Shown: piece by piece, positions 1 through 64,000 of the stretch
Position numbering within the stretch: the stretch's first letter is position 1
How the letters are laid out: each line of letters starts with the position of its first letter
Assembly: GCF_000955905.1 (NCBI RefSeq)
Contig: NZ_CP011097.1
Coordinates: forward strand, 1,204,582-1,268,581
Source: Candidatus Nitrosotenuis cloacae
GTDB taxonomy: Archaea; Thermoproteota; Nitrososphaeria; Nitrososphaerales; Nitrosopumilaceae
Length of the DNA stretch: 64,000 bases
Direction: 5' to 3'
The notes under the pieces: model-generated
What the model saw: the letters and a program-made list of their open reading frames with translations, nothing else
The model's database searches: none
What the model was told of the DNA's origin: nothing
Made by a program: the position numbers and the translations under genes

Positions 1-522
1 TTTCAGATTAGCCAGTTTTTGTTTTGCTGCAGCCACGAGTTCTGCAATACCGGACTCATAGTTTGATGTGCCCCCATATTCTACGCTGAGAACATGTTTT
101 GGCGCATATTGAGGAGTCGCATCGACTGGAATCTCGACTTTTTTCGATATTTCTTCTTGTTCTTCCTCACTTAGCATGATTCTTTTTGGAATGAGATCTT
201 TTTTGTAGCGGAAAAATTCCGGCTCACCCATTTCTCTTCTGAAAATTCTTTCTTGATTTCGTTTATTTGTAAGTGGTTTTCCTGCGGCTGATGCTTGTGC
301 AGATTTTGCTATTGCGGCATATTCTTTTTCTGCCTCTGCTGCTGCTTTTGCCATGACCGCCATTGCTGATTCGTATTCTTTTTCTGCTGCCTCTAAAATC
401 GCTTTTGCGGTTGCAAGCTTGGTAGCTGCAAGCTCGGCCTGTGTTGTTGCAGCTTGAACTTGTGCGCCTGCACTAGATGGTTTTTGTTCTTTTGGAGCAT
501 CTTGGGTGCTTTCAGACAACAA
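1..522 (-). CDS. Ala-rich coiled-coil protein, 3' end outside window
   Basis: Open frame of 174 codons running off the left edge, so the C-terminus is missing. I place the start at TTG 522 (a second TTG follows directly) because an ATG further upstream runs into a stop after two codons and a TATA-like box (543-551) lies about 25 bases before it. Residues 15-100 are rich in Ala, Glu, Lys and Gln with heptad-like spacing (e.g. AKAILEAAEKEYESA), suggesting a coiled coil; the following part is mixed and ends with a second Ala-rich helix. No signal peptide or enzymatic motif is visible. I do not recognise the family; it may be a structural or scaffold protein, but that is a guess. Confidence 0.65.
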   Translation of the reverse strand, partial: MLSESTQDAPKEQKPSSAGAQVQAATTQAELAATKLATAKAILEAAEKEYESAMAVMAKAAAEAEKEYAAIAKSAQASAAGKPLTNKRNQERIFRREMGEPEFFRYKKDLIPKRIMLSEEEQEEISKKVEIPVDATPQYAPKHVLSVEYGGTSNYESGIAELVAAAKQKLANLK

Positions 523-542
523 AATTATTCCATTTATGCTTA

Positions 543-551
543 GATTTTAAG
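543..551 (-). promoter_or_regulatory. TATA box of the coiled-coil gene
   Basis: CTTAAAATC on the minus strand, centred about 25 bases before TTG 522. This spacing would give a leaderless or nearly leaderless mRNA and supports the TTG start. Confidence 0.5.
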
Positions 552-609
552 TTTTTACAAATACGGGTTAGTCAAACCGATCTATTTTTTCAAAAATATA
601 TGTAAAGAT

Positions 610-1566
610 TTAGGATTTTCTCTGGAAGATTTTGATTGCCTGTGGTGGACATACGCCTTCACATGCCAAGCAAAAGATACAGTCCGGCTCGCGCGCCATA
701 AGTGGCTTTTTTGCCGATGCCACGTTTCCTGGTGTATCAAACCATTCATACACCGAAACAGGGCATGCATCAATGCACGCACCATCTGCAACACAGATAT
801 CATAATCAACTGATACAAACTCGCCCCAGACACCCATGTTCGTGTTGTCTGTTCCCACGCGTCCCCAAGTCTTGATGACATTTTTGTTGGAAGCCACAGT
901 GTATGGTATGGTGACGGGCATGTGAGCCTTGTATTCTACATCTATTGGTCCTGTCTTTGGACCATCTAGTAATGCACCCATCACAGGTGCAGCTCCCTGA
1001 GACACCTCGACTTCTGGTTTTGGTTTTGGTTTTGCGTCAGGAACTATTTTTGCAAATGGAGTTAGTTTTTCAAGTTCTGCTATTGCATCGTCTTGCTCGA
1101 ATTTCTTGCTCTTGACAAAATATTCAATCATCTTGTCTGCCAGAATAGTATTTCGTAGAATGGTATCAATTATCATCTTTGCATAATAGTCGGCTTTTTT
1201 ACGATAGTCCTTGATCCATTCCTGGTCGCCAAATTTCTCAATTGGGAATATTTGGTAAATGATATCCACTACCTCGCCAGATACTATTTCTACAGTAATT
1301 GAGAGGTTGGCTTTTTGGTATCCCTTTGCGTCTGGGTCTGGCATGTTCTCTTCAATCCAATTGTATGTGGCAAAGATTCGATCAGCATACATGTCCATTG
1401 AAAATGTCTTTTTGAGTCCATCAAAAACAGACTTCATTTCCAGTGGATCTTCTAGTTTTATTGGTAAACGATACAGACCAAGCTTGTAGCCATGTAATGG
1501 GTAGACGCCCCTTTTTGCGGTGGGTGATTCCATTGTGTAAACTCGATCTTTTAGTAAAAGCGACAT
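610..1566 (-). CDS. Zinc/7Fe-type ferredoxin domain protein with N-terminal extension
   Basis: 318 residues. The C-terminal ~105 residues match the thermoacidophile (Sulfolobus-type) zinc ferredoxin. They contain a first cluster motif CVADGACIDACPVSVYEW (CxxxxxCxxxCP), the WFDTPG loop, then CIFCLACEGVCP (CxxCxxCxxxCP). The first motif has Ala/Asp where a further Cys would complete a 4Fe-4S site, as in 3Fe/7Fe ferredoxins. The N-terminal ~200 residues have no motif I know and include a Pro/Lys linker (PKPKPE) near residue 180. Probably an electron carrier or the redox subunit of an enzyme in the cytoplasm. It lies downstream of a 103-residue gene and a rhodanese on the same strand, with its own TATA-like box at 1588-1598. 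Family assignment of the C-terminus is firm; the role of the fusion is unknown. Confidence 0.85.
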   Translation of the reverse strand: MSLLLKDRVYTMESPTAKRGVYPLHGYKLGLYRLPIKLEDPLEMKSVFDGLKKTFSMDMYADRIFATYNWIEENMPDPDAKGYQKANLSITVEIVSGEVVDIIYQIFPIEKFGDQEWIKDYRKKADYYAKMIIDTILRNTILADKMIEYFVKSKKFEQDDAIAELEKLTPFAKIVPDAKPKPKPEVEVSQGAAPVMGALLDGPKTGPIDVEYKAHMPVTIPYTVASNKNVIKTWGRVGTDNTNMGVWGEFVSVDYDICVADGACIDACPVSVYEWFDTPGNVASAKKPLMAREPDCIFCLACEGVCPPQAIKIFQRKS

Positions 1567-1587
1567 GTCATGGTTTGGTTGTATTTC

Positions 1588-1598
1588 TTATTAAAATC
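1588..1598 (-). promoter_or_regulatory. TATA box of the ferredoxin gene
   Basis: ATTTTAATAAG on the minus strand, centred about 27 bases before ATG 1566. It partly separates the ferredoxin gene from the upstream rhodanese pair. Confidence 0.45.
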
Positions 1599-1602
1599 TT
1601 GT

Positions 1603-1914
1603 TCATTCCAAGTCGTCAGGACAGGTTAATTCCCGTAATTCGGTGTATTTTTTTTCCATTCTTTCTGCGTTTTCAAGTACTGCCTCAAAGGAGTGATCTT
1701 TTTTTGGAAAGTACCATCTAATTGGCACCCAATGCCCAATACCATCCATGTCGTGGATCATGCCTTTATCTGCCAGAACCTTATGGTTTTCATCAAGGGT
1801 CTGCTCACGCACGGTAAGGCCTCGCTTTGTTCTGTCCTCCAGTATGAGATCAGCAGATCCATCCTTTATGAGATAAAACGAGCCCTTTTTGAGAATTGGT
1901 AGTTCCTGGCTCAA
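1603..1914 (-). CDS. Small conserved protein of unknown function
   Basis: 103 residues, acidic and soluble, with no cysteines except one near the C-terminus and no recognisable domain. It begins with ATG one base after the stop of the rhodanese gene, so the two are almost certainly cotranscribed, and it ends 37 bases before the ferredoxin gene. Central features are a Gly-rich DMDGIGHW stretch and an aromatic RWYF motif. The context (rhodanese, zinc ferredoxin) suggests a link with sulfur transfer or redox chemistry, but nothing in the sequence shows a function. I do not recognise the family. Confidence 0.7.
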   Translation of the reverse strand: MSQELPILKKGSFYLIKDGSADLILEDRTKRGLTVREQTLDENHKVLADKGMIHDMDGIGHWVPIRWYFPKKDHSFEAVLENAERMEKKYTELRELTCPDDLE

Positions 1915-1915
1915 C

Positions 1916-2782
1916 TTATTTTTCTACTGGGTTGCCTATCATGTTGCCCCATTCGGTCCAAGAGCCATCATAGTTTCGAACCTGTGGGTAACCAAGCAAA
2001 TACTTTAGAACAAACCAAGAATGTGATGAACGCTCACCAATTCTGCAATAACAGATTATTTCCTTGTCTGGTGTGATTCCCTTTGGAGCATAGTTTTGTT
2101 TTAGCTCATCTGGTGTCTTGAATGTGCCATCTGCATCATTTACTGCAGTTGCCCATGGGATGTTTTGCGCACCGGGTACATGTCCACCTCTTTGTGCATG
2201 TTCCATTGGATATTCCGGCGGCGCAGTTATCTCGCCGGTAAATTCCTTGGCAGAACGCACATCAACCAGTCCGATTTCCTTTCTGTCCAGTGCTCGCTTG
2301 ACATCAAACAGATATGCGCGTAGTCCTTCGTCTGGTGGAAATGCAACATAGTTGGTTGAAGAGATTTTTGGCTCATCAGTTGTGTATGGCTTTTTTTCAA
2401 GCTCCCACTTTTTTCTGCCACCATTCATTATTTTGATATTTTTGTGGCCGTAGTACTTGAAGACCCAAAATGCAAATGCTGCAAACCAGTTGTTAAAATC
2501 TCCATAAAGAATCACTTCGGTCTCAGGTGTGATCCCATTTCTTGACATTAATTCCTCAAATTGTTTTTTATCAACAATATCACGTGTTATTGGGTCGTTG
2601 ATATCTCGTTTCCACCAGATCAGACTTGCACCTGAAATGTGGCCTTTGCGATATCCATTTTCCGGATCATAGTCCACCTCAACCAGCTTTAGATTGCCGC
2701 TTGGTGGATTTTTTGATACCCATTCTGTATCTACTAGGACTTCTGGATGTGCGTAACTCATTTCAATTTTGAACCGTTTCAT
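1916..2782 (-). CDS. Thiosulfate/3-mercaptopyruvate sulfurtransferase, two rhodanese domains
   Basis: 288 residues, the usual length of tandem-domain rhodaneses. The N-terminal domain (about 10-135) is the inactive structural copy; the C-terminal domain (about 160-285) carries the active-site cysteine in CYCRIGERSSHSW. The LVDVRSAKEF and HVPGAQNIPW motifs are typical. The enzyme moves a sulfane sulfur from thiosulfate or mercaptopyruvate to cyanide, thioredoxin or another thiol. The CRIGERS loop resembles thiosulfate-type rather than mercaptopyruvate-type (CGxGVT) enzymes. It is first in an apparent operon with the 103-residue protein and perhaps the ferredoxin. ATG 2782 diverges from nadK. 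Confidence 0.88.
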   Translation of the reverse strand: MKRFKIEMSYAHPEVLVDTEWVSKNPPSGNLKLVEVDYDPENGYRKGHISGASLIWWKRDINDPITRDIVDKKQFEELMSRNGITPETEVILYGDFNNWFAAFAFWVFKYYGHKNIKIMNGGRKKWELEKKPYTTDEPKISSTNYVAFPPDEGLRAYLFDVKRALDRKEIGLVDVRSAKEFTGEITAPPEYPMEHAQRGGHVPGAQNIPWATAVNDADGTFKTPDELKQNYAPKGITPDKEIICYCRIGERSSHSWFVLKYLLGYPQVRNYDGSWTEWGNMIGNPVEK

Positions 2783-2821
2783 GCATAATTAATTTTTTCT
2801 ATCACATCAAAAAACTACATT

Positions 2822-2829
2822 TTTTAAAC
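2822..2829 (+). promoter_or_regulatory. TATA box of nadK
   Basis: TTTTAAAC centred about 26 bases before TTG 2852, consistent with a leaderless nadK transcript. Confidence 0.5.
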
Positions 2830-2851
2830 AAAGTCATACAAAAGGAAAGAG

Positions 2852-3670
2852 TTGAAACTAAATCGAGTAGGCATAGTATCCAAGTTTGGCTCCGAAGAGT
2901 CGGAGAATGCGGCAAAAAAAGTTGCAAAAAAGTTTCTTGCCAGTAAGGCCGAAGTCTTTACAATAGCACCAGTATCGGTGGAAGGTGCAAAACGAATCGA
3001 ATCCGTCGATGAGCTAAACGACAAAAAACTGGATTTGGTAGTAACCATGGGCGGAGATGGCACCACGCTTCGTACATTTCGCAGCCTGACAAATGAGATC
3101 CCGCTTTTGACCATCAATGTTGGCGGTAACAGAGGAATTCTCTCAGAGATAACGCTGGACAAAATAGACACTGCCATTGCAGACATGAAATCAAACAAGG
3201 TTTGGTTTGACAAAAGAACCCGAGTTGTCGCATCATCTGGCGGAGAAGAGTATTCACCAGCATTAAATGAAATCTACATCAATAGACAAAACATGACAAA
3301 GACCGCAGAGTTTGAGATCAAGTTCCAAAACGATATAGTAAAACACAAAATGGACGGAGTCATGATCTCAACACCAAGCGGCTCTACTGGCCATTCGTTT
3401 TCACTGGGCGGTCCCGTACTGCACGAGAGCCTGGATATTTTGATAATCACACCAATCGCGCCAGTTCTTAGATTGCTCCCATCAATAGTAGTTCCAGACG
3501 AAAAAATTGAAGTCATTTGCTCACATGATACCAACATTGTGATGGATGCACAGGTGATCAAAACTGCAGGCTTTGAGGAATCAATAGTCATCAAAAAGCA
3601 TCCAAAGCGCGCAGTCTTTGTGAGACTAAAAAAACGCGGGCTAAGACAGATGGGCAAACTTGGCGTCTAG
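2852..3670 (+). CDS. nadK: NAD kinase
   Basis: 272 residues, typical for archaeal ATP/polyphosphate NAD kinase, which phosphorylates the 2'-hydroxyl of NAD to NADP. The hallmark GGDGTTLR motif is at about residues 66-73, followed by the NVGG(N)RG loop, an NEIYINR stretch and the STPSGSTGHS catalytic loop. Start TTG 2852 fits the TATA spacing. The 3' end overlaps the next gene (Nob1) by 11 bases, implying translational coupling. The protein is cytoplasmic and no residues appear to be missing. Confidence 0.93.
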   Translation: MKLNRVGIVSKFGSEESENAAKKVAKKFLASKAEVFTIAPVSVEGAKRIESVDELNDKKLDLVVTMGGDGTTLRTFRSLTNEIPLLTINVGGNRGILSEITLDKIDTAIADMKSNKVWFDKRTRVVASSGGEEYSPALNEIYINRQNMTKTAEFEIKFQNDIVKHKMDGVMISTPSGSTGHSFSLGGPVLHESLDILIITPIAPVLRLLPSIVVPDEKIEVICSHDTNIVMDAQVIKTAGFEESIVIKKHPKRAVFVRLKKRGLRQMGKLGV

Positions 3671-4148
3671 AGTTTATGATGCAAGTGCCTTTTACGCAGG
3701 AATTCCCTTTGCATCTCCAGAGATAGGCCTTACCACAACTGTAATTTTTGAGGAAATAAAACACATCAAGCAGCGTCATGGCGCACTAGATACCTTGCTT
3801 GATACTGACAGACTAAGAATAAAGGATCCACTAAAATCCAGCATCGATGTTGTCATGAATGCTGCAAAAAAAACAGGTGATGCTCAAAAACTATCAAAGG
3901 CAGATATTTCTGCAGTGGCATTAGCTCATGAGATAAAAGGCAACCTAGTCACGGATGATTTTGCAGTATCAAATCTTGCAAAAAATCTAGGACTGCAGGT
4001 TAACCCAATAATGACAAAGGGAATCAAGGATGTTGGACATTGGATTCATTATTGTGTCGGGTGTAGTAAAGAGTTCTCTGGGTTAGAGTTTTGCCCAAAC
4101 TGTGGAAACAAGCTAAGTCGAAGACTACTCAAGGGGAAGTCGCTTTGA
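3660..4148 (+). CDS. nob1: rRNA maturation endonuclease Nob1 (PIN domain plus zinc ribbon)
   Basis: 162 residues. The N-terminal PIN domain has the first acidic metal ligand in VYDASAFYAG, a Glu in FEEIKH, an Asp in LSKADISAVA and Asp-Asp in LVTDDFAV. The C-terminal zinc ribbon is CVGC followed by CPNCGNKL, near residues 125-150. Nob1 cuts the 3' end of 16S rRNA from its precursor at a late step of small-subunit assembly. Start TTG 3660 lies inside the end of nadK. Its stop converges on and overlaps the 3' end of the second rhodanese gene by 24 bases. Family length and order PIN-ribbon are standard. Confidence 0.88.
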   Translation: MASRVYDASAFYAGIPFASPEIGLTTTVIFEEIKHIKQRHGALDTLLDTDRLRIKDPLKSSIDVVMNAAKKTGDAQKLSKADISAVALAHEIKGNLVTDDFAVSNLAKNLGLQVNPIMTKGIKDVGHWIHYCVGCSKEFSGLEFCPNCGNKLSRRLLKGKSL

Positions 4149-4880
4149 GTACCAATCAATAAAAGAACCATCATAGAGCCGAACGTCTTCAAATCCCGCA
4201 AGTTTTGCCTGATAGTACAGGCTGGATGCGCGATGCCCATGCATGCAATAACAGATTACTTCCTGGTTTTTTGGAATGTTTTTTTGCAAAAACAGATTCG
4301 CCAAAGATTCCTGTGAGTCGAGAAGCTTGCCGTCCTGTCCAATCCCATCGGTGAATGGAAACAAAACAGAGCCAGGAAGGTGTCCACCAAAATATTCCTG
4401 AGGGCTACGCGCATCAAGAATCGTAACCTTGCCAATCATTCCGTGTAGTTCTTGCGCTTCTATTCTGATGTTTTGTATTTTAGGAACAAATGTAGTTGGT
4501 GTTGGCTTTTTTTGTACACGGTTCATATCAAGCCCAAGGCTCTGCCACGTGCCAATCCCAACATCAAGTACTTTGGTGTTTTGCTGTCCCAAATATTGTA
4601 GTGTCCACGCAACACGGAATACGGATGGGTCCATCAGATCACCGCACACCACAACGGTTTTGACATTATCAATTCCAAGCTCGCCAAGCAATTTAGATGC
4701 AACTTCTGGCTCTGGTGCAAGATGGGCGCCTTCCGGGCTGATCTTGATTATTTGCTCAACAGTTAATGAGACCGAGTTTGGTATGTGCCCATAAGAGTAT
4801 GCTATTTTTGGCCTAGTGTCAAGTATGACAATATCTGTCGAGTTCAGATTTTCTTTTAGCCAAGAATGGGTGACAAACAT
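4125..4880 (-). CDS. Rhodanese-like sulfurtransferase, two domains
   Basis: 251 residues, a second tandem-domain rhodanese only 1.4 kb from the first but divergent in sequence. The active-site cysteine lies in CYCMHGHRASS near the C-terminus; ILDARSPQEYFGGHLPGS is the typical preceding motif. The N-terminal domain has ILDTRPKIAYSYGH and lacks a catalytic cysteine. The active loop (CMHGHRA) differs from that of its neighbour (CRIGERS), so substrate or partner probably differs. It starts 3 bases after the stop of the XPF-type nuclease gene on the same strand, at the distal end of the exosome superoperon, and converges on nob1. Confidence 0.87.
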   Translation of the reverse strand: MFVTHSWLKENLNSTDIVILDTRPKIAYSYGHIPNSVSLTVEQIIKISPEGAHLAPEPEVASKLLGELGIDNVKTVVVCGDLMDPSVFRVAWTLQYLGQQNTKVLDVGIGTWQSLGLDMNRVQKKPTPTTFVPKIQNIRIEAQELHGMIGKVTILDARSPQEYFGGHLPGSVLFPFTDGIGQDGKLLDSQESLANLFLQKNIPKNQEVICYCMHGHRASSLYYQAKLAGFEDVRLYDGSFIDWYSKRLPLE

Positions 4881-4883
4881 GAA

Positions 4884-5567
4884 TTACAGGTCCAGGGTTT
4901 TCTGATTTGATTCTTTGTGCAGTTTGCTGGTGTGATCCAGCATCTGCCTTATTTTTTTGGCACGTGCCTCCCCAAGGCCTTCTATTTTTGCAAGATCCGC
5001 AAGTGATGCGCCTAGTGTTTTTGTGGGCGAGCCAAATTTAGCAAGCATCCTAGTTGCTAGTTTTTCCCCAATTCCCGGCAGGCTGCACAAAACTGAAAGC
5101 TGTTGTCGATACACATCGTCGGATTTTTTTATTTTCTTGAGGAATGGTCCCCGCAGTGTATCTTTTCTTGAACACATGGATACTAGCATCTTTGCAGTGT
5201 GTGTAGCGCTAGGTGTAGGTATGATCGGAATCTTGAAATCAATTGCCACCACAGATAGCGCTCCATAAAATACCAGTGGATTTTCCACGATTTGTTCTAT
5301 TTCTTCCACGTTTCCCTCCATCAGAATTATAGGATGTGTAAAATGCTCCTTTAGTCGATTGCACTGATCAAAAAGCCGTCCATCAAATATTGAGGATATC
5401 AGATCAGAGACGCTTTTGCGCTCTACTATGGTTTCGGGGGCAACGATATAGTCACCTATTGGAAGGGTCTTTATCTCTAGATTAACTCCAACTGCGCGCA
5501 ATAGATCAGGAATTCCACTTTTGCGCTCGCGCTCATCTACTACAATTCGAAGATTTTCAATCTTCAT
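4884..5567 (-). CDS. xpf: XPF/ERCC4-type structure-specific nuclease (no helicase domain)
   Basis: 227 residues. The N-terminal nuclease domain has the XPF signature: VDERERKSG, then IGDYIV and VERKSVSDL (GD...ERKxxxD), about residues 9-60. The C-terminal half has tandem helix-hairpin-helix motifs (LPGIGEKLATRML, IEGLGEARAKKI). It lacks the helicase of euryarchaeal Hef, matching the short crenarchaeal form that works as a homodimer with PCNA on branched or flapped DNA. The last residues QKTLDL resemble a weak PCNA-interaction motif. Located last but one in the exosome superoperon, 25 bases after prefoldin beta. Confidence 0.88.
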   Translation of the reverse strand: MKIENLRIVVDERERKSGIPDLLRAVGVNLEIKTLPIGDYIVAPETIVERKSVSDLISSIFDGRLFDQCNRLKEHFTHPIILMEGNVEEIEQIVENPLVFYGALSVVAIDFKIPIIPTPSATHTAKMLVSMCSRKDTLRGPFLKKIKKSDDVYRQQLSVLCSLPGIGEKLATRMLAKFGSPTKTLGASLADLAKIEGLGEARAKKIRQMLDHTSKLHKESNQKTLDL

Positions 5568-5592
5568 GGTATGATTGGTTTATTTCTGATAT

Positions 5593-5964
5593 TTATTGCG
5601 ATGGTGGCTTTTGTGAACCACGAATCATCTCATTGATTTTTGTTTCTTGTTCTTTGATGCTTTCTTTGATTCGTGCTTCTTGTTTTGCCAGAACAGTAAC
5701 GCGAGTGTTTGCAAGCTCTTTTCGCTCCTCTAGCTCCGAGATTAGTGTTGTCTTGGTGGATTTTACCAGTATGGTTCCAGCATGCTTGTAGACTGGATCA
5801 GTGTCTGCTACTTTTTTTAGTTCCTCCAGTGCTCGCTCGGACTCCATTTGTTCAATGTCGAGTTGTTGTTTTTGGGCCATTATGGATTGAAGATTTTGCT
5901 GAGATTGCTGTAGCTTCATTAGTTGTTCTTGTAACCATGGAGGAATTTGTTGGCCTTGCGACAT
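5593..5964 (-). CDS. pfdB: Prefoldin subunit beta
   Basis: 123 residues, as expected. Two long amphipathic helices (about 12-50 and 78-115) flank the short beta-hairpin region VYKHAGTILVKST, the standard beta-prefoldin architecture. With two alpha subunits (encoded at 34261) it forms the jellyfish-shaped hexamer that passes unfolded proteins to the thermosome. The neighbourhood (KEOPS Pcc1, L37ae, exosome) is the conserved archaeal one. A basic, Pro/Ser-rich tail ends the protein. Confidence 0.92.
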   Translation of the reverse strand: MSQGQQIPPWLQEQLMKLQQSQQNLQSIMAQKQQLDIEQMESERALEELKKVADTDPVYKHAGTILVKSTKTTLISELEERKELANTRVTVLAKQEARIKESIKEQETKINEMIRGSQKPPSQ

Positions 5965-5986
5965 GTAAAAGATTTCTTTGAATTTC

Positions 5987-6235
5987 TTATAACCGTAGCG
6001 ATTCGAGTGAGTCCGAGCTTGCTTGGATCAGTCGTAGTGTAGAGTTTAGGTTTGCACGTAAATGAGCCAGCTCGTCAGCATTGATTTGTATGTGGATCTG
6101 GTTTTTCTTCATGCTTATCTTTGTCTTGGTTGGATTTTCCGGATAAAATCTATTATCTGCACTTAGCGAGTCAAAAATTGCTTTTGTCTTTTCTTTGGTT
6201 TTGATGGATAATATGGCGCTAAGCGCTAAGGTCAT
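5987..6235 (-). CDS. pcc1: KEOPS complex subunit Pcc1
   Basis: About 82 residues starting at ATG 6235 (a TTG five codons upstream is possible). The pattern is a strand-helix-strand-strand-helix with the family-typical end (ADELAHLRANLNSTLRLI), where a helix packs at the dimer interface. KEOPS makes the t6A modification at position 37 of ANN-decoding tRNAs; Pcc1 is its dimerisation subunit. The start overlaps the end of rpl37ae by 17 bases, and prefoldin beta follows after 22 bases, the conserved order in many archaea. Confidence 0.82.
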   Translation of the reverse strand: MTLALSAILSIKTKEKTKAIFDSLSADNRFYPENPTKTKISMKKNQIHIQINADELAHLRANLNSTLRLIQASSDSLESLRL

Positions 6236-6431
6236 ATGCAGTTCCAGCAATTTTGTAGCCGCATTTCTTGCAAGCCCAAATTCCTACTGCCTCTCGTCCA
6301 AATTTCAGAGAGCCGCACTGGGTGCATTTTCTTTTTTCTTTTAGCAAGGCATGGACTGCAGAGAATTTTTTTCTGTGCTTGATGCCGTATTTTTGTCTAA
6401 GACCTTTTAGGGATCCGCCTTTTTTTAGCAT
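6219..6431 (-). CDS. rpl37ae: Large-subunit ribosomal protein L37ae
   Basis: 70 residues, basic, with a zinc finger CTQC...CKKC at about residues 37-58 and the conserved start GGSLKGLRQKYGIKHRKKF. Zinc-binding protein of the 50S subunit. The ATG directly follows the rrp42 stop (TAA then ATG), so it is translated from the same mRNA. Length is slightly short because the C-terminal tail is brief. Confidence 0.93.
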   Translation of the reverse strand: MLKKGGSLKGLRQKYGIKHRKKFSAVHALLKEKRKCTQCGSLKFGREAVGIWACKKCGYKIAGTAYDLSA

Positions 6432-7241
6432 TTAACTTCTACCTGCCTGTTTTAGCATGTCCCTTATTTTTGCTCCGGTTGAAATAGAGAGTTGAGCGCA
6501 CTTGACTAGTTGCTCTGGAGTGAATCCATCGCTTCCGCCCTTTTGGACTGCGCAAATGTTTCCATCCGCATTTGTAGTTATGGTCATTCTGGCATCCATG
6601 CATTTCCATTCGTCTGCGTTTGGATCAACTAGGATTTTATCGCCAATTTTTCCCATTGTAACAGAAACCGGAACTGTAGTTATTGGTGGGTCGGATAGTA
6701 CACCGTCTATTTTTGTGATTGTGCCGTCCTTGTATTCCCATTTTGGAATTTTACAGGACAGAATGCTTGCAACTGATGCATATGAGCATGCATCAAACAA
6801 ATTGCCATCATAATCAGTCACAGAATTATCAACAAAGATTCCAACTACAGATTTGTCTTTTTCTAGGACAAGTTGTTTTAGATCGATCATCCCACTTTCT
6901 CTAATTCCCCTATCAACTACTCGTGCAAGCTCAATTACTTCTTCTCCTGGTGGTCCAGGCTCTGCGCTTGGGTCTGCCAGTGGTAAAATTTCTGCAGTAC
7001 AGATGAATATTCCTCTATCACCCAAATCTGGAAACGGCTTGTCTGGCTGAATCTTTACACCACATACTACCTCAGTATCACCCAGTCGTACTCGTGCAGA
7101 ACCCTCTGCCTTTGGTATGACTCCGGTGTCAACTGTTAGTGCTCGTGGCTCATCTAGTGCTCTGCCGTCGATTCGTTGTCCGTCTTTGAGCAATGCAAGA
7201 ATCTTTTTCTTTTTTAGATCATCTAGTATTGGTGCAGTCAT
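6432..7241 (-). CDS. rrp42: Exosome subunit Rrp42
   Basis: 269 residues, RNase PH fold. Rrp42 is the non-catalytic partner of Rrp41 in the hexameric ring of the archaeal exosome, which degrades or tails RNA 3'-5' using phosphate. Seen are DGRALDEPRALTVDTGVIPKA near the N-terminus, RVRLGDTEVVCGVK, and the DYDGNLFDACSYAS stretch. The catalytic Asp pattern of Rrp41 is absent, as expected. Its start overlaps the rrp41 stop by 4 bases (ATGA-type coupling). Confidence 0.94.
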   Translation of the reverse strand: MTAPILDDLKKKKILALLKDGQRIDGRALDEPRALTVDTGVIPKAEGSARVRLGDTEVVCGVKIQPDKPFPDLGDRGIFICTAEILPLADPSAEPGPPGEEVIELARVVDRGIRESGMIDLKQLVLEKDKSVVGIFVDNSVTDYDGNLFDACSYASVASILSCKIPKWEYKDGTITKIDGVLSDPPITTVPVSVTMGKIGDKILVDPNADEWKCMDARMTITTNADGNICAVQKGGSDGFTPEQLVKCAQLSISTGAKIRDMLKQAGRS

Positions 7242-7972
7242 TCTTGTGTGTCTCCAAAGAATTTTTCCTGTAGTGCCTTCTTTTGTACCTCGTATACTAA
7301 TTTGCAGCCCTCGATTGCAGTGTTAGCACATTTCTCATATTCCTGTGGTGTTAGAACGCCATCCAGCTGAATTAGTGTGACTTTGCCCAAGTTTGGCATG
7401 TATGCAACAGGCATGTCTGCCTGGCCTTCCTGGTCTTCTTCATTATTGATATCCAAAACTATAGTGTCTGCTACTTTTCCTGCGGCACACGCTGAAACCA
7501 TGTCTCTCATTGGAATTCCAGCATCTGCCAATGCAACGGCTGCTGCATCAAGTGCTGCACATCTAGAACCACCATCAGCCTGTAGGATTTCTATAAAGAC
7601 ATCAACTACAGTCCTTGGAAAGCCCTCTAGCATTACTGCTGGTTCTAGTGCCTCTTTGATTACCTTGGAAATCTCTATTTCTCTTCTGGACGGTGCCGGA
7701 TTTTTTCTCTCCCCTACAGAAAATGGCTGCATGTGGTATCTGCATCGCAAAATTCCACGATCTGTGTTTGCCAGGTGTTTTGGGTGAACGTCTCTTGGGC
7801 CAAATACGCCTGCCAAAATTTTGTTTTCTCCAAATTCAATGTATGCCGATCCGTTTGCGTTTTTTAGAACTCCGGCTTTAATCATAATTCTGCGAGGCTC
7901 GTCAATTTTTCTGCCGTCGCAACGAATTCCCTTATCATCTAATAGTACTATGTCTGTTTTTTTTACACCCAT
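7238..7972 (-). CDS. rrp41: Exosome subunit Rrp41 (catalytic)
   Basis: 244 residues, RNase PH fold and the phosphorolytic active subunit. Seen are IRCDGRKIDEPR, the phosphate-site region GGSRCAALDAAAVALADAGIP and the acidic catalytic stretch EEDQEGQADMPVAY. It pairs with Rrp42 (next gene, 4-base overlap) to form three heterodimers, capped by Rrp4 encoded immediately upstream. Order Rrp4-Rrp41-Rrp42 is the classic archaeal exosome operon. Confidence 0.95.
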   Translation of the reverse strand: MGVKKTDIVLLDDKGIRCDGRKIDEPRRIMIKAGVLKNANGSAYIEFGENKILAGVFGPRDVHPKHLANTDRGILRCRYHMQPFSVGERKNPAPSRREIEISKVIKEALEPAVMLEGFPRTVVDVFIEILQADGGSRCAALDAAAVALADAGIPMRDMVSACAAGKVADTIVLDINNEEDQEGQADMPVAYMPNLGKVTLIQLDGVLTPQEYEKCANTAIEGCKLVYEVQKKALQEKFFGDTQE

Positions 7973-7974
7973 TA

Positions 7975-8655
7975 TTATTCACTGTTTGATCCTAACATTT
8001 GTTGTATTTTTTCAGTCAAATTTGGAACGTGTGCTTGTTCCTCGACCATTTTGATTGCTTCTATGGCCTTTAATAATCCCTCTGGCTCGTCGCAGGACAC
8101 TACGACAAAACCATTCTGTCCAATTGTAATGATTGCTTTTGTTGCACCTTCGATTGTTTGAATCATAGATCCACGCTTTCCAATCAGTCTTGGAACTTTG
8201 CTTGGTGAAATTTTTATCAGCTCACCATCTTCGATTTTTCCCAAATCCCTGTCAGATATTGTGATTAGCGGGTCACGTGATCTATCAGAGTTTGCAACTC
8301 GTGCTGCAATCAGATCCCCTGTCTTTAGTCGGGATGTGAGATCATCGACTTTGGGGTTAAAGTCGCGCCCAAAAACATCTGCTGCTGGCAAGATACCAGC
8401 ATAACAAGAGTTGATGTTGAGTTCCCATGATAATGAGGTATGAGATTTTACTATACCAATAATGAAATCATCAATTCTTGGAATGTACATTCCAGTCAAA
8501 GGAATTACGCGAACGCCGCTATCAAATATTTCAGAAATGCCAACAGTTGTAGCTATGATTTTATCGCCAAAGAGGTGAACGTTTTCTTCTGCTCGATATG
8601 GGCCGGTTGTGATTACATCGCCAGGTATGACATATTTTCTTTTAATATCATCCAT
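7975..8655 (-). CDS. rrp4: Exosome RNA-binding cap subunit Rrp4
   Basis: 226 residues with the order N-terminal strand domain (VIPGDVI...), S1 domain (about 60-130, VGISEIFDSG... to LKTGDLIAARV) and KH domain (about 150-205, RLIGKRGSMIQTIEG with the GxxG loop GKRG). It caps the Rrp41/42 ring and guides RNA into it. Stop lies 2 bases before rrp41; its start overlaps the SBDS stop by one base. Confidence 0.94.
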   Translation of the reverse strand: MDDIKRKYVIPGDVITTGPYRAEENVHLFGDKIIATTVGISEIFDSGVRVIPLTGMYIPRIDDFIIGIVKSHTSLSWELNINSCYAGILPAADVFGRDFNPKVDDLTSRLKTGDLIAARVANSDRSRDPLITISDRDLGKIEDGELIKISPSKVPRLIGKRGSMIQTIEGATKAIITIGQNGFVVVSCDEPEGLLKAIEAIKMVEEQAHVPNLTEKIQQMLGSNSE

Positions 8656-9341
8656 TACTTGACCATCTCCACGGTAGCTGAGCCCTTGGTTATAGAGCCT
8701 AGTCTGTCGATCACGCTTGCCCTTGCCCCCGCAGGTATTTCTAGTATTGCTTTAAGTGATCCATTATTTTGCCATTCTTCTTTTTTCAAAGTGCCAGTTG
8801 ATTTGAGAACTGCATAAGATTGTGATGCATATTGGGCCGGAACTGTAATCTCTAGTAACATGTTTTCTGATTTTAATGGTATGATGCTTCGGAGTTTTTC
8901 AACAACATCTTTGCATTGCTCTTCCGTGTTTCGAAATGGATCAATCGATATGCGTGCTTGCTCTAGTGCCTGCTCTATTCTTAGCGGCGGATGCGGCAGG
9001 TGTGATCTTGGATCGACGTAGGTCTTTGCGATAAACTCAATTATCTGCTTTCTTTTTTCCGTGACCATCTTTCTTCTTTGATCAGTGGTAAGGTTTAGCT
9101 CGCCTTTTTTTAGAATCAGTTCAATTATTTCGTTAGTGTCTTGTGTTTTGAATGCCTTGAGTAGTTTTTCAGTGGATGCCCGAGTTCCCTTGTTGGAGTC
9201 AGTATAGACCTCATCGGACACCAAAACGGTAGAGACATCCTTTCTTTTGCCAAGCTTGTATTCCAAGGCAGGATCCGGCTTGACTAGAATCTCAAATTTC
9301 TCCCCGGCAACAGAGTGCCTAATTACGGTTACATCAGTCAT
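8655..9341 (-). CDS. sdo1: Ribosome maturation protein SBDS (Sdo1)
   Basis: 228 residues, the normal archaeal length, with the FYSH domain (about 1-90, e.g. SVAGEKFEILVKPDPALEYK), a central helical domain (QRRKMVTEKRKQIIEFIAKTYVDPR) and a C-terminal ferredoxin-like domain. The motif HLPHPPLRIEQALEQAR is diagnostic. Acts with an EF-2-like GTPase to remove anti-association factor aIF6 from new 50S subunits. First gene of the exosome superoperon, with a TATA box at 9362-9370. Confidence 0.94.
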   Translation of the reverse strand: MTDVTVIRHSVAGEKFEILVKPDPALEYKLGKRKDVSTVLVSDEVYTDSNKGTRASTEKLLKAFKTQDTNEIIELILKKGELNLTTDQRRKMVTEKRKQIIEFIAKTYVDPRSHLPHPPLRIEQALEQARISIDPFRNTEEQCKDVVEKLRSIIPLKSENMLLEITVPAQYASQSYAVLKSTGTLKKEEWQNNGSLKAILEIPAGARASVIDRLGSITKGSATVEMVK

Positions 9342-9361
9342 GGGATAGGTATCAAATATCG

Positions 9362-9370
9362 GTATTTATC
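9362..9370 (-). promoter_or_regulatory. TATA box of the SBDS-exosome superoperon
   Basis: GATAAATAC on the minus strand, centred about 25 bases before ATG 9341. Only one divergent promoter region (9342-9433) separates this superoperon from the Rpo3 operon. Confidence 0.55.
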
Positions 9371-9402
9371 TCTGTCAAAATCACGCCCAGAGCCACGCTA
9401 GA

Positions 9403-9410
9403 TTTTTATG
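9403..9410 (+). promoter_or_regulatory. TATA box of the Rpo3 operon
   Basis: TTTTTATG centred about 27 bases before TTG 9434; supports a leaderless mRNA starting at the TTG. Confidence 0.5.
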
Positions 9411-9433
9411 TGGACTTGGAAAAATTTTTCTAA

Positions 9434-10072
9434 TTGCCTTCTTTGGAGATAATTTCACAAGATAAAAATCGCATGTCAGTAAAACTAAAGGGCGTTGCAT
9501 TACAATATGCAAATGCGCTAAGACGAATATGCCTAAACGGTGTTCCAGTCTTTGCCATCGACACTGTAGACATGATTGAAAACTCGTCTGTAATGTCAGA
9601 TGAGGGCATCTCGCACAGATTGGGCCTAATTCCACTAAAGACAGACCTCAAACGATTCTCAGAGCCACACCTTTGCTCTTGCAAAAGCCAGGCAGGCTGC
9701 TCAAACTGTAGAGTTATGTTAGTTATTGATTCAGGCAATACAGAAACTACCCGTACTGTTACATCATCCGAGTTAAGCTCTGAGGACCAAACAGTAAAGT
9801 CAGTTTCAGATAAAATTCCAATTGTCCAGCTAGCCCCAGGCCAAAAGATAAAACTTGAGGCATATGCAAGACTTGGACGCGGATCAACACATGCCAAGTG
9901 GAACTCGGCAAATGTTGCTGTTCTGACCCACACCGACAAAGAAGGTGAATATGTCTTGACTGTAGAGACAACCGGTGCACTCAGCCCAGAGCAAATAATC
10001 ACAGCAGGTGTTGATGAGCTTGCTCAAAGACTGGAAGAGTTTAAGGAAGTAATTACAGAGCTAAAAGCCTAA
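9434..10072 (+). CDS. rpo3: RNA polymerase subunit D (Rpo3)
   Basis: 212 residues, homologue of Rpb3 and half of bacterial alpha. The dimerisation motif ALQYANALRRICLNGVP is at about residues 22-38 and the insert domain lies between. Four cysteines at 81, 83, 89 and 92 (CxCx5CxxC) sit where eukaryotic Rpb3 has its zinc loop. No ferredoxin-like 4Fe-4S domain of the Sulfolobus type is seen. Start TTG 9434 fits the TATA distance. First gene of the operon Rpo3-L18e-L13-S9. Confidence 0.94.
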   Translation: MPSLEIISQDKNRMSVKLKGVALQYANALRRICLNGVPVFAIDTVDMIENSSVMSDEGISHRLGLIPLKTDLKRFSEPHLCSCKSQAGCSNCRVMLVIDSGNTETTRTVTSSELSSEDQTVKSVSDKIPIVQLAPGQKIKLEAYARLGRGSTHAKWNSANVAVLTHTDKEGEYVLTVETTGALSPEQIITAGVDELAQRLEEFKEVITELKA

Positions 10073-10110
10073 TCATAACATTATATTTGGGTTCCAAAAG
10101 CGCAATATCT

Positions 10111-10458
10111 ATGACCAATCAGCTAGTGCTAAGCATGATAAAGGAGCTAAAGGCAGCATCCACTAAGAACAAGGCTCCAATTTGGTCAAACCTTGCAGAG
10201 ATGGCACTAAAGCCAAAGATTGCAAAAAGACTAGTCAACCTAACAAAACTTAGCACCGTGACTAAGGATAATGAAGTGGTAGTCATTCCAGGCAAGGTTT
10301 TAGGCACAGGCAACATTTCCCACAAACTCACATTATGCTCATTTTCTATTTCTACTGCAGCTGCCAAAAAGATCAAGGCAGCAGGCGGCAAAATAATCAC
10401 ATATTCTGATTTGATTTCTAAATTCCCAACAGGAAAAGGCGTGAGAATAATTGGATAA
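10111..10458 (+). CDS. rpl18e: Large-subunit ribosomal protein L18e
   Basis: 115 residues from ATG 10111; an in-frame TTG at 10087 would add eight residues. The L15e/L18e fold is shown by the internal region VVVIPGKVLGTGNISHKLTL and the C-terminal KIKAAGGKIITYSDLI. Structural 50S protein. It follows rpo3 after about 38 bases and overlaps the L13 start by 8 bases. Confidence 0.92.
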   Translation: MTNQLVLSMIKELKAASTKNKAPIWSNLAEMALKPKIAKRLVNLTKLSTVTKDNEVVVIPGKVLGTGNISHKLTLCSFSISTAAAKKIKAAGGKIITYSDLISKFPTGKGVRIIG

Positions 10459-10891
10459 GCAACAATCAGTAATAGTTGATGGGACAAATCTTTTGGCAGG
10501 CAGACTAAGCTCAAATGTGGCAAAACTACTTCTCCAAGGAAACCGCGTCACTGTTGTAAATTGCGAAAAAATACTGATCAGTGGAAATAGAAGAAACATC
10601 ATCCAAAACTACAAGGACTTTTTGTCAATTTCCAGTATCTTACACCCAGAGCACGGTCCATACCACCCACGCAGACCAGACACCATAATGTCCAGAATGA
10701 TCCGTGGAATGCTTCCAAGAAAAAAACCATCAGGAGATGCAGCACTTAGAAGATTGCGCACATACATCGGCGTTCCAAGCGGACTAGGCTCATCAGAAAA
10801 GACTACTTTTGATAATGCAAAGATAACAAGACCACAATCCAACTACACCAGTATGTCAGATCTTGCACTAGAGGTAGGATGGTCACGATGA
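10451..10891 (+). CDS. rpl13: Large-subunit ribosomal protein L13
   Basis: 146 residues. It begins VIVDGTNLLAGRLSS, followed by VVNCEKILISG, the HPRRPDTIMSRMIRGMLPRKK basic loop and the LRTYIGVP motif, all characteristic of archaeal L13. Start TTG 10451 is inside the end of rpl18e. One of the early-assembling 50S proteins. The stop overlaps the rps9 ATG (ATGA). Confidence 0.94.
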   Translation: MDKQQSVIVDGTNLLAGRLSSNVAKLLLQGNRVTVVNCEKILISGNRRNIIQNYKDFLSISSILHPEHGPYHPRRPDTIMSRMIRGMLPRKKPSGDAALRRLRTYIGVPSGLGSSEKTTFDNAKITRPQSNYTSMSDLALEVGWSR

Positions 10892-11334
10892 CTCCAAAGA
10901 CAGAGATCTATTTTGCAACAAGAAAGACATCAAAAGCACATGTCTACATCACAAAAGGCTCAGGCCGAGTTAGAATAAACAACACACCAGCAGAGATGAT
11001 TGTTCAAGAGGTTGCACGTGAGGTAATTCTCAGCCCTCTAGAAATTGCAGGTGACTTACGAGCTAAGGTAGACATTTCAGTTCGTGTTAAAGGCGGCGGA
11101 TTTATGGGTCAAGCATATGCAGCAGCAACTGCAATATCTCGAGCGCTAACAGGTTGGACAAAATCTAAAAAAGAGCCAAAAGAGCACCCATTTCCAAAGC
11201 AGACAAGAACAGATCTTAGAAAAAGAATAAACGACTTTGACAAACACCTCCTAAGTGGAGATGCCAGAAGAAAAGAGCCAAAGAAGTTCGGCGGACCTGG
11301 CGCAAGAAGAAGAAAGCAAAAGTCATACAGGTAG
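10888..11334 (+). CDS. rps9: Small-subunit ribosomal protein S9
   Basis: 148 residues from ATG 10888, chosen because it forms an ATGA overlap with the L13 stop; ATG 10879 is also in frame. Typical features are FATRKTSKAHVYITKGSGRVRIN at the start, VKGGGFMGQAYAAATAISRAL in the middle and the very basic tail RRRKQKSYR that reaches the decoding site. The order L18e-L13-S9 after Rpo3 is conserved in archaea. Confidence 0.94.
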   Translation: MTPKTEIYFATRKTSKAHVYITKGSGRVRINNTPAEMIVQEVAREVILSPLEIAGDLRAKVDISVRVKGGGFMGQAYAAATAISRALTGWTKSKKEPKEHPFPKQTRTDLRKRINDFDKHLLSGDARRKEPKKFGGPGARRRKQKSYR

Positions 11335-11335
11335 A

Positions 11336-12046
11336 TTGAAAGCAGTAATCTTAGCAGGCGGTAAAGGAACGCGTGCTAAACCTTTTACTGATTATTTCCC
11401 AAAGGCAATGATTCCAGTAGATGGAAAACCACTGATTGCCTACACAATACAGCACCTGTTGTCGTTTGATTTTATTTCCGAGATCACAATAGTGTGTGAC
11501 CTGAAAGGGTTTGGCGGTCAGATCAAAAACTATTTTGCAGAATCAAAAAAGATCAAGTTTGTCCAAGACTCATCCAGTGGTACTGCAGGTGATCTGATGC
11601 ACCTAAAAATAGCAAAAAATGAGCCATTCTTTTTATGGTTTGCAGACAACCTATGTGCGTTGGATCTGAGAAAAATGCTCAAGCATTATACCAATAAAAA
11701 CAGTTTAGCATGCATTGCAACAAGACAATTCCGAAAAGAAGAGACTGGCTTTGCTCAGGTTAAAGATGGGGTGGTAAGCCAGTTTATTGAAAAACCGCTC
11801 ATAAAGATGGAAGACTGTGAATGTACTGGGATCTATGTTTTATCGGGTAAGATTTTAGATGTGATAAGATCAAAGGCAAAGAAAAACCTCAACTTATCAT
11901 ATGATATACTACAAGAACTATCAAAGAAAGATTTGGTCAGCTCATTTGACATAGGCAAAACCCCATGGGTAGATGTGGAATCTCCTGCGGTCCTTGAGAG
12001 AAAATCAGATTCAATAAAAAATATAATCAGTCAAATTCAAAAGTGA
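11336..12046 (+). CDS. Sugar-phosphate nucleotidyltransferase
   Basis: About 236 residues from TTG 11336, one base after the S9 stop; a longer frame from 11255 exists but would overlap rps9 by 80 bases. The signature nucleotide-binding loop AVILAGGKGTRAKPFTDYFPKAMIPV is at the N-terminus, with a Mg-binding Asp in WFADNL. It joins an NTP to a hexose 1-phosphate to make an NDP-sugar for glycans or lipids. The short single-domain form lacks the left-handed beta-helix, so it is not a GlmU-type bifunctional enzyme. Substrate cannot be read from sequence. The 3' end overlaps leuD by 10 bases in convergent orientation. Confidence 0.8.
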   Translation: MKAVILAGGKGTRAKPFTDYFPKAMIPVDGKPLIAYTIQHLLSFDFISEITIVCDLKGFGGQIKNYFAESKKIKFVQDSSSGTAGDLMHLKIAKNEPFFLWFADNLCALDLRKMLKHYTNKNSLACIATRQFRKEETGFAQVKDGVVSQFIEKPLIKMEDCECTGIYVLSGKILDVIRSKAKKNLNLSYDILQELSKKDLVSSFDIGKTPWVDVESPAVLERKSDSIKNIISQIQK

Positions 12047-12606
12047 CTTTTCTCATATTGTGAGATTTTGTCTTGGCGCCGTAGTGTGACTGCAATATCA
12101 TCCAATCCCTCAAGCAATGTCTTTTTTCTTGATTCATCAATGTCAAATCGTATGGATTTGGAATCATGTTTAATGGTCTGAGTTGCAAGATCAACTGTAA
12201 CGACATGATCAGTATTCATTAAATCAGACACCAAATCCTTTGGTAATGAGATCGGTAAAATTCCATTTTTGAAGCAATTATTATAGAAAATATCTGCAAA
12301 CGAAGGTGCAATCACAACATCAAATCCATAGTCCTTTAGTGCCCAAGCAGCATGCTCACGGCTAGAACCGCACCCAAAGTTCTCACCACTCACCAAGATA
12401 TGCGAGCCAGAAAATTTTGGATTATTTATGACAAAATCTCTTTTTGGATTACCGTTTTGATCAAAGCGCCAGTCATAGAACAAAAACTTGCCAAATCCAG
12501 TCCTTTGGACTAGTTTTAGGAACTGTTTTGGTACAATTTGATCAGTGTCAATGTTTGGCCTATCAAGTGGAGTTATGACACTAGAGACGGTGGTTATTTT
12601 GTCCAT
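12037..12606 (-). CDS. leuD: 3-isopropylmalate dehydratase small subunit, bacterial-type LeuD
   Basis: 189 residues from ATG 12606, two bases after the leuC stop; an in-frame start at 12633 is less likely. Diagnostic stretch is NIDTDQIVPKQFLKLVQRTGFG near the N-terminus, then FGCGSSREHAAWAL. The swivel subunit works with LeuC to convert 2-isopropylmalate to 3-isopropylmalate in leucine synthesis. Its length and the FLKLVQRTGFG loop match bacterial LeuD, unlike the shorter paralogue at 14050. Forms a two-gene unit with leuC. Confidence 0.9.
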   Translation of the reverse strand: MDKITTVSSVITPLDRPNIDTDQIVPKQFLKLVQRTGFGKFLFYDWRFDQNGNPKRDFVINNPKFSGSHILVSGENFGCGSSREHAAWALKDYGFDVVIAPSFADIFYNNCFKNGILPISLPKDLVSDLMNTDHVVTVDLATQTIKHDSKSIRFDIDESRKKTLLEGLDDIAVTLRRQDKISQYEKSHF

Positions 12607-12607
12607 A

Positions 12608-14014
12608 TCACATCCATTCCCTAACATCAACAAAGTGGCCTGCTATTGCAGCAGCTGATGCCATAACAGGACTAACCAAATGAGTTCTCCCACCAGAACC
12701 TTGTCTGCCTTCAAAGTTTCTATTTGAGGTACTGGCGCATCGCTCACCTCTTGATAGAATGTCAGGATTCATCCCAAGACACATGCTACATCCGGATTCA
12801 CGCCACTCAAAGTTTGCATCCTTGAATATTTTATCAAGGCCCATTTCCTCTGCCTGTTTCTTTACCTGTTGAGATCCCGGAACCACCAGAACACTAACAT
12901 TTGGAGATGCCTTTCGTCCATGAATTACACTTGCCGCCTCAATCAAATCTTGTAGTCTTGCATTTGTGCAAGAACCAATAAAGACACGATCTAATTTGAT
13001 ATCAGTGATTGGAGTACCTGATTTGAGATCCATGTATTCCAGTGCTTTTTTTGCAGCTATTTCTTGACTGGAATCGCCCTTGGCAAATTCTGCAGGGTTT
13101 GGGACAACATCAGTAACATCCACAGTCATTGCAGGATTTGTCCCCCAGCTTACCTGTGGAATGATTTGCGATGCATCAATTGAAAATGATCTATCAAATT
13201 TTGCACCATCATCTGTTTTGAGTGTCTTTTTCCACTCATCTACCAATTCGTCATAGTTTTTTGGAGTATATCGTTTGTTTTTTAGATAATCAAATGTTTT
13301 TTGGTCCGGCGCAACAAGGCCTGCTCGAGCACCGCCCTCAATAGACATGTTACATATGGTCATGCGCTCATCCATGGAGAGATCCGAGATTGCCTGCCCA
13401 CGATATTCTAGTACGGTTCCATTGCCGCCAGCAGTACCGATTTTTTTAATTATAGACAGTATGATGTCCTTGGCGGTAATGGCATGATTGTTTTTTCTTT
13501 TCCCATCTACTCTAATCTCAAATGTCTTTGGCTTGTCTAAAACAAGGCATTGAGTTGCCAAGACATGCTCCACATCAGAGGTTCCAATTCCTAAGGCAAA
13601 TGCCCCAAATGCGCCATGGGTTGAGGTGTGCGAGTCCCCACAAACAATTGTAGTTCCAGGCAATGTTATACCAAGCTCAGGTCCAATCACATGAACTATT
13701 CCTTGGTAGGGACTGTCCAGGCCAAATAGTTCAATTCCAAATTCCTTGCAGTTTTGTTCCAGTGTTTTGATCTGTGTTGCAGAAATTTGATCAATTATTG
13801 GTAAGGATCTATTAGTGGTCGGCACATTATGATCCATTGTGGCAAACGTAAGATCTGGCCGTCTCACCTTTCTTTTGTTGATTCGTAATCCATCAAATGC
13901 CTGAGGTGATGTCACCTCATGAATCATGTGTCTATCTACATAGAGTAGTGATCTGCCGTCAATCTCATCTACTTTGTGCGAGTCCCAAATCTTTTCGAAT
14001 AACGTCTTTGCCAT
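12608..14014 (-). CDS. leuC: 3-isopropylmalate dehydratase large subunit, bacterial-type LeuC
   Basis: 468 residues, the length of bacterial LeuC. 4Fe-4S ligands are seen in IGSCTNAR and in [36 protein letters not shown] is the aconitase signature. It starts [15 protein letters not shown] with [20 protein letters not shown], typical of bacterial LeuC. Makes the active heterodimer with the LeuD just downstream. A second, archaeal-type pair lies immediately upstream, so this pair may have been acquired separately. Confidence 0.93.
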
Positions 14015-14049
14015 AGTATGATCAGATCAGTTAGGTATAAAATTGTAAA

Positions 14050-14532
14050 TCAGTCAGGCTTGTACTTGAAGAGGCCGCCTGCGGCAATAATTTTTGATAC
14101 AATTTCCGAGAATGGTTTCATGGAGTAGGTTTGGTTTTTTGTTAGGTTTTTGATTTCATTTTTTGATGTGTCCACTTGGATTTGATCACCATCCGAAATT
14201 TTACCATATGTTTGCTCATCTACCTCTATTGGTAGCAAAAATCCTCCATCCACAGCATTTCTATAGAAAATTCTGGCAAAGGAGACTGCAATCACTCCCT
14301 GTATTCCACACTGACTAAGAGCAATTGGTGCGTGTTCCCTTGATGAACCACAACCAAAGTTTCTTCCAGCAACCAAAAAATCTCCCTTTTGCACCTTGGA
14401 ATGGAAATTAGGATCAATTCCCTCCATTGCATGTTTTGCTATCTCATCATAGTCATGTAGTTTGAGGTACTGGCCAGGTATGATGACATCAGTGTCAATG
14501 TTATCTTTTTCGTATTTGATTGCCTTTGCCAT
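14050..14532 (-). CDS. Aconitase-family isomerase small subunit, archaeal LeuD/LysU type
   Basis: 160 residues, the short archaeal small subunit. Signature NIDTDVIIPGQYLKLHDYDEIA at the N-terminus, then FGCGSSREHAPIAL. The YLKL loop contacts substrate in this family and differs from the bacterial-type copy. It could serve isopropylmalate isomerase or homoaconitase of the LysW-dependent alpha-aminoadipate lysine route; sequence alone does not decide. ATG directly follows the large-subunit stop. Confidence 0.85.
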   Translation of the reverse strand: MAKAIKYEKDNIDTDVIIPGQYLKLHDYDEIAKHAMEGIDPNFHSKVQKGDFLVAGRNFGCGSSREHAPIALSQCGIQGVIAVSFARIFYRNAVDGGFLLPIEVDEQTYGKISDGDQIQVDTSKNEIKNLTKNQTYSMKPFSEIVSKIIAAGGLFKYKPD

Positions 14533-15819
14533 TTACAAATCACGTGGATCCGTAATTTTTCCAGTCACTGCAGATGCGGCTGCCACCATTGGTGATGCCA
14601 AGTATGTTTGAGATTCGACATGTCCCATTCTTCCTGGAAAGTTTCTGTTTGTGGTACTAATGCAGATTTCATCTTTTGCCAACACGCCCATGTGTGCACC
14701 ACAGCAAGCACCACATGTTGGTGGGCCTACTGTGACTCCAGCATCCAAAAATATTTTGATCAATCCATTTTCCATTGCTCTTTTGTATATTGAGATAGCT
14801 GCAGGCAACACCTCGGTTCTGATTTTGACTTGACGACCTTTGAGAATCTTTGCAGCTGCCTCGAGGTCTTCATATTTTGCTCCAGTGCAAGAACCAATGT
14901 AGGATTTGTCAAGCTCAATTCCTGCAATATCTCTGACAACTGTGATGTTTTCAGGGGAATACGGTTTTGCAATTGTTGGCTCTAGCTCAGATGCCTCATA
15001 TTCGTATGTTTTAGAATATTGTGCATCTTTATCACCATAAATTGGAGTATAGTTTGTAGCGCCTCGCTGTGCCAAATAGTCAAAGATCTTTTGGTCCGGC
15101 TCAATTATTCCATTTTTTGCGCCAGCCTCAGTAGTCATGTTGCACAATGTGAGTCGAGACTCTACTGACATTTCGGTTATTCCGGTTCCACCAAACTGCA
15201 TCGCATAATATGCAGCACCCTCGGTGCCTATATCGCCAATTATCTTTAGAATTACATCCTTTGCCATGACATGATCTGGTAGCTTGCCGTTTAGCTTAAA
15301 GTATAATGTCTCTGGAATCTTGAACCATATTTTGCCGTTTAGCAAAACATATGCCACATCGGTATGGCCAAGGCCACAAGCAAAGGCACCCAACGCACCG
15401 GTGGTATTAGTATGAGAGTCACCACCAACATAGACCTCGCCTGGCAACACCATTGCCTCTTCATGGGATAGTGTATGACAGATTCCGTATTGTCCCATTC
15501 CATACTTGAAGTGTTTTTCAATTCCATATTGCTTTGTAAATTTGGTTAGCTTGACAATGTTTTCAGCAGAGATCTTTTCGGCAGACGGCACAAAGTGATC
15601 CTCTGCCACCCAAACCCTAGAGGAATTCCATAGTTTGTCTACTGATATGCCTTGTTTTTGGAGCTTTTCAAATACCTTGATCACTCCAGGTCCTGAGACA
15701 TCATGAATCATCACCTTGTCCACATTTGCAAATATTATATCGTCTGGGGCGACACTAGATTTGCCAGAGGCACGTGCAAGAATCTTTTCAGTAATGTTCA
15801 CAGCGAAAAGATCGCCCAT
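14533..15819 (-). CDS. Aconitase-family isomerase large subunit, archaeal LeuC/LysT type
   Basis: 428 residues, the archaeal length, about 40 shorter than the bacterial-type paralogue downstream. Fe-S ligands appear in YIGSCTGAKYED and in PTCGACCGAHMG; GDSHTNTTGALGAFACGLGHTDVAYV is the aconitase signature. Heterodimerises with the 160-residue subunit encoded one base downstream. Substrate may be isopropylmalate, homoaconitate or both. The TATA-like element at 15844-15854 appears shared with divergent cofE. Confidence 0.87.
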   Translation of the reverse strand: MGDLFAVNITEKILARASGKSSVAPDDIIFANVDKVMIHDVSGPGVIKVFEKLQKQGISVDKLWNSSRVWVAEDHFVPSAEKISAENIVKLTKFTKQYGIEKHFKYGMGQYGICHTLSHEEAMVLPGEVYVGGDSHTNTTGALGAFACGLGHTDVAYVLLNGKIWFKIPETLYFKLNGKLPDHVMAKDVILKIIGDIGTEGAAYYAMQFGGTGITEMSVESRLTLCNMTTEAGAKNGIIEPDQKIFDYLAQRGATNYTPIYGDKDAQYSKTYEYEASELEPTIAKPYSPENITVVRDIAGIELDKSYIGSCTGAKYEDLEAAAKILKGRQVKIRTEVLPAAISIYKRAMENGLIKIFLDAGVTVGPPTCGACCGAHMGVLAKDEICISTTNRNFPGRMGHVESQTYLASPMVAAASAVTGKITDPRDL

Positions 15820-15843
15820 TTCAGATTAAAAGCTTTGGAGAAG

Positions 15844-15854
15844 GATAAAAAATA
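15844..15854. promoter_or_regulatory. Single TATA-like element between divergent archaeal-type leuC and cofE
   Basis: GATAAAAAATA is centred about 25 bases before the cofE ATG (15874) on the plus strand and about 30 bases before the isomerase ATG (15819) on the minus strand. I see no second A/T-rich box in the 54-base gap. Confidence 0.4.
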
Positions 15855-15873
15855 CGAAAACCGCAATCATACC

Positions 15874-16629
15874 ATGACACTAGTGATTCCAATTAAAGTA
15901 CAAAGAAAACACGCTAGTTTTGATTTGTATGAAGATTTGATAGAATCTACAAAAGATCACACCATACAGACAGGCGATATCATAGTAATATCAAGCAAAT
16001 ATGTCGCAAATTCTGAAGGGCGCCTGCTTGATCTAAGCAAAACAAAACCATCGTATGACGCAATACAATTATCAAAAAAATACCAACTAGACACAAAATT
16101 TGCTGAAATAATTCTGCGCGAATCTGATGAAACATTTGGTGGAGTGACTGGATTTGTACTCACGTCATCAGATAAAATTCTGGCTCCAAATGCTGGAATT
16201 GATAAATCAAATGTGAAAAAGGGCACCGCCATATTGTATCCAGATTTACCATACAAAATTGCAGAGAATCTGAGAAAAAAGATCTTTTTGAATCTAGGGA
16301 TTCATGTTGGTATAATACTAGTCGACAGCAGATTAATGCCTGCAAGGGCCGGAACCACAGGTGTTGCAATAGCAGTGTCAGGGTTTGAGCCAGTCCAAGA
16401 CACCAGGGGACAAAAGGATTTGGATGGAAATCCACTTCGAGTCACAATGAAGGCAGTTGCGGATAATTTGGCAACAATGGCAAATCACAAAATGGGAGAA
16501 GGTGCCGAATCGACTCCAATCATTTTGATAAAAGACTCTGGTGCAAAGATCACTACACGAAAGATAATGACAGATGAGATGGCAATAGCATCGGATCTTT
16601 GTGTATACATGCGCGGTTTTGGCAACTAG
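15874..16629 (+). CDS. cofE: Coenzyme F420-0:L-glutamate ligase
   Basis: About 251 residues from ATG 15874. The frame stays open upstream into the isomerase gene, but that part shows no homology and the TATA spacing favours this start. Family motifs include TGDIIVISSKYVA, the LVDSRLMPARAGTTGVAIAVSGFEP stretch and the DLDGNPLRVT motif. The enzyme adds gamma-linked glutamates to F420-0 using GTP, finishing cofactor F420, a hydride carrier found in Nitrososphaerota. No other cof genes are nearby. Confidence 0.92.
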   Translation: MTLVIPIKVQRKHASFDLYEDLIESTKDHTIQTGDIIVISSKYVANSEGRLLDLSKTKPSYDAIQLSKKYQLDTKFAEIILRESDETFGGVTGFVLTSSDKILAPNAGIDKSNVKKGTAILYPDLPYKIAENLRKKIFLNLGIHVGIILVDSRLMPARAGTTGVAIAVSGFEPVQDTRGQKDLDGNPLRVTMKAVADNLATMANHKMGEGAESTPIILIKDSGAKITTRKIMTDEMAIASDLCVYMRGFGN

Positions 16630-16633
16630 TTAA

Positions 16634-16641
16634 TTTAAATA
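16634..16641 (+). promoter_or_regulatory. TATA box of the orphan gene at 16664
   Basis: TTTAAATA centred about 26 bases before TTG 16664; supports that start. Confidence 0.45.
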
Positions 16642-16663
16642 AAACAAACCAAACATTGCACCA

Positions 16664-17215
16664 TTGCAGTATCTGACCAAATATCCAAAGACCATATTCT
16701 TTGATGGTGGAAAAAAACACTCTATACATATTGATGCCAAGGGTGTAGAGCAGCTCACAGTGATTGTGAAAAAAAGCGCAGACGAATTGTACAATATTTT
16801 GATCAGAGAAGGATTTACCAAGGTAAAATTTGAGCACAAACAAGAATCTCAGATAGGTGATGGCTTGTCATTGAAACTCAAAAAACCATGGGAGATGCAT
16901 TTACGATTATTCGATAGGAAAAATGGCGAGGTTGGAATAGAGGCCGAAGTAGAGGTATCACGTGATTATTTGCAGCATTTGTTTTGCCAGAGAACACCTG
17001 TGATATATGAAATCGAAACACTGCTCAAAAAGCACCAAATTGAATACAAAGTCTGGCACAACAAGATAAAAAACCAGATTCACACTGTTTTTGATAATTA
17101 CAAGATATTACTAACCACTCCTAGCATTCCGGTTTTTGCATGGAAGCCAATGATTTTCTTTATTGGTACTGTAGGTGTATTCTATTTGTGGAAATATTTG
17201 GATACAATATTTTAG
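16664..17215 (+). CDS. Unknown protein with C-terminal membrane anchor
   Basis: 183 residues from TTG 16664. The bulk is soluble, mixed alpha/beta and charged; the end (about residues 158-180, MIFFIGTVGVFYLWKYL) is one hydrophobic helix with only four residues after it, suggesting a tail-anchored protein facing the cytoplasm. No catalytic motif is visible and I do not recognise the family. It is first of three unrelated orphan genes between cofE and the oxidoreductase operon. Confidence 0.7.
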   Translation: MQYLTKYPKTIFFDGGKKHSIHIDAKGVEQLTVIVKKSADELYNILIREGFTKVKFEHKQESQIGDGLSLKLKKPWEMHLRLFDRKNGEVGIEAEVEVSRDYLQHLFCQRTPVIYEIETLLKKHQIEYKVWHNKIKNQIHTVFDNYKILLTTPSIPVFAWKPMIFFIGTVGVFYLWKYLDTIF

Positions 17216-17249
17216 AACGCTTAATTAGAATTTTACACTACATCAAACA

Positions 17250-17786
17250 ATGAGTGAAGATTTTCTTTGTGCTGATCTCAACCATTATGGAGTGTCTCCA
17301 TGGGAAATTGAGGTCATTTACGGCTTGCTTGCAGAGCGATTCAAAATACAGCAAAACGAGATTGCAGAACAAGACCCAAATTTTGTTAGTGTCATAGAGT
17401 TATCAATCCCATTATCATTTAATGAAGAGTTTTTCAAGTGGTTTGAATATCATCGATGGGACAAAATAAAATACATTTTCAAAGAGATGAAGCGGAGACG
17501 CGGCAAAAAAAACTCGCTAAAAATTGATATCAATTTTTCTGGAATACCGAAAATAGGATTTTCTTTGGATGTCGAGGAAAAGGACGGATTTGATAATGCA
17601 CTTGAGAAGCTCGATTTTGTAATAGAACTGTTATCATTTCATCTTAATTTTGAGAATGTGGAAGACGTATCCAAAGTCATTTACAAATTTGATACCGAAA
17701 CAAGAAAATGGAAGATGCACACATTATTTGCAAATAACAAAAGATTTGTTCTAGTAAATAATGTCTGGAAGATAACACCTATTTGA
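17250..17786 (+). CDS. Unknown soluble protein
   Basis: 178 residues, start ATG 17250 with a TATA-like CTTAATTAG about 26 bases upstream. Highly charged, rich in Phe, Lys and Glu, with a basic KRRRGKK patch near residue 88. No transmembrane helix, signal or known motif. The 3' end overlaps the next gene by 8 bases in convergent orientation. Its separate promoter suggests it is not simply cotranscribed with 16664. I do not recognise it. Confidence 0.65.
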   Translation: MSEDFLCADLNHYGVSPWEIEVIYGLLAERFKIQQNEIAEQDPNFVSVIELSIPLSFNEEFFKWFEYHRWDKIKYIFKEMKRRRGKKNSLKIDINFSGIPKIGFSLDVEEKDGFDNALEKLDFVIELLSFHLNFENVEDVSKVIYKFDTETRKWKMHTLFANNKRFVLVNNVWKITPI

Positions 17787-18213
17787 TGTCTTTTTCTAAT
17801 GGTTCCAAAAGTGAATGTAATTCTTTGTATTTAGAGTCCAAGAAATCCAACGATTCAAGTAGTTTTTTTGATTTTCCATACTTGAATCGGATCAATTCTC
17901 GATGGTGCCAATAATTTTTTCCATCACTTAATGATAGTGTTGTAAAATAATCAGGTCCCTTTACAGAGTCTGGGATTTTGATATTATATGGAAATAGAAA
18001 TTCTGCAATGAACCATTCATCGCCATCAGGATAATCAGCACCGGTTTCAATATCAAAAAATATGTGAAGCAGACTAGATTGCATCAGCCCATCATCAGAT
18101 ATGGTAGGGTGTTTGATGTTTGATTTACTAAAATCAAGATTCAGCAGACTCTGCTCAAAATAACCTTTGATTATGGATTTTCGAAATATCTTGTTTGCTT
18201 CAGTCAGATTCAA
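17779..18213 (-). CDS. Unknown small acidic protein
   Basis: 144 residues from TTG 18213, with GGATATTAG about 27 bases upstream as a plausible TATA box. Features seen are an acidic DIETGADYPDGDEWFIAEF centre and a charged helical C-terminus (LESLDFLDSKYKELHSLLEPLEK). No cysteines, signal or membrane segment. No family recognised. Convergent with the gene at 17250. Confidence 0.62.
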   Translation of the reverse strand: MNLTEANKIFRKSIIKGYFEQSLLNLDFSKSNIKHPTISDDGLMQSSLLHIFFDIETGADYPDGDEWFIAEFLFPYNIKIPDSVKGPDYFTTLSLSDGKNYWHHRELIRFKYGKSKKLLESLDFLDSKYKELHSLLEPLEKDIK

Positions 18214-18272
18214 TTATAGAATAACCTCACACACTACCTGCTAATATCCATTTTACAAATATTATCAATGTT

Positions 18273-19238
18273 TTAAACCGATAGTGAATCTAAAATTCTT
18301 GAAAGATCAGTCACAGGTTTGCCGTTTGCAGATATGGTTTGTAAGGCAGGCGGATTTTCCAGATAGTTTGGGATCTTGTCTGTGATTCTTCGCTCATATT
18401 GACTTATTATTTCATTTTTGTAAAATACACCTATTGGAATTTTTGTCCCCCATTCTAGGGATTTTATCAGAGCTTGTGTGAGCTTTTCATTTAGCTCTGT
18501 TTCAGCATCATAATGTACTAACGGATCATAACCAGATTCCTCAAGCTTGTATATTCTGGGCTTTGCCATGTTTGTTACCTCATCAAATTCATTTTGTCCA
18601 GAATACCAATCTCGTGTGTTAATGTCATTATATGTAGGGCATGGTTGCAATACATCAATAAATGCTAGTCCCTTGTGTCTGACCGCAGCAGTTATCGTAT
18701 CCTTGAGATGTCTGACATCATATGCATAGCTTCGTGCAACAAAGGTAAATCCACTCGCAAGTGCAAGCCCAATAGGATTAACACTGTTATTGGTGTTTGG
18801 GGATGGGAGTGACTTTGTTTTTTCTCCTAGTTTCAGAGTTGGTGATGCTTGTCCTTTTGTCAAACCATAAACACCATTATTGAATATTAGATAGGTCATA
18901 TCCAAGTTTCTTCGTCCGGCTGCAACAAAGTGTCCCGCACCAATTCCTAGTCCATCCCCATCACCACCAACAGCAATAACTGTCATGTCAGGATTTGCTA
19001 GTTTTGCCCCTTGTGCAAATGTCAACACTCTACCATGCAACGTATGAATACCATTCACATTGATGAAGTGTGATGTTTTTCCAGAACATCCGATTCCAGA
19101 AAATATCGTAGCTTTGTGTCTAGGAATCTGCATCTCTGCTAAAGACATTTGAATTGCATTGACAATTCCAAAATCTCCACATCCAGCGCACCAATCATTG
19201 TGCACTTGGGTTTTGTAGTCACCTAACTTAAGATCCAT
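18273..19238 (-). CDS. porB: 2-oxoacid:ferredoxin oxidoreductase beta subunit
   Basis: 321 residues. The cluster-binding start is NDWCAGCGDFG; the thiamine diphosphate motif is GGDGDGLGIGAGHF...FNNGVYGLTKGQ; further Cys residues lie in IGCSGKT and LQPCPTYND. With the fused gamma-alpha subunit encoded just upstream (11-base overlap) it forms a two-subunit enzyme that interconverts a 2-oxoacid and acyl-CoA with ferredoxin. In autotrophic Nitrososphaerota such an enzyme is thought to carboxylate acetyl-CoA to pyruvate. Pyruvate versus 2-oxoglutarate specificity is not readable here. Confidence 0.93.
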   Translation of the reverse strand: MDLKLGDYKTQVHNDWCAGCGDFGIVNAIQMSLAEMQIPRHKATIFSGIGCSGKTSHFINVNGIHTLHGRVLTFAQGAKLANPDMTVIAVGGDGDGLGIGAGHFVAAGRRNLDMTYLIFNNGVYGLTKGQASPTLKLGEKTKSLPSPNTNNSVNPIGLALASGFTFVARSYAYDVRHLKDTITAAVRHKGLAFIDVLQPCPTYNDINTRDWYSGQNEFDEVTNMAKPRIYKLEESGYDPLVHYDAETELNEKLTQALIKSLEWGTKIPIGVFYKNEIISQYERRITDKIPNYLENPPALQTISANGKPVTDLSRILDSLSV

Positions 19239-21138
19239 GTGTTAGTACCTGCCTTTTTTGTGCTTTATCTTCAATAATATTTTTGAGTGAATCATAAATT
19301 TCTGTGCTAGTCATTGAGCGTCCAGTGTATTTGAGTATGTAGAAATCTGGGCCTCGCTCAAGATTCTGTTTTAATAATTCTCCAAGCTGACCGGTATGAT
19401 TTGCTTCAACATCAATTATTGTTTTTACATCCTTGAGTAAAAACTCAACACAGTCTTTTGGGAATGGATGTAACAGTTTTAGCTGAATGAATCCGACATT
19501 GATGTTTTCTTTTTTTAGCATCTCTAATGCATCTAGTATTGGTCCTTTTGGTGAACCCCAGCTAACGATGCAGATCTCCGACTTGCCATATGATATTGCT
19601 TGTTCATCATCTGGAATTGTTTTTAAGATGTACGGAAGCTTCCCTAGTCGTTTATCCATCATTTTTATTCGAAGTTCTGGATCTTCTGTGATGTGTCCAG
19701 TTTCATCACTCTCATCACCTGTGCTCCAAAAAACTCCATTTTCAAGCCCTAATTTTGATCTAGGAGATATATTATCAGAAGTAAGTGCAAATCTTTTGTA
19801 ATTCCCATCTACTTTATCAAGCAATTTTCCGCGATTAATAGTGATTTTCTCAGCATCAAACCGATTGCATGTTACAACAGAACTGCCGAGGAATTTATCC
19901 ATCAAGTGTATTACAGGTAGCTGGTACACGTCGGCATAATTAAAACAACGGCCAGTATCATAGAAGCTTTCCTCAACATCACCAGATGCATAAACAATTC
20001 GTGGAAATTCTCCATGTCCAGCATAGATTGTAGACAACAAATCATCCTGTCCATGTCGAGTAGGAAGTCCAGTGGAGGGTCCACTTCTTTGATATGTTGT
20101 AATTACAATTGGCACCTCATTAATTCCAGCCCAGCCCAATGCCTCTGCCATCAGAGAAAAGCCTGGTCCTGAAGTACAAGTGGCAGAACGTGTTCCAGTT
20201 AACGCTCCTCCTATTGTCATACCAATTGCCGCTATTTCATCTTCGGTTTGTACTACCAATGTTGATCCAGGGCGATTTTCTTTGACATCAACTAATTCAT
20301 TGGATTCTAAAAATACACTTTCATCAGACGCAGGTGTAATCGGATAATACGGTTGAAATCTGCAGCCGCACGCCATTTTACCCAATGCGGTTCCATGATA
20401 TCCTTGAACCATAATCATGTTTTGTCGTTTGTTTGTTGGCTTTAGTGCATATGCAAAATCCGAAAACTTTGCAGATGCGTAATTATACGCATATGTTGCT
20501 GCTTTTTTATTCAATTCTGCAATTGCTTGCTTTTTTGAGAATATTGTATCAATTGAATCAAGCAAAGTTTGAGGCGGCATTTTGAGAACACCCAAAGAGA
20601 ACGATACGCCGAGTACATTATACATTCGGACCATTCCTTTGATCTTTGGATTATTGATTTCATCGGCCATGTTTGATAGGACGGTTTTGAATGATATTGG
20701 GTATAGTCTTACGCCATTTTCTTTTGCGATGTCCAAAACACCTTGAACGGTTGCAGGTTTTTTCTTTAATGTGAGGCGTGTAGTTAATCTCGCCCGATAT
20801 TGATTATCAATTGTATGTGTTTCATCCAAGGTTTTTTCTGAAATGTCAGAGTCGTAAACTATCGCTCCATCTTTCATTATTTCATCATAGTGTCGAAAGA
20901 TGGTCTCTGCATCAAACGCCATCATAATTGTCACATCATTTACATTTGAGCGAATTATTTTATCAGAGATTCTGACTGTGAAATAGCTGTGATCTCCTTT
21001 GATATTAGAATGAAACTCTCTTTTCCCAAAAACTTGATAGCCCATAGCAGCACATGTTCGAGAAAATATGTTAGCAGCTGACTCTATTCCGCTTCCTTGC
21101 GGCCCACCGATTAGCCAGCTAACATCAGTCAAAGACAT
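19228..21138 (-). CDS. porA: 2-oxoacid:ferredoxin oxidoreductase, fused gamma-alpha subunit
   Basis: 636 residues, order gamma domain (about 1-195, starting LIGGPQGSGIESAANIF) then alpha domain (about 240-600). The YPITPASDES motif, conserved in archaeal two-subunit enzymes, is near residue 267. ATCTSGPGFSLMAEALG is the coenzyme A-domain signature. First gene of the porA-porB operon; CTTAATTAATC about 27 bases before ATG 21138 is a good TATA box. No delta (2x4Fe-4S) subunit is present nearby, consistent with this two-subunit class. Confidence 0.93.
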   Translation of the reverse strand: MSLTDVSWLIGGPQGSGIESAANIFSRTCAAMGYQVFGKREFHSNIKGDHSYFTVRISDKIIRSNVNDVTIMMAFDAETIFRHYDEIMKDGAIVYDSDISEKTLDETHTIDNQYRARLTTRLTLKKKPATVQGVLDIAKENGVRLYPISFKTVLSNMADEINNPKIKGMVRMYNVLGVSFSLGVLKMPPQTLLDSIDTIFSKKQAIAELNKKAATYAYNYASAKFSDFAYALKPTNKRQNMIMVQGYHGTALGKMACGCRFQPYYPITPASDESVFLESNELVDVKENRPGSTLVVQTEDEIAAIGMTIGGALTGTRSATCTSGPGFSLMAEALGWAGINEVPIVITTYQRSGPSTGLPTRHGQDDLLSTIYAGHGEFPRIVYASGDVEESFYDTGRCFNYADVYQLPVIHLMDKFLGSSVVTCNRFDAEKITINRGKLLDKVDGNYKRFALTSDNISPRSKLGLENGVFWSTGDESDETGHITEDPELRIKMMDKRLGKLPYILKTIPDDEQAISYGKSEICIVSWGSPKGPILDALEMLKKENINVGFIQLKLLHPFPKDCVEFLLKDVKTIIDVEANHTGQLGELLKQNLERGPDFYILKYTGRSMTSTEIYDSLKNIIEDKAQKRQVLTHGS

Positions 21139-21184
21139 GAAGAAACTAATAATTTTTGATTAATTAAGAATGTGGTTGAATTTC

Positions 21185-21325
21185 TTAACCACCCGTAGCA
21201 GCTTCAAAGAGTGCGCACTCGCATTTATCGCGCTCACCGCAATAAGGACATACACAAATGCATTTTTCAATTGCATTTCCACACTCTATGCACAATGCAA
21301 ACTCTTCTTCGGTATTATCTACCAA
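21185..21325 (-). CDS. 46-residue cysteine-rich zinc-finger-like protein
   Basis: Start TTG 21325 is inferred from the TATA box at 21350-21358. The frame is open upstream to 21433, but that part overlaps the divergent dehydrogenase. The protein has eight cysteines in 46 residues: CIEC, CICVC, CPYCGERDKCEC. The paired CxxC knuckles suggest a zinc ribbon or two zinc sites. It ends FEAATGG, 46 bases before porA on the same strand. Function unknown; small zinc proteins of this kind are common and poorly described in archaea. Confidence 0.7.
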   Translation of the reverse strand: MVDNTEEEFALCIECGNAIEKCICVCPYCGERDKCECALFEAATGG

Positions 21326-21349
21326 GTTACCATACCAAGCACGACAAAT

Positions 21350-21358
21350 CTTATAAAG
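21350..21358. promoter_or_regulatory. Palindromic TATA box shared by two divergent genes
   Basis: CTTATAAAG contains the perfect palindrome TTATAA. It lies about 23-29 bases before ATG 21377/21383 of the dehydrogenase (plus) and about 29 bases before TTG 21325 of the zinc protein (minus). I see no alternative box on either strand in the gap. Confidence 0.5.
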
Positions 21359-21376
21359 ATTTGATAAAATGCTGCT

Positions 21377-22342
21377 ATGTTCATGAAACAGATTCTTCTT
21401 ACCCGCAAGCTGCACAAATTTGCAATGAATCAATTACAAAAAAAATACGAACTAACAATTCATACTGGAATAATTCCAATGCCAAAAAAACTATTGCTTC
21501 AGAAAATAAAAAATGCGGATGGGTTGATCTGCTTTCCATACGATATCATAGATAGAGAGATAATAGAAAGTGCAAAAAATCTTGCAGTAATTAGCACGTA
21601 TAGTGTAGGATATGATCATATTGATGTGAGTGCTGCCAAAAAAAGAAACATCAGGATCGGTTACACCCCAAATGTTCTAACAAATGCAACAGCAGATCTC
21701 ACCATTGGTTTGATGTTGGATTTGATGCGCAGAATAACGGAAGGCGACAGACTAGTTCGTGCAGGATCTTGGGGGGAGATCTTTGGGCCGCATGATTATA
21801 CCGGGATTGACTTGGAAGGAAAGACACTTGGCATTCTTGGAATTGGACGAATTGGACAAGCGGTTGCAAAAAGAGCACAAGTATTTGGTTTGAATATAAT
21901 ATATCACAGCAGAACCAGACTGACAAAAAACCAAGAAAGTAAACTAGGAACAAGATTTGCTAGTTTTTCAGATTTGATTCGAAGCAGTGACATACTAACA
22001 ATCCACATACCTTACAAAAAAGAGACTCATCATCTGATAGATTTACAGATTTTGAAAAAAATGAAAAAGAGTTCATTTTTGATCAACACATCTCGTGGAA
22101 AGATAATTAATGAAAAAGATCTGATACAGGCACTAAAAGCAAAAACAATTTCTGGCGCGGCATTGGATGTGTTTGAAAAAGAACCGATTGGGAAAAACCA
22201 CGAATTAACAAAAATGGAAAACGTGGTTTTAGCGCCACATATCGGAAGCTCATCTGCAGAGACACGCCACAAAATGGCTCAAATAACCATACAGAATCTG
22301 ATTTTGGGCCTACAGGGAAGAAAAATGGTCTATTCAGTGTGA
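21377..22342 (+). CDS. D-isomer-specific 2-hydroxyacid dehydrogenase
   Basis: 321 residues from ATG 21377 (ATG 21383 also possible). The NAD(P)-binding Rossmann motif is LGILGIGRIGQAVAKRA. Catalytic Arg lies in INTSRGKIINEKDL, Glu in DVFEKEP and His in LAPHIGSSSAETR. The family covers glyoxylate/hydroxypyruvate reductases, phosphoglycerate dehydrogenase and others; the length (no ACT domain) argues against a full-length SerA and favours a glyoxylate reductase-like enzyme. Divergent from the small zinc protein across a shared TATA box. Confidence 0.9.
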   Translation: MFMKQILLTRKLHKFAMNQLQKKYELTIHTGIIPMPKKLLLQKIKNADGLICFPYDIIDREIIESAKNLAVISTYSVGYDHIDVSAAKKRNIRIGYTPNVLTNATADLTIGLMLDLMRRITEGDRLVRAGSWGEIFGPHDYTGIDLEGKTLGILGIGRIGQAVAKRAQVFGLNIIYHSRTRLTKNQESKLGTRFASFSDLIRSSDILTIHIPYKKETHHLIDLQILKKMKKSSFLINTSRGKIINEKDLIQALKAKTISGAALDVFEKEPIGKNHELTKMENVVLAPHIGSSSAETRHKMAQITIQNLILGLQGRKMVYSV

Positions 22343-22344
22343 GA

Positions 22345-22629
22345 TTATAGTAAATCGCGAACTGATTTTAATTGAATCAGATCATCAGGATCGGATTTGA
22401 TGCAATCAGTGCCGATCGGTTTTAGTTGCTCAAATTTTATCTGTCCTTGTGGAATTGATCCTGTTTTTTGCAGATCATTTAGTTTTTGGTGAATTGTTTC
22501 TCTGTGCTTGTTGCATGTAACACCAACCATGTATTCACCATCAGTGGATGATACCGATATTACAAATTCGGGGGGATTAACACATTGATTTCCTTGCTCT
22601 TTTATGGAGCACCTATCTGGAAGCAACAT
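22345..22629 (-). CDS. Unknown 94-residue protein with conserved-looking cysteines
   Basis: Start ATG 22629. Four cysteines at about 7, 16, 39 and 75, with CNKHRE in the middle, could bind a metal, but spacing is not that of a standard zinc ribbon. Soluble, no signal. It lies 47 bases after the hydroxyglutarate oxidase gene on the same strand and ends 2 bases from the convergent dehydrogenase. No family recognised. Confidence 0.65.
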   Translation of the reverse strand: MLLPDRCSIKEQGNQCVNPPEFVISVSSTDGEYMVGVTCNKHRETIHQKLNDLQKTGSIPQGQIKFEQLKPIGTDCIKSDPDDLIQLKSVRDLL

Positions 22630-22676
22630 ATTTTATTTTTGTAAATTCTATGTAAACCTATTTGATGTGATATGAC

Positions 22677-23954
22677 CTAAAGCGAGTCGATGATTTTTGC
22701 AAAATTCCAAGAATCTGGTTTGGCACTTTTGCTCTGTGATATCACACCACTATCAAACAATTGCTGAGCCAAAAATGCGGAATATGCTGGGGCACCAGTT
22801 GCTCCAGGTGAATTATAGTTAATGATATGTAGGGAATGATCAGACTGTACCTCTAGTGTTTCTGCCAAGAATTCTCCTTTCTTTGTTATTATTGGAGTAC
22901 GAATTCCTGCGGTGCCTCTAGTGGTAAAATATGACGGTTTTATTTTTGGGATGAATTCCTTTACTCGATTTATCATGTTGTTCTTTGAGATGGAGCTTTT
23001 CCATTCCTTTGATATCAGTGATAAGAATTCTGAATTGAGTAATAGTTTCTTTGAGCTGCCAGAGAAAAGCTCGGCGATCTTTGTTAGTGATTGCGATATG
23101 CTCAATCCCGAATATGCTTCCGGATCAGATACTGGTACAGCATTTGGCCCAATCTCGGTGCGGCCATCGGATCGCTTTATCCAGTGAGGATCCAAAAACG
23201 GGAATTTTGGAAACTTGGCAACAGTATAGATGTTTGTGCTCACAAGACTTGCATGAGGTTCATTGATTTGCCAATATTCGCCACGAAAATGCAAGCTGGA
23301 ATATTCTTTTGCCAGTCCGAGCTTTTTTGCAATGTTTAATGAGTGTCCACCGGCACAATTTATCAAATAATCGAACTCTAGGCTTTGGCCATTTGATAGA
23401 GTCATGGTCTGGTTTTGGATTTTTTCTATTTTGGATGAGAACAAAAACCGGGTTCCATTTTTTTGTGATTCTTGGAATAATTGTTCGGTTAGTATCCCAT
23501 AATCAGTTGATGCATCTTTTTTGCAGAATAATCCAGAGTGACACCTTACGTTTGGTTCTCTTTGTTTGATTTGTCCAGAATCTAATAACTCCAGATCATT
23601 ATCATCCAGTCCGTTTTGATGTCCCCATTTGAGATATTTTTCCAATGTGTGGTGTTGGGACTCATCCAGTGCTAACTCAATTGTTCCAGTATCCTTCCAT
23701 GATATGTGATGCTTTTTTGCATAATCCCACCACAAATCATAGGATAGCAAGGCTGCTTTGGCGATTTTTTTCTTTTTTTGCGGATCCAAATAAAATGGCG
23801 AGTGGATAACCCCTGTGTTTCTGCTGCTGGCATGCGCTGCCACATGATTTTCCTTTTCAATTACACATACAGTGTGGTTAGTAAGAGCAGAAATCCAATA
23901 AGAAAGGCTTGTTCCTAGAATCCCCCCTCCAATTATTGCAACATCAAACTTCAA
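22677..23954 (-). CDS. lhgO: L-2-hydroxyglutarate oxidase-like FAD enzyme
   Basis: About 425 residues from TTG 23954, supported by a TATA-like CAATTAATG about 27 bases upstream; the longer frame to 23975 adds seven unlikely residues. FAD site FDVAIIGGGILGTSLSYW; substrate-side motif ASSRNTGVIHSPFYLDP; FRGEYWQI and GTAGIRTPI fit LhgO/L2HGDH. The enzyme would oxidise L-2-hydroxyglutarate to 2-oxoglutarate, a metabolite-repair step. Related DAO-family oxidases cannot be excluded. Downstream of tRNA-Ser on the same strand. Confidence 0.85.
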   Translation of the reverse strand: MKFDVAIIGGGILGTSLSYWISALTNHTVCVIEKENHVAAHASSRNTGVIHSPFYLDPQKKKKIAKAALLSYDLWWDYAKKHHISWKDTGTIELALDESQHHTLEKYLKWGHQNGLDDNDLELLDSGQIKQREPNVRCHSGLFCKKDASTDYGILTEQLFQESQKNGTRFLFSSKIEKIQNQTMTLSNGQSLEFDYLINCAGGHSLNIAKKLGLAKEYSSLHFRGEYWQINEPHASLVSTNIYTVAKFPKFPFLDPHWIKRSDGRTEIGPNAVPVSDPEAYSGLSISQSLTKIAELFSGSSKKLLLNSEFLSLISKEWKSSISKNNMINRVKEFIPKIKPSYFTTRGTAGIRTPIITKKGEFLAETLEVQSDHSLHIINYNSPGATGAPAYSAFLAQQLFDSGVISQSKSAKPDSWNFAKIIDSL

Positions 23955-23998
23955 TACAAAAATCACATCATACAATCATTAATTGATTATGAAAAAGG

Positions 23999-24099
23999 CG
24001 CCGGGAGAGAGATTTGAACTCTCGAACCCTTGCGAGTACGCGCTTTATGGTTTTGTGTAATTTCCAGGCGCGCGCCCTACCAGGCTAGGCGACCCCGGC
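23999..24099 (-). tRNA. tRNA-Ser(GGA) with intron
   Basis: Cloverleaf on the minus strand: acceptor GCCGGGG/TCCCGGC with discriminator G, D-stem GCCT/GGGC, anticodon stem CGCGC/GCGCG, anticodon GGA, T-arm GAGAG-TTCAAAT-CTCTC. A long variable arm (ACTC-GCAA-GGGT) is diagnostic of class II tRNA-Ser. A 17-nt intron (24045-24061) interrupts positions 37/38. TGG in the anticodon loop pairs with CCA in the intron and AAA bulges sit on both sides, a bulge-helix-bulge splice motif. CCA is not encoded; a T-run (TTTTTC) follows as terminator. Confidence 0.93.
24045..24061 (-). other. Intron of tRNA-Ser(GGA)
   Basis: 17 nt between anticodon-loop positions 37 and 38. Cut sites AA|A on both bulges give a normal 7-nt loop CTGGAAA after splicing. 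This is the canonical archaeal intron position, processed by the tRNA-splicing endonuclease. Confidence 0.8.
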
Positions 24100-24134
24100 A
24101 CTAGTCTTTACGACAAAAACTCTAGCAAATCATT

Positions 24135-24147
24135 CATTATATAATAG
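24135..24147 (-). promoter_or_regulatory. TATA box of tRNA-Ser
   Basis: CTATTATATAATG on the minus strand, centred about 42 bases before the mature 5' end, predicting a leader of roughly 15 nt for RNase P to remove. Confidence 0.5.
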
Positions 24148-24161
24148 GTGATTTTGGAAAA

Positions 24162-25250
24162 TTATCCTTTGATGAAATCCTCAAGGGCTGTTTTTGCCTG
24201 AGGATCACTCATTTGTCTTGGCGGATGCTTCATCAAATATGCGCATGCCGGAATGACTGGTCCGCCCATCTTTCTCTCCAGAGCTATTTTTGCTAGTCTT
24301 GTTGCATCAATTACTATGCCTGCAGAGTTTGCCTTGTCATCGACTTCCAGTCTTACTTCCATGTTGTATGGGATGTTTGCCCACTGTCGTCCTTCAATTC
24401 TCATGAACATGAGTTTTGTATTTCCTAGGAATGGAATGAAATCAGATGGTCCAACATAGATTTGATCGTCTGCTAATCTTTGTGATAATTGTGATTGTAC
24501 GCTTTCGGTCTTTGAGATTCTCTTGCTTACTAGGCGCTCTTGCTCTTTCATGTTCAAAAAGTCAGTATTGCCGCCAACATTGATTTGGTATGTTTTTTCT
24601 ATCTTGGTTCCTCTATCGTCGCATAGTTTTGCCAGGGTTCTGTGAACGATCGTAGCTCCGACCTGGCCCTTGATGTCATCGCCAATAACTGGAATTTTCT
24701 TTGCTGCAAACTTTGCACCCCATTTTTTATCAGATGCAATAAACGATGGAATACAGTTTACAAAAGCGGTATTTGTATCAAGACAAACCTGTGCCCAAAA
24801 CTGGGTTGCCTTTTCCGATCCCACCGGTAAATATGATACAATGATTTCAGCACCAGTTCGCTCTATTGTCTTTTTGATTTCCTTGGTTAATTGTTCTGTT
24901 GATTTTTTAGACTTTAGCGGCTTGACTCTGTTTTCAACCCAGATTCCAACGCCGTCCAGTGCTGGACTCTCATAGACTTCGGCCTTGGTCTTTGGCATTT
25001 TGTTTTTTGGGACCCAGTTGACCATGTTTGGGTATTCGTAAATTGCCTCATTGATCGTCTTGCCTACCTTATTGTTTCCAACATCAAAGCCTGCTACAAA
25101 ATCTAGATCATGAATTGTATACTTGGCAATTTTTTCGTGCATTATGCCGATTACTTTTTGTTTTGGGTTTTGTCTATAGTATTCGATTCCTTGGATCAAT
25201 CCAGAAAAACAGTTGCCTATTCCTACTAGCCCTACCTTTACTTTTGCCAA
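24162..25250 (-). CDS. ino1: myo-Inositol-1-phosphate synthase
   Basis: 362 residues from TTG 25250. NAD motif VGLVGIGNCFSGLIQGI, conserved INVGGNTDFLNM, and a Lys-rich KRISKTESVQSQL stretch; all fit the archaeal/actinobacterial MIPS family. It turns glucose 6-phosphate into L-myo-inositol 1-phosphate, the precursor of inositol phospholipid headgroups in archaeal membranes. It follows the 145-residue membrane protein by 39 bases; a CTTAAAAC box about 30 bases before the start suggests its own promoter. Confidence 0.93.
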   Translation of the reverse strand: MAKVKVGLVGIGNCFSGLIQGIEYYRQNPKQKVIGIMHEKIAKYTIHDLDFVAGFDVGNNKVGKTINEAIYEYPNMVNWVPKNKMPKTKAEVYESPALDGVGIWVENRVKPLKSKKSTEQLTKEIKKTIERTGAEIIVSYLPVGSEKATQFWAQVCLDTNTAFVNCIPSFIASDKKWGAKFAAKKIPVIGDDIKGQVGATIVHRTLAKLCDDRGTKIEKTYQINVGGNTDFLNMKEQERLVSKRISKTESVQSQLSQRLADDQIYVGPSDFIPFLGNTKLMFMRIEGRQWANIPYNMEVRLEVDDKANSAGIVIDATRLAKIALERKMGGPVIPACAYLMKHPPRQMSDPQAKTALEDFIKG

Positions 25251-25289
25251 GCCTAGGATTGGTTCTTGCTAAACTCGTTTTAAGTTTTC

Positions 25290-25727
25290 CTACTTGAAAA
25301 CATTGATTGTTGTAGAGTCATGGATTTTTTGATCCATACCATATGCGAACGACTCTATCACATATCGCCCCTCTAGGATGTGTGTATTGTCGTTTTTTAG
25401 CTGATTCCACGATATGGTGATCTTTTCTTTTGGTGCTAAATTGGTTCCCTCTGAGAATGCTGAATAGAATTCGGTTCCATCAAGGGCACGCACTCGAAGA
25501 CTCGGCGCCATATTTGAAAAAGAGACATCGACTGTTCCAGTGTTGATTATCTCGACCGCAATGGTGTCGTTTATGGTGTAATCCGATTTGTCGGTAAGAA
25601 TTGAAATTGATGCGCCTTCTATGAATTTTAGATCATTGCTATTGTAGGTTTTTTGCAGATAAACTCCCAGGATTAGTGCGGATGATACCCCTACAATTAT
25701 TGCAATCAGTAATCCCTTTGGAATCAT
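25290..25727 (-). CDS. Membrane-anchored protein with an extracellular beta domain
   Basis: 145 residues. One N-terminal hydrophobic helix (about 6-25, LLIAIIVGVSSALILGVYL) would anchor it with the rest outside the cell. The remainder looks like an immunoglobulin-like beta-sandwich (repeated strands such as AVEIINTGTVDVSF and YVIESFAYG), resembling small secreted proteins with NDxxxVEI(x)NTG patterns. It overlaps the Cbf5 stop by 4 bases, an odd partner for a pseudouridine synthase. Function unknown. Confidence 0.7.
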   Translation of the reverse strand: MIPKGLLIAIIVGVSSALILGVYLQKTYNSNDLKFIEGASISILTDKSDYTINDTIAVEIINTGTVDVSFSNMAPSLRVRALDGTEFYSAFSEGTNLAPKEKITISWNQLKNDNTHILEGRYVIESFAYGMDQKIHDSTTINVFK

Positions 25728-26686
25728 TCTGATGGTTTGGATTTGGATCGCCAGTTCTTTGGATAGGTGTTTGGTGCCATGATTATTCTTCTTGTCTGAA
25801 ACGCATATCCTTTGGTGGCATCCTTGATTTGCTCGGTGGTAAGAAGTGCCTCCGCAAGTGCCACTACCTCACCCTTTTGAGTATAGACCCCAACAAGATC
25901 ACCCTTTGTGATATTGTGGGATAATTGTAGGATGCCTGGAATTGCAAGCTGTGCGCCATGACACAGTGCATCCACTGCGGAGTCACGAATTATGACTGAT
26001 TTTATTTCGGATAGAGCCCTTTCTATTGGGATGATTATCTTTTTTAGTTTGGAATCGTCATTTTTTTCCTCCCATGTTGCAAATGCCTCTGCCACTTCGT
26101 GTAGTGTAACAAGCTCGCTCTCATGGAATTGATGGACACGTGAACGTCTAAGCTCAATCATTGTGGCTCCAGGCCCTAATAGTTCTCCAATGTCATAGTA
26201 GAGTTTTCGGATATAGGTTCCTGCCTCGCATAACACCCGCAATAACAATAGTCGCTCTTTTTGTTCCACCACATCCAGCTCGTAAATGGTTCGAGTTCTT
26301 GTCTGTCTCAGAACTGCGGAACGTTGTGGTGGTTTTTGATAAATCTCACCGATGAATAATTTCAGAATCGCATCTAGTTTTTCTTTGTTTGGCAAAGAAT
26401 GCAATCTGCCCAAACCATAGTATTCCTTTGGGCCCATAAGCAATACTCCCAATGCCTTTGTTGCCTCACCCAACCCAAGCGGCAATACACCAGAGACCTG
26501 AGGATCAAGTGTTCCACTGTGGCCAATCTTTGGCAGTTTTAGGATTCGCTTTGCCCATGCAACGGTTTCATGGCTTGTGGGTCCTGGCGGCTTGTCCAAA
26601 AGAATCAAACCATAATTGAGCAAGTCCTTGACTGATCTTTGATCATAATACACTCCATATGCATCGTTTGTGATGTCTTGGTCCAC
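25724..26686 (-). CDS. cbf5: H/ACA RNP pseudouridine synthase Cbf5
   Basis: 320 residues from GTG 26686. Catalytic Asp in HSGTLDPQVSGVLP; N-terminal LLNYGLILLDKPPGPTSHE; a C-terminal PUA domain (about 230-305) that binds ACA and tRNA. Works with L7Ae, Nop10 and Gar1 guided by H/ACA RNA, and also makes psi55 in tRNA. MGPKEYYGLGRLH differs a little from the common KEYxxxMxLH. It is the last of the conserved secY-adk-DUF106-cmk-cbf5 run. Confidence 0.93.
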   Translation of the reverse strand: MDQDITNDAYGVYYDQRSVKDLLNYGLILLDKPPGPTSHETVAWAKRILKLPKIGHSGTLDPQVSGVLPLGLGEATKALGVLLMGPKEYYGLGRLHSLPNKEKLDAILKLFIGEIYQKPPQRSAVLRQTRTRTIYELDVVEQKERLLLLRVLCEAGTYIRKLYYDIGELLGPGATMIELRRSRVHQFHESELVTLHEVAEAFATWEEKNDDSKLKKIIIPIERALSEIKSVIIRDSAVDALCHGAQLAIPGILQLSHNITKGDLVGVYTQKGEVVALAEALLTTEQIKDATKGYAFQTRRIIMAPNTYPKNWRSKSKPSE

Positions 26687-26715
26687 TTCGAGTAGGTTTT
26701 GGAGTTGCGGTAGGC

Positions 26716-27276
26716 TCAGATCAGTTCCCTTACCTTTTGAATTGCAGCATCCAGCACAGATTTGGCATCTAATCCGTCGGTGTTGATTATAATATCAAAT
26801 GTGGATAAATCATCGCCAAAATCAAATCCATAGAGCTTTTTGTATAGTGCCTTGTTTTCCTCGTATCGTTTTTTGACTATTTCTAGTGCATCGGAAATCT
26901 CCATGTTGTCTCTGGTTTGCATTCTTTTTGCGCTGTTTTGCCTGCTTCCGCCAAGCCAGATCTTGATTCCACCTTGGACAAGCCAAGGTAATGTATAGCT
27001 TGTAATGACTACATTTCCTTTGAGAAAGATCTCTTTTAGTTTTTCATCTACCTTTTTGTCAAATTCATAGTTGTCTTTTCGTTGACTAAGAAAAGCCATG
27101 CCCTCCTTTGTGTCCCACCAGTCGTCTCCTTTTGTCTCAAAGCCTTGTTCTTGTGCCAGCTCTTTTAGCACATCGCCGCCACTGAGACTCTTCATACCAA
27201 ATGCTGACGCCAGTCCCTTTGATACAGTAGTCTTGCCAATAGCAGGAGGTCCTGAGATAATTATTGATTTTTGCAA
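26716..27276 (-). CDS. cmk: Cytidylate kinase (archaeal type)
   Basis: 186 residues. P-loop ISGPPAIGKTTVSKGLA at residues 6-22 and a DDWWDTKEG region typical of archaeal Cmk. Phosphorylates CMP/dCMP with ATP. The gene sits between DUF106 (2-base gap) and cbf5 as in most archaea, although the ribosomal genes rpl34e and rpl14e that often interrupt this order are missing here. Confidence 0.9.
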   Translation of the reverse strand: MQKSIIISGPPAIGKTTVSKGLASAFGMKSLSGGDVLKELAQEQGFETKGDDWWDTKEGMAFLSQRKDNYEFDKKVDEKLKEIFLKGNVVITSYTLPWLVQGGIKIWLGGSRQNSAKRMQTRDNMEISDALEIVKKRYEENKALYKKLYGFDFGDDLSTFDIIINTDGLDAKSVLDAAIQKVRELI

Positions 27277-27278
27277 GC

Positions 27279-27896
27279 CTAGGTGAGATCCATCGATGTC
27301 TTGGTCAGCTTCATTATTATTCCACTAAATGCAATTGAGCCAAGAAAGTACCAACCCCAGAAATAGACTTCATGTTCGTTATGACAAATCTTTCCATCGA
27401 CCTTAGCAGCAGGACAGGTAATTGAGAAAAAGTCTCCTGGAAGTATGTTTAGCGAGACTGGTGAGATGGCCACAGTGTATGCAAACAGTGGAGGCAATAC
27501 GAAATAAAAGATCAAAATCAGCGGGACAAATGTTATCATCATTGGTCGCATGTTCATCTGCATCATCTCTTGGTTTAGTCTGCTCATGTACGCTGACTTT
27601 TTGTTCAGATCTGCTTGTTTTGCGGCATCTTTTGATCTAAATGCAGACATTCTCTCCTTTTGCCAAGCTCTTGTTTCCTTCATTATTCTCTGAAGCTTTT
27701 CTTGGTCTACCAGCTTTCGTCGTACCACGGCATTGAAGAGATTCAGCAATAATGAGAAACCCAAGATTCCAAACATGGATGGAATGATTCCTTTCACTAT
27801 TGGATCTGCGCTTCCAAGTGGGCCTTGATGCATACCAAACAGATCTCCTTGCAAAAAGATTGATTCCAAAAAGTGCAGTATTATGATTGGTTCCAT
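27279..27896 (-). CDS. DUF106 membrane protein, EMC3/YidC-like insertase
   Basis: 205 residues. Hydrophobic segments at about 36-56, 118-142 and 178-198, with a cytoplasmic charged coiled hairpin between the first two (KETRAWQKERMSAFRSKD...NQEMMQMNM), the layout of the Oxa1 superfamily archaeal Ylp1/DUF106. Probably inserts membrane proteins with SecYE and FtsY, whose genes are nearby. Two Cys (FSITCPAAK, KICHNE) lie in the extracytoplasmic loop. Located three bases from adkA. Confidence 0.87.
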   Translation of the reverse strand: MEPIIILHFLESIFLQGDLFGMHQGPLGSADPIVKGIIPSMFGILGFSLLLNLFNAVVRRKLVDQEKLQRIMKETRAWQKERMSAFRSKDAAKQADLNKKSAYMSRLNQEMMQMNMRPMMITFVPLILIFYFVLPPLFAYTVAISPVSLNILPGDFFSITCPAAKVDGKICHNEHEVYFWGWYFLGSIAFSGIIMKLTKTSMDLT

Positions 27897-27899
27897 TTT

Positions 27900-28478
27900 T
27901 TAAAGACCTATTGCGTTTATTACCTCAAGGGCAGCTTCTTCAACCTTTCCTTCGGTGTTTAGAATTGATTTCATCGGAGAGCCAGTCAATACGACACAGC
28001 TAGACAGCATTGCCTCCTGGACTGCGAGTTCTTTTTTTATTTGATCAATTGATATGATGTCACGAGTTCTGGTATTATCCTTCATTCTGCGGTTGTATAT
28101 CTCCTCAGGCCTTGCAGAGACTGCAATAAAGTTTGCAGGTTTGAGCAAGTCCAACACAGGATATGGCAATCCTGGATAGAAGCCTTCCTTTGTTGAGATG
28201 AATGCGTGTGTATCAATAATTACCAAATCGTCTGAAAAGCCCGCAATTTTTTTGGCAGCCATTGCTTGGAGGTGCTTTTGCTCCTCTACTGCCAGCTTTC
28301 TGAGCTCGTCTCGGTTTTCAATTCCTAGTTTTTTTGCCTCCTCAAACATTACTGTGCCAAAGCTGTGAACACTGACGCTCTTGTTTTTGCTTTTTAGGAT
28401 CTCTACTATTTTTGTAACTAGTGTTGTTTTGCCAGCACCTGCAATGCCCACAATTATTACTTTTTTACTTTCTGCCAA
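27900..28478 (-). CDS. adkA: Adenylate kinase (archaeal AdkA type)
   Basis: 192 residues from TTG 28478, which begins LAESKKVIIVGIAGAGKTTLV; the longer frame to 28505 lies inside secY. P-loop GIAGAGKT; LVIIDTHAFI and RRMKDNTRTRDI are typical of the trimeric archaeal enzyme, unrelated in length to bacterial Adk. Converts ATP and AMP to 2 ADP. The start overlaps the secY stop by 14 bases. Confidence 0.9.
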   Translation of the reverse strand: MAESKKVIIVGIAGAGKTTLVTKIVEILKSKNKSVSVHSFGTVMFEEAKKLGIENRDELRKLAVEEQKHLQAMAAKKIAGFSDDLVIIDTHAFISTKEGFYPGLPYPVLDLLKPANFIAVSARPEEIYNRRMKDNTRTRDIISIDQIKKELAVQEAMLSSCVVLTGSPMKSILNTEGKVEEAALEVINAIGL

Positions 28479-29895
28479 GCAACGCACCCAGACGAGGCAT
28501 AACAACTTCTACTTGTTCTCGAACTAGTTGTTGATAGTAATTGATCAGAATGTCTACCATCAATAGAATTCCAATACCACTTCCAAATACGCCAAGCACA
28601 TCAGATGCACCTGCCAAAGCGCCAAGTATCGCTGAACCAATTATTGTTACAGATGGGATGTATTTGGCCAGTAGTGATTCGACGGGTTGGTTTGATCTTC
28701 TAAATCCTGGGACTTGAACGTCGGCATCCAAGAGGTTCTTTGCTGCACTCTTTGGAGATAATCCTCCAAGCTCGACCCACAATCTTCCAAACACTACTAC
28801 AATACTTATCATAAACAAGACATAGGCCACAGCACGTATTGGGTCTTGGGCTGCCAGGTCCAGTCCTCTTGGTGGCGTGATGTAATAGACAATTCCGCCC
28901 ATTGGTGTTGATGGACTTTGCGGATCAAATTGTGCTAGAAAATTAAACAGTGGATTATTGTTTCTTGGATTGAAATTGGCCCACATCATCTGTCCGATGA
29001 ATACTGCGTTTGCGGTAAGTGCGGATGCCAAAATTACTGGGATGTTGGATACATACATGAGTTTGATTGGATATGTTGCCGAAAAACCCCTATACTTTGT
29101 TGAGACAATTGGGATCTCGACTTTGATTGCCTGAGTGTAAACTAGAATCAACAGGATACCGGCCGTAATTCCTAGACCAAACATGCTTGGAAGCTGATTA
29201 GACCTAAACAGAATGTTTGCAACATCGCCCTGTGCAAAAGATTGTGCAGCATACGGCATTATTCCAATAAACCCACCATCGCCTGCAGGCAATGGACTAA
29301 AGAGGCTCCATAGAATCTGCTGGGCAACACCTGCCATGATAAATAGACTGATTCCACTACCAAGACCCCATCCCTTCTGGATTAGCTCGTCTAGGAACAT
29401 GATGATAATAGAGGCTGCAATTAGCTGACCAATGATAACATACAAGACCGTTGGGTTTGCAATTCCTGGTCCATACACTGCTATTGCATATACGACAGAC
29501 TCTACAATAATTACAATATAGGTAACAAGTTTTGTTGCAGTTTGGAATACTCCTCGCTCATCTGGCTTGGTAAAGTCAAACTTTAGTATCTCAGAGCCTT
29601 TGAGTAACTGCATCAAGAGTCCTGCAGTGACTATAGGTCCGATTCCAAGCTCGACTAGGGTTCCTTGTTGGGATGCAAAAATTACTCTGGCAAACTGTAG
29701 GAAATCAAACTGTGGGGCTGTTGCTCCAAAAAGAGGAGTTTGGCCCATGACTTGATAAATCAGTAGTGCAATTCCGCACCAAATCAGTCTGGTTGGGAGT
29801 GATAGTTTCTTTTTTGGCTTTGGAACCTGAACTAGATAGGGTTCTGTTTTTTCAACTATTCTTTTTATAATTCCAGTTGTTGTGCTTTCACTCAA
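28465..29895 (-). CDS. secY: Protein translocase subunit SecY
   Basis: 476 residues, ten hydrophobic helices. Diagnostic stretches are PLFGATAPQFDFLQ (plug region), GIGPIVTAGLLMQLLKGSE, GLGSGISLFIMAGVAQQI and IPIVSTKYRGFSATYPIKLMYVSNIPVI. Forms the membrane pore with SecE (gene at 41611). It overlaps the L15 stop by 8 bases and adkA by 14, as part of the spc operon tail. Confidence 0.96.
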   Translation of the reverse strand: MSESTTTGIIKRIVEKTEPYLVQVPKPKKKLSLPTRLIWCGIALLIYQVMGQTPLFGATAPQFDFLQFARVIFASQQGTLVELGIGPIVTAGLLMQLLKGSEILKFDFTKPDERGVFQTATKLVTYIVIIVESVVYAIAVYGPGIANPTVLYVIIGQLIAASIIIMFLDELIQKGWGLGSGISLFIMAGVAQQILWSLFSPLPAGDGGFIGIMPYAAQSFAQGDVANILFRSNQLPSMFGLGITAGILLILVYTQAIKVEIPIVSTKYRGFSATYPIKLMYVSNIPVILASALTANAVFIGQMMWANFNPRNNNPLFNFLAQFDPQSPSTPMGGIVYYITPPRGLDLAAQDPIRAVAYVLFMISIVVVFGRLWVELGGLSPKSAAKNLLDADVQVPGFRRSNQPVESLLAKYIPSVTIIGSAILGALAGASDVLGVFGSGIGILLMVDILINYYQQLVREQVEVVMPRLGALLGRK

Positions 29896-30310
29896 CAGTC
29901 AACACCTCGCCCCCGGCCTTTTTGATCTTTTCTGCTGCGGATTCAGTGTATCGCTCGACTTTAACAGAGTAGGCATTCTTTGTTTGCCCACCGCCAAGAA
30001 GTTTATCGTATCCAAGGCTTGCAAGATCGATGAGCTTCTTTGCTCCTTCTTGCTTGCCGTGTTTTGCGAAAATGTCGTCTAGGTCTCTTACACTGGTCCA
30101 CTTTTTGGTGATGATCGGGTGAGGTGGATGAGTAGAATCATGACCGAAATGATCAGGATTTTCTTTGAGCAATGTGCTGAATAGGTGCTTGTGCAGACCA
30201 GACTGTCCAAGTCCTCCTTTGTGGCCGCTTGCTCTGTGTTGGCCAATCTGTCCCCAACCGTGGGTTCTAGAACCTCGGAACTTTCTGGTCTTTCTTAGTC
30301 GAGTTGCCAT
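29888..30310 (-). CDS. rpl15: Large-subunit ribosomal protein L15
   Basis: 140 residues; starts MATRLRKTRKFRGSRTHGWGQIGQHRASGHKGG, the archaeal L15 signature, with the L15/L18e fold at the C-terminus (KAGGEVLTVE). Assembles late in the 50S subunit. One base separates it from rpl30. Confidence 0.95.
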   Translation of the reverse strand: MATRLRKTRKFRGSRTHGWGQIGQHRASGHKGGLGQSGLHKHLFSTLLKENPDHFGHDSTHPPHPIITKKWTSVRDLDDIFAKHGKQEGAKKLIDLASLGYDKLLGGGQTKNAYSVKVERYTESAAEKIKKAGGEVLTVE

Positions 30311-30311
30311 C

Positions 30312-30779
30312 TTAGATCATTTTCCTGACAAGCTCGATGAGGTCTTTGTTTTTGCCCAAGATTCCGCCTTCGCCGTATGTCTTGCGTGTGCTTCGCTTAA
30401 AGCCGCGCTTTGGTGGAGCAAGTGCGAACCAAGGTTTGATTGGTTTTAGTTTATTCATAGACAGTTTGCCTTCAGAAATTGATGATGCTAGCTCATCAAT
30501 GGACTTGAAGCCTAGTTTGGTGAGATCATCATTTGAGATTTTCTTGTAGCCTTCCTTTCTTCCTTTTTTGCTAAAGAGCTCCTTTGCAATGTCTGCACTG
30601 ACCTCTTGCCAAGAGATGTAGTGTTTTATTCTGTCCAGCATGCCAAGCGTGTTTTCTTTGGCAGGAATTATGGTAGCTCGGAATTTCTTATCCAGTTTTA
30701 ATAGTTGAAGGGTTGTCTTTGCCCAGTATGGGACGTTGATTTGTCCGCTCATTCTTACAACAAGATATGCTTTTGCCAT
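30312..30779 (-). CDS. rpl30: Large-subunit ribosomal protein L30
   Basis: 155 residues, archaeal/eukaryotic length (L7e family). YLVVRMSGQINVPYWAKTTLQLLKL is the conserved start; the C-terminal part carries RGFKRSTRKTYGEGGILG. Operon position between S5 and L15 is standard. Confidence 0.95.
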   Translation of the reverse strand: MAKAYLVVRMSGQINVPYWAKTTLQLLKLDKKFRATIIPAKENTLGMLDRIKHYISWQEVSADIAKELFSKKGRKEGYKKISNDDLTKLGFKSIDELASSISEGKLSMNKLKPIKPWFALAPPKRGFKRSTRKTYGEGGILGKNKDLIELVRKMI

Positions 30780-30785
30780 TTATTC

Positions 30786-31487
30786 TCAACCTTGACTAAA
30801 TGTCTGTCTTAGACACTCTAGAATTGCCTTTGATGTAGAGTTCATTGTTGCAGTAGAGCCTTTTGCAGTAGTCCATGCGTCCTTGAGTCCGGCTAGTTTG
30901 AGCAGGTTTCTGATTTTTCCACCAGCCACTAGTCCCAGTCCTCTTGGTGCTGGAACTATCTCCACGACTACACTTCCACCTTTGCCCCTGACCTTGAATG
31001 GTACAGAGTGGGCTTGGTCGCATCTGCACTCCCAACTTCCACAGCCTAGTTTGATTGGGCTTACGTTAAGAAAAGCATTAGTTGTTGCCTTTTCGATTGC
31101 AACTCTCATTTGTTTTGATTTTCCTTGTCCTATTCCTAGCCAGCCGTTTCCGTTTCCTGCAGCTACTAGGGCCTTGAATTTAGTTTGCTGGCCGTTTGGT
31201 GTCATTTTCTGAACCATGCCAACATCGATTACTTCGCTTTTTAGATCCGGCAATAATTTTTTGATAATTCCCGCCTCTTGAATTCTTAATCCGTTTGAAT
31301 AAATCTCATCCATGTTAGTGATAAGACCTGCTGCCACTTTTTTGCCAAGCTCGGTTCTTGGAACCCAGACTACCTCCTCTTCCTTTCTTGGGCCACGGTT
31401 TGGTCGTCCCGATCTTTCAGGTCTTCCAAATCTTCCTGGGCCGCCTTGTCTTTCTTGGCCTGGTTTAGTTTGAACGGTTCCACTCAT
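30786..31487 (-). CDS. rps5: Small-subunit ribosomal protein S5
   Basis: 233 residues. An N-terminal Gly/Arg-rich extension (about residues 8-35, with repeated GR) precedes WVPRTELGKKVAAGLI. The S5 core shows GNGNGWLGIGQGK and PAPRGLGLVAGGKIRNLLKLAG. A CxxxxCxCxxAHS stretch (CGSWECRCDQAHSVPF) is typical of archaeal S5. Adjoins L30 and L18. Confidence 0.95.
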   Translation of the reverse strand: MSGTVQTKPGQERQGGPGRFGRPERSGRPNRGPRKEEEVVWVPRTELGKKVAAGLITNMDEIYSNGLRIQEAGIIKKLLPDLKSEVIDVGMVQKMTPNGQQTKFKALVAAGNGNGWLGIGQGKSKQMRVAIEKATTNAFLNVSPIKLGCGSWECRCDQAHSVPFKVRGKGGSVVVEIVPAPRGLGLVAGGKIRNLLKLAGLKDAWTTAKGSTATMNSTSKAILECLRQTFSQG

Positions 31488-31488
31488 T

Positions 31489-31971
31489 CTACTTTACCTC
31501 GCTGTCTATGGCTGATTTTATCTTTGCAATATCGTTTTTTATTTTGAGATGATCGCCATTAATTCTGGTTGCGTCTGGGAAGGTCTCCTCGCTTGCTGGA
31601 ATTTCGAGACCTGCATCAATTACTCCTTTTAGTGCAGCTGCCATTCTTTGGGTGTATTTTCTAGTGCCACTATACAAAATTGCCTCCTTTGTTCCAGAGG
31701 AGAGTGCCTTTTTGCCGGCCAAATAGCCAGTAAGATACGCCGCTGGGACATTTTTCCTAGAGCCTTTCCAGCCTTTTGCAATTAGAAATCTAGAGTGCGC
31801 CGATGCAACTACCTTATCTCCAGTAAATTCTGGTTTGTGAATCTGTACAAGAACATTTTCATTTGAGGTTTGGACTGTGATAAAATCCGCTCTGCCCATA
31901 AGCATTAGCTTTCGCTTCTTATAGTTGGTCTTTTCCTCACGTAAACGTCGTAGTATAACTGAATAAGCCAT
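31489..31971 (-). CDS. rpl18: Large-subunit ribosomal protein L18
   Basis: 160 residues; starts YSVILRRLREEKTNYKKRKLML and contains AYLTGYLAGKKAL and VIDAGLEIPASEETFPDATRI, archaeal L18. Binds 5S rRNA. First ribosomal gene of this operon piece; L32e and L19e, which normally precede it, are at 39657-40506 instead. Confidence 0.95.
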   Translation of the reverse strand: MAYSVILRRLREEKTNYKKRKLMLMGRADFITVQTSNENVLVQIHKPEFTGDKVVASAHSRFLIAKGWKGSRKNVPAAYLTGYLAGKKALSSGTKEAILYSGTRKYTQRMAAALKGVIDAGLEIPASEETFPDATRINGDHLKIKNDIAKIKSAIDSEVK

Positions 31972-32011
31972 TGCGATATTGGTGAACTTTTGGAGCTGCT
32001 CTTATAAACGA

Positions 32012-32917
32012 TTAGATGTCTAGCGACGCAAGCAATGCCTTTTGAGAATGCAGACGATTCTCCGCCTCATCCCACACTACAGACTGTGGGCCATCAATTA
32101 CAGATGATGTTACCTCTTGATCTCTCTTTGCTGGAAGACAGTGCATAAAGATGCAGGATTTTTTTGCTTTTGACATCAAAGCTGTATTGACCTGATACTT
32201 TGGAAGGAATTTTTTGATTCGTTTTGGGTCATCGTGGATTGAAACAAAGGTATCGGTAACTATGACGTCGGCATTCTTGGCTGCTTTTTGTGGATCCTGA
32301 CTTAGATCGATGTCGACTAGCTTTTTGCAGTCTTTGACTAGAGATTGGTTTGGCCCAAACTCTTTTGGGGTTGCAATCGACATTGATATGCCGACCTTTG
32401 AGCAACCAATCATCATTGAATTGCACACATTGTTTCCATCGCCAATCCAGGCAAGGTGCAATCCGTCTAGTTTTCCTTTCTTTTCTTTTATTGTCATGAG
32501 ATCCGCCAAAATTTGGCATGGATGGTATGAGTTGGACAGACCATTAATCACCGGGATGGTGGCGTTTTCTGCCAGCATCTCGACTGTGGAATGATCATAG
32601 ACTCGTGCCATTACAACATCTACATATCGTGAGAGTGTTTTTGCAGTGTCTTCTATGGTTTCTCCGCGAGATATCTGCAGGTCTTGCGACGATAAGTTAA
32701 TTGCGTGCCCCCCAAGCTGGAACATTCCAGTCTCAAAGCTGATTCGGGTTCGAGTCGAGGGCTTTTGAAATATCATTGCAAGTGTTTTGTTTTTGAGCAG
32801 CGGTTTTGAGATTCCTTTTTTGAGATCTTTTTTTAGCTTGATTGCCAAGTCTATTGTTTGTATGATCTCTTTTTTGTCAAGCTCATCCAGTGTTAGAATA
32901 TCTTTAGTTTTGATCAT
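32012..32917 (-). CDS. argF: Ornithine carbamoyltransferase
   Basis: About 301 residues from ATG 32917 (a start at 32929 is also open). Carbamoyl-phosphate site STRTRISFE, HPCQILADLMT, and ornithine-side HCLPAKR, all intact. Makes citrulline in arginine synthesis. The start overlaps the ftsY stop by 4 bases, an unusual coupling with the protein-targeting gene. Confidence 0.94.
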   Translation of the reverse strand: MIKTKDILTLDELDKKEIIQTIDLAIKLKKDLKKGISKPLLKNKTLAMIFQKPSTRTRISFETGMFQLGGHAINLSSQDLQISRGETIEDTAKTLSRYVDVVMARVYDHSTVEMLAENATIPVINGLSNSYHPCQILADLMTIKEKKGKLDGLHLAWIGDGNNVCNSMMIGCSKVGISMSIATPKEFGPNQSLVKDCKKLVDIDLSQDPQKAAKNADVIVTDTFVSIHDDPKRIKKFLPKYQVNTALMSKAKKSCIFMHCLPAKRDQEVTSSVIDGPQSVVWDEAENRLHSQKALLASLDI

Positions 32918-34251
32918 TTCTTTAACCAACCGAAAAGTCCTTTCTTCTTTGGCTTTTCTTCCTTATCTTCTTTAAGTTTGTCTTGCTCCTCCTCTGATTC
33001 ATCTTCTGGTTCTTCTATTTTTTCGGCCTTTGGTTCCTGTCCCGGTTTTGGACGACCACTTGCAACCCACTTTCGGATCTTGTCTGCCATTGCAAATGCC
33101 TCATCATCGTTTTCTGGGGGTGGAACATCATACAAGTCAGCATATTTTGAGATATCTGCATCGTTGATTCCTTCGAATGGATCCTCATTCTTCTTTTTCT
33201 TTGGTTCTGGTTTTGGTTCTGGTTTTGGTTCTGGTTTTGGTTCTGGTTTTGGTTCTGGTTTTGGTTCTGGTTTTGGTTCTGGTTTTGGTTCTGGTTTTGG
33301 TTCTGGTTTTGGTTCTGGTTTTGGTTCTGGTGTAGCAATTGTAAAGCCTTCCCCAAATACGGTCTCTAGGAAAAGTTTCTTATCAAATGGCCTCAGATCT
33401 GCATATTCTTGACCCATTCCAACATACAAAACTGGCTTTGCAGTTATTTTTACAATAGATAATGCTGCACCACCTCGTGCATCGGCATCGCTTTTTGTCA
33501 GTATTGCACCATCAAATGTAGTGTGCTGGAAAAACTCACGCGCTTGATTTACGGTGTCATTTCCTGCAAGTGAATCGCCAACAAAGATTTTTAGATCAGG
33601 GTTTACAACTTTGGTTATTTTTTCAATTTGATCCATGAGATTTTTGCTTGTCTGCATTCTTCCAGCAGTGTCAATTAACACACAGTCAATTTTGTGAGAT
33701 TTTGCATACAATACTGCATCACGTGCAACAGCTGCTGGATCTGCACCATAGTTCTGCGCTACAGTCTTGATGTTGAGTCTGTTTGCATGTTCGGTTAGCT
33801 GTTCAATTGCACCGGCTCGGAATGTATCGGCAGCTGCAACTACGACTGAAAATTTGTTTTGTTTTAAGAGGTATGCTAGCTTGGCAAGGGTGGTGGTTTT
33901 CCCAGTACCATTGATTCCAACAAATAGTATTATGCACGGCTCATTTGTTGTCTTTTTGGAATTAATCTTGGCAAAAATATCCACATTTCCTGCAATATCA
34001 AACAGGCCGGAAATTGTTCCAATTAGATTATCTTTGACAAATTTTTCGATTTCTTTTTTCTCAACTGCGGTTCCAATTAGATTCTTTTTCAAATCGGATT
34101 TGATAGAATCGATTACCTCGGTTGCTACATCAGATTCCATGAGTGCGATTTCTAGCTGAAATAAAACATCATCAACGTCGCTTTCCTTTAGCTCCTTCTC
34201 TCCTAGGGATTTAGCAACAGATGAAAATGCATTGCGTAGTTTCTCAAACAT
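32914..34251 (-). CDS. ftsY: Signal recognition particle receptor FtsY with C-terminal acidic tail
   Basis: 445 residues from ATG 34251 (GTG 34260 also possible). N domain about 1-80, G domain about 85-308: FVGINGTGKTTTLAKLAY, VVAAADTFRAGAIEQL, IDTAGRMQTSKNLM, TKSDADARGGAAL. After the G domain comes a block of eleven PEPK repeats, then an acidic/basic tail ending LFGWLKK. In most FtsY the charged region is N-terminal, so the order here is reversed. Targets SRP-ribosome complexes to SecY. Sits between pfdA and argF. Confidence 0.94.
   Translation of the reverse strand: MFEKLRNAFSSVAKSLGEKELKESDVDDVLFQLEIALMESDVATEVIDSIKSDLKKNLIGTAVEKKEIEKFVKDNLIGTISGLFDIAGNVDIFAKINSKKTTNEPCIILFVGINGTGKTTTLAKLAYLLKQNKFSVVVAAADTFRAGAIEQLTEHANRLNIKTVAQNYGADPAAVARDAVLYAKSHKIDCVLIDTAGRMQTSKNLMDQIEKITKVVNPDLKIFVGDSLAGNDTVNQAREFFQHTTFDGAILTKSDADARGGAALSIVKITAKPVLYVGMGQEYADLRPFDKKLFLETVFGEGFTIATPEPKPEPKPEPKPEPKPEPKPEPKPEPKPEPKPEPKPEPKPEPKKKKNEDPFEGINDADISKYADLYDVPPPENDDEAFAMADKIRKWVASGRPKPGQEPKAEKIEEPEDESEEEQDKLKEDKEEKPKKKGLFGWLKK
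33203..33330 (-). repeat. 12-bp minisatellite inside ftsY
   Basis: Ten perfect copies of a 12-base unit (plus strand GGTTCTGGTTTT) followed by an 8-base partial copy. Each unit encodes Pro-Glu-Pro-Lys. The copies are identical at the DNA level, so the array is likely young or unstable in copy number. Confidence 0.97.
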
Positions 34252-34260
34252 AAAAACCAC

Positions 34261-34680
34261 TTATTGTTTTGGGGTTGCAGACTGCATTAGATGATTCATT
34301 TCTTCTTTTAGCTGTTCTAGTCGCATCATTGTCTCGTGTTTTTGTGATGAGGTCTCATTGAGTGCAACCTGAAGATCCTTGATTCTGGATTCTAGGTGAT
34401 TTATTGCGGAGGCGTGGTCTTTTTCCACTACGATTCCTGCACCAATTTCTACCAAAACCTTGGAATTTGATGAAATGTTTGCCTTGGTGTATGTGCCTAG
34501 TCCTAATGGTACAAGTGACTCTATTTCTTGGCCTTGTGATATGTTCTTGATAGAATCAATAGACGCCATCGCATCTCGCAAATAGCTAACAATGGCACCT
34601 TCCTTTTGATCAAGGCTTGCTGCAAATGATTCTAGCATTTGCATCTGATAGAGAAATTGCTGGGCCTGCTCTTCACTCAT
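34261..34680 (-). CDS. pfdA: Prefoldin subunit alpha
   Basis: 139 residues from ATG 34680; the frame extends to 34734 but TTTATTA lies about 26 bases before the ATG. Coiled-coil ends (SEEQAQQFLYQMQMLESFAASL, about 1-40, and the C-terminal helix) flank a hairpin region with LVPLGLGTYTKA and VLVEIGAGIVVEKD, typical of alpha prefoldin. Partners PfdB (5593). Followed by ftsY, a conserved archaeal order. Confidence 0.92.
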   Translation of the reverse strand: MSEEQAQQFLYQMQMLESFAASLDQKEGAIVSYLRDAMASIDSIKNISQGQEIESLVPLGLGTYTKANISSNSKVLVEIGAGIVVEKDHASAINHLESRIKDLQVALNETSSQKHETMMRLEQLKEEMNHLMQSATPKQ

Positions 34681-34733
34681 GTACAAAAAACCTGTCAGAT
34701 GGCTAATAAATGCATTCATTAAAAATTTAGGCA

Positions 34734-35126
34734 ATGATACAAAAATCTGGAAAAATTATCAAACCAAAAACAAATTGGATTTTTCCATACAAAAATGAAC
34801 ATCCAACAGACCAGCTCAAAATCAAACTCTTGTTTAATGAAAAGATCAAAGGGGACAGAATTGTTGGTCTAAAAGCAAGAATTGAATCAGGCAAAATACA
34901 TCAACTACACATACATGAAAACGAATATGTCTTGGTTTATTCGCTGAGTGGCAATTGTCTTGTTACCATAGGCAAAACAACAAAGACAATTCTTCCGCAC
35001 ACCATGATGTTCATTCCGCCCAGAGTTCCGCACCGCTTTTACAACAAATTCTCTGTTCCATGGGAAGGAATTGCATTTGCAATAGGAACTAGATCAAAAA
35101 TAAACAACGTATGGTTAGAAGACTGA
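34734..35126 (+). CDS. Cupin-fold protein
   Basis: 130 residues. Single cupin domain: motif 1 HQLHIHENEYVLVYSLSG and motif 2 PPRVPHRFYN, giving two to three His and one Glu as likely metal ligands. Small cupins bind diverse ligands or act as epimerases and sensors; no specific role can be assigned. Divergent from pfdA; convergent with SOD. Confidence 0.82.
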   Translation: MIQKSGKIIKPKTNWIFPYKNEHPTDQLKIKLLFNEKIKGDRIVGLKARIESGKIHQLHIHENEYVLVYSLSGNCLVTIGKTTKTILPHTMMFIPPRVPHRFYNKFSVPWEGIAFAIGTRSKINNVWLED

Positions 35127-35144
35127 ACAAAAAAGGAAAAAAGA

Positions 35145-35765
35145 TTATTTTGATTTAGAGTAGCGCTTGTCTACTTCATCCCAGTTTACTACATTCCACC
35201 ATGCAGTCACATAGTCTACCCTTTTGTTTTGGTATTTGAGATAGTATGCATGCTCCCAAACATCAAGACCTAGCAACGGTACTAGTCCTTCTGTTCTTGG
35301 ACTTGTTTGGTTTGGCATTGATTTGTATTCAACATTGTTTGATTTTGGGTTGAACACTAGCCAACCCCATCCGCTTCCTTGGATTGCCGTGGTTTTTGTG
35401 GAAAACTGTTCTTTGAATGCGTTGAAATCGCCAAATGTCTTATTGATTGCATCAGCTAATGCGCCACCTGGTTGTCCTCCTCCGTTTGGCTTCATGTTAT
35501 TCCAGAACAATCTGTGATTGTCATAGCCGCCTCCGTGGAAGTTGATTGCTCCACGTACCGCTTCTGGAACTGAAGATATACTTGCAAGAACATCGAGCAA
35601 GTCTTTGCTTTGCATGTCTGATGGAAGTTTTTCCCAGTTGTCGTTTAGGCCATTTGTGTATGCTTGATGATGTTTTGAATGGTGGATTTCCATTGTTTTT
35701 GCATCAACATGTGGCTCTAATGCGTCATAAGCATATGGTACTTCAGGAAGTGTGTATTTTCCCAT
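35145..35765 (-). CDS. sod: Superoxide dismutase, Fe/Mn family
   Basis: 206 residues. Metal ligands in MEIHHSKHHQAYTNGLN (His), RLFWNNM region (His nearby) and DVWEHAYYLKYQNKR (Asp, His). Cytoplasmic, no signal. Converts superoxide to oxygen and peroxide, important for aerobic ammonia oxidisers. Fe or Mn cannot be decided by eye. Own promoter: CATTAAATTATG about 28 bases before ATG 35765. Confidence 0.95.
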   Translation of the reverse strand: MGKYTLPEVPYAYDALEPHVDAKTMEIHHSKHHQAYTNGLNDNWEKLPSDMQSKDLLDVLASISSVPEAVRGAINFHGGGYDNHRLFWNNMKPNGGGQPGGALADAINKTFGDFNAFKEQFSTKTTAIQGSGWGWLVFNPKSNNVEYKSMPNQTSPRTEGLVPLLGLDVWEHAYYLKYQNKRVDYVTAWWNVVNWDEVDKRYSKSK

Positions 35766-35884
35766 GTGAATGTTGGTTGGTTTTCATAATTTAATGATTT
35801 GTCTCCATTTTGGCTCAATTTTACAAACTATTTTGACGCCAGACATAAAATGTGGATAAATTTTATTTATTGTACCGAACTAAA

Positions 35885-37918
35885 ATGCAGTTATTTCAAA
35901 AAATAATTTTCGCATCAATTATAATTATGGTTGCACTTTTTGTGAGCTCTCAAAAGATACAGATGGATCCACCTTTGGAGATTCTTTTGGACAAGAGTGC
36001 AAAGTACGTTGGTGTACAGCATCCACAGGATTTGGGATTTTATGGTAAGGGCATCAAAGTTGCGGTGATTGATACTGGTGTAGATTACACTCATCCGGAT
36101 ATTTTCGGCTTTGGTCCAGATGGTAAAGTAATAGGCGGTTTTGACTTTATTGAAAATGACAATTCACCCCAGGATACAAACGGGCATGGAACTGAGGTTG
36201 CCGGGATAATTGCGGCAAACGGAAAGATTAGAGGTGTGGCACCTGAAGCAAAGATTTTGGCTTATCGTGTTTCTGACACTGGAGAATCTGTTGCATCAGA
36301 CCTGATAGTAAAAGCAATTCTTCGTGCAATAGAAGATGATGCAGACATTATCAATCTGAGTCTCGGAGTGAATCGCACCAATGACAAAATAGAGGACGCA
36401 ATAAATCAGGCAGTGAAAAGTGGAATTGTAGTTGTGGCAGCTGCTGGAAACAGCGGGCCTGATCTTAGAACCATTGGCAGTCCAGGAAAGGATCCTCACG
36501 CAATAACGGTAGGCGCTACATACAACAACATCACGGCAAGCCTAGTGGCCACACTTGAGATAGATGGCAAACGGTTCCAGGTCTTGCCAATGGTTGGAAC
36601 CGAAAAGCTTGTGGGACCAATAGCTGCAGACATTACATTTGGAAAATACGGTCGGAGCTCAGATTTGCAAGGAGTTGACATTATGGACAAGATATTGTTA
36701 GTAGAGCGAGGCAGCGATACAAAAGACGAGTTAGTGTATTTTTCTGAAAAAGAGAAGAATGCGGCAAATGCAGGTGCCAAAGCCCTCATCGTATACAACA
36801 ACGAGCCCGGAATATTTCTTGGGGACCTAAAGAACAAGCTGGAAGGCCCAGAATATCAGCCAAGAATTCCTGCAGTATCCATGTCAAAAGAAGATGGGTT
36901 GGAGCTCAGAGCAATGCTTGAGAACAAAACTTCTGGAACCATCAATACGTTTTACCATCCAGACTTTGTGTCGTTTTTTAGCTCACGAGGTCCAGTATCT
37001 CCCTTTTACATCAAGCCAAACCTTGTCGCACCAGGAGTCTTTGTGAATACAACATCCACATATGGAATGTACAATCTTACCAGTGGGACCAGTTTTGCAG
37101 CACCACATGTTTCAGGGGCAGCCGCCATATTATTGGAGAAAAGCCCGACACTTAACCCACAACAAATCAAATCCATAATTTCCACCACTGCAGATCCAGT
37201 ATCAGATACATTTGGAACATTATTCCCTCAGGAGATAAGCGGAGTTGGCAGATTAAACATAACAAAGGCATTTGATGCCAATCTGATAATCAGCCCAGAC
37301 TATGCTATTTTTGATCTTTCACCATTTGTAAAATCTCAGACAATAGAGTTTGATCTAAACACAATAGATGGAACAAAGCCCAATCCAACAATTAACATCG
37401 AGTTTGATGATAAGATTGCCAGCTTTAATCACAAAATTGATGGCACGACTCTGAGCGTTACGGCAAACATTGTGGCATCTGAAATCGGAGAATATCAGGG
37501 AAGCATCACGGTTTTGGATCACACTACAACATACCATATTCCAGTCTTGCTGCGTATCTCAGATGGTACAGTCAGAATCAGCGAAGAAAACGGAAAGATG
37601 GACTTTGCAATAGAGTCAGAGCAAGAATGGTCATATGCCAAGATTTCAGTGTATAATCAGGACTCCAGATTAATCGATAGCATATCCATTACTCCAACTG
37701 AAAGCAAATCCATCATGGTTCAAAATTCTGACACATACTGGATTCAGGCAGACCTCAAGTCCGGCAAAAACACCACTAGCATTTACAATACCATAACAGT
37801 CGAGTCTGTCACACCCAGCTTTGCACTGGACATTGGAATACCAAACCAACAATTACTCATGTTGATTGGAATTGGTGCAATTGTTGGAATGATTGGTTTG
37901 ATAATGTATAGAAGATAA
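35885..37918 (+). CDS. Subtilisin-like serine protease (S8), membrane-anchored, with PA domain
   Basis: About 677 residues from ATG 35885. N-terminal signal/anchor helix (about 5-23). Catalytic Asp in AVIDTGVDYTHPD, His in NGHGTEVAG, Asn in AAGNSGP and Ser in SGTSFAAPHVSG. A PA domain (about 240-360) is inserted between the Asn and Ser regions. A beta-rich C-terminal half and one last membrane helix (LLMLIGIGAIVGMIGLIMYRR) fix it to the outside of the cell. No clear cleavable propeptide domain is seen before the catalytic core. Likely processes surface or extracellular proteins. Confidence 0.92.
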   Translation: MQLFQKIIFASIIIMVALFVSSQKIQMDPPLEILLDKSAKYVGVQHPQDLGFYGKGIKVAVIDTGVDYTHPDIFGFGPDGKVIGGFDFIENDNSPQDTNGHGTEVAGIIAANGKIRGVAPEAKILAYRVSDTGESVASDLIVKAILRAIEDDADIINLSLGVNRTNDKIEDAINQAVKSGIVVVAAAGNSGPDLRTIGSPGKDPHAITVGATYNNITASLVATLEIDGKRFQVLPMVGTEKLVGPIAADITFGKYGRSSDLQGVDIMDKILLVERGSDTKDELVYFSEKEKNAANAGAKALIVYNNEPGIFLGDLKNKLEGPEYQPRIPAVSMSKEDGLELRAMLENKTSGTINTFYHPDFVSFFSSRGPVSPFYIKPNLVAPGVFVNTTSTYGMYNLTSGTSFAAPHVSGAAAILLEKSPTLNPQQIKSIISTTADPVSDTFGTLFPQEISGVGRLNITKAFDANLIISPDYAIFDLSPFVKSQTIEFDLNTIDGTKPNPTINIEFDDKIASFNHKIDGTTLSVTANIVASEIGEYQGSITVLDHTTTYHIPVLLRISDGTVRISEENGKMDFAIESEQEWSYAKISVYNQDSRLIDSISITPTESKSIMVQNSDTYWIQADLKSGKNTTSIYNTITVESVTPSFALDIGIPNQQLLMLIGIGAIVGMIGLIMYRR

Positions 37919-37922
37919 TTCT

Positions 37923-39536
37923 CTATGGCTTTGGTCCTGCGTTGACTATAGCAGGATCGACATTTTTGAATTTCTTGAAATTATCCACAAACATTTGTGC
38001 AAGCTTTCTTGCCGATAGATCATAGCCATCACGCTCTTGCCAAGTTGATTTTGGATCAAGAACATCTGATGGAACACCTGGGCATTCCGTTGGAACATCC
38101 AAGTTGAATAGATCGTCGTGTCGGTACTTGACAATATCTAATGCACCAGTTAGCGCTGCAGTGACCATTGCTCTTGAATACTTGATGCTGACTCGCTTTC
38201 CTACGCCATATGGTCCGCCAGACCAGCCAGTGTTAATCAGATAAACCACGGTATTGTGACTTCGAATTTTTTCTCCAAGCATCTTTGCATAAACTGATGC
38301 GGGTCTTGGCATGAATGGTGAGCCAAAGCACTCGGAAAATGTTGCTTTTGGCTCTTTGATTCCTCGCTCGGTTCCTGCCAATTTACTGGTATAGCCAGAC
38401 ATGAAATGATACATTGCACCTTCCTTGGTTAGTCTAGACACTGGTGGCAAAACTCCAAGTGCATCTGCTGTTAGAAATACAATTACCCTTGGGTTTCCGC
38501 CAACGCTTGGGAAAATTGCAGTTGGGATGTATTCCAGTGGATAAGCAGCTCTTGTGTTTTCGGTTAGCGAGCCATCATCAAAGTTTGGCTTGAGTGTCTG
38601 CTTGTCAATTACTACATTTTCTAAAACCGCACCAGACTTGATTGCGTTCCAGATTTGGGGCTCGGATTCTTGGTTTAGGTTGATGCATTTTGCATAACAT
38701 CCGCCTTCAAAGTTAAAGACTCCCTTGTCTGACCATCCGTGCTCATCATCACCAATTAGCATTCTATCAGAATCAGCAGAAAGTGTGGTTTTTCCTGTAC
38801 CAGACAAACCAAAGAACAATGCCGTGTCGCCGTTTTTGCCAATGTTTGCAGAGCAGTGCATTGGGAATACTCCTTTCTTTGGCAAAAGATAGTTCATTAC
38901 ACCAAACATGGATTTTTTCATCTCGCCGGCATAGCTTGTGCCGCCAATTAGGACTAGTCTCTTTGTTAGATCAATCAGGATGAAAACATTGGAGCCGGTT
39001 CCGTCAACTTCGGGAATTGCTTCAAATCCATTAATGCATAATATGGTAAAGTCCGGCTCATGATTGTCAAGTTCTGCTGCAGACGGTCTCACAAATAGCT
39101 GTCTTGCAAAGAGGCTTTGCCAGGCATGGTCGTTTATGACTCGTATTGCCAACCTATGGTCCTTGTCTGCTCCAACAAAGCCGTCAAAGACAAAGAGCTC
39201 CTTTCCTTCTACGAACTTTTTCATCTTTGCAAAAATCTTATCAAATCTATCAATTGGGAATGGATGATTTACCTTGCCCCAGTCCACATTATCATGAGTT
39301 TCATCATCATCTACGATGTATCTGTCATCGGGGGATCTGCCTGTGTATTTTCCTGTCTTTACGGCTAGCGAGCCAGTGGCAGTTACCATGCCTTCGTTTC
39401 TTTGGGTGGATGCATCTACCAACTTCTCAGGGGACAGATTTCTGAAGACTTGAGATGGCTTGATGCCAAATGCATCTATTTGTGAGACAAATTTTGGCGT
39501 AAGGGTTGTTTTTGAATCCATTTTTTCACCAGACAA
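37923..39536 (-). CDS. pckA: Phosphoenolpyruvate carboxykinase (ATP)
   Basis: 537 residues from TTG 39536 (ATG 39521 also possible). ATP/metal motifs: GLSGTGKTTLSADSDRMLIGDDEHGW, FNFEGGCYAKCINL, GRSPDDRYIVDD. Bacterial-type ATP-dependent enzyme that makes PEP from oxaloacetate for gluconeogenesis. With the ferredoxin oxidoreductase (18273-21138) it bridges acetyl-CoA/pyruvate and sugar synthesis. Convergent with the protease. Confidence 0.95.
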   Translation of the reverse strand: MSGEKMDSKTTLTPKFVSQIDAFGIKPSQVFRNLSPEKLVDASTQRNEGMVTATGSLAVKTGKYTGRSPDDRYIVDDDETHDNVDWGKVNHPFPIDRFDKIFAKMKKFVEGKELFVFDGFVGADKDHRLAIRVINDHAWQSLFARQLFVRPSAAELDNHEPDFTILCINGFEAIPEVDGTGSNVFILIDLTKRLVLIGGTSYAGEMKKSMFGVMNYLLPKKGVFPMHCSANIGKNGDTALFFGLSGTGKTTLSADSDRMLIGDDEHGWSDKGVFNFEGGCYAKCINLNQESEPQIWNAIKSGAVLENVVIDKQTLKPNFDDGSLTENTRAAYPLEYIPTAIFPSVGGNPRVIVFLTADALGVLPPVSRLTKEGAMYHFMSGYTSKLAGTERGIKEPKATFSECFGSPFMPRPASVYAKMLGEKIRSHNTVVYLINTGWSGGPYGVGKRVSIKYSRAMVTAALTGALDIVKYRHDDLFNLDVPTECPGVPSDVLDPKSTWQERDGYDLSARKLAQMFVDNFKKFKNVDPAIVNAGPKP

Positions 39537-39624
39537 TCAAGGAACTGGATGCGTTCATTGAATATCCAAACCGACTATGCATCATTATTATCTCTTACCT
39601 TTTTGTGGCTGATCTCAAAGCAAC

Positions 39625-39633
39625 CTATTTATT
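39625..39633 (+). promoter_or_regulatory. TATA box of rpl32e-rpl19e
   Basis: CTATTTATT centred about 28 bases before TTG 39657; supports an independent, leaderless promoter for this detached ribosomal pair. Confidence 0.5.
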
Positions 39634-39656
39634 GAAAAATCCAAGAGTGCAATCTA

Positions 39657-40061
39657 TTGACCATCAATAAGGAGATCTTGGCACTACGTGAGAAAATAAA
39701 CGAAAAGAGGCCAGACTTTGTAAGACAAGAAAGCTGGCGTTATGTCAGAATACACAAAGCATGGAGAAAGCCAAAGGGAATTGACAATCACCAAAGAAAA
39801 CAAAAATTCCGCGGCAGACCGGGACTGGTAAAGGTAGGCTATGGGGGTCCAAAAGTAGCAAGAGGACTACACCCTTCAGGATTTACAGATAATTTGATTC
39901 ACAATGTTGCTGATTTACAAAAATTAAACCCAAAGACTGACGGAGTAAGAATTGCACATGGGGTAGGACAAAAGAAAAGAGTAGAGATAGTTACAGTTGC
40001 AGTACAAAAGAAATTCAAAGTCTTTAACGCAAGAGTGAGAACAAGTGGTAGTAAATCTTAG
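39657..40061 (+). CDS. rpl32e: Large-subunit ribosomal protein L32e
   Basis: 134 residues from TTG 39657. Contains RPDFVRQESWRYVRI, WRKPKGIDNHQR and the VGYGGPKVARGLHPSGF signature of L32e. Normally in the spc operon before L19e and L18; here it starts an independent unit with L19e, 7.7 kb from rpl18 and on the other strand. Confidence 0.95.
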   Translation: MTINKEILALREKINEKRPDFVRQESWRYVRIHKAWRKPKGIDNHQRKQKFRGRPGLVKVGYGGPKVARGLHPSGFTDNLIHNVADLQKLNPKTDGVRIAHGVGQKKRVEIVTVAVQKKFKVFNARVRTSGSKS

Positions 40062-40506
40062 AACCAAAAAACGACTCGTGTCACGAGTTGTAGGAGTAGG
40101 ACTGGATAGAATCAAGTTTGATCCAGAAAGATCAGATGATATTGCAGATGCAATCACACGCGCCAACATCCGCGGCTTGATTACAGCTGGCGTAATTACA
40201 ATAAAAGCAGCAAAAGGCACCTCACGTGGAAGATCAAAATTCAAAAAGGCACAAAAGAAAAAGCGTGGAACCACAACAGGCTCCAAGAAAGGACGTAAAG
40301 GTGCACGTGTTGGTAAAAAAGAGGTCTATGTGAAAAAAGTTCGATCCTTGCGATACAGACTACGAGTTGCAAAGGATAGAAAAGAGATCACAAATCCAGA
40401 ATTCTGGACTCTATATCGCAAGGTAAGCGGAAACACAGTCAGAAACATTGCTCACCTAAGAGGCCTAATCGAAGAAATAAAAGAGCACAGAAAGTCTAGA
40501 ACCTAA
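40045..40506 (+). CDS. rpl19e: Large-subunit ribosomal protein L19e
   Basis: 153 residues from GTG 40045, overlapping rpl32e by 17 bases. L19e motifs: NLRTKKRLVSRVVGVGLDRIKFDP, the basic GSKKGRKGARVGKK and the IAHLRGLIEEIKEHR end. Structural 50S protein. Convergent overlap of 11 bases with ogt. Confidence 0.95.
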   Translation: MVVNLRTKKRLVSRVVGVGLDRIKFDPERSDDIADAITRANIRGLITAGVITIKAAKGTSRGRSKFKKAQKKKRGTTTGSKKGRKGARVGKKEVYVKKVRSLRYRLRVAKDRKEITNPEFWTLYRKVSGNTVRNIAHLRGLIEEIKEHRKSRT

Positions 40507-40798
40507 AAACAGTTTTTTCCCAATCTTTGATTTTACCGTCACTTATCTTAATGCCCTCATCGGATAGCATCTTTGTTTTGACCTTGTCGCCATAGAAAAA
40601 GCCGCCAATTTTTCCATCTGACTTGACAACTCGATGACATGGAACTATTACTGGAAATGGATTTCTTGCCATGATTTGACCAATTATTCTCTGGCCGTTT
40701 TCTAGTCCTACTGCACGCGCCAGATCGCCATACGTTGTGACTTTGCCTTTTGGAACCTCGAGTAATTTTTTGTATACGGTTTGATCTAGTTTGTTCAA
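40496..40798 (-). CDS. ogt: Methylated-DNA-protein-cysteine methyltransferase
   Basis: 100 residues from TTG 40798, only the C-terminal catalytic domain. Active-site PCHRVV with the acceptor Cys; the Arg-finger region (QRIIGQIMARNPFPVIVPCHR) and DNA-binding helix GKVTTYGDLARAVG are intact, so it is a true alkyltransferase rather than an ATL protein. Short form without the N-terminal domain. Its start overlaps the dtdA stop. Confidence 0.9.
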   Translation of the reverse strand: MNKLDQTVYKKLLEVPKGKVTTYGDLARAVGLENGQRIIGQIMARNPFPVIVPCHRVVKSDGKIGGFFYGDKVKTKMLSDEGIKISDGKIKDWEKTVFRF

Positions 40799-41571
40799 AG
40801 TTTGACCACTTGAAGATTTGTGGTCTTTAGTAGGTCAAGTACTTTTTGTTTGTGTGGGCCTAGCCCTCCCCAATCAAGTAATGCAGTTGTTGCCTGCTTG
40901 TTTTGCGATATGATATGGGAGAATAGTTCATCATCTAGGAATTCCAGTGCGTGTTTTGGTATTACGGTTCCCAATGCGTGTTTTCCGTGAATTAATTCCT
41001 CTGTGAATTTTTCTGGATAGTGAGTTCCGCCAAAGCAGATCGCCATTGGGGATTCCTTTATTGGCTCTGAGAGGACCTGTAAAACCAAATTTGCCACAGA
41101 ACCACATAAGGATTCGTCAGTCCATTGTTTTTCGGTTGTGCCGATCTCAATAAAGATGGTTGGCTTGGATAGTGCGGTTGGTCCATGATGTGTTGCTTCT
41201 ATTATGATTTGAAAGTCTGAGAAGGAGCTTCGATTTTGGTATAGTTTTTGTATGTATGATTTTTGCAGATTTGGATGTGGAATTGCAATTTGTCTTTCAT
41301 TTCCACCAAATTGGGCTCCGGAAAAATTTCCAGTACTGTGACAAGTCAGTGCAAGTTCACCAGACTGGGCAGCATGTTTTGATAAAAAGACAAATCCGTC
41401 ATAGTGAAATTTTTGCTCAAGCCAGTCTGCAGAAATTGCAGGGCTTGGAATTATTGCCAAATCAAAGTTTTTGCCCCTAAAGACATCTCCGTCTTTTTTC
41501 ATTGTTGATGAGATGAATTTTGCCATATTGTAGCCTGCAGGGTCTTGTTCATAGGCAACCAGTAATTCCAT
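40795..41571 (-). CDS. dtdA: D-aminoacyl-tRNA deacylase (DtdA/GEK1)
   Basis: 258 residues from ATG 41571; a 41-residue upstream extension in frame has no homology and overlaps the secE promoter. Conserved ATHHGP, FIEIGTTEKQW, CFGGTHYPEKF and LDWGGLGPHK. Zinc-dependent; removes D-amino acids wrongly attached to tRNA. Cotranscribed with ogt, divergent from secE. Confidence 0.92.
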   Translation of the reverse strand: MELLVAYEQDPAGYNMAKFISSTMKKDGDVFRGKNFDLAIIPSPAISADWLEQKFHYDGFVFLSKHAAQSGELALTCHSTGNFSGAQFGGNERQIAIPHPNLQKSYIQKLYQNRSSFSDFQIIIEATHHGPTALSKPTIFIEIGTTEKQWTDESLCGSVANLVLQVLSEPIKESPMAICFGGTHYPEKFTEELIHGKHALGTVIPKHALEFLDDELFSHIISQNKQATTALLDWGGLGPHKQKVLDLLKTTNLQVVKL

Positions 41572-41581
41572 GTCCCAAAAA

Positions 41582-41588
41582 ATATAAG
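41582..41588 (+). promoter_or_regulatory. TATA box of the secE-spt5 operon
   Basis: ATATAAG centred about 26 bases before ATG 41611, predicting a leaderless secE mRNA. Confidence 0.5.
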
Positions 41589-41610
41589 GACACCATATTA
41601 ACCTCCAGCA

Positions 41611-41781
41611 ATGGATCTTAAGCTCACCTTTAAGAACATGGTAAACACGATGAAACTTGCAAAAAAGTCCGACAAGGAGGACTATATGCAACACCTACGG
41701 CTAGTCCTTTTGGGAATTGGCGGAATCGGGGCGATTGGGTTTATAATTCAGTTTGTATTTTCGGTGTTCAGATTCGGATAG
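41611..41781 (+). CDS. secE: Protein translocase subunit SecE
   Basis: 56 residues, easily missed because of its size. Cytoplasmic amphipathic helix with KKSDKEDY, then one transmembrane helix (about residues 31-51, LVLLGIGGIGAIGFIIQFVF), the Sec61-gamma layout. It clamps SecY. Its TAG stop is followed directly by the spt5 ATG, and secE-spt5-rpl11 is a conserved archaeal order, which makes the call firm. Confidence 0.9.
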   Translation: MDLKLTFKNMVNTMKLAKKSDKEDYMQHLRLVLLGIGGIGAIGFIIQFVFSVFRFG

Positions 41782-42246
41782 ATGGAATTGGCTCAAGAAA
41801 TCAAAACTCATCTTTTTGCAGTAAGGACCACTGGAGGTCAGGAAAAAGTAGTCATGAATCTACTCCAAAACAAAATAAAGACAGGTCAGATCAACATTTA
41901 CTCGGTTTTACTAGTAGATAATCTCAAAGGCTACATCGTAGTTGAGGCAAAGGATGCAAACGCTGCATTTGATGCCCTACAGGGAATAAGACACATTCGC
42001 GGACAACTTCGCGGAGAGATGGAGTTCAAAGACATAGAAGGATATCTGGTCACAAAGAGCACTGCAACTCAGTTTGCAGCAGACAACATTGTGGAAATTA
42101 TTGGTGGTCCATTCAAGGGAATGAAGGCAACTGTTACCCGTGTTGATAATGATAAACAAGAAGCAACCGTCATTTTGCTGGATGCTCCATACCAACTGCC
42201 AGTAACTGTAGACTCTAACTATCTGAAATTGTCTACTTCCTCTTAG
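41782..42246 (+). CDS. spt5: Transcription elongation factor Spt5 (NusG family)
   Basis: 154 residues. NGN domain (about 10-90, FAVRTTGGQEKVVMNLL... IRGQLRGEMEF) then a KOW domain with VEIIGGPFKGMKATVTRVD. Forms the Spt4/5 clamp that closes the RNA polymerase cleft and aids processivity. No gap after secE; L11 follows 35 bases later. Confidence 0.94.
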   Translation: MELAQEIKTHLFAVRTTGGQEKVVMNLLQNKIKTGQINIYSVLLVDNLKGYIVVEAKDANAAFDALQGIRHIRGQLRGEMEFKDIEGYLVTKSTATQFAADNIVEIIGGPFKGMKATVTRVDNDKQEATVILLDAPYQLPVTVDSNYLKLSTSS

Positions 42247-42281
42247 GAAGGATTAAATCTTCACCCAAAAAAAGCAAGACC

Positions 42282-42764
42282 ATGGCCGATACACAAACCG
42301 TTTCTGCACTAGTAACTGGCGGAGGCGCATCTGCAGGTCCACCATTAGGTCCAGCATTGGGTCCACTTGGTGTGAACATTATGGAAATTATCAAGGCCAT
42401 CAACGACAAGACTGCTGATTTTGAAGGAATGAAGGTCCCAGTTACAGTATCAGTTGATACCAAAACCAAGAAATGGGAAGTCACCGTAGGCATTCCATCA
42501 GCTGCTGCTTTGTTGCTAAAAGAGGCTGGAATTCAGAAAGGATCTGGAACCAGCGGCTCGACATGGGTCGGTGACATCAAAGTAGACTCTATTGTCAAGG
42601 TTGCCAAGGCAAAACTTGAATCATCATATGCAACATCACTAAAATCAGTTGCAAAAGAGGTAGCAGGAACCTGTGTGTCCCTTGGAATCAAGATCGAGGG
42701 GAAGAATCCTAAAGAATTTGCCTCCGAAGTAAACTCTGGCAAATACGATGACAAACTAAAGTAA
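42282..42764 (+). CDS. rpl11: Large-subunit ribosomal protein L11
   Basis: 160 residues. GGGASAGPPLGPALGPLGVNIMEIIKAIND is the L11 N-terminal signature; the C-terminal rRNA-binding domain has IQKGSGTSGSTWVGDI. Part of the GTPase-associated centre. GATTAAATC (42248-42256) upstream could be a promoter of its own. Convergent with the Lrp gene with no gap. Confidence 0.95.
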   Translation: MADTQTVSALVTGGGASAGPPLGPALGPLGVNIMEIIKAINDKTADFEGMKVPVTVSVDTKTKKWEVTVGIPSAAALLLKEAGIQKGSGTSGSTWVGDIKVDSIVKVAKAKLESSYATSLKSVAKEVAGTCVSLGIKIEGKNPKEFASEVNSGKYDDKLK

Positions 42765-43232
42765 TTATTTAGAAACCAAATACGACGGCTCTTTGTCCGT
42801 TTTTTGCAACTCTACGAATGTCTCTGTGCTTTGAATTCCCTCTATTTTGCCAATCTTATCAATCACTATGGTGTGTAGTTGTTCGAGGTTTTCTGCGTGG
42901 ACTCCAACCATGATATCAAATCTTCCAGTCACCTCAGATATGGATACGATTTCCGCTGTCTGGAGCAATTGTTTGTGAATTGCGTCCTTTAGCTTTGGGT
43001 CTCGGTTTATGCCTATTGTTGCCTTGACTCCGATTCCAAGCTGGGACTCGTCAACCAGTATGGTGAATTTCTTGATTAACTTCTTTTTTGTGAGGCGCTT
43101 TATTCTGCTGTACAGAACCGATGCATTGATTCCCATCTTTTTTGATAGATTTGGAACCGAGATGCTACCATCACGCGTAAGCTCGTATAGAAGTTTCATG
43201 TCCAAGTCGTCTAGTTTATGCAATGTTTTCAA
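42765..43232 (-). CDS. Lrp/AsnC-family transcription regulator
   Basis: About 155 residues from TTG 43232 (TTG 43223 also fits). A CGTTTATTAAC box (43248-43258) about 25 bases upstream argues against the longer frame to 43292. N-terminal winged helix (KLDDLDMKLLYELTRDGSISVPNLSKKMGINASVLYSRIKRL), then the RAM ligand-binding domain (VSISEVTGRFDIMVGVHAENLEQL). Feast-or-famine regulator that usually responds to amino acids. Divergent from L1, so it may control that promoter or its own. Confidence 0.9.
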   Translation of the reverse strand: MKTLHKLDDLDMKLLYELTRDGSISVPNLSKKMGINASVLYSRIKRLTKKKLIKKFTILVDESQLGIGVKATIGINRDPKLKDAIHKQLLQTAEIVSISEVTGRFDIMVGVHAENLEQLHTIVIDKIGKIEGIQSTETFVELQKTDKEPSYLVSK

Positions 43233-43247
43233 AAGAAGTGATTTGAT

Positions 43248-43258
43248 GTTAATAAACG
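43248..43258 (-). promoter_or_regulatory. TATA box of the Lrp gene
   Basis: CGTTTATTAAC on the minus strand, centred about 21-30 bases before TTG 43232/43223. Confidence 0.45.
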
Positions 43259-43360
43259 TAGGTTTAGGCGTGATAAATTGAACAATCTGCAAAACAGACT
43301 TGTGAAATTAGAAAATTTTACAATTTTCAGCGAAAATTGTTTGTCGGGCAACGCTAACGA

Positions 43361-43370
43361 TTTTAAATAG
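43361..43370 (+). promoter_or_regulatory. TATA box of the L1-L10 operon
   Basis: TTTTAAATAG upstream of rpl1. Its distance (about 25 bases) fits TTG 43391 slightly better than TTG 43382. Nearby an imperfect inverted repeat, TTTTCAGCGAAAA, could be an operator. Confidence 0.45.
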
Positions 43371-43381
43371 GCTTTTTTGGA

Positions 43382-44047
43382 TTGATTTCGTTGATCAACG
43401 AAGCTGAATTATCCAAAATGATAAAGGATGCAAAGACTGGCGATAAGGAACGCAAGTTCAGACAGACAGTCGAGATGTATGTAATCCTAAAGGATATTGA
43501 TGTAAAGAAAGGCTTTGCCATGAATGAGACAATTCAATTACCAAAGAAACTCTCCACGCCAACAACTGTTTGCGTCATGGCAGGGGGAGATATGGGCATC
43601 AAGGCAAAAGGCGCAAACGCCGACAGAGTGGTCAACGGTGATGAAATAAGCACAATTGCTGCAAACAAACGTGAGGCACGCAAGTTTATCAATAATTATG
43701 ATTTCTTTTTAGCAGACACACAGCTCATGACAACAGTAGGTAAGGTGCTAGGTCAGCTGCTTGGTCCAAGAGGAAAAATGCCAATTCCAGTTCCATTTAA
43801 TGCACCAATAGAATCATTCTTGGACAGATTTAGATCATCAATTAGAGTAAAAGTAAAGAACTCGCTTTCCATGTCATGCAAGATCGGAGACGAGTCCATG
43901 GATGACAATGATTTGGCAGCAAACGCTCATGCAATACTAAACGCAATTGAGAAAAAGCTTCCAAGCGGAGACAGAAACATCAGAAGAGTTATGGTAAAAA
44001 CATCGATGGGAAAACCAGTAAAAGAAGTACAGCAGGCGAGAAAGTAA
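43382..44047 (+). CDS. rpl1: Large-subunit ribosomal protein L1
   Basis: 221 residues from TTG 43382, or 218 from TTG 43391. Contains MAGGDMGIKAKGANADRV, LMTTVGKVLGQLLGPRGKMPIPV (L1 signature) and the NIRRVMVKTSMGKPV end. Forms the mobile L1 stalk at the E site and in archaea often represses its own mRNA. Its stop directly precedes the L10 ATG. Confidence 0.94.
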   Translation: MISLINEAELSKMIKDAKTGDKERKFRQTVEMYVILKDIDVKKGFAMNETIQLPKKLSTPTTVCVMAGGDMGIKAKGANADRVVNGDEISTIAANKREARKFINNYDFFLADTQLMTTVGKVLGQLLGPRGKMPIPVPFNAPIESFLDRFRSSIRVKVKNSLSMSCKIGDESMDDNDLAANAHAILNAIEKKLPSGDRNIRRVMVKTSMGKPVKEVQQARK

Positions 44048-44914
44048 ATGCACGAGAACCGAACAACATATCCTGCAAAAAAAACAAAGATGTACCAGCA
44101 GCTCCAAGAGCTTCCAAAAAAATACAAAGTTACTGCTCTGGTGAGAATGGAAAAGGTTCGATCCTCACAAATGTTGCCTCTGAGAAAAAAATTCCTAGGC
44201 GAAGTAGAAATCATTAGCATTAAAGACAAAGTAGCACAAAAGGCACTTGCCACACTAAACGTTCCGGGAATCCCAAAGATGGTAGAAGCTCTGACAGGCC
44301 AGTGTGTTTTGATGTTCACAAACATGTCGCCATTCAAACTCAACGTTTTGCTAGGCAAGAACAAAATCATGATGTTCGGTCGTGGTGGAGATACTGCAAG
44401 TGTAGACGTTACCGTTCCTGCAAAGAACACTGGAATTGCACCAGGTCCAATGCTTACTGAGTTCAAAGAAGCCGGCATCGCAACAAAAATCGATCAAGGA
44501 ACAATTTGGATTACAAAAGACACTACTCCAGTCAAAAAGGGAGGAGTTATTCCGGACAAGCTGGCAACACTACTGCAAAAACTAGACATCAAGACAGTCG
44601 AAGCAGGAGTTCTGCTGGATGCAGCACTAGAAGAAGGAGTTCAATACAACAGATCTGAGCTTGTAATTGATGTAGATGCATACAGAGGACTGTTTGCACA
44701 AGCACACCAAGAAGCAGTATCACTATCAATCGAGGCAGCATATGTCACAAAGGACAACATCAAGCAAATCCTATCAAAGGCAGCCCATGGCTCACGCTCT
44801 GTTGCAATAGAGGCAGGCTACCTAACAGAAGACACCAAAGAGGCAATATTGCAAAAGGCAAATGCCCAAGCACAGTCGGTTGCCTCAAAGGCAAAAGGCT
44901 ATACACCGGCGTAA
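44048..44914 (+). CDS. rplP0: Large-subunit ribosomal protein L10 (P0), without acidic tail
   Basis: 288 residues. N-terminal rRNA-binding domain (about 1-200, VRMEKVRSSQMLPLRKKFLG ... GPMLTEFKEAGIATKID) and C-terminal helices that bind L12 dimers (YRGLFAQAHQEAVSLSIEAAYVTKDNIKQIL ... EAGYLTEDTKEAIL). Most archaeal P0 proteins end in a charged tail like that of L12; this one stops at KAKGYTPA. L12 itself is encoded 0.7 kb away on the other strand. Confidence 0.93.
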   Translation: MHENRTTYPAKKTKMYQQLQELPKKYKVTALVRMEKVRSSQMLPLRKKFLGEVEIISIKDKVAQKALATLNVPGIPKMVEALTGQCVLMFTNMSPFKLNVLLGKNKIMMFGRGGDTASVDVTVPAKNTGIAPGPMLTEFKEAGIATKIDQGTIWITKDTTPVKKGGVIPDKLATLLQKLDIKTVEAGVLLDAALEEGVQYNRSELVIDVDAYRGLFAQAHQEAVSLSIEAAYVTKDNIKQILSKAAHGSRSVAIEAGYLTEDTKEAILQKANAQAQSVASKAKGYTPA

Positions 44915-44919
44915 AAAAA

Positions 44920-45549
44920 TTATTTTTCTCGCGCTCTAGGCAGATTCCAGTTGTACTTCATTGCTACCAATCGCAGTATGGTGGTAATTATAATACCAAC
45001 AATCGATGCCAGATATAGTGGAATCTCTGCAACTAGTAATCCATAAAACACAATCACGCCAACAAAGCTTGCAGTAACATATAGCTCTTTGACAAAAATG
45101 AATGGCACCTCGTTTACAAAGACATCTCGTAAAATTCCACCACCAACTGCACTCAGAATTCCTGCAAATGCGATTGCCAGAAAATTTAGGCCAAATATGT
45201 TGTAGGCAAATGTTGCACCAGTAATTGAGAATACCCCAAGGCCTATTGCATCAAATTTCAAAAACAGATTCCAATGCTTTTGCAAATATGGATACAAAAA
45301 GAACAATGCTACGCCGGATGCCACACTGATTCCTACGTATAATGGGTCCACAATTGAGTTTGGCGGAAACCTTCCAATCACTATATCCCGTATAGTGCCA
45401 CCTGCGACGCCGGTTATAATAGATAAAATCAAAATTCCGACAATGTCGGACTTGTGCTCTATTGCTTTGAATGCGCCAGTAACTGCAAAGGCCATTGTAC
45501 CAAAGAGATCAAAGGCATAGATCAGAAACAGAAATGGTGTATCTGCCAC
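44920..45549 (-). CDS. UPF0126/TRIC-type membrane protein
   Basis: 209 residues, about six to seven membrane helices in two homologous halves: each half has a GxxRD motif (GVAGGTIRDIVIG; SAVGGGILRDVFVNEVP). This matches the UPF0126 family (YadS/YicG), whose archaeal members form trimeric TRIC-like cation channels and some bacterial ones carry glycine. Transported species here is not known. It separates rpl10 from rpl12. Confidence 0.88.
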   Translation of the reverse strand: MADTPFLFLIYAFDLFGTMAFAVTGAFKAIEHKSDIVGILILSIITGVAGGTIRDIVIGRFPPNSIVDPLYVGISVASGVALFFLYPYLQKHWNLFLKFDAIGLGVFSITGATFAYNIFGLNFLAIAFAGILSAVGGGILRDVFVNEVPFIFVKELYVTASFVGVIVFYGLLVAEIPLYLASIVGIIITTILRLVAMKYNWNLPRAREK

Positions 45550-45606
45550 TATACCGTATGGTAGGTTGTGCTAGATAAATGTAAAAATGAAAATTTTTGG
45601 AAGTGA

Positions 45607-45906
45607 TTAACCAAATAGTGAAGCGAGGCCTTCCATTGCTGCTTCTTCAGTTTTACCTGCTGGAGCTTCTTCTTTCTTTGCTTCGGCTGCTGGTGCTGCT
45701 CCGCCTGCTGCTGGAGCTGCTGCAACTGCAACTGGAGCTGCCTTGATTGCCTCTTCAATATTTACATCAGCTAGTGCAGAAACTAGTGCTTTGACTTGAG
45801 CATCACTTACTTCTGCGCCTGCTGCTTTGATTACACTACTAATGTTAGCTTCGTTAACTTCCTTCTTTAGTTTGTGCAAAATTAATGCAGCGTAAACATA
45901 TTCCAT
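45607..45906 (-). CDS. rpl12: Large-subunit ribosomal protein L12 (P1)
   Basis: 99 residues. Helical dimerisation domain ([30 protein letters not shown]), Ala-rich hinge, then the acidic C-terminal tail [15 protein letters not shown] that contacts translation factors. Binds L10 in several copies. It has its own transcription unit, opposite to the L1-L10 operon. Confidence 0.95.
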
Positions 45907-45945
45907 TGTATCGTGACTTTTTTTGAGGATAATATAAAACTACGT

Positions 45946-46458
45946 CTAGTTTAGGATTTTGAGGCTTCTGCATACGGAGTAAAGGTTCTGCTTTAGGTTC
46001 TTGTCATATAGTGTATCCATTCGTTGCTTTACCAGTCGCTTTGCAGAATCGCGCTCTGGACCATCTGACAATGATAGAACATTGTTTAGAAGCTCCGGCA
46101 GCGATTCACGAATCCAGCCATCCAAAACATTGTGTGCCTTCTCAGAGATTTGGATGATTTTATTTTCATTTAGGTCCAGTGTATCATTGAAGGTGTCGTG
46201 CTCTGTGCGATACACAAATCCCAGAATGCAGTTTTCAGGTGTTGGGTTTTTTAGAATTTCCTCGGATCTAGGTCCTGCCTTTCCCTGAGACACTTTGTTT
46301 TTGAGTCCTGCTGGATTTACTATCAATCCGCTGACACCTACTTTGTTACCATCAATTCCGGTTGCCACTCCAAAGATGATGTTTTGGTATTGGCCATCAG
46401 GTTTTGAAGCAAAGACATAGCTACCCTCTACTAGCTCTTTCTTTTTTTTGCCGAACAC
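45946..46458 (-). CDS. Unknown soluble protein
   Basis: 170 residues from GTG 46458, with AAATTAAATAC about 27 bases upstream. It starts with a basic FGKKKKEL and has a beta-rich first half (YVFASKPDGQYQNIIFGVATGIDGNKVGVSGLIV) and a helical second half. No cysteine pattern, signal or membrane helix. Not recognised; located between L12 and AlaS and divergent from alaS. Confidence 0.68.
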   Translation of the reverse strand: MFGKKKKELVEGSYVFASKPDGQYQNIIFGVATGIDGNKVGVSGLIVNPAGLKNKVSQGKAGPRSEEILKNPTPENCILGFVYRTEHDTFNDTLDLNENKIIQISEKAHNVLDGWIRESLPELLNNVLSLSDGPERDSAKRLVKQRMDTLYDKNLKQNLYSVCRSLKILN

Positions 46459-46537
46459 AAGAAAATTTCAAAGACTTGCGTATTTAATTTATCCTAAACG
46501 GTAATTCTTAATATTAGTCAGCCAGAGTCTTCACAAG

Positions 46538-49246
46538 ATGAACAAGGATGAAATTCTTGCAAAATTTTCATCAGAGCCAGACAGGTATTATAAAATAAAA
46601 TTATTCGAGGAGCAAGGATTTGCCAGAAAATCATGTGTTACGTGCAAACGATTCTTTTGGACACTAGACTCTAACAGAGTAGCATGTCCTGATCATGCGG
46701 ATGATACCTATTCGTTCATTGGAAATCCCCCAACATCAAAGAGATTCGATTACACAGAGGCCTGGAAGCAAGTAGAGTCATTTTTTGTCAAAAACGGCCA
46801 CACCTCAATTAGCAGATATCCTGTAGTGTGCAGATGGCGAGACGATCTGTACTTTACAATAGCATCAATTGTGGACTTTCAGCGAGTGATGGGCTCAAAA
46901 GTAGTGTTCGAGTTTCCTGCAAACCCGTTGGTTGTGCCACAGACATGTCTTAGATTCAAAGACATTGAAAATGTCGGAGTGACCGGCAGACACTTTTCGA
47001 GCTTTTGCATGATTGGACAACATTCCATTCCAAACAACAAAGGCTACTGGAAGGACGAATGCGTTGATCTGGATTATCGGTTACTAACGGAATCATTTGG
47101 AATTAACAAAAACGAGATTACATTTGTGGAAGATGTCTGGGCAGGGGGCGGCTCGTTTGGCTCCTCACTGGAATATTACGTCAGAGGGCTAGAGCTTGGA
47201 AATGCGGTCTTTACAGAATTTCAGGGCGAGCTTGGAAATCATACCACGCTTGACCAAAAAATAATCGACATGGGTGCAGGCCTTGAGCGATTTGCGTGGA
47301 TTACAATGGGGACACCGACTGCTTATGATTGCTGTTTTGGCCCAATCACGCAGAAACTATTCCAAAAAATAGGACTAGATACCGATTCTGTCAAGCTAAC
47401 AAAATATTTTACAGAAATTGCAAGGAATCTAGAAAAATTCCAAGATTTGTCCCAAGTAAGAAAGGCCGCAATCAAAGCATCACATCTATCAGAAAGGGAT
47501 CTTGTCAAGATGATCACACCACTAGAAGGACTATACATGATTGCTGATCATCTGAGAACTCTAATCTTTGCAATATCGGATGGTGCTCTGCCAAGCAATG
47601 TTGGCGGTGGCTATAACCTCAGAATCATACTAAGACGAATCATGGCTACAATTGATAGACTTGGGCTCAAATTGGACCTGGATGAACTGATTGATTCTCA
47701 TATTGACTATCTCAAAAAGACATATCCAGAATTGGAGCAATATCGTGCCGAAGTCAAGACCATAATTGGAATCGAGGTCGGCAGATACCACGAATCAAAA
47801 TCCAGAATGGAGAAAATTGCTCAAAACCTCAAGTCACAAAAAAAGACACTAAACGTAGACGACATGATTCGACTATACGAATCAGACGGTGTAACTCCAG
47901 ACTATCTAAAAGAATATGATGTAATATCAGAGATTCCAGACAGCTTTTACAGCAAGCTTTCGGATCTGCACCAATCAGAAAAGAAAAAGACAACAGAGGA
48001 GTTTGATCTGGCGGGAATTCCAGAAACCGATCTGCTGTTTTACAAAGATGATCCGGTAAAGTTTGATGCCAAGGTACTCAAGGTAATCAAAAACAAGTTT
48101 GTCATATTGGATAGGACCTCATTTTACGCAAGAGGCGGTGGACAAGAGCCAGACCATGGAAAGATAAACGGTCAAGATGTCATCGATGTTACAAAGCACG
48201 GCAATGTTGTATTACATGAGATCAAGGGCATATCCCCAAAAGAAGGTGACATTATACCCTGTGAGATAGAAGAGAGTAGACGTGCAAACATAACAAAGCA
48301 TCACACCAGTACACATGTAGTCAATTCATCTGCAAGAAACGTTTTGGGTTCTTGGGTTTGGCAGCACTCGGCATTCAAGGAAAAAGACTATGGTAGATTA
48401 GACATCACACATCACTCTAGCCTGTCCGATGAAGAGGTTAGAAAAATCGAGAGTTTTGCAAATGGTGTGATTCAAAAAAACCTCCCAGTTACAATCCAAG
48501 AATATGAGCGCGGTCAGGCAGAGCAGACATTTGGATTTAGGATTTACCAGGGCGGAGTAGTGCCTGTAAAGTCAGTCAGAATAGTCAAAATCGAGGACTT
48601 TGATGTTGAGGCCTGTGGTGGAACTCATGTCAAAAGAACTGGCGAGCTTGGTCTAATCAAAATTACAAAATCGGAAAGAATCCAAGATGGTGTGATACGA
48701 CTAGAGTTTGTTTCAGGCCAAGCTGCAATCGATTTCGTGCAAAAACAGGAAGGCGATGTAATGTCAATAATAAAATTACTTGGCTCCAATCGCGAAAAGC
48801 TAGTGAAATCATTTGAGCATGCAATGACGGATTCTGAATATACAAAGAAAAAACTAAAGCAACTAATCAAGCGAACTAGTACGACATCTGCAAAGCAGGC
48901 AATAGAGGCATCACAAAACTTTGGTCCAGTGAAATTCTACCATACTGTTGATGAAGAATTAGATGAAGAATTCCATATTGCGGTTGGTGATGAGGCAATA
49001 AAACAGACTCCGACTCTGATCTATTGTGCACTGATTCTCAAAGATTCTGGAATTAGAATAATTGTGTTTGCTGGTGAGCAGGCAAAATTCAAGGCAGGGG
49101 ATCTGGTCCGAGAGATATCATCAAAGCTTGGAGGATCCGGTGGTGGCGATGCAAGATTTGGCCAGGGTGGAGGAAAAGACACTGCCAAGCTTGCAGATGC
49201 CATTGCGCATGCAGAATCTGTAATCAAAAAGACAGTGAATCTATGA
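46538..49246 (+). CDS. alaS: Alanyl-tRNA synthetase (archaeal type)
   Basis: 902 residues. N-terminal zinc-binding CVTCKRFFW, class II catalytic core (FKDIENVGVTGRHFSSF; GGGSFGSSLEYYVRGLELGNAVF), editing domain with HHTSTHVV and EACGGTHVKRTGELG metal site, and C-terminal GGSGGGDARFGQGGG. Archaeal AlaS has the extra N-terminal segment seen here. Charges tRNA-Ala and edits Ser/Gly. It overlaps leuS by 4 bases (ATGA). Confidence 0.96.
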   Translation: MNKDEILAKFSSEPDRYYKIKLFEEQGFARKSCVTCKRFFWTLDSNRVACPDHADDTYSFIGNPPTSKRFDYTEAWKQVESFFVKNGHTSISRYPVVCRWRDDLYFTIASIVDFQRVMGSKVVFEFPANPLVVPQTCLRFKDIENVGVTGRHFSSFCMIGQHSIPNNKGYWKDECVDLDYRLLTESFGINKNEITFVEDVWAGGGSFGSSLEYYVRGLELGNAVFTEFQGELGNHTTLDQKIIDMGAGLERFAWITMGTPTAYDCCFGPITQKLFQKIGLDTDSVKLTKYFTEIARNLEKFQDLSQVRKAAIKASHLSERDLVKMITPLEGLYMIADHLRTLIFAISDGALPSNVGGGYNLRIILRRIMATIDRLGLKLDLDELIDSHIDYLKKTYPELEQYRAEVKTIIGIEVGRYHESKSRMEKIAQNLKSQKKTLNVDDMIRLYESDGVTPDYLKEYDVISEIPDSFYSKLSDLHQSEKKKTTEEFDLAGIPETDLLFYKDDPVKFDAKVLKVIKNKFVILDRTSFYARGGGQEPDHGKINGQDVIDVTKHGNVVLHEIKGISPKEGDIIPCEIEESRRANITKHHTSTHVVNSSARNVLGSWVWQHSAFKEKDYGRLDITHHSSLSDEEVRKIESFANGVIQKNLPVTIQEYERGQAEQTFGFRIYQGGVVPVKSVRIVKIEDFDVEACGGTHVKRTGELGLIKITKSERIQDGVIRLEFVSGQAAIDFVQKQEGDVMSIIKLLGSNREKLVKSFEHAMTDSEYTKKKLKQLIKRTSTTSAKQAIEASQNFGPVKFYHTVDEELDEEFHIAVGDEAIKQTPTLIYCALILKDSGIRIIVFAGEQAKFKAGDLVREISSKLGGSGGGDARFGQGGGKDTAKLADAIAHAESVIKKTVNL

Positions 49247-52089
49247 TTTCCTGGAATGATATTGAAGAGAAATGGCGCGCCAAGTGGGCATCCCAAAAAG
49301 AATTTGAGATAGAGCCAGACAATAGAGAGAAAAAATTCATCACGGTTGCATATCCATATCCAAACTCGCCACAACATATCGGCCATGGCAGAACATACAC
49401 ACTTGCTGATGTTCACGCACGATTCTTGCGAATGCAAGGCTACAATACGCTATTTCCAATGGGGTTCCATTATACAGGTACGCCCATTTTGGGCATGGCA
49501 AAGCGAGTCCAAGAAGGAGACAAGGAGTTAATTGAAAACTTTGAGAAACTATACCACGTCCCACCAAACACCATCAAAGAGTTTGTCGAGCCAGTCAAGA
49601 TAGCGGATTACTTCCACCAAGAGATCAAGCAAGGAATGATGGAGATGGGTTATTCCATTGATTGGCGACGCGAATTCACCACAATAGATCCAGTGTACAA
49701 AAAATTCATCGAGTGGCAATTTAGAAAAATGAAATCATTAAACTATGTGGTACAGGGCTCACACCCAGTTGGATGGTGTCCAAAGGATCAAAATCCAGTG
49801 TCACAACACGATACGCTAGGCGATGTAGAGCCGGACTTTACTGAATACATTTTGGTAAAATTCCATCTGGATGACATGATAATTCCGACTGCTACACTTC
49901 GGCCCGAGACAATATTTGGTGTGACAAATCTTTGGATAAATCCGCAGATCAAGTATCGCAAGGTAAAGGTAAATGATGAAACTTGGCTTGTCAGCCCCGA
50001 GTGTGCAAGAAAGTTGGAATTTTTGAACAAGACTATCACACCAATTGCAGAAATTGACGGCTCTGAATTTGTTGGAAAGACTGTCTCCATACTGGACAAA
50101 AAAATACCAATATTTCCTGCAAGTTTTGTCGAATCGCAAACAGGAACTGGAATCGTAATGTCGGTTCCAGCACATGCTCCATTTGACTATCAGGCATTAG
50201 TGGACTATCAGAAAAAAAACCCATCCATCAAAGTAGAGCCAATATCCATAATCAAGACCGAGGAGTTTGGAGAAATCCCAGCAAAGGAGATAGTGGAAAA
50301 ACTAGGCATCAAGGACCAGGATGATCCCAAGCTGGATGAGGCTACAAACCAAGTTTATGCCAAGGAATTCTATTCTGGGGTACTAAAGCAAAACACCGGC
50401 AAGTTTGCAGGACTCAAGGTCTCAGAAGCCAAAGACACCATAAAGGCGTGGCTTGCGGAATCCAAAAATTCCGACATTTTGCTTGAGCTCAACGACGGAC
50501 CGATTCGATGCAGGTGTGGTGCAGAATGTGTCGTAAAGCTGCTCAACAATCAGTGGTTTTTGAATTATCTTGACCAGTCCTGGAAGGAAAAGACAAACCA
50601 GTGCTTTGAGAAGATGAGCGTTCTGCCAAATGAAATAAGAACTGAATTCAACTATGTGGTTGGATGGCTAAGGCAAAGAGCATGTGCAAGACAGCATGGC
50701 CTTGGAACTAATCTTCCATGGGATCAGGGCTGGATCGTTGAGAGCTTGTCTGATTCCGTCATTTACATGGCATATTACATTTTGGCAAAATACGCAAACT
50801 CCAAGGAACTAATAGCAGACGGCCTAACTGATGAGTTTTTTGAGTTTGTGTTTTTTGGAAATGGTGACTCAAAACAAGTTGCTGCAAAGTGTAACATATC
50901 AGAAGAGATTCTCAAAAAGATAAGAGACGACTTTGCCTACTTTTATCCAGTAGATGCAAGACATTCGGGCAGAGACCTAGTACCAAACCATTTGACGTTC
51001 TTTGTGCTAAATCATGTTGCAATATTTCCAGAAAAACTATGGCCAAAACAAATTGTTGTCAATGGATCTGTTCTGATGGATGGTAAAAAAATGTCAAAAT
51101 CCATGGGAAACATCATTCCATTGCGAAAGGCAATCAAAGACTACGGTGCAGACCCAATCAGACTAGCAATAATCATATCAGCAGAACTACTCCAGGATGC
51201 CGATTTTAATTTAGAATCAGTCAGCACGATTAAGAGCAAATTAGAGGGAATCTATGAGGATTGTGCAAGATACAGGCCTGGAATGCCGCAAAAACTAGAA
51301 TCAGAAGACAATTGGATCTTTGGTAGACTTGACCATCTTATCACGCAAACAACTGGCGCAATAGAAAAGATGAGACTAAGAGAAGCACTACACCATATTT
51401 TGTTTAGCTTTGAATCAGACATACAGTGGTATTTGAAAAGAGCAGAGGCAAAAAACAGAAGCGACATCTCTGGCATATTGCATAAAATTCTGAGTGTACG
51501 CGTTGCAATGCTATCTCCGTTTGCACCACACATTGCAGAGGAAATGTGGGAAAGACTGGGCAATTCAGGATTTGTTTCCAGATCCGCTTGGCCAAAGATT
51601 AGCGAGATGGTTGATCAAAAATCAATTCAATCAGAAGAGTTGCTCCAATCCACACTAGAAGACATCAAAAATGTTCTCAAGGTAACAAAGATCAATCCGC
51701 AAAAAATCATACTATACACTGCGGATCCATGGAAGATCAAAGCATACAGAAAGATTGCACAGTCAGTAGTGTCTGGTCAGACCAACATCGGTAGTATAAT
51801 CAAGGACTTGATTGCAGATCCCCAAACCGAACAAATCAAAAAAGACCCAGACTTTGTCAAAAAATCAGTCAACTCCATACTTGCCGAGCCAACAGAGATG
51901 AGAAAGCTAAGAGCAGAATTAGAGCCAATCAATGAAGTTCAGATTCTTTCCTCGGAATTATCAGCACTAGTCAAAAAAGAGTTTTCAGTGGACTTGGAGG
52001 TCTTTGAGGAATCAGATTCTACCAAGTTTGATCCAAAGAACAAGGCAAGAATGGCGCGTCCATTCAAGCCAGCACTATACATAGAATAG
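49243..52089 (+). CDS. leuS: Leucyl-tRNA synthetase
   Basis: 948 residues, archaeal/eukaryotic type. HIGH-type motif PYPNSPQHIGHGRTY, KMSKS in MDGKKMSKSMGN, and the CP1 editing domain (about 210-510) with TLRPETIFGVTN. Anticodon-binding region follows at about 690-850. Charges tRNA-Leu and removes mischarged Ile/Met. Cotranscribed with alaS. Confidence 0.96.
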   Translation: MISWNDIEEKWRAKWASQKEFEIEPDNREKKFITVAYPYPNSPQHIGHGRTYTLADVHARFLRMQGYNTLFPMGFHYTGTPILGMAKRVQEGDKELIENFEKLYHVPPNTIKEFVEPVKIADYFHQEIKQGMMEMGYSIDWRREFTTIDPVYKKFIEWQFRKMKSLNYVVQGSHPVGWCPKDQNPVSQHDTLGDVEPDFTEYILVKFHLDDMIIPTATLRPETIFGVTNLWINPQIKYRKVKVNDETWLVSPECARKLEFLNKTITPIAEIDGSEFVGKTVSILDKKIPIFPASFVESQTGTGIVMSVPAHAPFDYQALVDYQKKNPSIKVEPISIIKTEEFGEIPAKEIVEKLGIKDQDDPKLDEATNQVYAKEFYSGVLKQNTGKFAGLKVSEAKDTIKAWLAESKNSDILLELNDGPIRCRCGAECVVKLLNNQWFLNYLDQSWKEKTNQCFEKMSVLPNEIRTEFNYVVGWLRQRACARQHGLGTNLPWDQGWIVESLSDSVIYMAYYILAKYANSKELIADGLTDEFFEFVFFGNGDSKQVAAKCNISEEILKKIRDDFAYFYPVDARHSGRDLVPNHLTFFVLNHVAIFPEKLWPKQIVVNGSVLMDGKKMSKSMGNIIPLRKAIKDYGADPIRLAIIISAELLQDADFNLESVSTIKSKLEGIYEDCARYRPGMPQKLESEDNWIFGRLDHLITQTTGAIEKMRLREALHHILFSFESDIQWYLKRAEAKNRSDISGILHKILSVRVAMLSPFAPHIAEEMWERLGNSGFVSRSAWPKISEMVDQKSIQSEELLQSTLEDIKNVLKVTKINPQKIILYTADPWKIKAYRKIAQSVVSGQTNIGSIIKDLIADPQTEQIKKDPDFVKKSVNSILAEPTEMRKLRAELEPINEVQILSSELSALVKKEFSVDLEVFEESDSTKFDPKNKARMARPFKPALYIE

Positions 52090-52154
52090 TCCTGCTGTCA
52101 AACGCAGTTTTTAGCTCACATTCTATTTATTAGACCAAAGAAAATTTCAACTCG

Positions 52155-53165
52155 ATGAAAATAGCCGTAGTCGGAATCGGAGTCGCGGGCGGATATTTGG
52201 TGTCCAGGCTCAAAAAAGACCACGAAGTGATTGGCTATGAGCGCATGACTGAGGAAAACCATGACTCCATTTGCGCATGGGGCACTTCGGCAAACGAAAT
52301 GAGGGAATTGTGTGCAAAGTCTGGAATTAACTTTGATGATTTCATCATACATCACGGAAAGGACATGCACATTGATATGAACAGCAATGAGCGATTTGAT
52401 ATCAAGCTAAAGGGATTGGTCACATTTGATAAGATTGGATTAATCAAAAAAATGTCAGAAGGCGTCAAGATTCACTATGGAGCCTCACCAAAACTAGAAG
52501 ACTTGGAAAAAGAATTCGATATGATAGTTGACTGTACCGGATTTTATCGTGGATATTTGCCAAAAATAGAAAAAGACTTTTTCTTGCCGACATACCAATA
52601 CAAAATTCAATACGATGACAAGGTTCCAATCGATGATTTCTTTGTAAAGCCATTTGCAAAAATGACTGGATACTTCTGGTATTTTCCACTAAATGACAAC
52701 ATGGCCCACATTGGTGCAGGGGATTACAAGAAAAACCACGTCGAGGAGACTGACAAGTTTTTCAAACAATACGGTGGTAAGATAACAAAGACAGTTGGTC
52801 GTCCAATCAGATTGGCCACTCCAAACATGTGCGAGCCATTCTACCATGGCAAGGTAGTAGGTGTTGGAGAATCAATCGGTACTGTTTATCCATTGTTAGG
52901 TGAGGGGATCATACCAAGCATGATTTGTGCTGATATTTTTGTTAGGAACATGAATAATTTGCCAAAATACAGACAAGAAGTCTTGGAGTATTTTGCAATT
53001 TATGGTAAGGTCTTGAACTTTGTTCGAGCAAAAATGCACGGCAAGTTCTCAGCTATTCGAAGTATAGCAGATTTGATCTCCATATTCCGATACATGAAGA
53101 AAAACGAGCAGAGATTCGGAATGGAAATTCACATGCGAGACTTGATGAAAGTCGCAAAAGCATGA
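52155..53165 (+). CDS. Geranylgeranyl reductase-like FAD oxidoreductase
   Basis: 336 residues. N-terminal dinucleotide motif AVVGIGVAGGYLVSRL; the ADP-ribose Glu in VIGYERM; DMIVDCTGFYRGYLP; and GVGESIGTVYPLLGEGI, the second FAD contact of the geranylgeranyl reductase/PHBH superfamily. The GVGESIGTVYPLLGEGI motif is strongly like archaeal lipid reductases, which saturate isoprenoid chains, but other uses are possible. TATA-like CTATTTATTAG about 26 bases before ATG 52155. Not obviously in an operon. Confidence 0.8.
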   Translation: MKIAVVGIGVAGGYLVSRLKKDHEVIGYERMTEENHDSICAWGTSANEMRELCAKSGINFDDFIIHHGKDMHIDMNSNERFDIKLKGLVTFDKIGLIKKMSEGVKIHYGASPKLEDLEKEFDMIVDCTGFYRGYLPKIEKDFFLPTYQYKIQYDDKVPIDDFFVKPFAKMTGYFWYFPLNDNMAHIGAGDYKKNHVEETDKFFKQYGGKITKTVGRPIRLATPNMCEPFYHGKVVGVGESIGTVYPLLGEGIIPSMICADIFVRNMNNLPKYRQEVLEYFAIYGKVLNFVRAKMHGKFSAIRSIADLISIFRYMKKNEQRFGMEIHMRDLMKVAKA

Positions 53166-53185
53166 TTTCGATTTTTATCTAGATA

Positions 53186-54346
53186 CTAGTACGCAACCAA
53201 CATCTTGGTTCCCTTTTTGATCAGGAATGGTGCAAGTATTGTAGTCAGCACAACTACCATGCCCACTATTGGGAAGAGGAACGAGCTGGTAGCACCCAAG
53301 TCTTGTCCTATCATCAATACGATAAATGAAAACTCACCTAGCTGTGCCATGGATAGGCCAATGCCTAGTGCATTGTTTGGCCCAAGCTGGAATAGCCTTA
53401 CCCCCAGATACACAGATGCAGTCTTGCCCACTATGGTGACTATTGTAATCACCAGAATCGGCAGCCAATACTGAGCTATAATGTTGATATCCATTAACGC
53501 ACCAATAGTAACAAAGAATATTGCTACAAAGACTTCACGAATCGGCGTAATCAGATTAATGATGTCTTCAGAGAATCTAGAGCCAGCTAGTATTACTCCT
53601 GCCAAAAAAGCACCTGTTGCCGCAGAAAAGCCAAGCTCCTGCGACAAAAATGACAAACCAAATGCCAATCCCAAAGCAACTAGTATGGTAAGCTCGTATC
53701 GTGGAATGTTTGACAATAATGCAAAAACTTTTGGCATCCCAAGACAACCAAATGCAACGGTTCCACCAATGAACATACCAATTCTAGCAATCTCCCATAA
53801 CATCTGATCAATGCTAAATCCGCCAGACAAAACCGAAGAGTGTAATGTAGAAATCAACACAGCTGCAATCAAGTCTTCTATTACTAGTACGCCAATCAGA
53901 AGCAAGGACGAGGGTTCTTCGATTACTCCCATTTCTTCCAGCACTTTGACTATAATTGCAGTAGAGCTAATTGATAATGCGGCTGCTAAAAACATCGAAT
54001 CCATCATGGACCAGCCAAATGCGAGGCCTACACCCAAACCAACTCCAAGCATTGCCACCACTTCAATTACGGCAATTACTGCACCAAGCTTGCCAATGCT
54101 TTTGAGATGAGTAATTGGAAATGCCAGACCTACACCAAACAACAACAAAACTATGGCAATCTCTGAGAATTCAGTCAGCATTGTGGTATCTTTGATTAGA
54201 CTAAAGGGGCCAAAGGGACCAATCAAGATCCCAGCTACTAAAAACCCCAAAACCAAGGGCTGTCGCAAAACATATGCGATGATTCCAATTGCTGCCGAAA
54301 ACAGCAGCAAATACCCCAAATCTCCGATTATCTCTATTCCAGACAA
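53186..54346 (-). CDS. Monovalent cation:proton antiporter, CPA2/KefB type
   Basis: 386 residues, about twelve membrane helices. CPA2 motifs: GILIGPFGPFSL, LLLFGVGLAFPI, SISSTAIIVKVLEEMG, LVIEDLIAAVLIS (Asp of the ion site) and SQELGFSAATGAFLAGVIL. The protein ends after the membrane domain and lacks the TrkA-N/RCK regulatory domain found in Kef proteins, so it resembles NapA-like Na+/H+ exchangers. Ion unknown. Convergent with the flavoprotein. Confidence 0.9.
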   Translation of the reverse strand: MSGIEIIGDLGYLLLFSAAIGIIAYVLRQPLVLGFLVAGILIGPFGPFSLIKDTTMLTEFSEIAIVLLLFGVGLAFPITHLKSIGKLGAVIAVIEVVAMLGVGLGVGLAFGWSMMDSMFLAAALSISSTAIIVKVLEEMGVIEEPSSLLLIGVLVIEDLIAAVLISTLHSSVLSGGFSIDQMLWEIARIGMFIGGTVAFGCLGMPKVFALLSNIPRYELTILVALGLAFGLSFLSQELGFSAATGAFLAGVILAGSRFSEDIINLITPIREVFVAIFFVTIGALMDINIIAQYWLPILVITIVTIVGKTASVYLGVRLFQLGPNNALGIGLSMAQLGEFSFIVLMIGQDLGATSSFLFPIVGMVVVLTTILAPFLIKKGTKMLVAY

Positions 54347-54424
54347 GTCCTGAAGTGGATTTTGATTATACGTTATTCTGGGATATAGTCAAAATTACTT
54401 TGCTACAGATGAGATTTTTAGTAA

Positions 54425-55129
54425 TTACACAAAGCTGGTAAGGCTGAATCCTTCCCGGGTCGTTCTGGTGTACTTCATGGTGTAGTCATATATGGTGTTA
54501 GAGTATTCCTTCAGAGTCTCCTTCATGGAATCAAGCGAGCCTTCCAGGAAAAAGCCCGGGCAATCACCCGTAAACTGGTATGTAGAGTGGACTCGTGCAC
54601 GTCCTGTTTCGTTTTCTAGCCAGCTGGAAAATGGATACAAATAGCACACGCCAGGCCGATTTGGATGCATGGAGCATGCCCCTTTCTCATCCAGAAACCT
54701 GCATCGAATGTGGGTGCCATCATCAGACTCGGTCTCGTCTATTTTTCTTTTTAGATTAACCGAAGTCATCAGTACATTGTTCCCAGATGGTCCGGATTCC
54801 ATCCATGTTGCAACCAGTGTCTCATTTTTTACAAAATCAGATGTCTTTTGGTACTTGAGTCCCTTACCTATAGTGATTAGATCATCAGATGTTAATGGTA
54901 ATCGGCCTTGTCGCTCACAGCAGTTGTGACAGTCAGGCCAATAACACTTCCAGAGGATGAATTTTTTCTCGCCGGTAATGTATGGAATATGAAATATGAC
55001 CTGTCCTACTTTGACTGCATGGTCTGTGACATCCGTTCTTTTGCCAAGCATGAAATCAACCAAAATAGGATCGACACTCCAGTCCTTTTGTAGCAATGTT
55101 AGTGATTCTGAGATGTGGTCGTACGACAA
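54425..55129 (-). CDS. YkgJ-family cysteine-cluster protein
   Basis: 234 residues. Conserved cysteines in CYWPDCHNCCERQG, CRFLDEKGACSMHPNRPGVCYLYPF and a final CPGF are the signature of the YkgJ/UPF0153 zinc- or iron-chelating domain, related to flagellin lysine-N-methylase regions. These clusters probably bind an Fe-S centre or zinc; no activity is established. Divergent from the 105-residue orphan. Confidence 0.85.
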   Translation of the reverse strand: MSYDHISESLTLLQKDWSVDPILVDFMLGKRTDVTDHAVKVGQVIFHIPYITGEKKFILWKCYWPDCHNCCERQGRLPLTSDDLITIGKGLKYQKTSDFVKNETLVATWMESGPSGNNVLMTSVNLKRKIDETESDDGTHIRCRFLDEKGACSMHPNRPGVCYLYPFSSWLENETGRARVHSTYQFTGDCPGFFLEGSLDSMKETLKEYSNTIYDYTMKYTRTTREGFSLTSFV

Positions 55130-55165
55130 ATGCAGTTATAACTAATTTGTATAGATTATTAATAT

Positions 55166-55483
55166 TTGAGCGACAAAGGCAAGTACGCATCCGGAACGCA
55201 AAACCGTAGATTTGTCTGGAAGGAAATTGTTTGGCCTTTGATTTTGGAGCTAAATGATGTCTCATTTACCTTATTGCAATACCAAAAAAAGCGAGACCAA
55301 ATATGCCAAAAGGAAAACATCCCGCTTGCAGTACCATCCAGAGGATTGGTATCACTGGTTTTGAAAAACATCTTGTTCAAAGAAAAAGATCTTTATTCCA
55401 TTCACTATAGACTGATTCCATACATGAGACTCAAAGCAGAGTGTGATTACGCAACTGCAATCAAAGAAGTGCGAGTGAAGTAG
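55166..55483 (+). CDS. Unknown 105-residue protein
   Basis: Start TTG 55166; AGTTATAACT about 27 bases upstream could be the TATA box. Basic and aromatic-rich (RFVWKEIVWPLILELNDVSFTLLQY), with a helical C-terminus ending KAECDYATAIKEVRVK. No membrane segment is certain and no family is recognised. It lies 37 bases before tRNA-Gln. Confidence 0.6.
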   Translation: MSDKGKYASGTQNRRFVWKEIVWPLILELNDVSFTLLQYQKKRDQICQKENIPLAVPSRGLVSLVLKNILFKEKDLYSIHYRLIPYMRLKAECDYATAIKEVRVK

Positions 55484-55487
55484 AAAT

Positions 55488-55496
55488 CTTATATTG
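55488..55496 (+). promoter_or_regulatory. TATA box of tRNA-Gln
   Basis: CTTATATTG centred about 29 bases before the mature 5' end of the tRNA, predicting little or no 5' leader. Confidence 0.55.
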
Positions 55497-55542
55497 TCAT
55501 GGCTTTGTGGTTTTTTCAGTAGCCCGATAGTCTAGCGGTCAA

Positions 55543-55560
55543 ATGAATTTTTCAGGCTAA
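55543..55560 (+). other. Noncanonical D-loop intron of tRNA-Gln
   Basis: 18 nt. The junctions fold as a bulge-helix-bulge: GGTC pairs with GGCT (G-T, G-C, T-G, C-G), bulges AAA and AAG flank it, and TGAA pairs with TTCA around a TTT loop. Splicing at AA|A and AA|G leaves a nine-base D-loop AGCGGTCAA containing the expected GG and terminal A. Confidence 0.75.
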
Positions 55561-55576
55561 GGATTCGGCGCTCTGG

Positions 55577-55591
55577 ATCATTAGAGAGGAT
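55577..55591 (+). other. Anticodon-loop intron of tRNA-Gln
   Basis: About 15 nt after position 37 (CTCTGG|...|A CGCCG). CTCT of the loop pairs with AGAG in the intron; the 3' bulge is 4 nt or more, so this is a relaxed bulge-helix-bulge and the exact cut may shift by one or two bases. Confidence 0.75.
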
Positions 55592-55646
55592 ACGCCGAGA
55601 CGGCAGTTCGAATCTGCCTCGGGCTACTTTTTATTATATAATTTTA

Positions 55647-56246
55647 CTATCTTGATGCTTGAGCTACTCTTTCCAGTTCGTTCTTTTTCTTGACAGATGG
55701 GGCTGCCGCATCATTTGCCGCTGCTGCAATTAGGTGCTCTGCCAAATATTCTTCCATTGATTTTGGATTTGAAAATGATGATTCTTTTACACCATCAGAG
55801 ATGAATCTCAGTGCCAGATCAACTCGTCTCAGTGGTGATACATCAACTGATACATGGTATGCAGTGCCTCCATATACGATTCTGGTGGTGTCCTCATTTG
55901 GTGACGAGTGCTCGATTGCGCGAACTAATATCTCGATTGGATTTTTGCCAGTCTTTAGATGAATGATTTCAAATGCAGCCTTGACGGTGTTCATTGTTCG
56001 TGCCTTTTTGCCGCCCATTCTACCTGTGTTCTTGGCATATTTTTTGCCAAAGTGCATCAGCTTGTTTGCCAGTCTTTCTACAATGTTTACCTCTGCTTTG
56101 TTGAATTTTTTGAGTGCAGATGAGCCAAATGTATGTGGATAGATTACCTTTCTTAGTGAAATAACAGTCTTTAGTCCAGGATCTTTTATCTCAATTCCAG
56201 ATAGATCCCATTTTCTAAATAACAAAAGATTCTGAGTCTCGGCCAT
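55647..56246 (-). CDS. rps7: Small-subunit ribosomal protein S7
   Basis: 199 residues, archaeal length. MHFGKKYAKNTGRMGGKKARTMNTVKAAFEIIHLKTGKNPIEILVRAIEHSSPNEDTTRIVYGG holds the S7 signature. Primary 16S-binding protein of the head. Last gene of the operon before tRNA-Gln (opposite strand); EF-1A and S10, which often follow, are not here. Confidence 0.95.
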   Translation of the reverse strand: MAETQNLLLFRKWDLSGIEIKDPGLKTVISLRKVIYPHTFGSSALKKFNKAEVNIVERLANKLMHFGKKYAKNTGRMGGKKARTMNTVKAAFEIIHLKTGKNPIEILVRAIEHSSPNEDTTRIVYGGTAYHVSVDVSPLRRVDLALRFISDGVKESSFSNPKSMEEYLAEHLIAAAANDAAAPSVKKKNELERVAQASR

Positions 56247-56249
56247 GTC

Positions 56250-56687
56250 TTATCTCCTTGGCTTTTCTTTTCTTCCGCGGACCAGTTCTCGCAGAGATGT
56301 ACCATTTACTTTGAAGACCTTGAATCTTACACCGGGAATGTCTCCCATTGCACCACCTTGTGTTGCACCCATTCCTTCCAGGTGAACCTCGTCGTGCTCG
56401 TCAATAAAGTTCATTGCACCGTCTCGGGGCAAGAAGGCTGTAACTGTTTTACCGTTTTTGATTAGTTGAACTCGTACACATTTTCTAACTGCAGAGTTTG
56501 GCTGCTTTGCCTCAACCCCTACTTTTTCTAGTACGATTCCTCTTGCTTGAGGAGAACCACCTAGCGGGTTTGCCTTTACGTTTAGTCCCAAGAGTCTTCT
56601 CTTGTAGGTACCGATTTGCCATCGCTGCTTTTTGCGTTTTGCTTTGAGTACGCGTCCTGCGAATAACCCTAGTGGTGACTTTGCCAT
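56250..56687 (-). CDS. rps12: Small-subunit ribosomal protein S12
   Basis: 145 residues. Contains [43 protein letters not shown], the S12 signature near the decoding centre. The start is 4 bases after nusA; S7 follows after 3 bases. Confidence 0.96.
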
Positions 56688-56691
56688 ACTA

Positions 56692-57150
56692 TCACTCCAT
56701 CATTTTGTCTGGACTGTTAATTAAAACGCTTGTAATCTCAAAGTATCGCTTTGCTAGCAGTCGCGCTTTTTCGGCGTTTCTGCCCTCTCGTCCAACCACG
56801 ATACCCTTCTTTTTGGCATCAACCAGAACTATTGCTTGGGTCGTTCCATCAAGACGCTTGTTTAGTTTAACATCAGTTACTAGTTTTGCATTTAGCATGT
56901 TTTTCAAAAATGTGACAGGATCATCAGAATATTCAACGAGTTCGACGTTCTTTTTTACAATGTTTTGCAGGTTTCTAATGTGTGCACCGCCCTTGCCAAT
57001 GGCAAGACCCATCTTTCCCTCATTTACTACAAAAATCACTCGGTTTTGTTTTTCGTCTTCCACACAATCACGCGCAGATGCACCTGTTACGTTTTGGAAA
57101 AGCGAGATTAATCGCATTTGATCGGTTGTTAGTTTGATTGTTTGTGGCAT
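56692..57150 (-). CDS. nusA: NusA-like KH protein
   Basis: 152 residues, only the two KH domains ([17 protein letters not shown] with [22 protein letters not shown] with GREG), as in archaeal NusA. Binds RNA and probably affects termination or elongation. TTTAAATG about 40 bases before the ATG, just past the L30e stop, may be an internal promoter. Confidence 0.93.
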
Positions 57151-57200
57151 GTCGACGGATTATCTCAACCCGCGGAGGGTCTCATTTAAACTTTGAGAGG

Positions 57201-57509
57201 TCATTTCGTTTCTTCTTGTAAAATTGCCTTGATGTTGGAATCTGCAATTGATGTTAGTGATGCTGCGGAAACTCTAAACTGCAAACCACATAGTTTTCCC
57301 AAAGCTACGGATGAGCCACCAAATTCTAATGTGGAAACTTTTTGGTCTTTTGCGGTGTTTTGGATTTTTTCCAATGCTTCACCTGCAAGTGATTTTGAAA
57401 TTACTACTAGTTTTGCGTTTTTGATTGATTGCACTACTTGTTTTTCTCCCAATACACACTTGTTCTCATTTAGTGCGTCCTTTAGTGCTTTTTCTAAGAG
57501 TTTACCCAT
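57201..57509 (-). CDS. rpl30e: Large-subunit ribosomal protein L30e
   Basis: 102 residues from ATG 57509 (TTG 57515 is also in frame). L7Ae/L30e fold: ENKCVLGEKQVVQSIKNAKLVVISKSLAGEALEKI. A CTATAAAGG box (57537-57545) lies about 27-32 bases before the start, so it has a promoter separate from the secreted-protein gene. The order L30e-NusA-S12-S7 is the archaeal norm. Confidence 0.93.
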   Translation of the reverse strand: MGKLLEKALKDALNENKCVLGEKQVVQSIKNAKLVVISKSLAGEALEKIQNTAKDQKVSTLEFGGSSVALGKLCGLQFRVSAASLTSIADSNIKAILQEETK

Positions 57510-57536
57510 TTGCAATCACGATCCAAAAGAGCTCCT

Positions 57537-57545
57537 TTATAGATT
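57537..57545 (-). promoter_or_regulatory. TATA box of L30e-NusA-S12-S7
   Basis: CTATAAAGG on the minus strand between the Kazal gene and rpl30e. It would let the ribosomal part be transcribed independently of rpoB-rpoA. Confidence 0.5.
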
Positions 57546-57618
57546 TATCACTGGACGAATTGATCAAATGTGTAGTTTTACAATTTTAATTAAAAATAAG
57601 AAAAGATGGATGAAACAT

Positions 57619-58701
57619 TTACTGTGATGCTACAACTGTATAGCTTACAGTAAATGGTTCGGTAGTTTTGGTATGTATAGCAAGTGCATTTCCTGCAAAG
57701 CTCCAAGTTCCAGCAGCTGACTGTGGGTCAACCAGTGTTAGTGCAAATTTTGTTTTGCCGTCTGGTGTCCAGATTGGCTGTCCCTTGTCCTCGCCTTCTG
57801 CTAATGGTCCAGTGAGTGCTACTAGCTGTACTGGCTCGGATGCAGAATATGTGAGTATTCCGCTATATGGTTTCTCAGACGGTGCCAAGATGATTGCAAG
57901 TTGGTGGGATTCGTGTCCTAAGCCAGGATCAGTTGCAGATGTGGTGGTGCCAGTCTTTATGGTGTCTGTGGTTTCCTTTTCCATATAGCTAACAGTGTAG
58001 CTTACCGTAAACGGTTCTGCCTTTTTGGTATGTATAGCAAGTGCATTTCCTGCAAAGCTCCAAGTTCCAGCAGCTGACTGTGGGTCAACCAGAGTTAGTG
58101 CAAATTTTGTTTTGCCGTCGGGTGTCCAGATTGGCTGTCCCTTGTCCTCGCCTTCTGCTAATGGTCCAGTGAGTGCTACTAGCTGTACTGGCTCGGATGC
58201 AGAATATGTAATGGATCCCTTGTAGATCATATCACTTGGTGGTAAGACCATTACAAGTTGGTGTGATTCATGGCCAAGGCCAGGGTCCACTGAGGATGTA
58301 ACAGTCTTTGATGTTATCACTGACTTGTGCATCATTGGTTTTTCTTGCGACTTGCATTCTCCTTTGTATGCAAGCTCCATTCCTTCTGCTTTGAGCATGC
58401 AGATGTTTCCATATGTTATGCCGTTGACTCCGCAAACAGGCATGAACTCTTTGGTGCATGCAACTGGTTTTGCTTTTTCTTGCGGCATCTCAGTTTTTGT
58501 AGTTGGTTTTTTTACGTCCTTGCATAACTTGTCACCGCAGATTTTACTGGCCGTTTTGGTCCCAAAGGATTTTGCGCCTTGGGATTGTGGTGAGCCTTGA
58601 GCCTTTGCGGCATCAGCTGTTTGTACCATTCCAAACGAGGTAAAAAATGCAGCAGACAACAATATGCCGACTGTCAGTATTACTGACAATGTTTTTGCCA
58701 T
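57619..58701 (-). CDS. Secreted Kazal-domain protein with two near-identical repeats
   Basis: 360 residues. Signal peptide (about 1-32, LSVILTVGILLSAAFF, cleavage near TADA-A). A Pro/Lys-rich linker precedes a Kazal protease-inhibitor-like domain (about 80-117, CTKEFMPVCGVNGITYGNICMLKAEGM...KGEC; six-cysteine Kazal pattern if the upstream CGDKLC pair is counted). Then two ~119-residue beta-rich repeats, each starting with DPGLGHESHQLA and ending in FTVSYTV. Repeat function unknown. Own TATA at 58722-58729. May inhibit foreign or own extracellular proteases. Confidence 0.85.
   Translation of the reverse strand: MAKTLSVILTVGILLSAAFFTSFGMVQTADAAKAQGSPQSQGAKSFGTKTASKICGDKLCKDVKKPTTKTEMPQEKAKPVACTKEFMPVCGVNGITYGNICMLKAEGMELAYKGECKSQEKPMMHKSVITSKTVTSSVDPGLGHESHQLVMVLPPSDMIYKGSITYSASEPVQLVALTGPLAEGEDKGQPIWTPDGKTKFALTLVDPQSAAGTWSFAGNALAIHTKKAEPFTVSYTVSYMEKETTDTIKTGTTTSATDPGLGHESHQLAIILAPSEKPYSGILTYSASEPVQLVALTGPLAEGEDKGQPIWTPDGKTKFALTLVDPQSAAGTWSFAGNALAIHTKTTEPFTVSYTVVASQ
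57666..57852 (-). repeat. Internal 187-bp repeat, downstream copy
   Basis: Matches 58023-58209 at an offset of 357 bases with two visible mismatches in 187 bases. Encodes the SEPVQLVALTGPLAEGEDKG... part of the second domain. Confidence 0.97.
58023..58209 (-). repeat. Internal 187-bp repeat, upstream copy
   Basis: Partner of 57666-57852. Sequence on either side of the repeat diverges clearly, so the match ends sharply. Confidence 0.97.
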
Positions 58702-58721
58702 GCCTTGGATTACATCATATG

Positions 58722-58729
58722 ATATAAGA
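58722..58729 (-). promoter_or_regulatory. TATA box of the Kazal-domain gene
   Basis: CTTATATC on the minus strand, centred about 24 bases before ATG 58701. Confidence 0.5.
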
Positions 58730-58750
58730 TTCTTGGGTGCGATGATACGA

Positions 58751-59929
58751 TTACTTGACAGTTATGGTCTGGACATGTGTTGCGGAAAGAGGTGTCGCAT
58801 CATCCAGTGATTGCCACACAAATGTCTCTATAGTGAATTGGTCTTTTTGCTTTGGAGTCCAGGACTGGGATATCTCAAATTGCTGGGACTCGTTCAGATT
58901 TCCTACAATCCACGACAGTGACACAACAACACCATTTTTGTCAGTGACTTGTATGATATTTACAAAGTCCTGGGTTCGGCTTTGCATGTTTTGGATTTGC
59001 GTTATGATTTGGACTTGCTGGTTTTGTTTTGGGGTCGAAACCTCCTTTCCTTCAGAGTCTGACAAATAGATCTCATCGATTACGATTTTACTATCGCTTG
59101 GTAGATCAGAATCAATCATGGATTTTGCGATAATATCTAGCTCATCCTGAATAGAGTATGGTGCAGGCAATGTTCGGTCTTTGTATATTGCAGTGATATT
59201 ATCTGTGGGCAATGCACGCAATCTATTTCCGGAAGAGTCATCAGTTTGCGTCAGCATGATAGTTGCCTCAAAGACTCCAGACTCATCATCTGTCTCTGTT
59301 GCAATAACAGTAATCCCTGCAGAATCGGATTCTGATGATACATCCAATTCCACATTGTCCAGGGTTTCGGGATTGAGATTCATGTCAGGATCGATTACCT
59401 GTATCACAATGGCATCATCCTCGAAATAGTTTGGATTTGAGAACTGTACATTACCTACATTCCAGCTTACTCGCGCAGATTTTGTCAGTACAACTCCGTC
59501 TGCAAATTCAAATGATATGGTAATTCCATCATCTCGATCAATTTCCAAGAATCCACCGTTTGGCCCATTGCCACTGGTTCGCGGTGTGGCGTCATCTTGC
59601 CCATCGCCGTCCACATCGTGTGCAAATCCAGTGAGTGTTATCTCACCAGAAAAGACTCCACTGCTTGGTGCAGTCTCGGTCAGCTCATACCTATCCAAAG
59701 AGTGAGAGGGCGTCGATATTTTTATTGGGTGATCCGAGTCGTCACCAATTGAATCAATTCCGTATTCATTTGCATCCCATGCAGGAGCTGCAATAGTTAT
59801 GCGAACCTTGTCAGTCCAGCTGTAGACTTTTTTGTCTAGGTAAATTGGAGCATATGGCTTGTCATAGTCCGGGATCGGCTCTGCAAAGGCCGCACTCAAT
59901 ATCAGAAATATGGCAAATAATTCTAGCAA
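58751..59929 (-). CDS. Secreted, Asp-rich S-layer-like protein
   Basis: 392 residues from TTG 59929. Signal peptide MLELFAIFLILSAAFAEP, then beta-sandwich domains with acidic, probably calcium-binding loops (DVDGDGQDDAT; VIDPDMNLNPET; TETDDESGVFEATI). The repeats VYSWTDKVRITIAAP and PSSGVFSGEITLTG resemble modules of thaumarchaeal S-layer-like proteins, by memory only. No C-terminal anchor is seen. It follows rpoA by 44 bases on the same strand with no clear TATA box, so it may be cotranscribed with rpoA. Confidence 0.78.
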   Translation of the reverse strand: MLELFAIFLILSAAFAEPIPDYDKPYAPIYLDKKVYSWTDKVRITIAAPAWDANEYGIDSIGDDSDHPIKISTPSHSLDRYELTETAPSSGVFSGEITLTGFAHDVDGDGQDDATPRTSGNGPNGGFLEIDRDDGITISFEFADGVVLTKSARVSWNVGNVQFSNPNYFEDDAIVIQVIDPDMNLNPETLDNVELDVSSESDSAGITVIATETDDESGVFEATIMLTQTDDSSGNRLRALPTDNITAIYKDRTLPAPYSIQDELDIIAKSMIDSDLPSDSKIVIDEIYLSDSEGKEVSTPKQNQQVQIITQIQNMQSRTQDFVNIIQVTDKNGVVVSLSWIVGNLNESQQFEISQSWTPKQKDQFTIETFVWQSLDDATPLSATHVQTITVK

Positions 59930-59973
59930 CTAGTCATAACAAATCGGTGCTAGCTTTTGAAGATAACTAATGA

Positions 59974-62900
59974 TTAGTTCTTGGATACTTGCATGTATAG
60001 ATCTACTGTTCCAGAACCTACTGGAATGTTAGAGCCAACGATTACGTTTTCTGTTACACCCTTGAGTTCCTCTATCTCACCAGTTAGTGCCGCTTCTGCT
60101 ATGGTTGGCACTGTGATTTCAAATGCAGCACGAGCCAGAACAGAGTCCTTTGTTCCTGCGATTCCGTGTCGTCCTATTTGTTGCAGATATCCACGTGAGC
60201 ACATCATGTCAGATACTAGCATGATGTATCTGGAATCAACTTCCAGTCCCTGGTCTTCTAGTGTGGTGGATAGTTCGTTGATTAGTGCATTTCTTGCAGC
60301 CTCGATTCCAAGTGTTGCTGCAATTTCAAATACGTTGTTTGTTCTAACGTTTCTCTTGTCAATTCCATCAATTTCCAGCACCTTTGCCAGATTAGAGCCG
60401 GTTGTCTGGATGACCCATTCATCGTCTTTTTGTGCAACTGTGACACGTGTGATGTCTGGTACTCCTTTGACTATAGTATTGAGGACCTTGTTTCTAATTG
60501 CAATTACGGTTGGTGCGTCACCTTCTTCCGCTAGAGTCAGCGTAATGGTGTTGCCACTTGTCTCCAGCTTGAATTTCTTGTTTGATGATAATGCTGCCTC
60601 TACCTCTTCTACTGTGCAACCCCTCTGTGAGAGACCAGATGTGCTTAGCTCCAGTGTAATCTGGGTTGCATAGTCAGTGTCTGCGCTTTCAATTAGTGCA
60701 GAGACCTTTGTCTGCAAGGTGTTTCTAGCTACTTCGATTGCCTTTTCTCTTGATTTTTGGTATTTTGGCTCTAGGTAAATGTCCATGGTTGGAGTTACCG
60801 GCTTCTTTCTTGCATCCACTAATTCGATCAGTCTTGGCAGACCTAGTGTTACGTTTCGCTCTCTGATTCCTGCAAAGTGGAATGTTCTGAGTGTCATCTG
60901 AGTTCCCGGCTCACCAATGGACTGGGCAGTTACGATTCCTACTGCTTGTCCTGGCTCTGCCTTTGCTTTGTGATATAGGTCCAGTGCCTTTTTGAGGACT
61001 TTTTCTGTTCCTTCCTTTGATAGTTTAGAATGCAAGATTCCTTCTTCGACTAGTTTGGTTAGTCTTGGGTTGAAGACTTTGGTGTATTTTTTGAGCATGT
61101 CTTCTACTTCTTCTTTGCCGACCTTTTTGCCAGTGTCAACTATTGTCTCGGACTCGACTAGTCTGTTGATGTTAAAGGCTTCTCCGTGATCAGATTTTGC
61201 AACATCGATTCCATCCTCACCATACAGGAACTGGATGATGTGTCCATGTGGGTCGCGTACGGTGTTGTCATATTCTAGTTTGATGTGTTCCAGTGCGTTT
61301 ACCAATCTTCTCTGCATGTAACCAGACTGTTGTGTTCTGACTGCAGTATCTACTAGTCCCTCTCGTCCACCCATTGCATGGAAAAAGAACTCGATTGTGG
61401 ACAGTCCGTCCCTATAGTTTGATTTTACAAATCCGTGTGCATCGGGGTTGTCGTCATTTTCCTTAAAGTGTGGTAATGCCCGATTGTTGTAACCCTTGTT
61501 TAGTCTATTACCACGAATTGACTGTTGACCTAGTGCGCCTGCCATCTGGCCAATGTTTAGTGATGATCCTCTTGCACCGGTTGTTGCCATGATTCTTGCA
61601 GCATTGTTTTTGTCTAATTGCTGGTCTGCAGTGTTTCCTGCCTTGTCTCTTGCTTTAGATAATTCGTTTACGATATATGCTTCCAGTGCCTCATCTGCTG
61701 ATAGACCTCTGGTCAGCTTTAGTGTACCCTTCTTTGCCTGTGAAATCAGATCATATACTGTATTGTAGGATTCGTCGATTCCTGCATGAATGTCTGCCTT
61801 TACCTTATCGGATAATTCCAAGTCTGCATAGCCATAGCTGAATCCATAGTGAGTGATGAATTGCTTTGCCACAATCAGAACAGAGTTGAGGAATTTCTTT
61901 GCAGTAGCGTTGCCATAGTCCTTTGCAATTCTGTGCAAGACACTTTCCGGTTCTTCTGCACCAATTGATGCCTTGTCAATTACTCCGCTGATTAGCTGTC
62001 CGTTTTTGATTACAACATCTTTTTGTGTTCCCTTGGTTCCCTTGGACCACTTTGATGTGATTACAAAGTTAAAGTCAGTTGGCAGGAACAATGAGAATAA
62101 TTGTTTGCCAGAATATAGTGGTCCGTCCTTTCCTTTTGTTGCTGGTGTCGGTAGCTCGCCATCATATCCACCAAGCATTGCATAGTTTGCAAACTCTTGT
62201 GGCGTGAGTGTGGTATCGTCTTTAGTTAGAAGGTATGATCCTGTGATAAAGTCTCTCAATCCACCAATGATTGGTCCACCATATCTTGGTGAGATTAATT
62301 GGTCTTGAACTCTCATTAGTAAGATGGCTTCTGCTCTTGCTTCCTCGCTTTGTGGTACGTGCAGGTTCATTTCATCCCCATCAAAGTCTGCGTTGTATGG
62401 TGGACATACTGATGGGTGTAGCCTGAATGTTTTTCCTGGCAGTACCCGGACATAGTGAGCCATAATTGACATTTGGTGCAATGATGGTTGTCGATTAAAC
62501 ATTACAATGTCGCCATCAGAGAGATGTCTTTCCACCAAATATCCGACTTCGAGGTTTTGTGCTATTATGGAGCGGTCCTCTACGAAATCGAGTCTTATTT
62601 TTACGCCGTCTGGTCTTACGATATAATTGACACCTGGAAACTTGTCTGGTCCATTGATTACCAGATCTCGCATTCTCTCAATGTTCCATTCTGTTATGAT
62701 TTCTGGGATGGTCAGCTTCTTTGCGATTGCCTCTGGAACTCCTACCTCGGACAGATCAAGGCTTGGGTCTGGGGATATGACGGTTCTGCTGGAAAAGTCT
62801 ACTCTTTTTCCAGAAAGTGAGCCTCTAAATCTTCCTTCCTTTCCTTTGAGTCTTTGAGTTAATGTCTTTAGTGGTCTGCCAGAACGGTGGTGAGCTTGTG

Positions 62901-63762
62901 GGATTCCAGATACCTCATTATCAAAGTACGTGGTGGTGTGATATTGTAATAGGTCAACCAAGTCCTGAACGATTAGTGGTGGTGTTCCTGCATCTTTGCT
63001 TTCCTTTAGTCTTTGATTTACACGAATGATATCAACCATTTTGTGTGTGAGATCGTCCTCTGATCTGATTCCTGTTTCCAGTATGATGGATGGTCTAACT
63101 GTTACTGGTGGTACTGGCAATACTTGGAGAATGAACCATTCTGGTCTTGCAGTGTTTGGATCATAACCAAGCAATCGGAGGTCTTCATCACGGATTTGTG
63201 TGAATCGCTCTCGTATGGTGATTGGGAGTAGTCTGTGCTCTCCTATTTCGGTTTTTTCGATAAATATTGTTGGTTTTGTAAATATCATGTCGTATTGTGG
63301 TTTTCCGCAGTGTGGGCATTCCTTTGCTTTCTTTGCCTTGTCTAGAATTTCTTCTGGAATTCTTTTTTGTGAAATGATAGTGTATGCTGCCTCTTTTTTG
63401 AAGATCTGCCCATAGCTGTCAAGATCCTCTTGTGGGAGCTTTAGTCGGGAGCAGGATCGACATGTTGCAAGCAATAGTTTGTGAATATTGTCAATGAATG
63501 CAATATGTAATACTGGTTCTGCCAGCTCGATGTGGCCAAAGTGTCCAGGACATCTTGCCGCGGTGTTTCCGCATGTGAGGCATTTTTGTCCAGGCTCTAG
63601 TGTTCCCAGTCTGCCATCCATCAGTCCGCCTTGTACTGCCATTCCGTCTTCGTCGTATGTTTCAGGCGCGGTGATTTCAGCAACAGAATACTTTCTGATT
63701 TCAGTTGGTGACCATACTGAGAATTTTATTCCATCAATTGCTTTTACTGTTTGAACTGACAA
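59974..63762 (-). CDS. rpo1: RNA polymerase subunit A, unsplit (Rpo1)
   Basis: 1,262 residues from TTG 63762, directly after the rpoB stop. Zinc motif CLTCGNTAARCPGHFGHIE near residues 58-76 and a second CPHC; catalytic NADFDGDEMNLHVPQ; trigger-loop region PGQAVGIVTAQSIGEPGTQMTLRTFHFAG. In most other archaea this is split into A' and A''; here both are one chain, as in Thaumarchaeota and eukaryotes. Confidence 0.97.
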   Translation of the reverse strand: MSVQTVKAIDGIKFSVWSPTEIRKYSVAEITAPETYDEDGMAVQGGLMDGRLGTLEPGQKCLTCGNTAARCPGHFGHIELAEPVLHIAFIDNIHKLLLATCRSCSRLKLPQEDLDSYGQIFKKEAAYTIISQKRIPEEILDKAKKAKECPHCGKPQYDMIFTKPTIFIEKTEIGEHRLLPITIRERFTQIRDEDLRLLGYDPNTARPEWFILQVLPVPPVTVRPSIILETGIRSEDDLTHKMVDIIRVNQRLKESKDAGTPPLIVQDLVDLLQYHTTTYFDNEVSGIPQAHHRSGRPLKTLTQRLKGKEGRFRGSLSGKRVDFSSRTVISPDPSLDLSEVGVPEAIAKKLTIPEIITEWNIERMRDLVINGPDKFPGVNYIVRPDGVKIRLDFVEDRSIIAQNLEVGYLVERHLSDGDIVMFNRQPSLHQMSIMAHYVRVLPGKTFRLHPSVCPPYNADFDGDEMNLHVPQSEEARAEAILLMRVQDQLISPRYGGPIIGGLRDFITGSYLLTKDDTTLTPQEFANYAMLGGYDGELPTPATKGKDGPLYSGKQLFSLFLPTDFNFVITSKWSKGTKGTQKDVVIKNGQLISGVIDKASIGAEEPESVLHRIAKDYGNATAKKFLNSVLIVAKQFITHYGFSYGYADLELSDKVKADIHAGIDESYNTVYDLISQAKKGTLKLTRGLSADEALEAYIVNELSKARDKAGNTADQQLDKNNAARIMATTGARGSSLNIGQMAGALGQQSIRGNRLNKGYNNRALPHFKENDDNPDAHGFVKSNYRDGLSTIEFFFHAMGGREGLVDTAVRTQQSGYMQRRLVNALEHIKLEYDNTVRDPHGHIIQFLYGEDGIDVAKSDHGEAFNINRLVESETIVDTGKKVGKEEVEDMLKKYTKVFNPRLTKLVEEGILHSKLSKEGTEKVLKKALDLYHKAKAEPGQAVGIVTAQSIGEPGTQMTLRTFHFAGIRERNVTLGLPRLIELVDARKKPVTPTMDIYLEPKYQKSREKAIEVARNTLQTKVSALIESADTDYATQITLELSTSGLSQRGCTVEEVEAALSSNKKFKLETSGNTITLTLAEEGDAPTVIAIRNKVLNTIVKGVPDITRVTVAQKDDEWVIQTTGSNLAKVLEIDGIDKRNVRTNNVFEIAATLGIEAARNALINELSTTLEDQGLEVDSRYIMLVSDMMCSRGYLQQIGRHGIAGTKDSVLARAAFEITVPTIAEAALTGEIEELKGVTENVIVGSNIPVGSGTVDLYMQVSKN

Positions 63763-64000
63763 TTACACTCTCTCCTTTATCATTAGTCTTGGTGCTACGT
63801 TAAGGCTCTGCATTTCTTGCAATAATAGCTTGAATGCATACGCTACTGATACTGAGGAGACTTTGGCCTTGTCTCCGCAAACTCGGCAAACGTATTTTCT
63901 TTGTTTAACATCATGATATGCAACCAGTCCACATCGCTCACAGACGTAAATTTCTGATTTGTCTGATTCGTCCAGTAATCTGTCTTTGAGAATCATAGAT
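63763..64000 (-). CDS. rpo2: RNA polymerase subunit B, C-terminal end only
   Basis: Only the last ~78 codons are inside the window; the 5' part continues beyond position 64000. Zinc site CERCGLVAYHDVKQRKYVCRVCG and the conserved end AYAFKLLLQEMQSLNVAPRL identify Rpo2. Its stop is immediately followed by the rpo1 start. Confidence 0.95.
   Translation of the reverse strand, partial: SMILKDRLLDESDKSEIYVCERCGLVAYHDVKQRKYVCRVCGDKAKVSSVSVAYAFKLLLQEMQSLNVAPRLMIKERV

Follow-up and report, generated by a model that had tools for sequence, protein, structure and literature searches.

Two probable introns in a tRNA-Gln(CTG) gene of an ammonia-oxidizing archaeon and the history of the one in the D-loop

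An apparent tRNA-Gln(CTG) gene in this DNA carries extra nucleotides in both its D-loop and its anticodon loop, which raises the question of whether the two inserts are introns spliced from the precursor, parts of an unusual mature tRNA, or marks of a decaying gene. The window, by which we mean the whole stretch of 64,000 nucleotides analyzed (C1:1204582-1268581), belongs to a complete genome of 1.62 Mb. The organism is an ammonia-oxidizing archaeon whose nearest named relatives, based on the uS7, uS12, NusA, and L30e genes, are Candidatus Nitrosotenuis and related metagenome genomes. We conclude that both inserts are very probably archaeal tRNA introns that would be cut by the splicing endonuclease and joined by RtcB to give tRNA-Gln(CUG) (probability of about 0.94), based on their clean removal in silico, the empty sites in relatives, covariation, and the presence of endonuclease and RtcB genes.

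Anatomy of the tRNA-Gln(CTG) gene

The gene and the other features discussed here are listed in Table 1. An earlier note, made from the sequence alone, had placed a two-intron tRNA-Gln(CTG) at exactly these coordinates and predicted that a normal tRNA would result from the removal of 18 plus 15 nt. Both statements were borne out: the coordinates are exact, and ARAGORN called a clean 73-nt tRNA-Gln(ctg) once both inserts were removed (AGCCCGATAGTCTAGCGGTCAAGGATTCGGCGCTCTGGACGCCGAGACGGCAGTTCGAATCTGCCTCGGGCTA). The product has the acceptor stem AGCCCGA/TCGGGCT with discriminator A, the T-arm GGCAG-TTCGAAT-CTGCC, and the anticodon CTG. With one insert removed, ARAGORN assigned the wrong isotype in default mode and recovered a clean tRNA-Gln(ctg) only when an intron was permitted. 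With introns allowed on the native gene, it reported Gln(ctg) but chose a 24-nt intron that is wrong. The native sequence was missed by ARAGORN in default mode and fell below the gathering score of the Rfam tRNA model, but these misses are no evidence against the gene because neither tool models introns of this type. The whole precursor folds mildly better than shuffled sequences (z = -1.8), which is too weak to argue from, and we therefore relied on comparative evidence.

Table 1. Coordinates of the tRNA-Gln(CTG) gene, its parts and neighbors, other tRNAs, and putative splicing genes. Positions are those of the window unless marked C1 or genome.
Feature	Position	Strand	Evidence or remark
TATA-like box TTATATTG, ~25-32 nt upstream of the tRNA	55489..55496	+	Sequence; likewise placed in relatives
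Pre-tRNA-Gln(CTG), 106 nt, two inserts	55521..55626	+	Homologs in all 22 sampled genera of the family (g19 match weak)
Exon 1, tRNA positions 1-21: AGCCCGA TA GTCT AGCGGTCAA	55521..55542	+	Same GGTCAA+GGAT join in intronless relatives
Predicted D-loop intron, 18 nt (ATGAATTTTTCAGGCTAA), between positions 21/22	55543..55560	+	Fold; helices kept in relatives
Exon 2: D-stem 3' strand, anticodon stem 5' strand, C32-U33-C34-U35-G36-G37	55561..55576	+	Sequence
Predicted anticodon-loop intron, 15 nt (ATCATTAGAGAGGAT), canonical 37/38	55577..55591	+	Fold; empty sites in relatives
Exon 3: A38, anticodon stem 3' strand, variable loop, T-arm, acceptor 3' strand, discriminator A73	55592..55626	+	
uS7 gene, convergent neighbor; then uS12, NusA-like, and L30e genes	55647..56246	-	Synteny anchor
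tRNA-Ser(GGA)	23999-24099	-	37/38 insert of ~17 nt
tRNA-Gln(TTG), intronless	106919-106991 (genome)		Loop CTTTGGA
tRNA-Leu(TAA) (L118)	C1:388685-388805	+	D-arm and anticodon-loop inserts, by eye
tRNA-Met (L254)	about 1350326-1350438 (genome)	+	D-arm and anticodon-loop inserts, by eye
tRNA-Trp (L117)	about 403510-403670 (genome)	-	D-arm and anticodon-loop inserts, by eye
tRNA-Arg(CCT) (L116)	about 1590290-1590385 (genome)	-	D-arm insert, by eye
tRNA-Val(CAC) (L103)	C1:601098-601191	+	Insert in the variable-loop region
Catalytic endonuclease subunit, 177 aa	C1:724003-724254		Whole-length match to Aeropyrum pernix and Sulfolobus catalytic subunits
Structural endonuclease subunit, 193 aa	C1:1188023-1188274		His missing
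RtcB ligase, one copy	C1:413086-414390		

The TATA-like box is likely the gene's own promoter, and relatives have TTATATTC/G at equal spacing upstream of their tRNA-Gln(CTG). By the search used, the tRNA adjoins uS7 in 76 of 80 named loci.

In the D-loop, the exon strand G18-G19-U20-C20a (GGTC) pairs with the intron strand GGCU (GGCT in the DNA) to form a central helix, two of whose four pairs are G-U. The 5' bulge AAA occupies positions 55541 to 55543, an inner helix, TGAA/TTCA, closes a 3-nt loop, and both helices are reproduced in the minimum-free-energy fold. The insert therefore has the central exon/intron helix, 3-nt 5' bulge, and inner helix of a bulge-helix-bulge motif. It lacks the strict form's 3-nt 3' bulge beside an outer helix, and we classify it as relaxed and HBh'-like because on the 3' side AAG faces AGC as an internal loop beside the D-stem. 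Thus, of the "proper" bulge-helix-bulge described earlier, the two pairings and the 5' bulge stand and the 3' bulge does not. The intron boundary was set by the cutting rule for such motifs (after A21 and before G22), and shifting it by up to 2 nt leaves the mature tRNA unchanged. Among random 18-nt inserts, the central helix arose in 2.7% of draws and the central helix together with a 4-bp inner helix in ~0.05%.

The anticodon-loop insert is predicted to form the helix CTCTG/TAGAG, together with a 3' bulge (AGGATA) and a loop (GATCAT) of 6 nt each. Its location at 37/38, short helix, single bulge, and opposing loop are those of a bulge-helix-loop, a relaxed form of the motif (PMC6379350), in agreement with the relaxed 3' bulge that had been noticed at this second site. 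The empty 37/38 site reads CTCTGGA in two genomes of another family (L139/L143) and CTTTGGA in Gln(TTG); positions 37 and 38 of this intronless tRNA match those of the spliced form. Most relatives retain CTC/GAG and the GGATA after it, and some versions are disrupted (e.g., those with ACAAAG), so that conservation of this short helix is partial.

Conservation of the D-loop insert among relatives

We searched 151 genomes of the family at the DNA level and found matches in 143 of them, representing all 22 genera (g19 weakly). The 174 Gln(CTG) loci, with some genomes contributing twice, reduced to 91 distinct sequences of the D-arm plus anticodon arm. The earlier note had proposed comparing this tRNA across the Nitrosopumilaceae, and the comparison shows the D-loop intron in nearly every genus, as well as exact empty sites.

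The helices of the D-loop insert are conserved with compensatory changes. Among 50 distinct D-loop introns, all 200 central-helix pairs are standard, with C20 always opposite G (21/21) and T20 always opposite A or G (29/29). At the first inner-helix pair, all 50 have T-A or C-G, and the second alternates among G-C, A-T, T-A, and C-G. At central-helix positions 18 and 19, the exon is invariant and changes can occur on one side only. When the 3' strands were permuted among introns, pairing in the central helix averaged 96% (maximum, 99%) versus the observed 100%, and pairing at the first three positions of the inner helix averaged 76% (maximum, 83%) versus 96%; none of the 2,000 permutations reached the observed pairing, in a control that retains sequence relatedness. 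The intron ranges from ~11 to 25 nt in length, and family-wide the exons show almost no variation. Small genomes of genus g5 (L070, L072, and L080) have some of the shortest versions, in which an insert of ~11 nt consists of GTC/GAC and a 7-nt loop with no inner helix.

These observations bear on the alternative that the anticodon-loop insert alone is an intron, with the D-loop insert retained after maturation to give a larger D-arm. The hairpin is indeed predicted to fold, and the D-loop of some relatives (L071 and L259) differs by a few exonic bases. However, its pairing would sequester G18-G19, which is required for the contact between the D-loop and T-loop, and the flanks are fixed around an insert of anywhere from 11 to 25 nt. 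Moreover, in most of genus g12 (Nitrosopumilus) the site reads GGTC-AAGGAT, which matches the predicted splice exactly and restores a standard D-loop with no compensating change elsewhere in the tRNA. Based on these exact empty sites, we reject a retained D-arm as highly improbable and treat the D-loop insert as an intron.

Gain, loss, and replacement

The D-loop intron is also found in other families of the order. Both inserts occur in families f7, f12, and f13 (L157, L158, and L150), and members of f8 (L148, L149, and L151; same order) have both plus a third near position 9/10. Class-level family f21 (L152/L153) has the anticodon-loop insert and no D-loop insert, and f18, the source of the CTCTGGA loop above, has neither. 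The simplest reading of this distribution makes the anticodon intron the older one and puts the gain of the D-loop intron at the order's base or close to it.

Within Nitrosopumilus, we compared the state of the D-loop intron with a tree of four neighboring genes from the same contigs (1,788 columns). Loci with and without the intron are interleaved (L204, L231, L199, and L238 versus L240, L226, L207, L228, L229, and L230), which forces at least 4 changes on well supported branches; if only losses are allowed, we count 7 to 9. The empty site is exact every time. The pattern indicates that the D-loop intron was lost exactly, and several times, within this genus. Parsimony on the neighboring-gene tree favors one loss followed by three regains (4 changes) over 7 to 9 independent losses; we nonetheless consider it unlikely that the intron was also regained at the same nucleotide. 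If regain did occur, a tRNA intron would be entering and leaving a single site over short periods, next to an anticodon intron that stayed in place.

Our preferred mechanism for the losses is slippage between direct repeats. In the sister genera and intron-bearing Nitrosopumilus, the intron 3' strand is usually GATC, placing TCAA on both sides (GGTCAA...GATCAA), and slippage from one copy to the other would produce precisely the empty site that is seen. The flanking repeat is 0 to 2 nt in most other clades and 2 nt in the window. Because the TCAA repeat is common to one clade, its association with loss is not independent evidence. For Nitrosopumilus, conversion by a cDNA of the mature tRNA seems unlikely, since every copy there without the D-loop intron keeps the anticodon intron. 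A short alignment of the flanks had no obvious foreign tract of the kind that whole-gene transfer might leave as the source of the patchy pattern. The D-loop intron thus appears to offer a well-sampled example of very long retention followed, in one genus, by repeated and exact loss, and its natural variants make the mechanism of loss testable (direct-repeat slippage, replacement by a paralog, or recombination with a copy already spliced).

Two single-cell genomes of a marine Group I lineage (L174 and L189) encode an intronless Gln(TTG)-like tRNA with the anticodon CTG and C33 at this locus, close to the uS7 gene (reverse strand, at about 3920), and in this lineage the two-intron gene was apparently replaced by its paralog. 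Such a copy at the locus, together with the failure of default tRNA finders to report the gene, could be taken to mean that the two-intron gene is a decaying pseudogene and that tRNA-Gln(CUG) comes from elsewhere. We give this very little credence: exon sequences barely differ within the family, the insert has compensatory changes, and the only other Gln tRNA found in the complete genome is Gln(TTG).

Processing, other tRNAs, and known systems

The genome contains two tRNA_int_endo genes, as do nearly all complete genomes of the order. Aligned to the Sulfolobus and Aeropyrum proteins, the 177-aa subunit retains the Tyr, His, and Lys positions, which we take to be the catalytic positions of this endonuclease family. 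By their sequences, the 177-aa and 193-aa proteins are the catalytic and structural pair of an alpha2beta2 enzyme, the type reported for Thaumarchaeota (PMC4090602) and known to remove relaxed motifs, including those in D-loops (PMC6379350). In the catalytic subunit, K35-P36-K37 aligns with K44-P45-R46 of the Crenarchaea-specific loop of A. pernix, which is needed for efficient and broad cutting (PMC12397907), and the stretch YYGKPxGxxKPK is conserved in the catalytic subunits of sampled relatives. This alignment fits the earlier expectation of a broad-specificity endonuclease; at the level of gene presence, the genome has both an endonuclease suited to relaxed motifs and RtcB.

We propose that the gene is transcribed into a 106-nt precursor, from which the alpha2beta2 endonuclease would release the D-loop intron by cutting its relaxed bulge-helix-bulge after A21 and before G22, and the anticodon-loop intron by cutting its bulge-helix-loop at 37/38. 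RtcB would then ligate the exons into a normal tRNA-Gln(CUG). As the two motifs do not overlap, no order of removal would be required. That the inserts are instead remnants of mobile elements, which have been suggested to give rise to tRNA introns by integrating into archaeal tRNA genes (PMC3293823), or self-splicing introns is scarcely credible, given that a group I/II intron would not fit into 15 or 18 nt, that the bulge-helix-bulge architecture is conserved, and that the window has no Rfam match to group I/II families (one tRNA was the sole match).

A census of the genome's tRNAs, combining Rfam matches with reading by eye, points to further inserts. By eye, those at or near 37/38 include Ser(CGA), Ser(GGA), Leu(CAA), and Tyr(GTA); tRNA-Leu(TAA), -Met, and -Trp appear to have both D-arm and anticodon-loop inserts, and tRNA-Arg(CCT) has one in the D-arm. 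Rfam scores the latter four loci poorly or in part. Since Leu(TAA), Met, and Trp look alike by eye, the two-intron layout seems usual here, and we do not share the view that two introns in one tRNA are notable for this genome or order. The tRNA-Ser(GGA) gene is the only tRNA reported by Rfam in the window. The insert of tRNA-Val(CAC) (AAGGATGTAAAATCCCGCAAGGGTC) is probably another noncanonical intron. In several families of the class, Gln(TTG) has an insert near 9/10 (L133-L137, L140, L142, L144-L147, and L154, of which L144 belongs to the window's own family), and some of these genes also have D-arm (GCAAGG...CTTGAATA) or anticodon-loop inserts.

Here, and probably in most relatives as well, the tRNA-Gln(CTG) gene is the only one found for tRNA-Gln(CUG), and its product would need two splicing events; annotation without archaeal intron models therefore loses a decoding tRNA. 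tRNAscan-SE 2.0 includes an intron model trained on Thaumarchaeota, reports 107 noncanonical introns in the phylum, and covers multi-intron tRNAs in general (PMC8450103), consistent with the earlier remark that such introns are already known. Those introns are of the same phylum and class as the ones described here, and the text of that paper as searched names no Nitroso- genus. Given that the program models the phylum's introns, this gene may well already be among the GtRNAdb predictions. Our literature searches on Nitrososphaera and Nitrosotenuis returned no paper evidently about their tRNA introns, and the history of conservation and exact loss of the D-loop intron was not found in the literature searched.

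Noncanonical archaeal tRNA introns with the relaxed motifs hBH, HBh', and BHL have been reviewed (PMC6379350 and PMC4090602), and the D-loop intron is of the same kind, with a short insert, an exon/intron central helix, a 3-nt 5' bulge, a tRNA left intact after removal, and an alpha2beta2 endonuclease in the genome. Its particulars are the 21/22 site, the central helix with its two G-U pairs in this copy, and the internal loop on the 3' side. The multi-intron tRNAs of Thermoproteales (Pyrobaculum and Thermofilum; PMC3218864 and PMC8450103) similarly have two to three introns per gene and the same type of enzyme. In contrast to those, the gene described here comes from an ammonia-oxidizer lineage, keeps two sites across much of an order, and appears to have undergone exact, recurrent loss of one intron. 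Multiple introns and D-arm introns have thus been described before, and what is new is a long-conserved D-loop intron that seems to have disappeared repeatedly, each time exactly.
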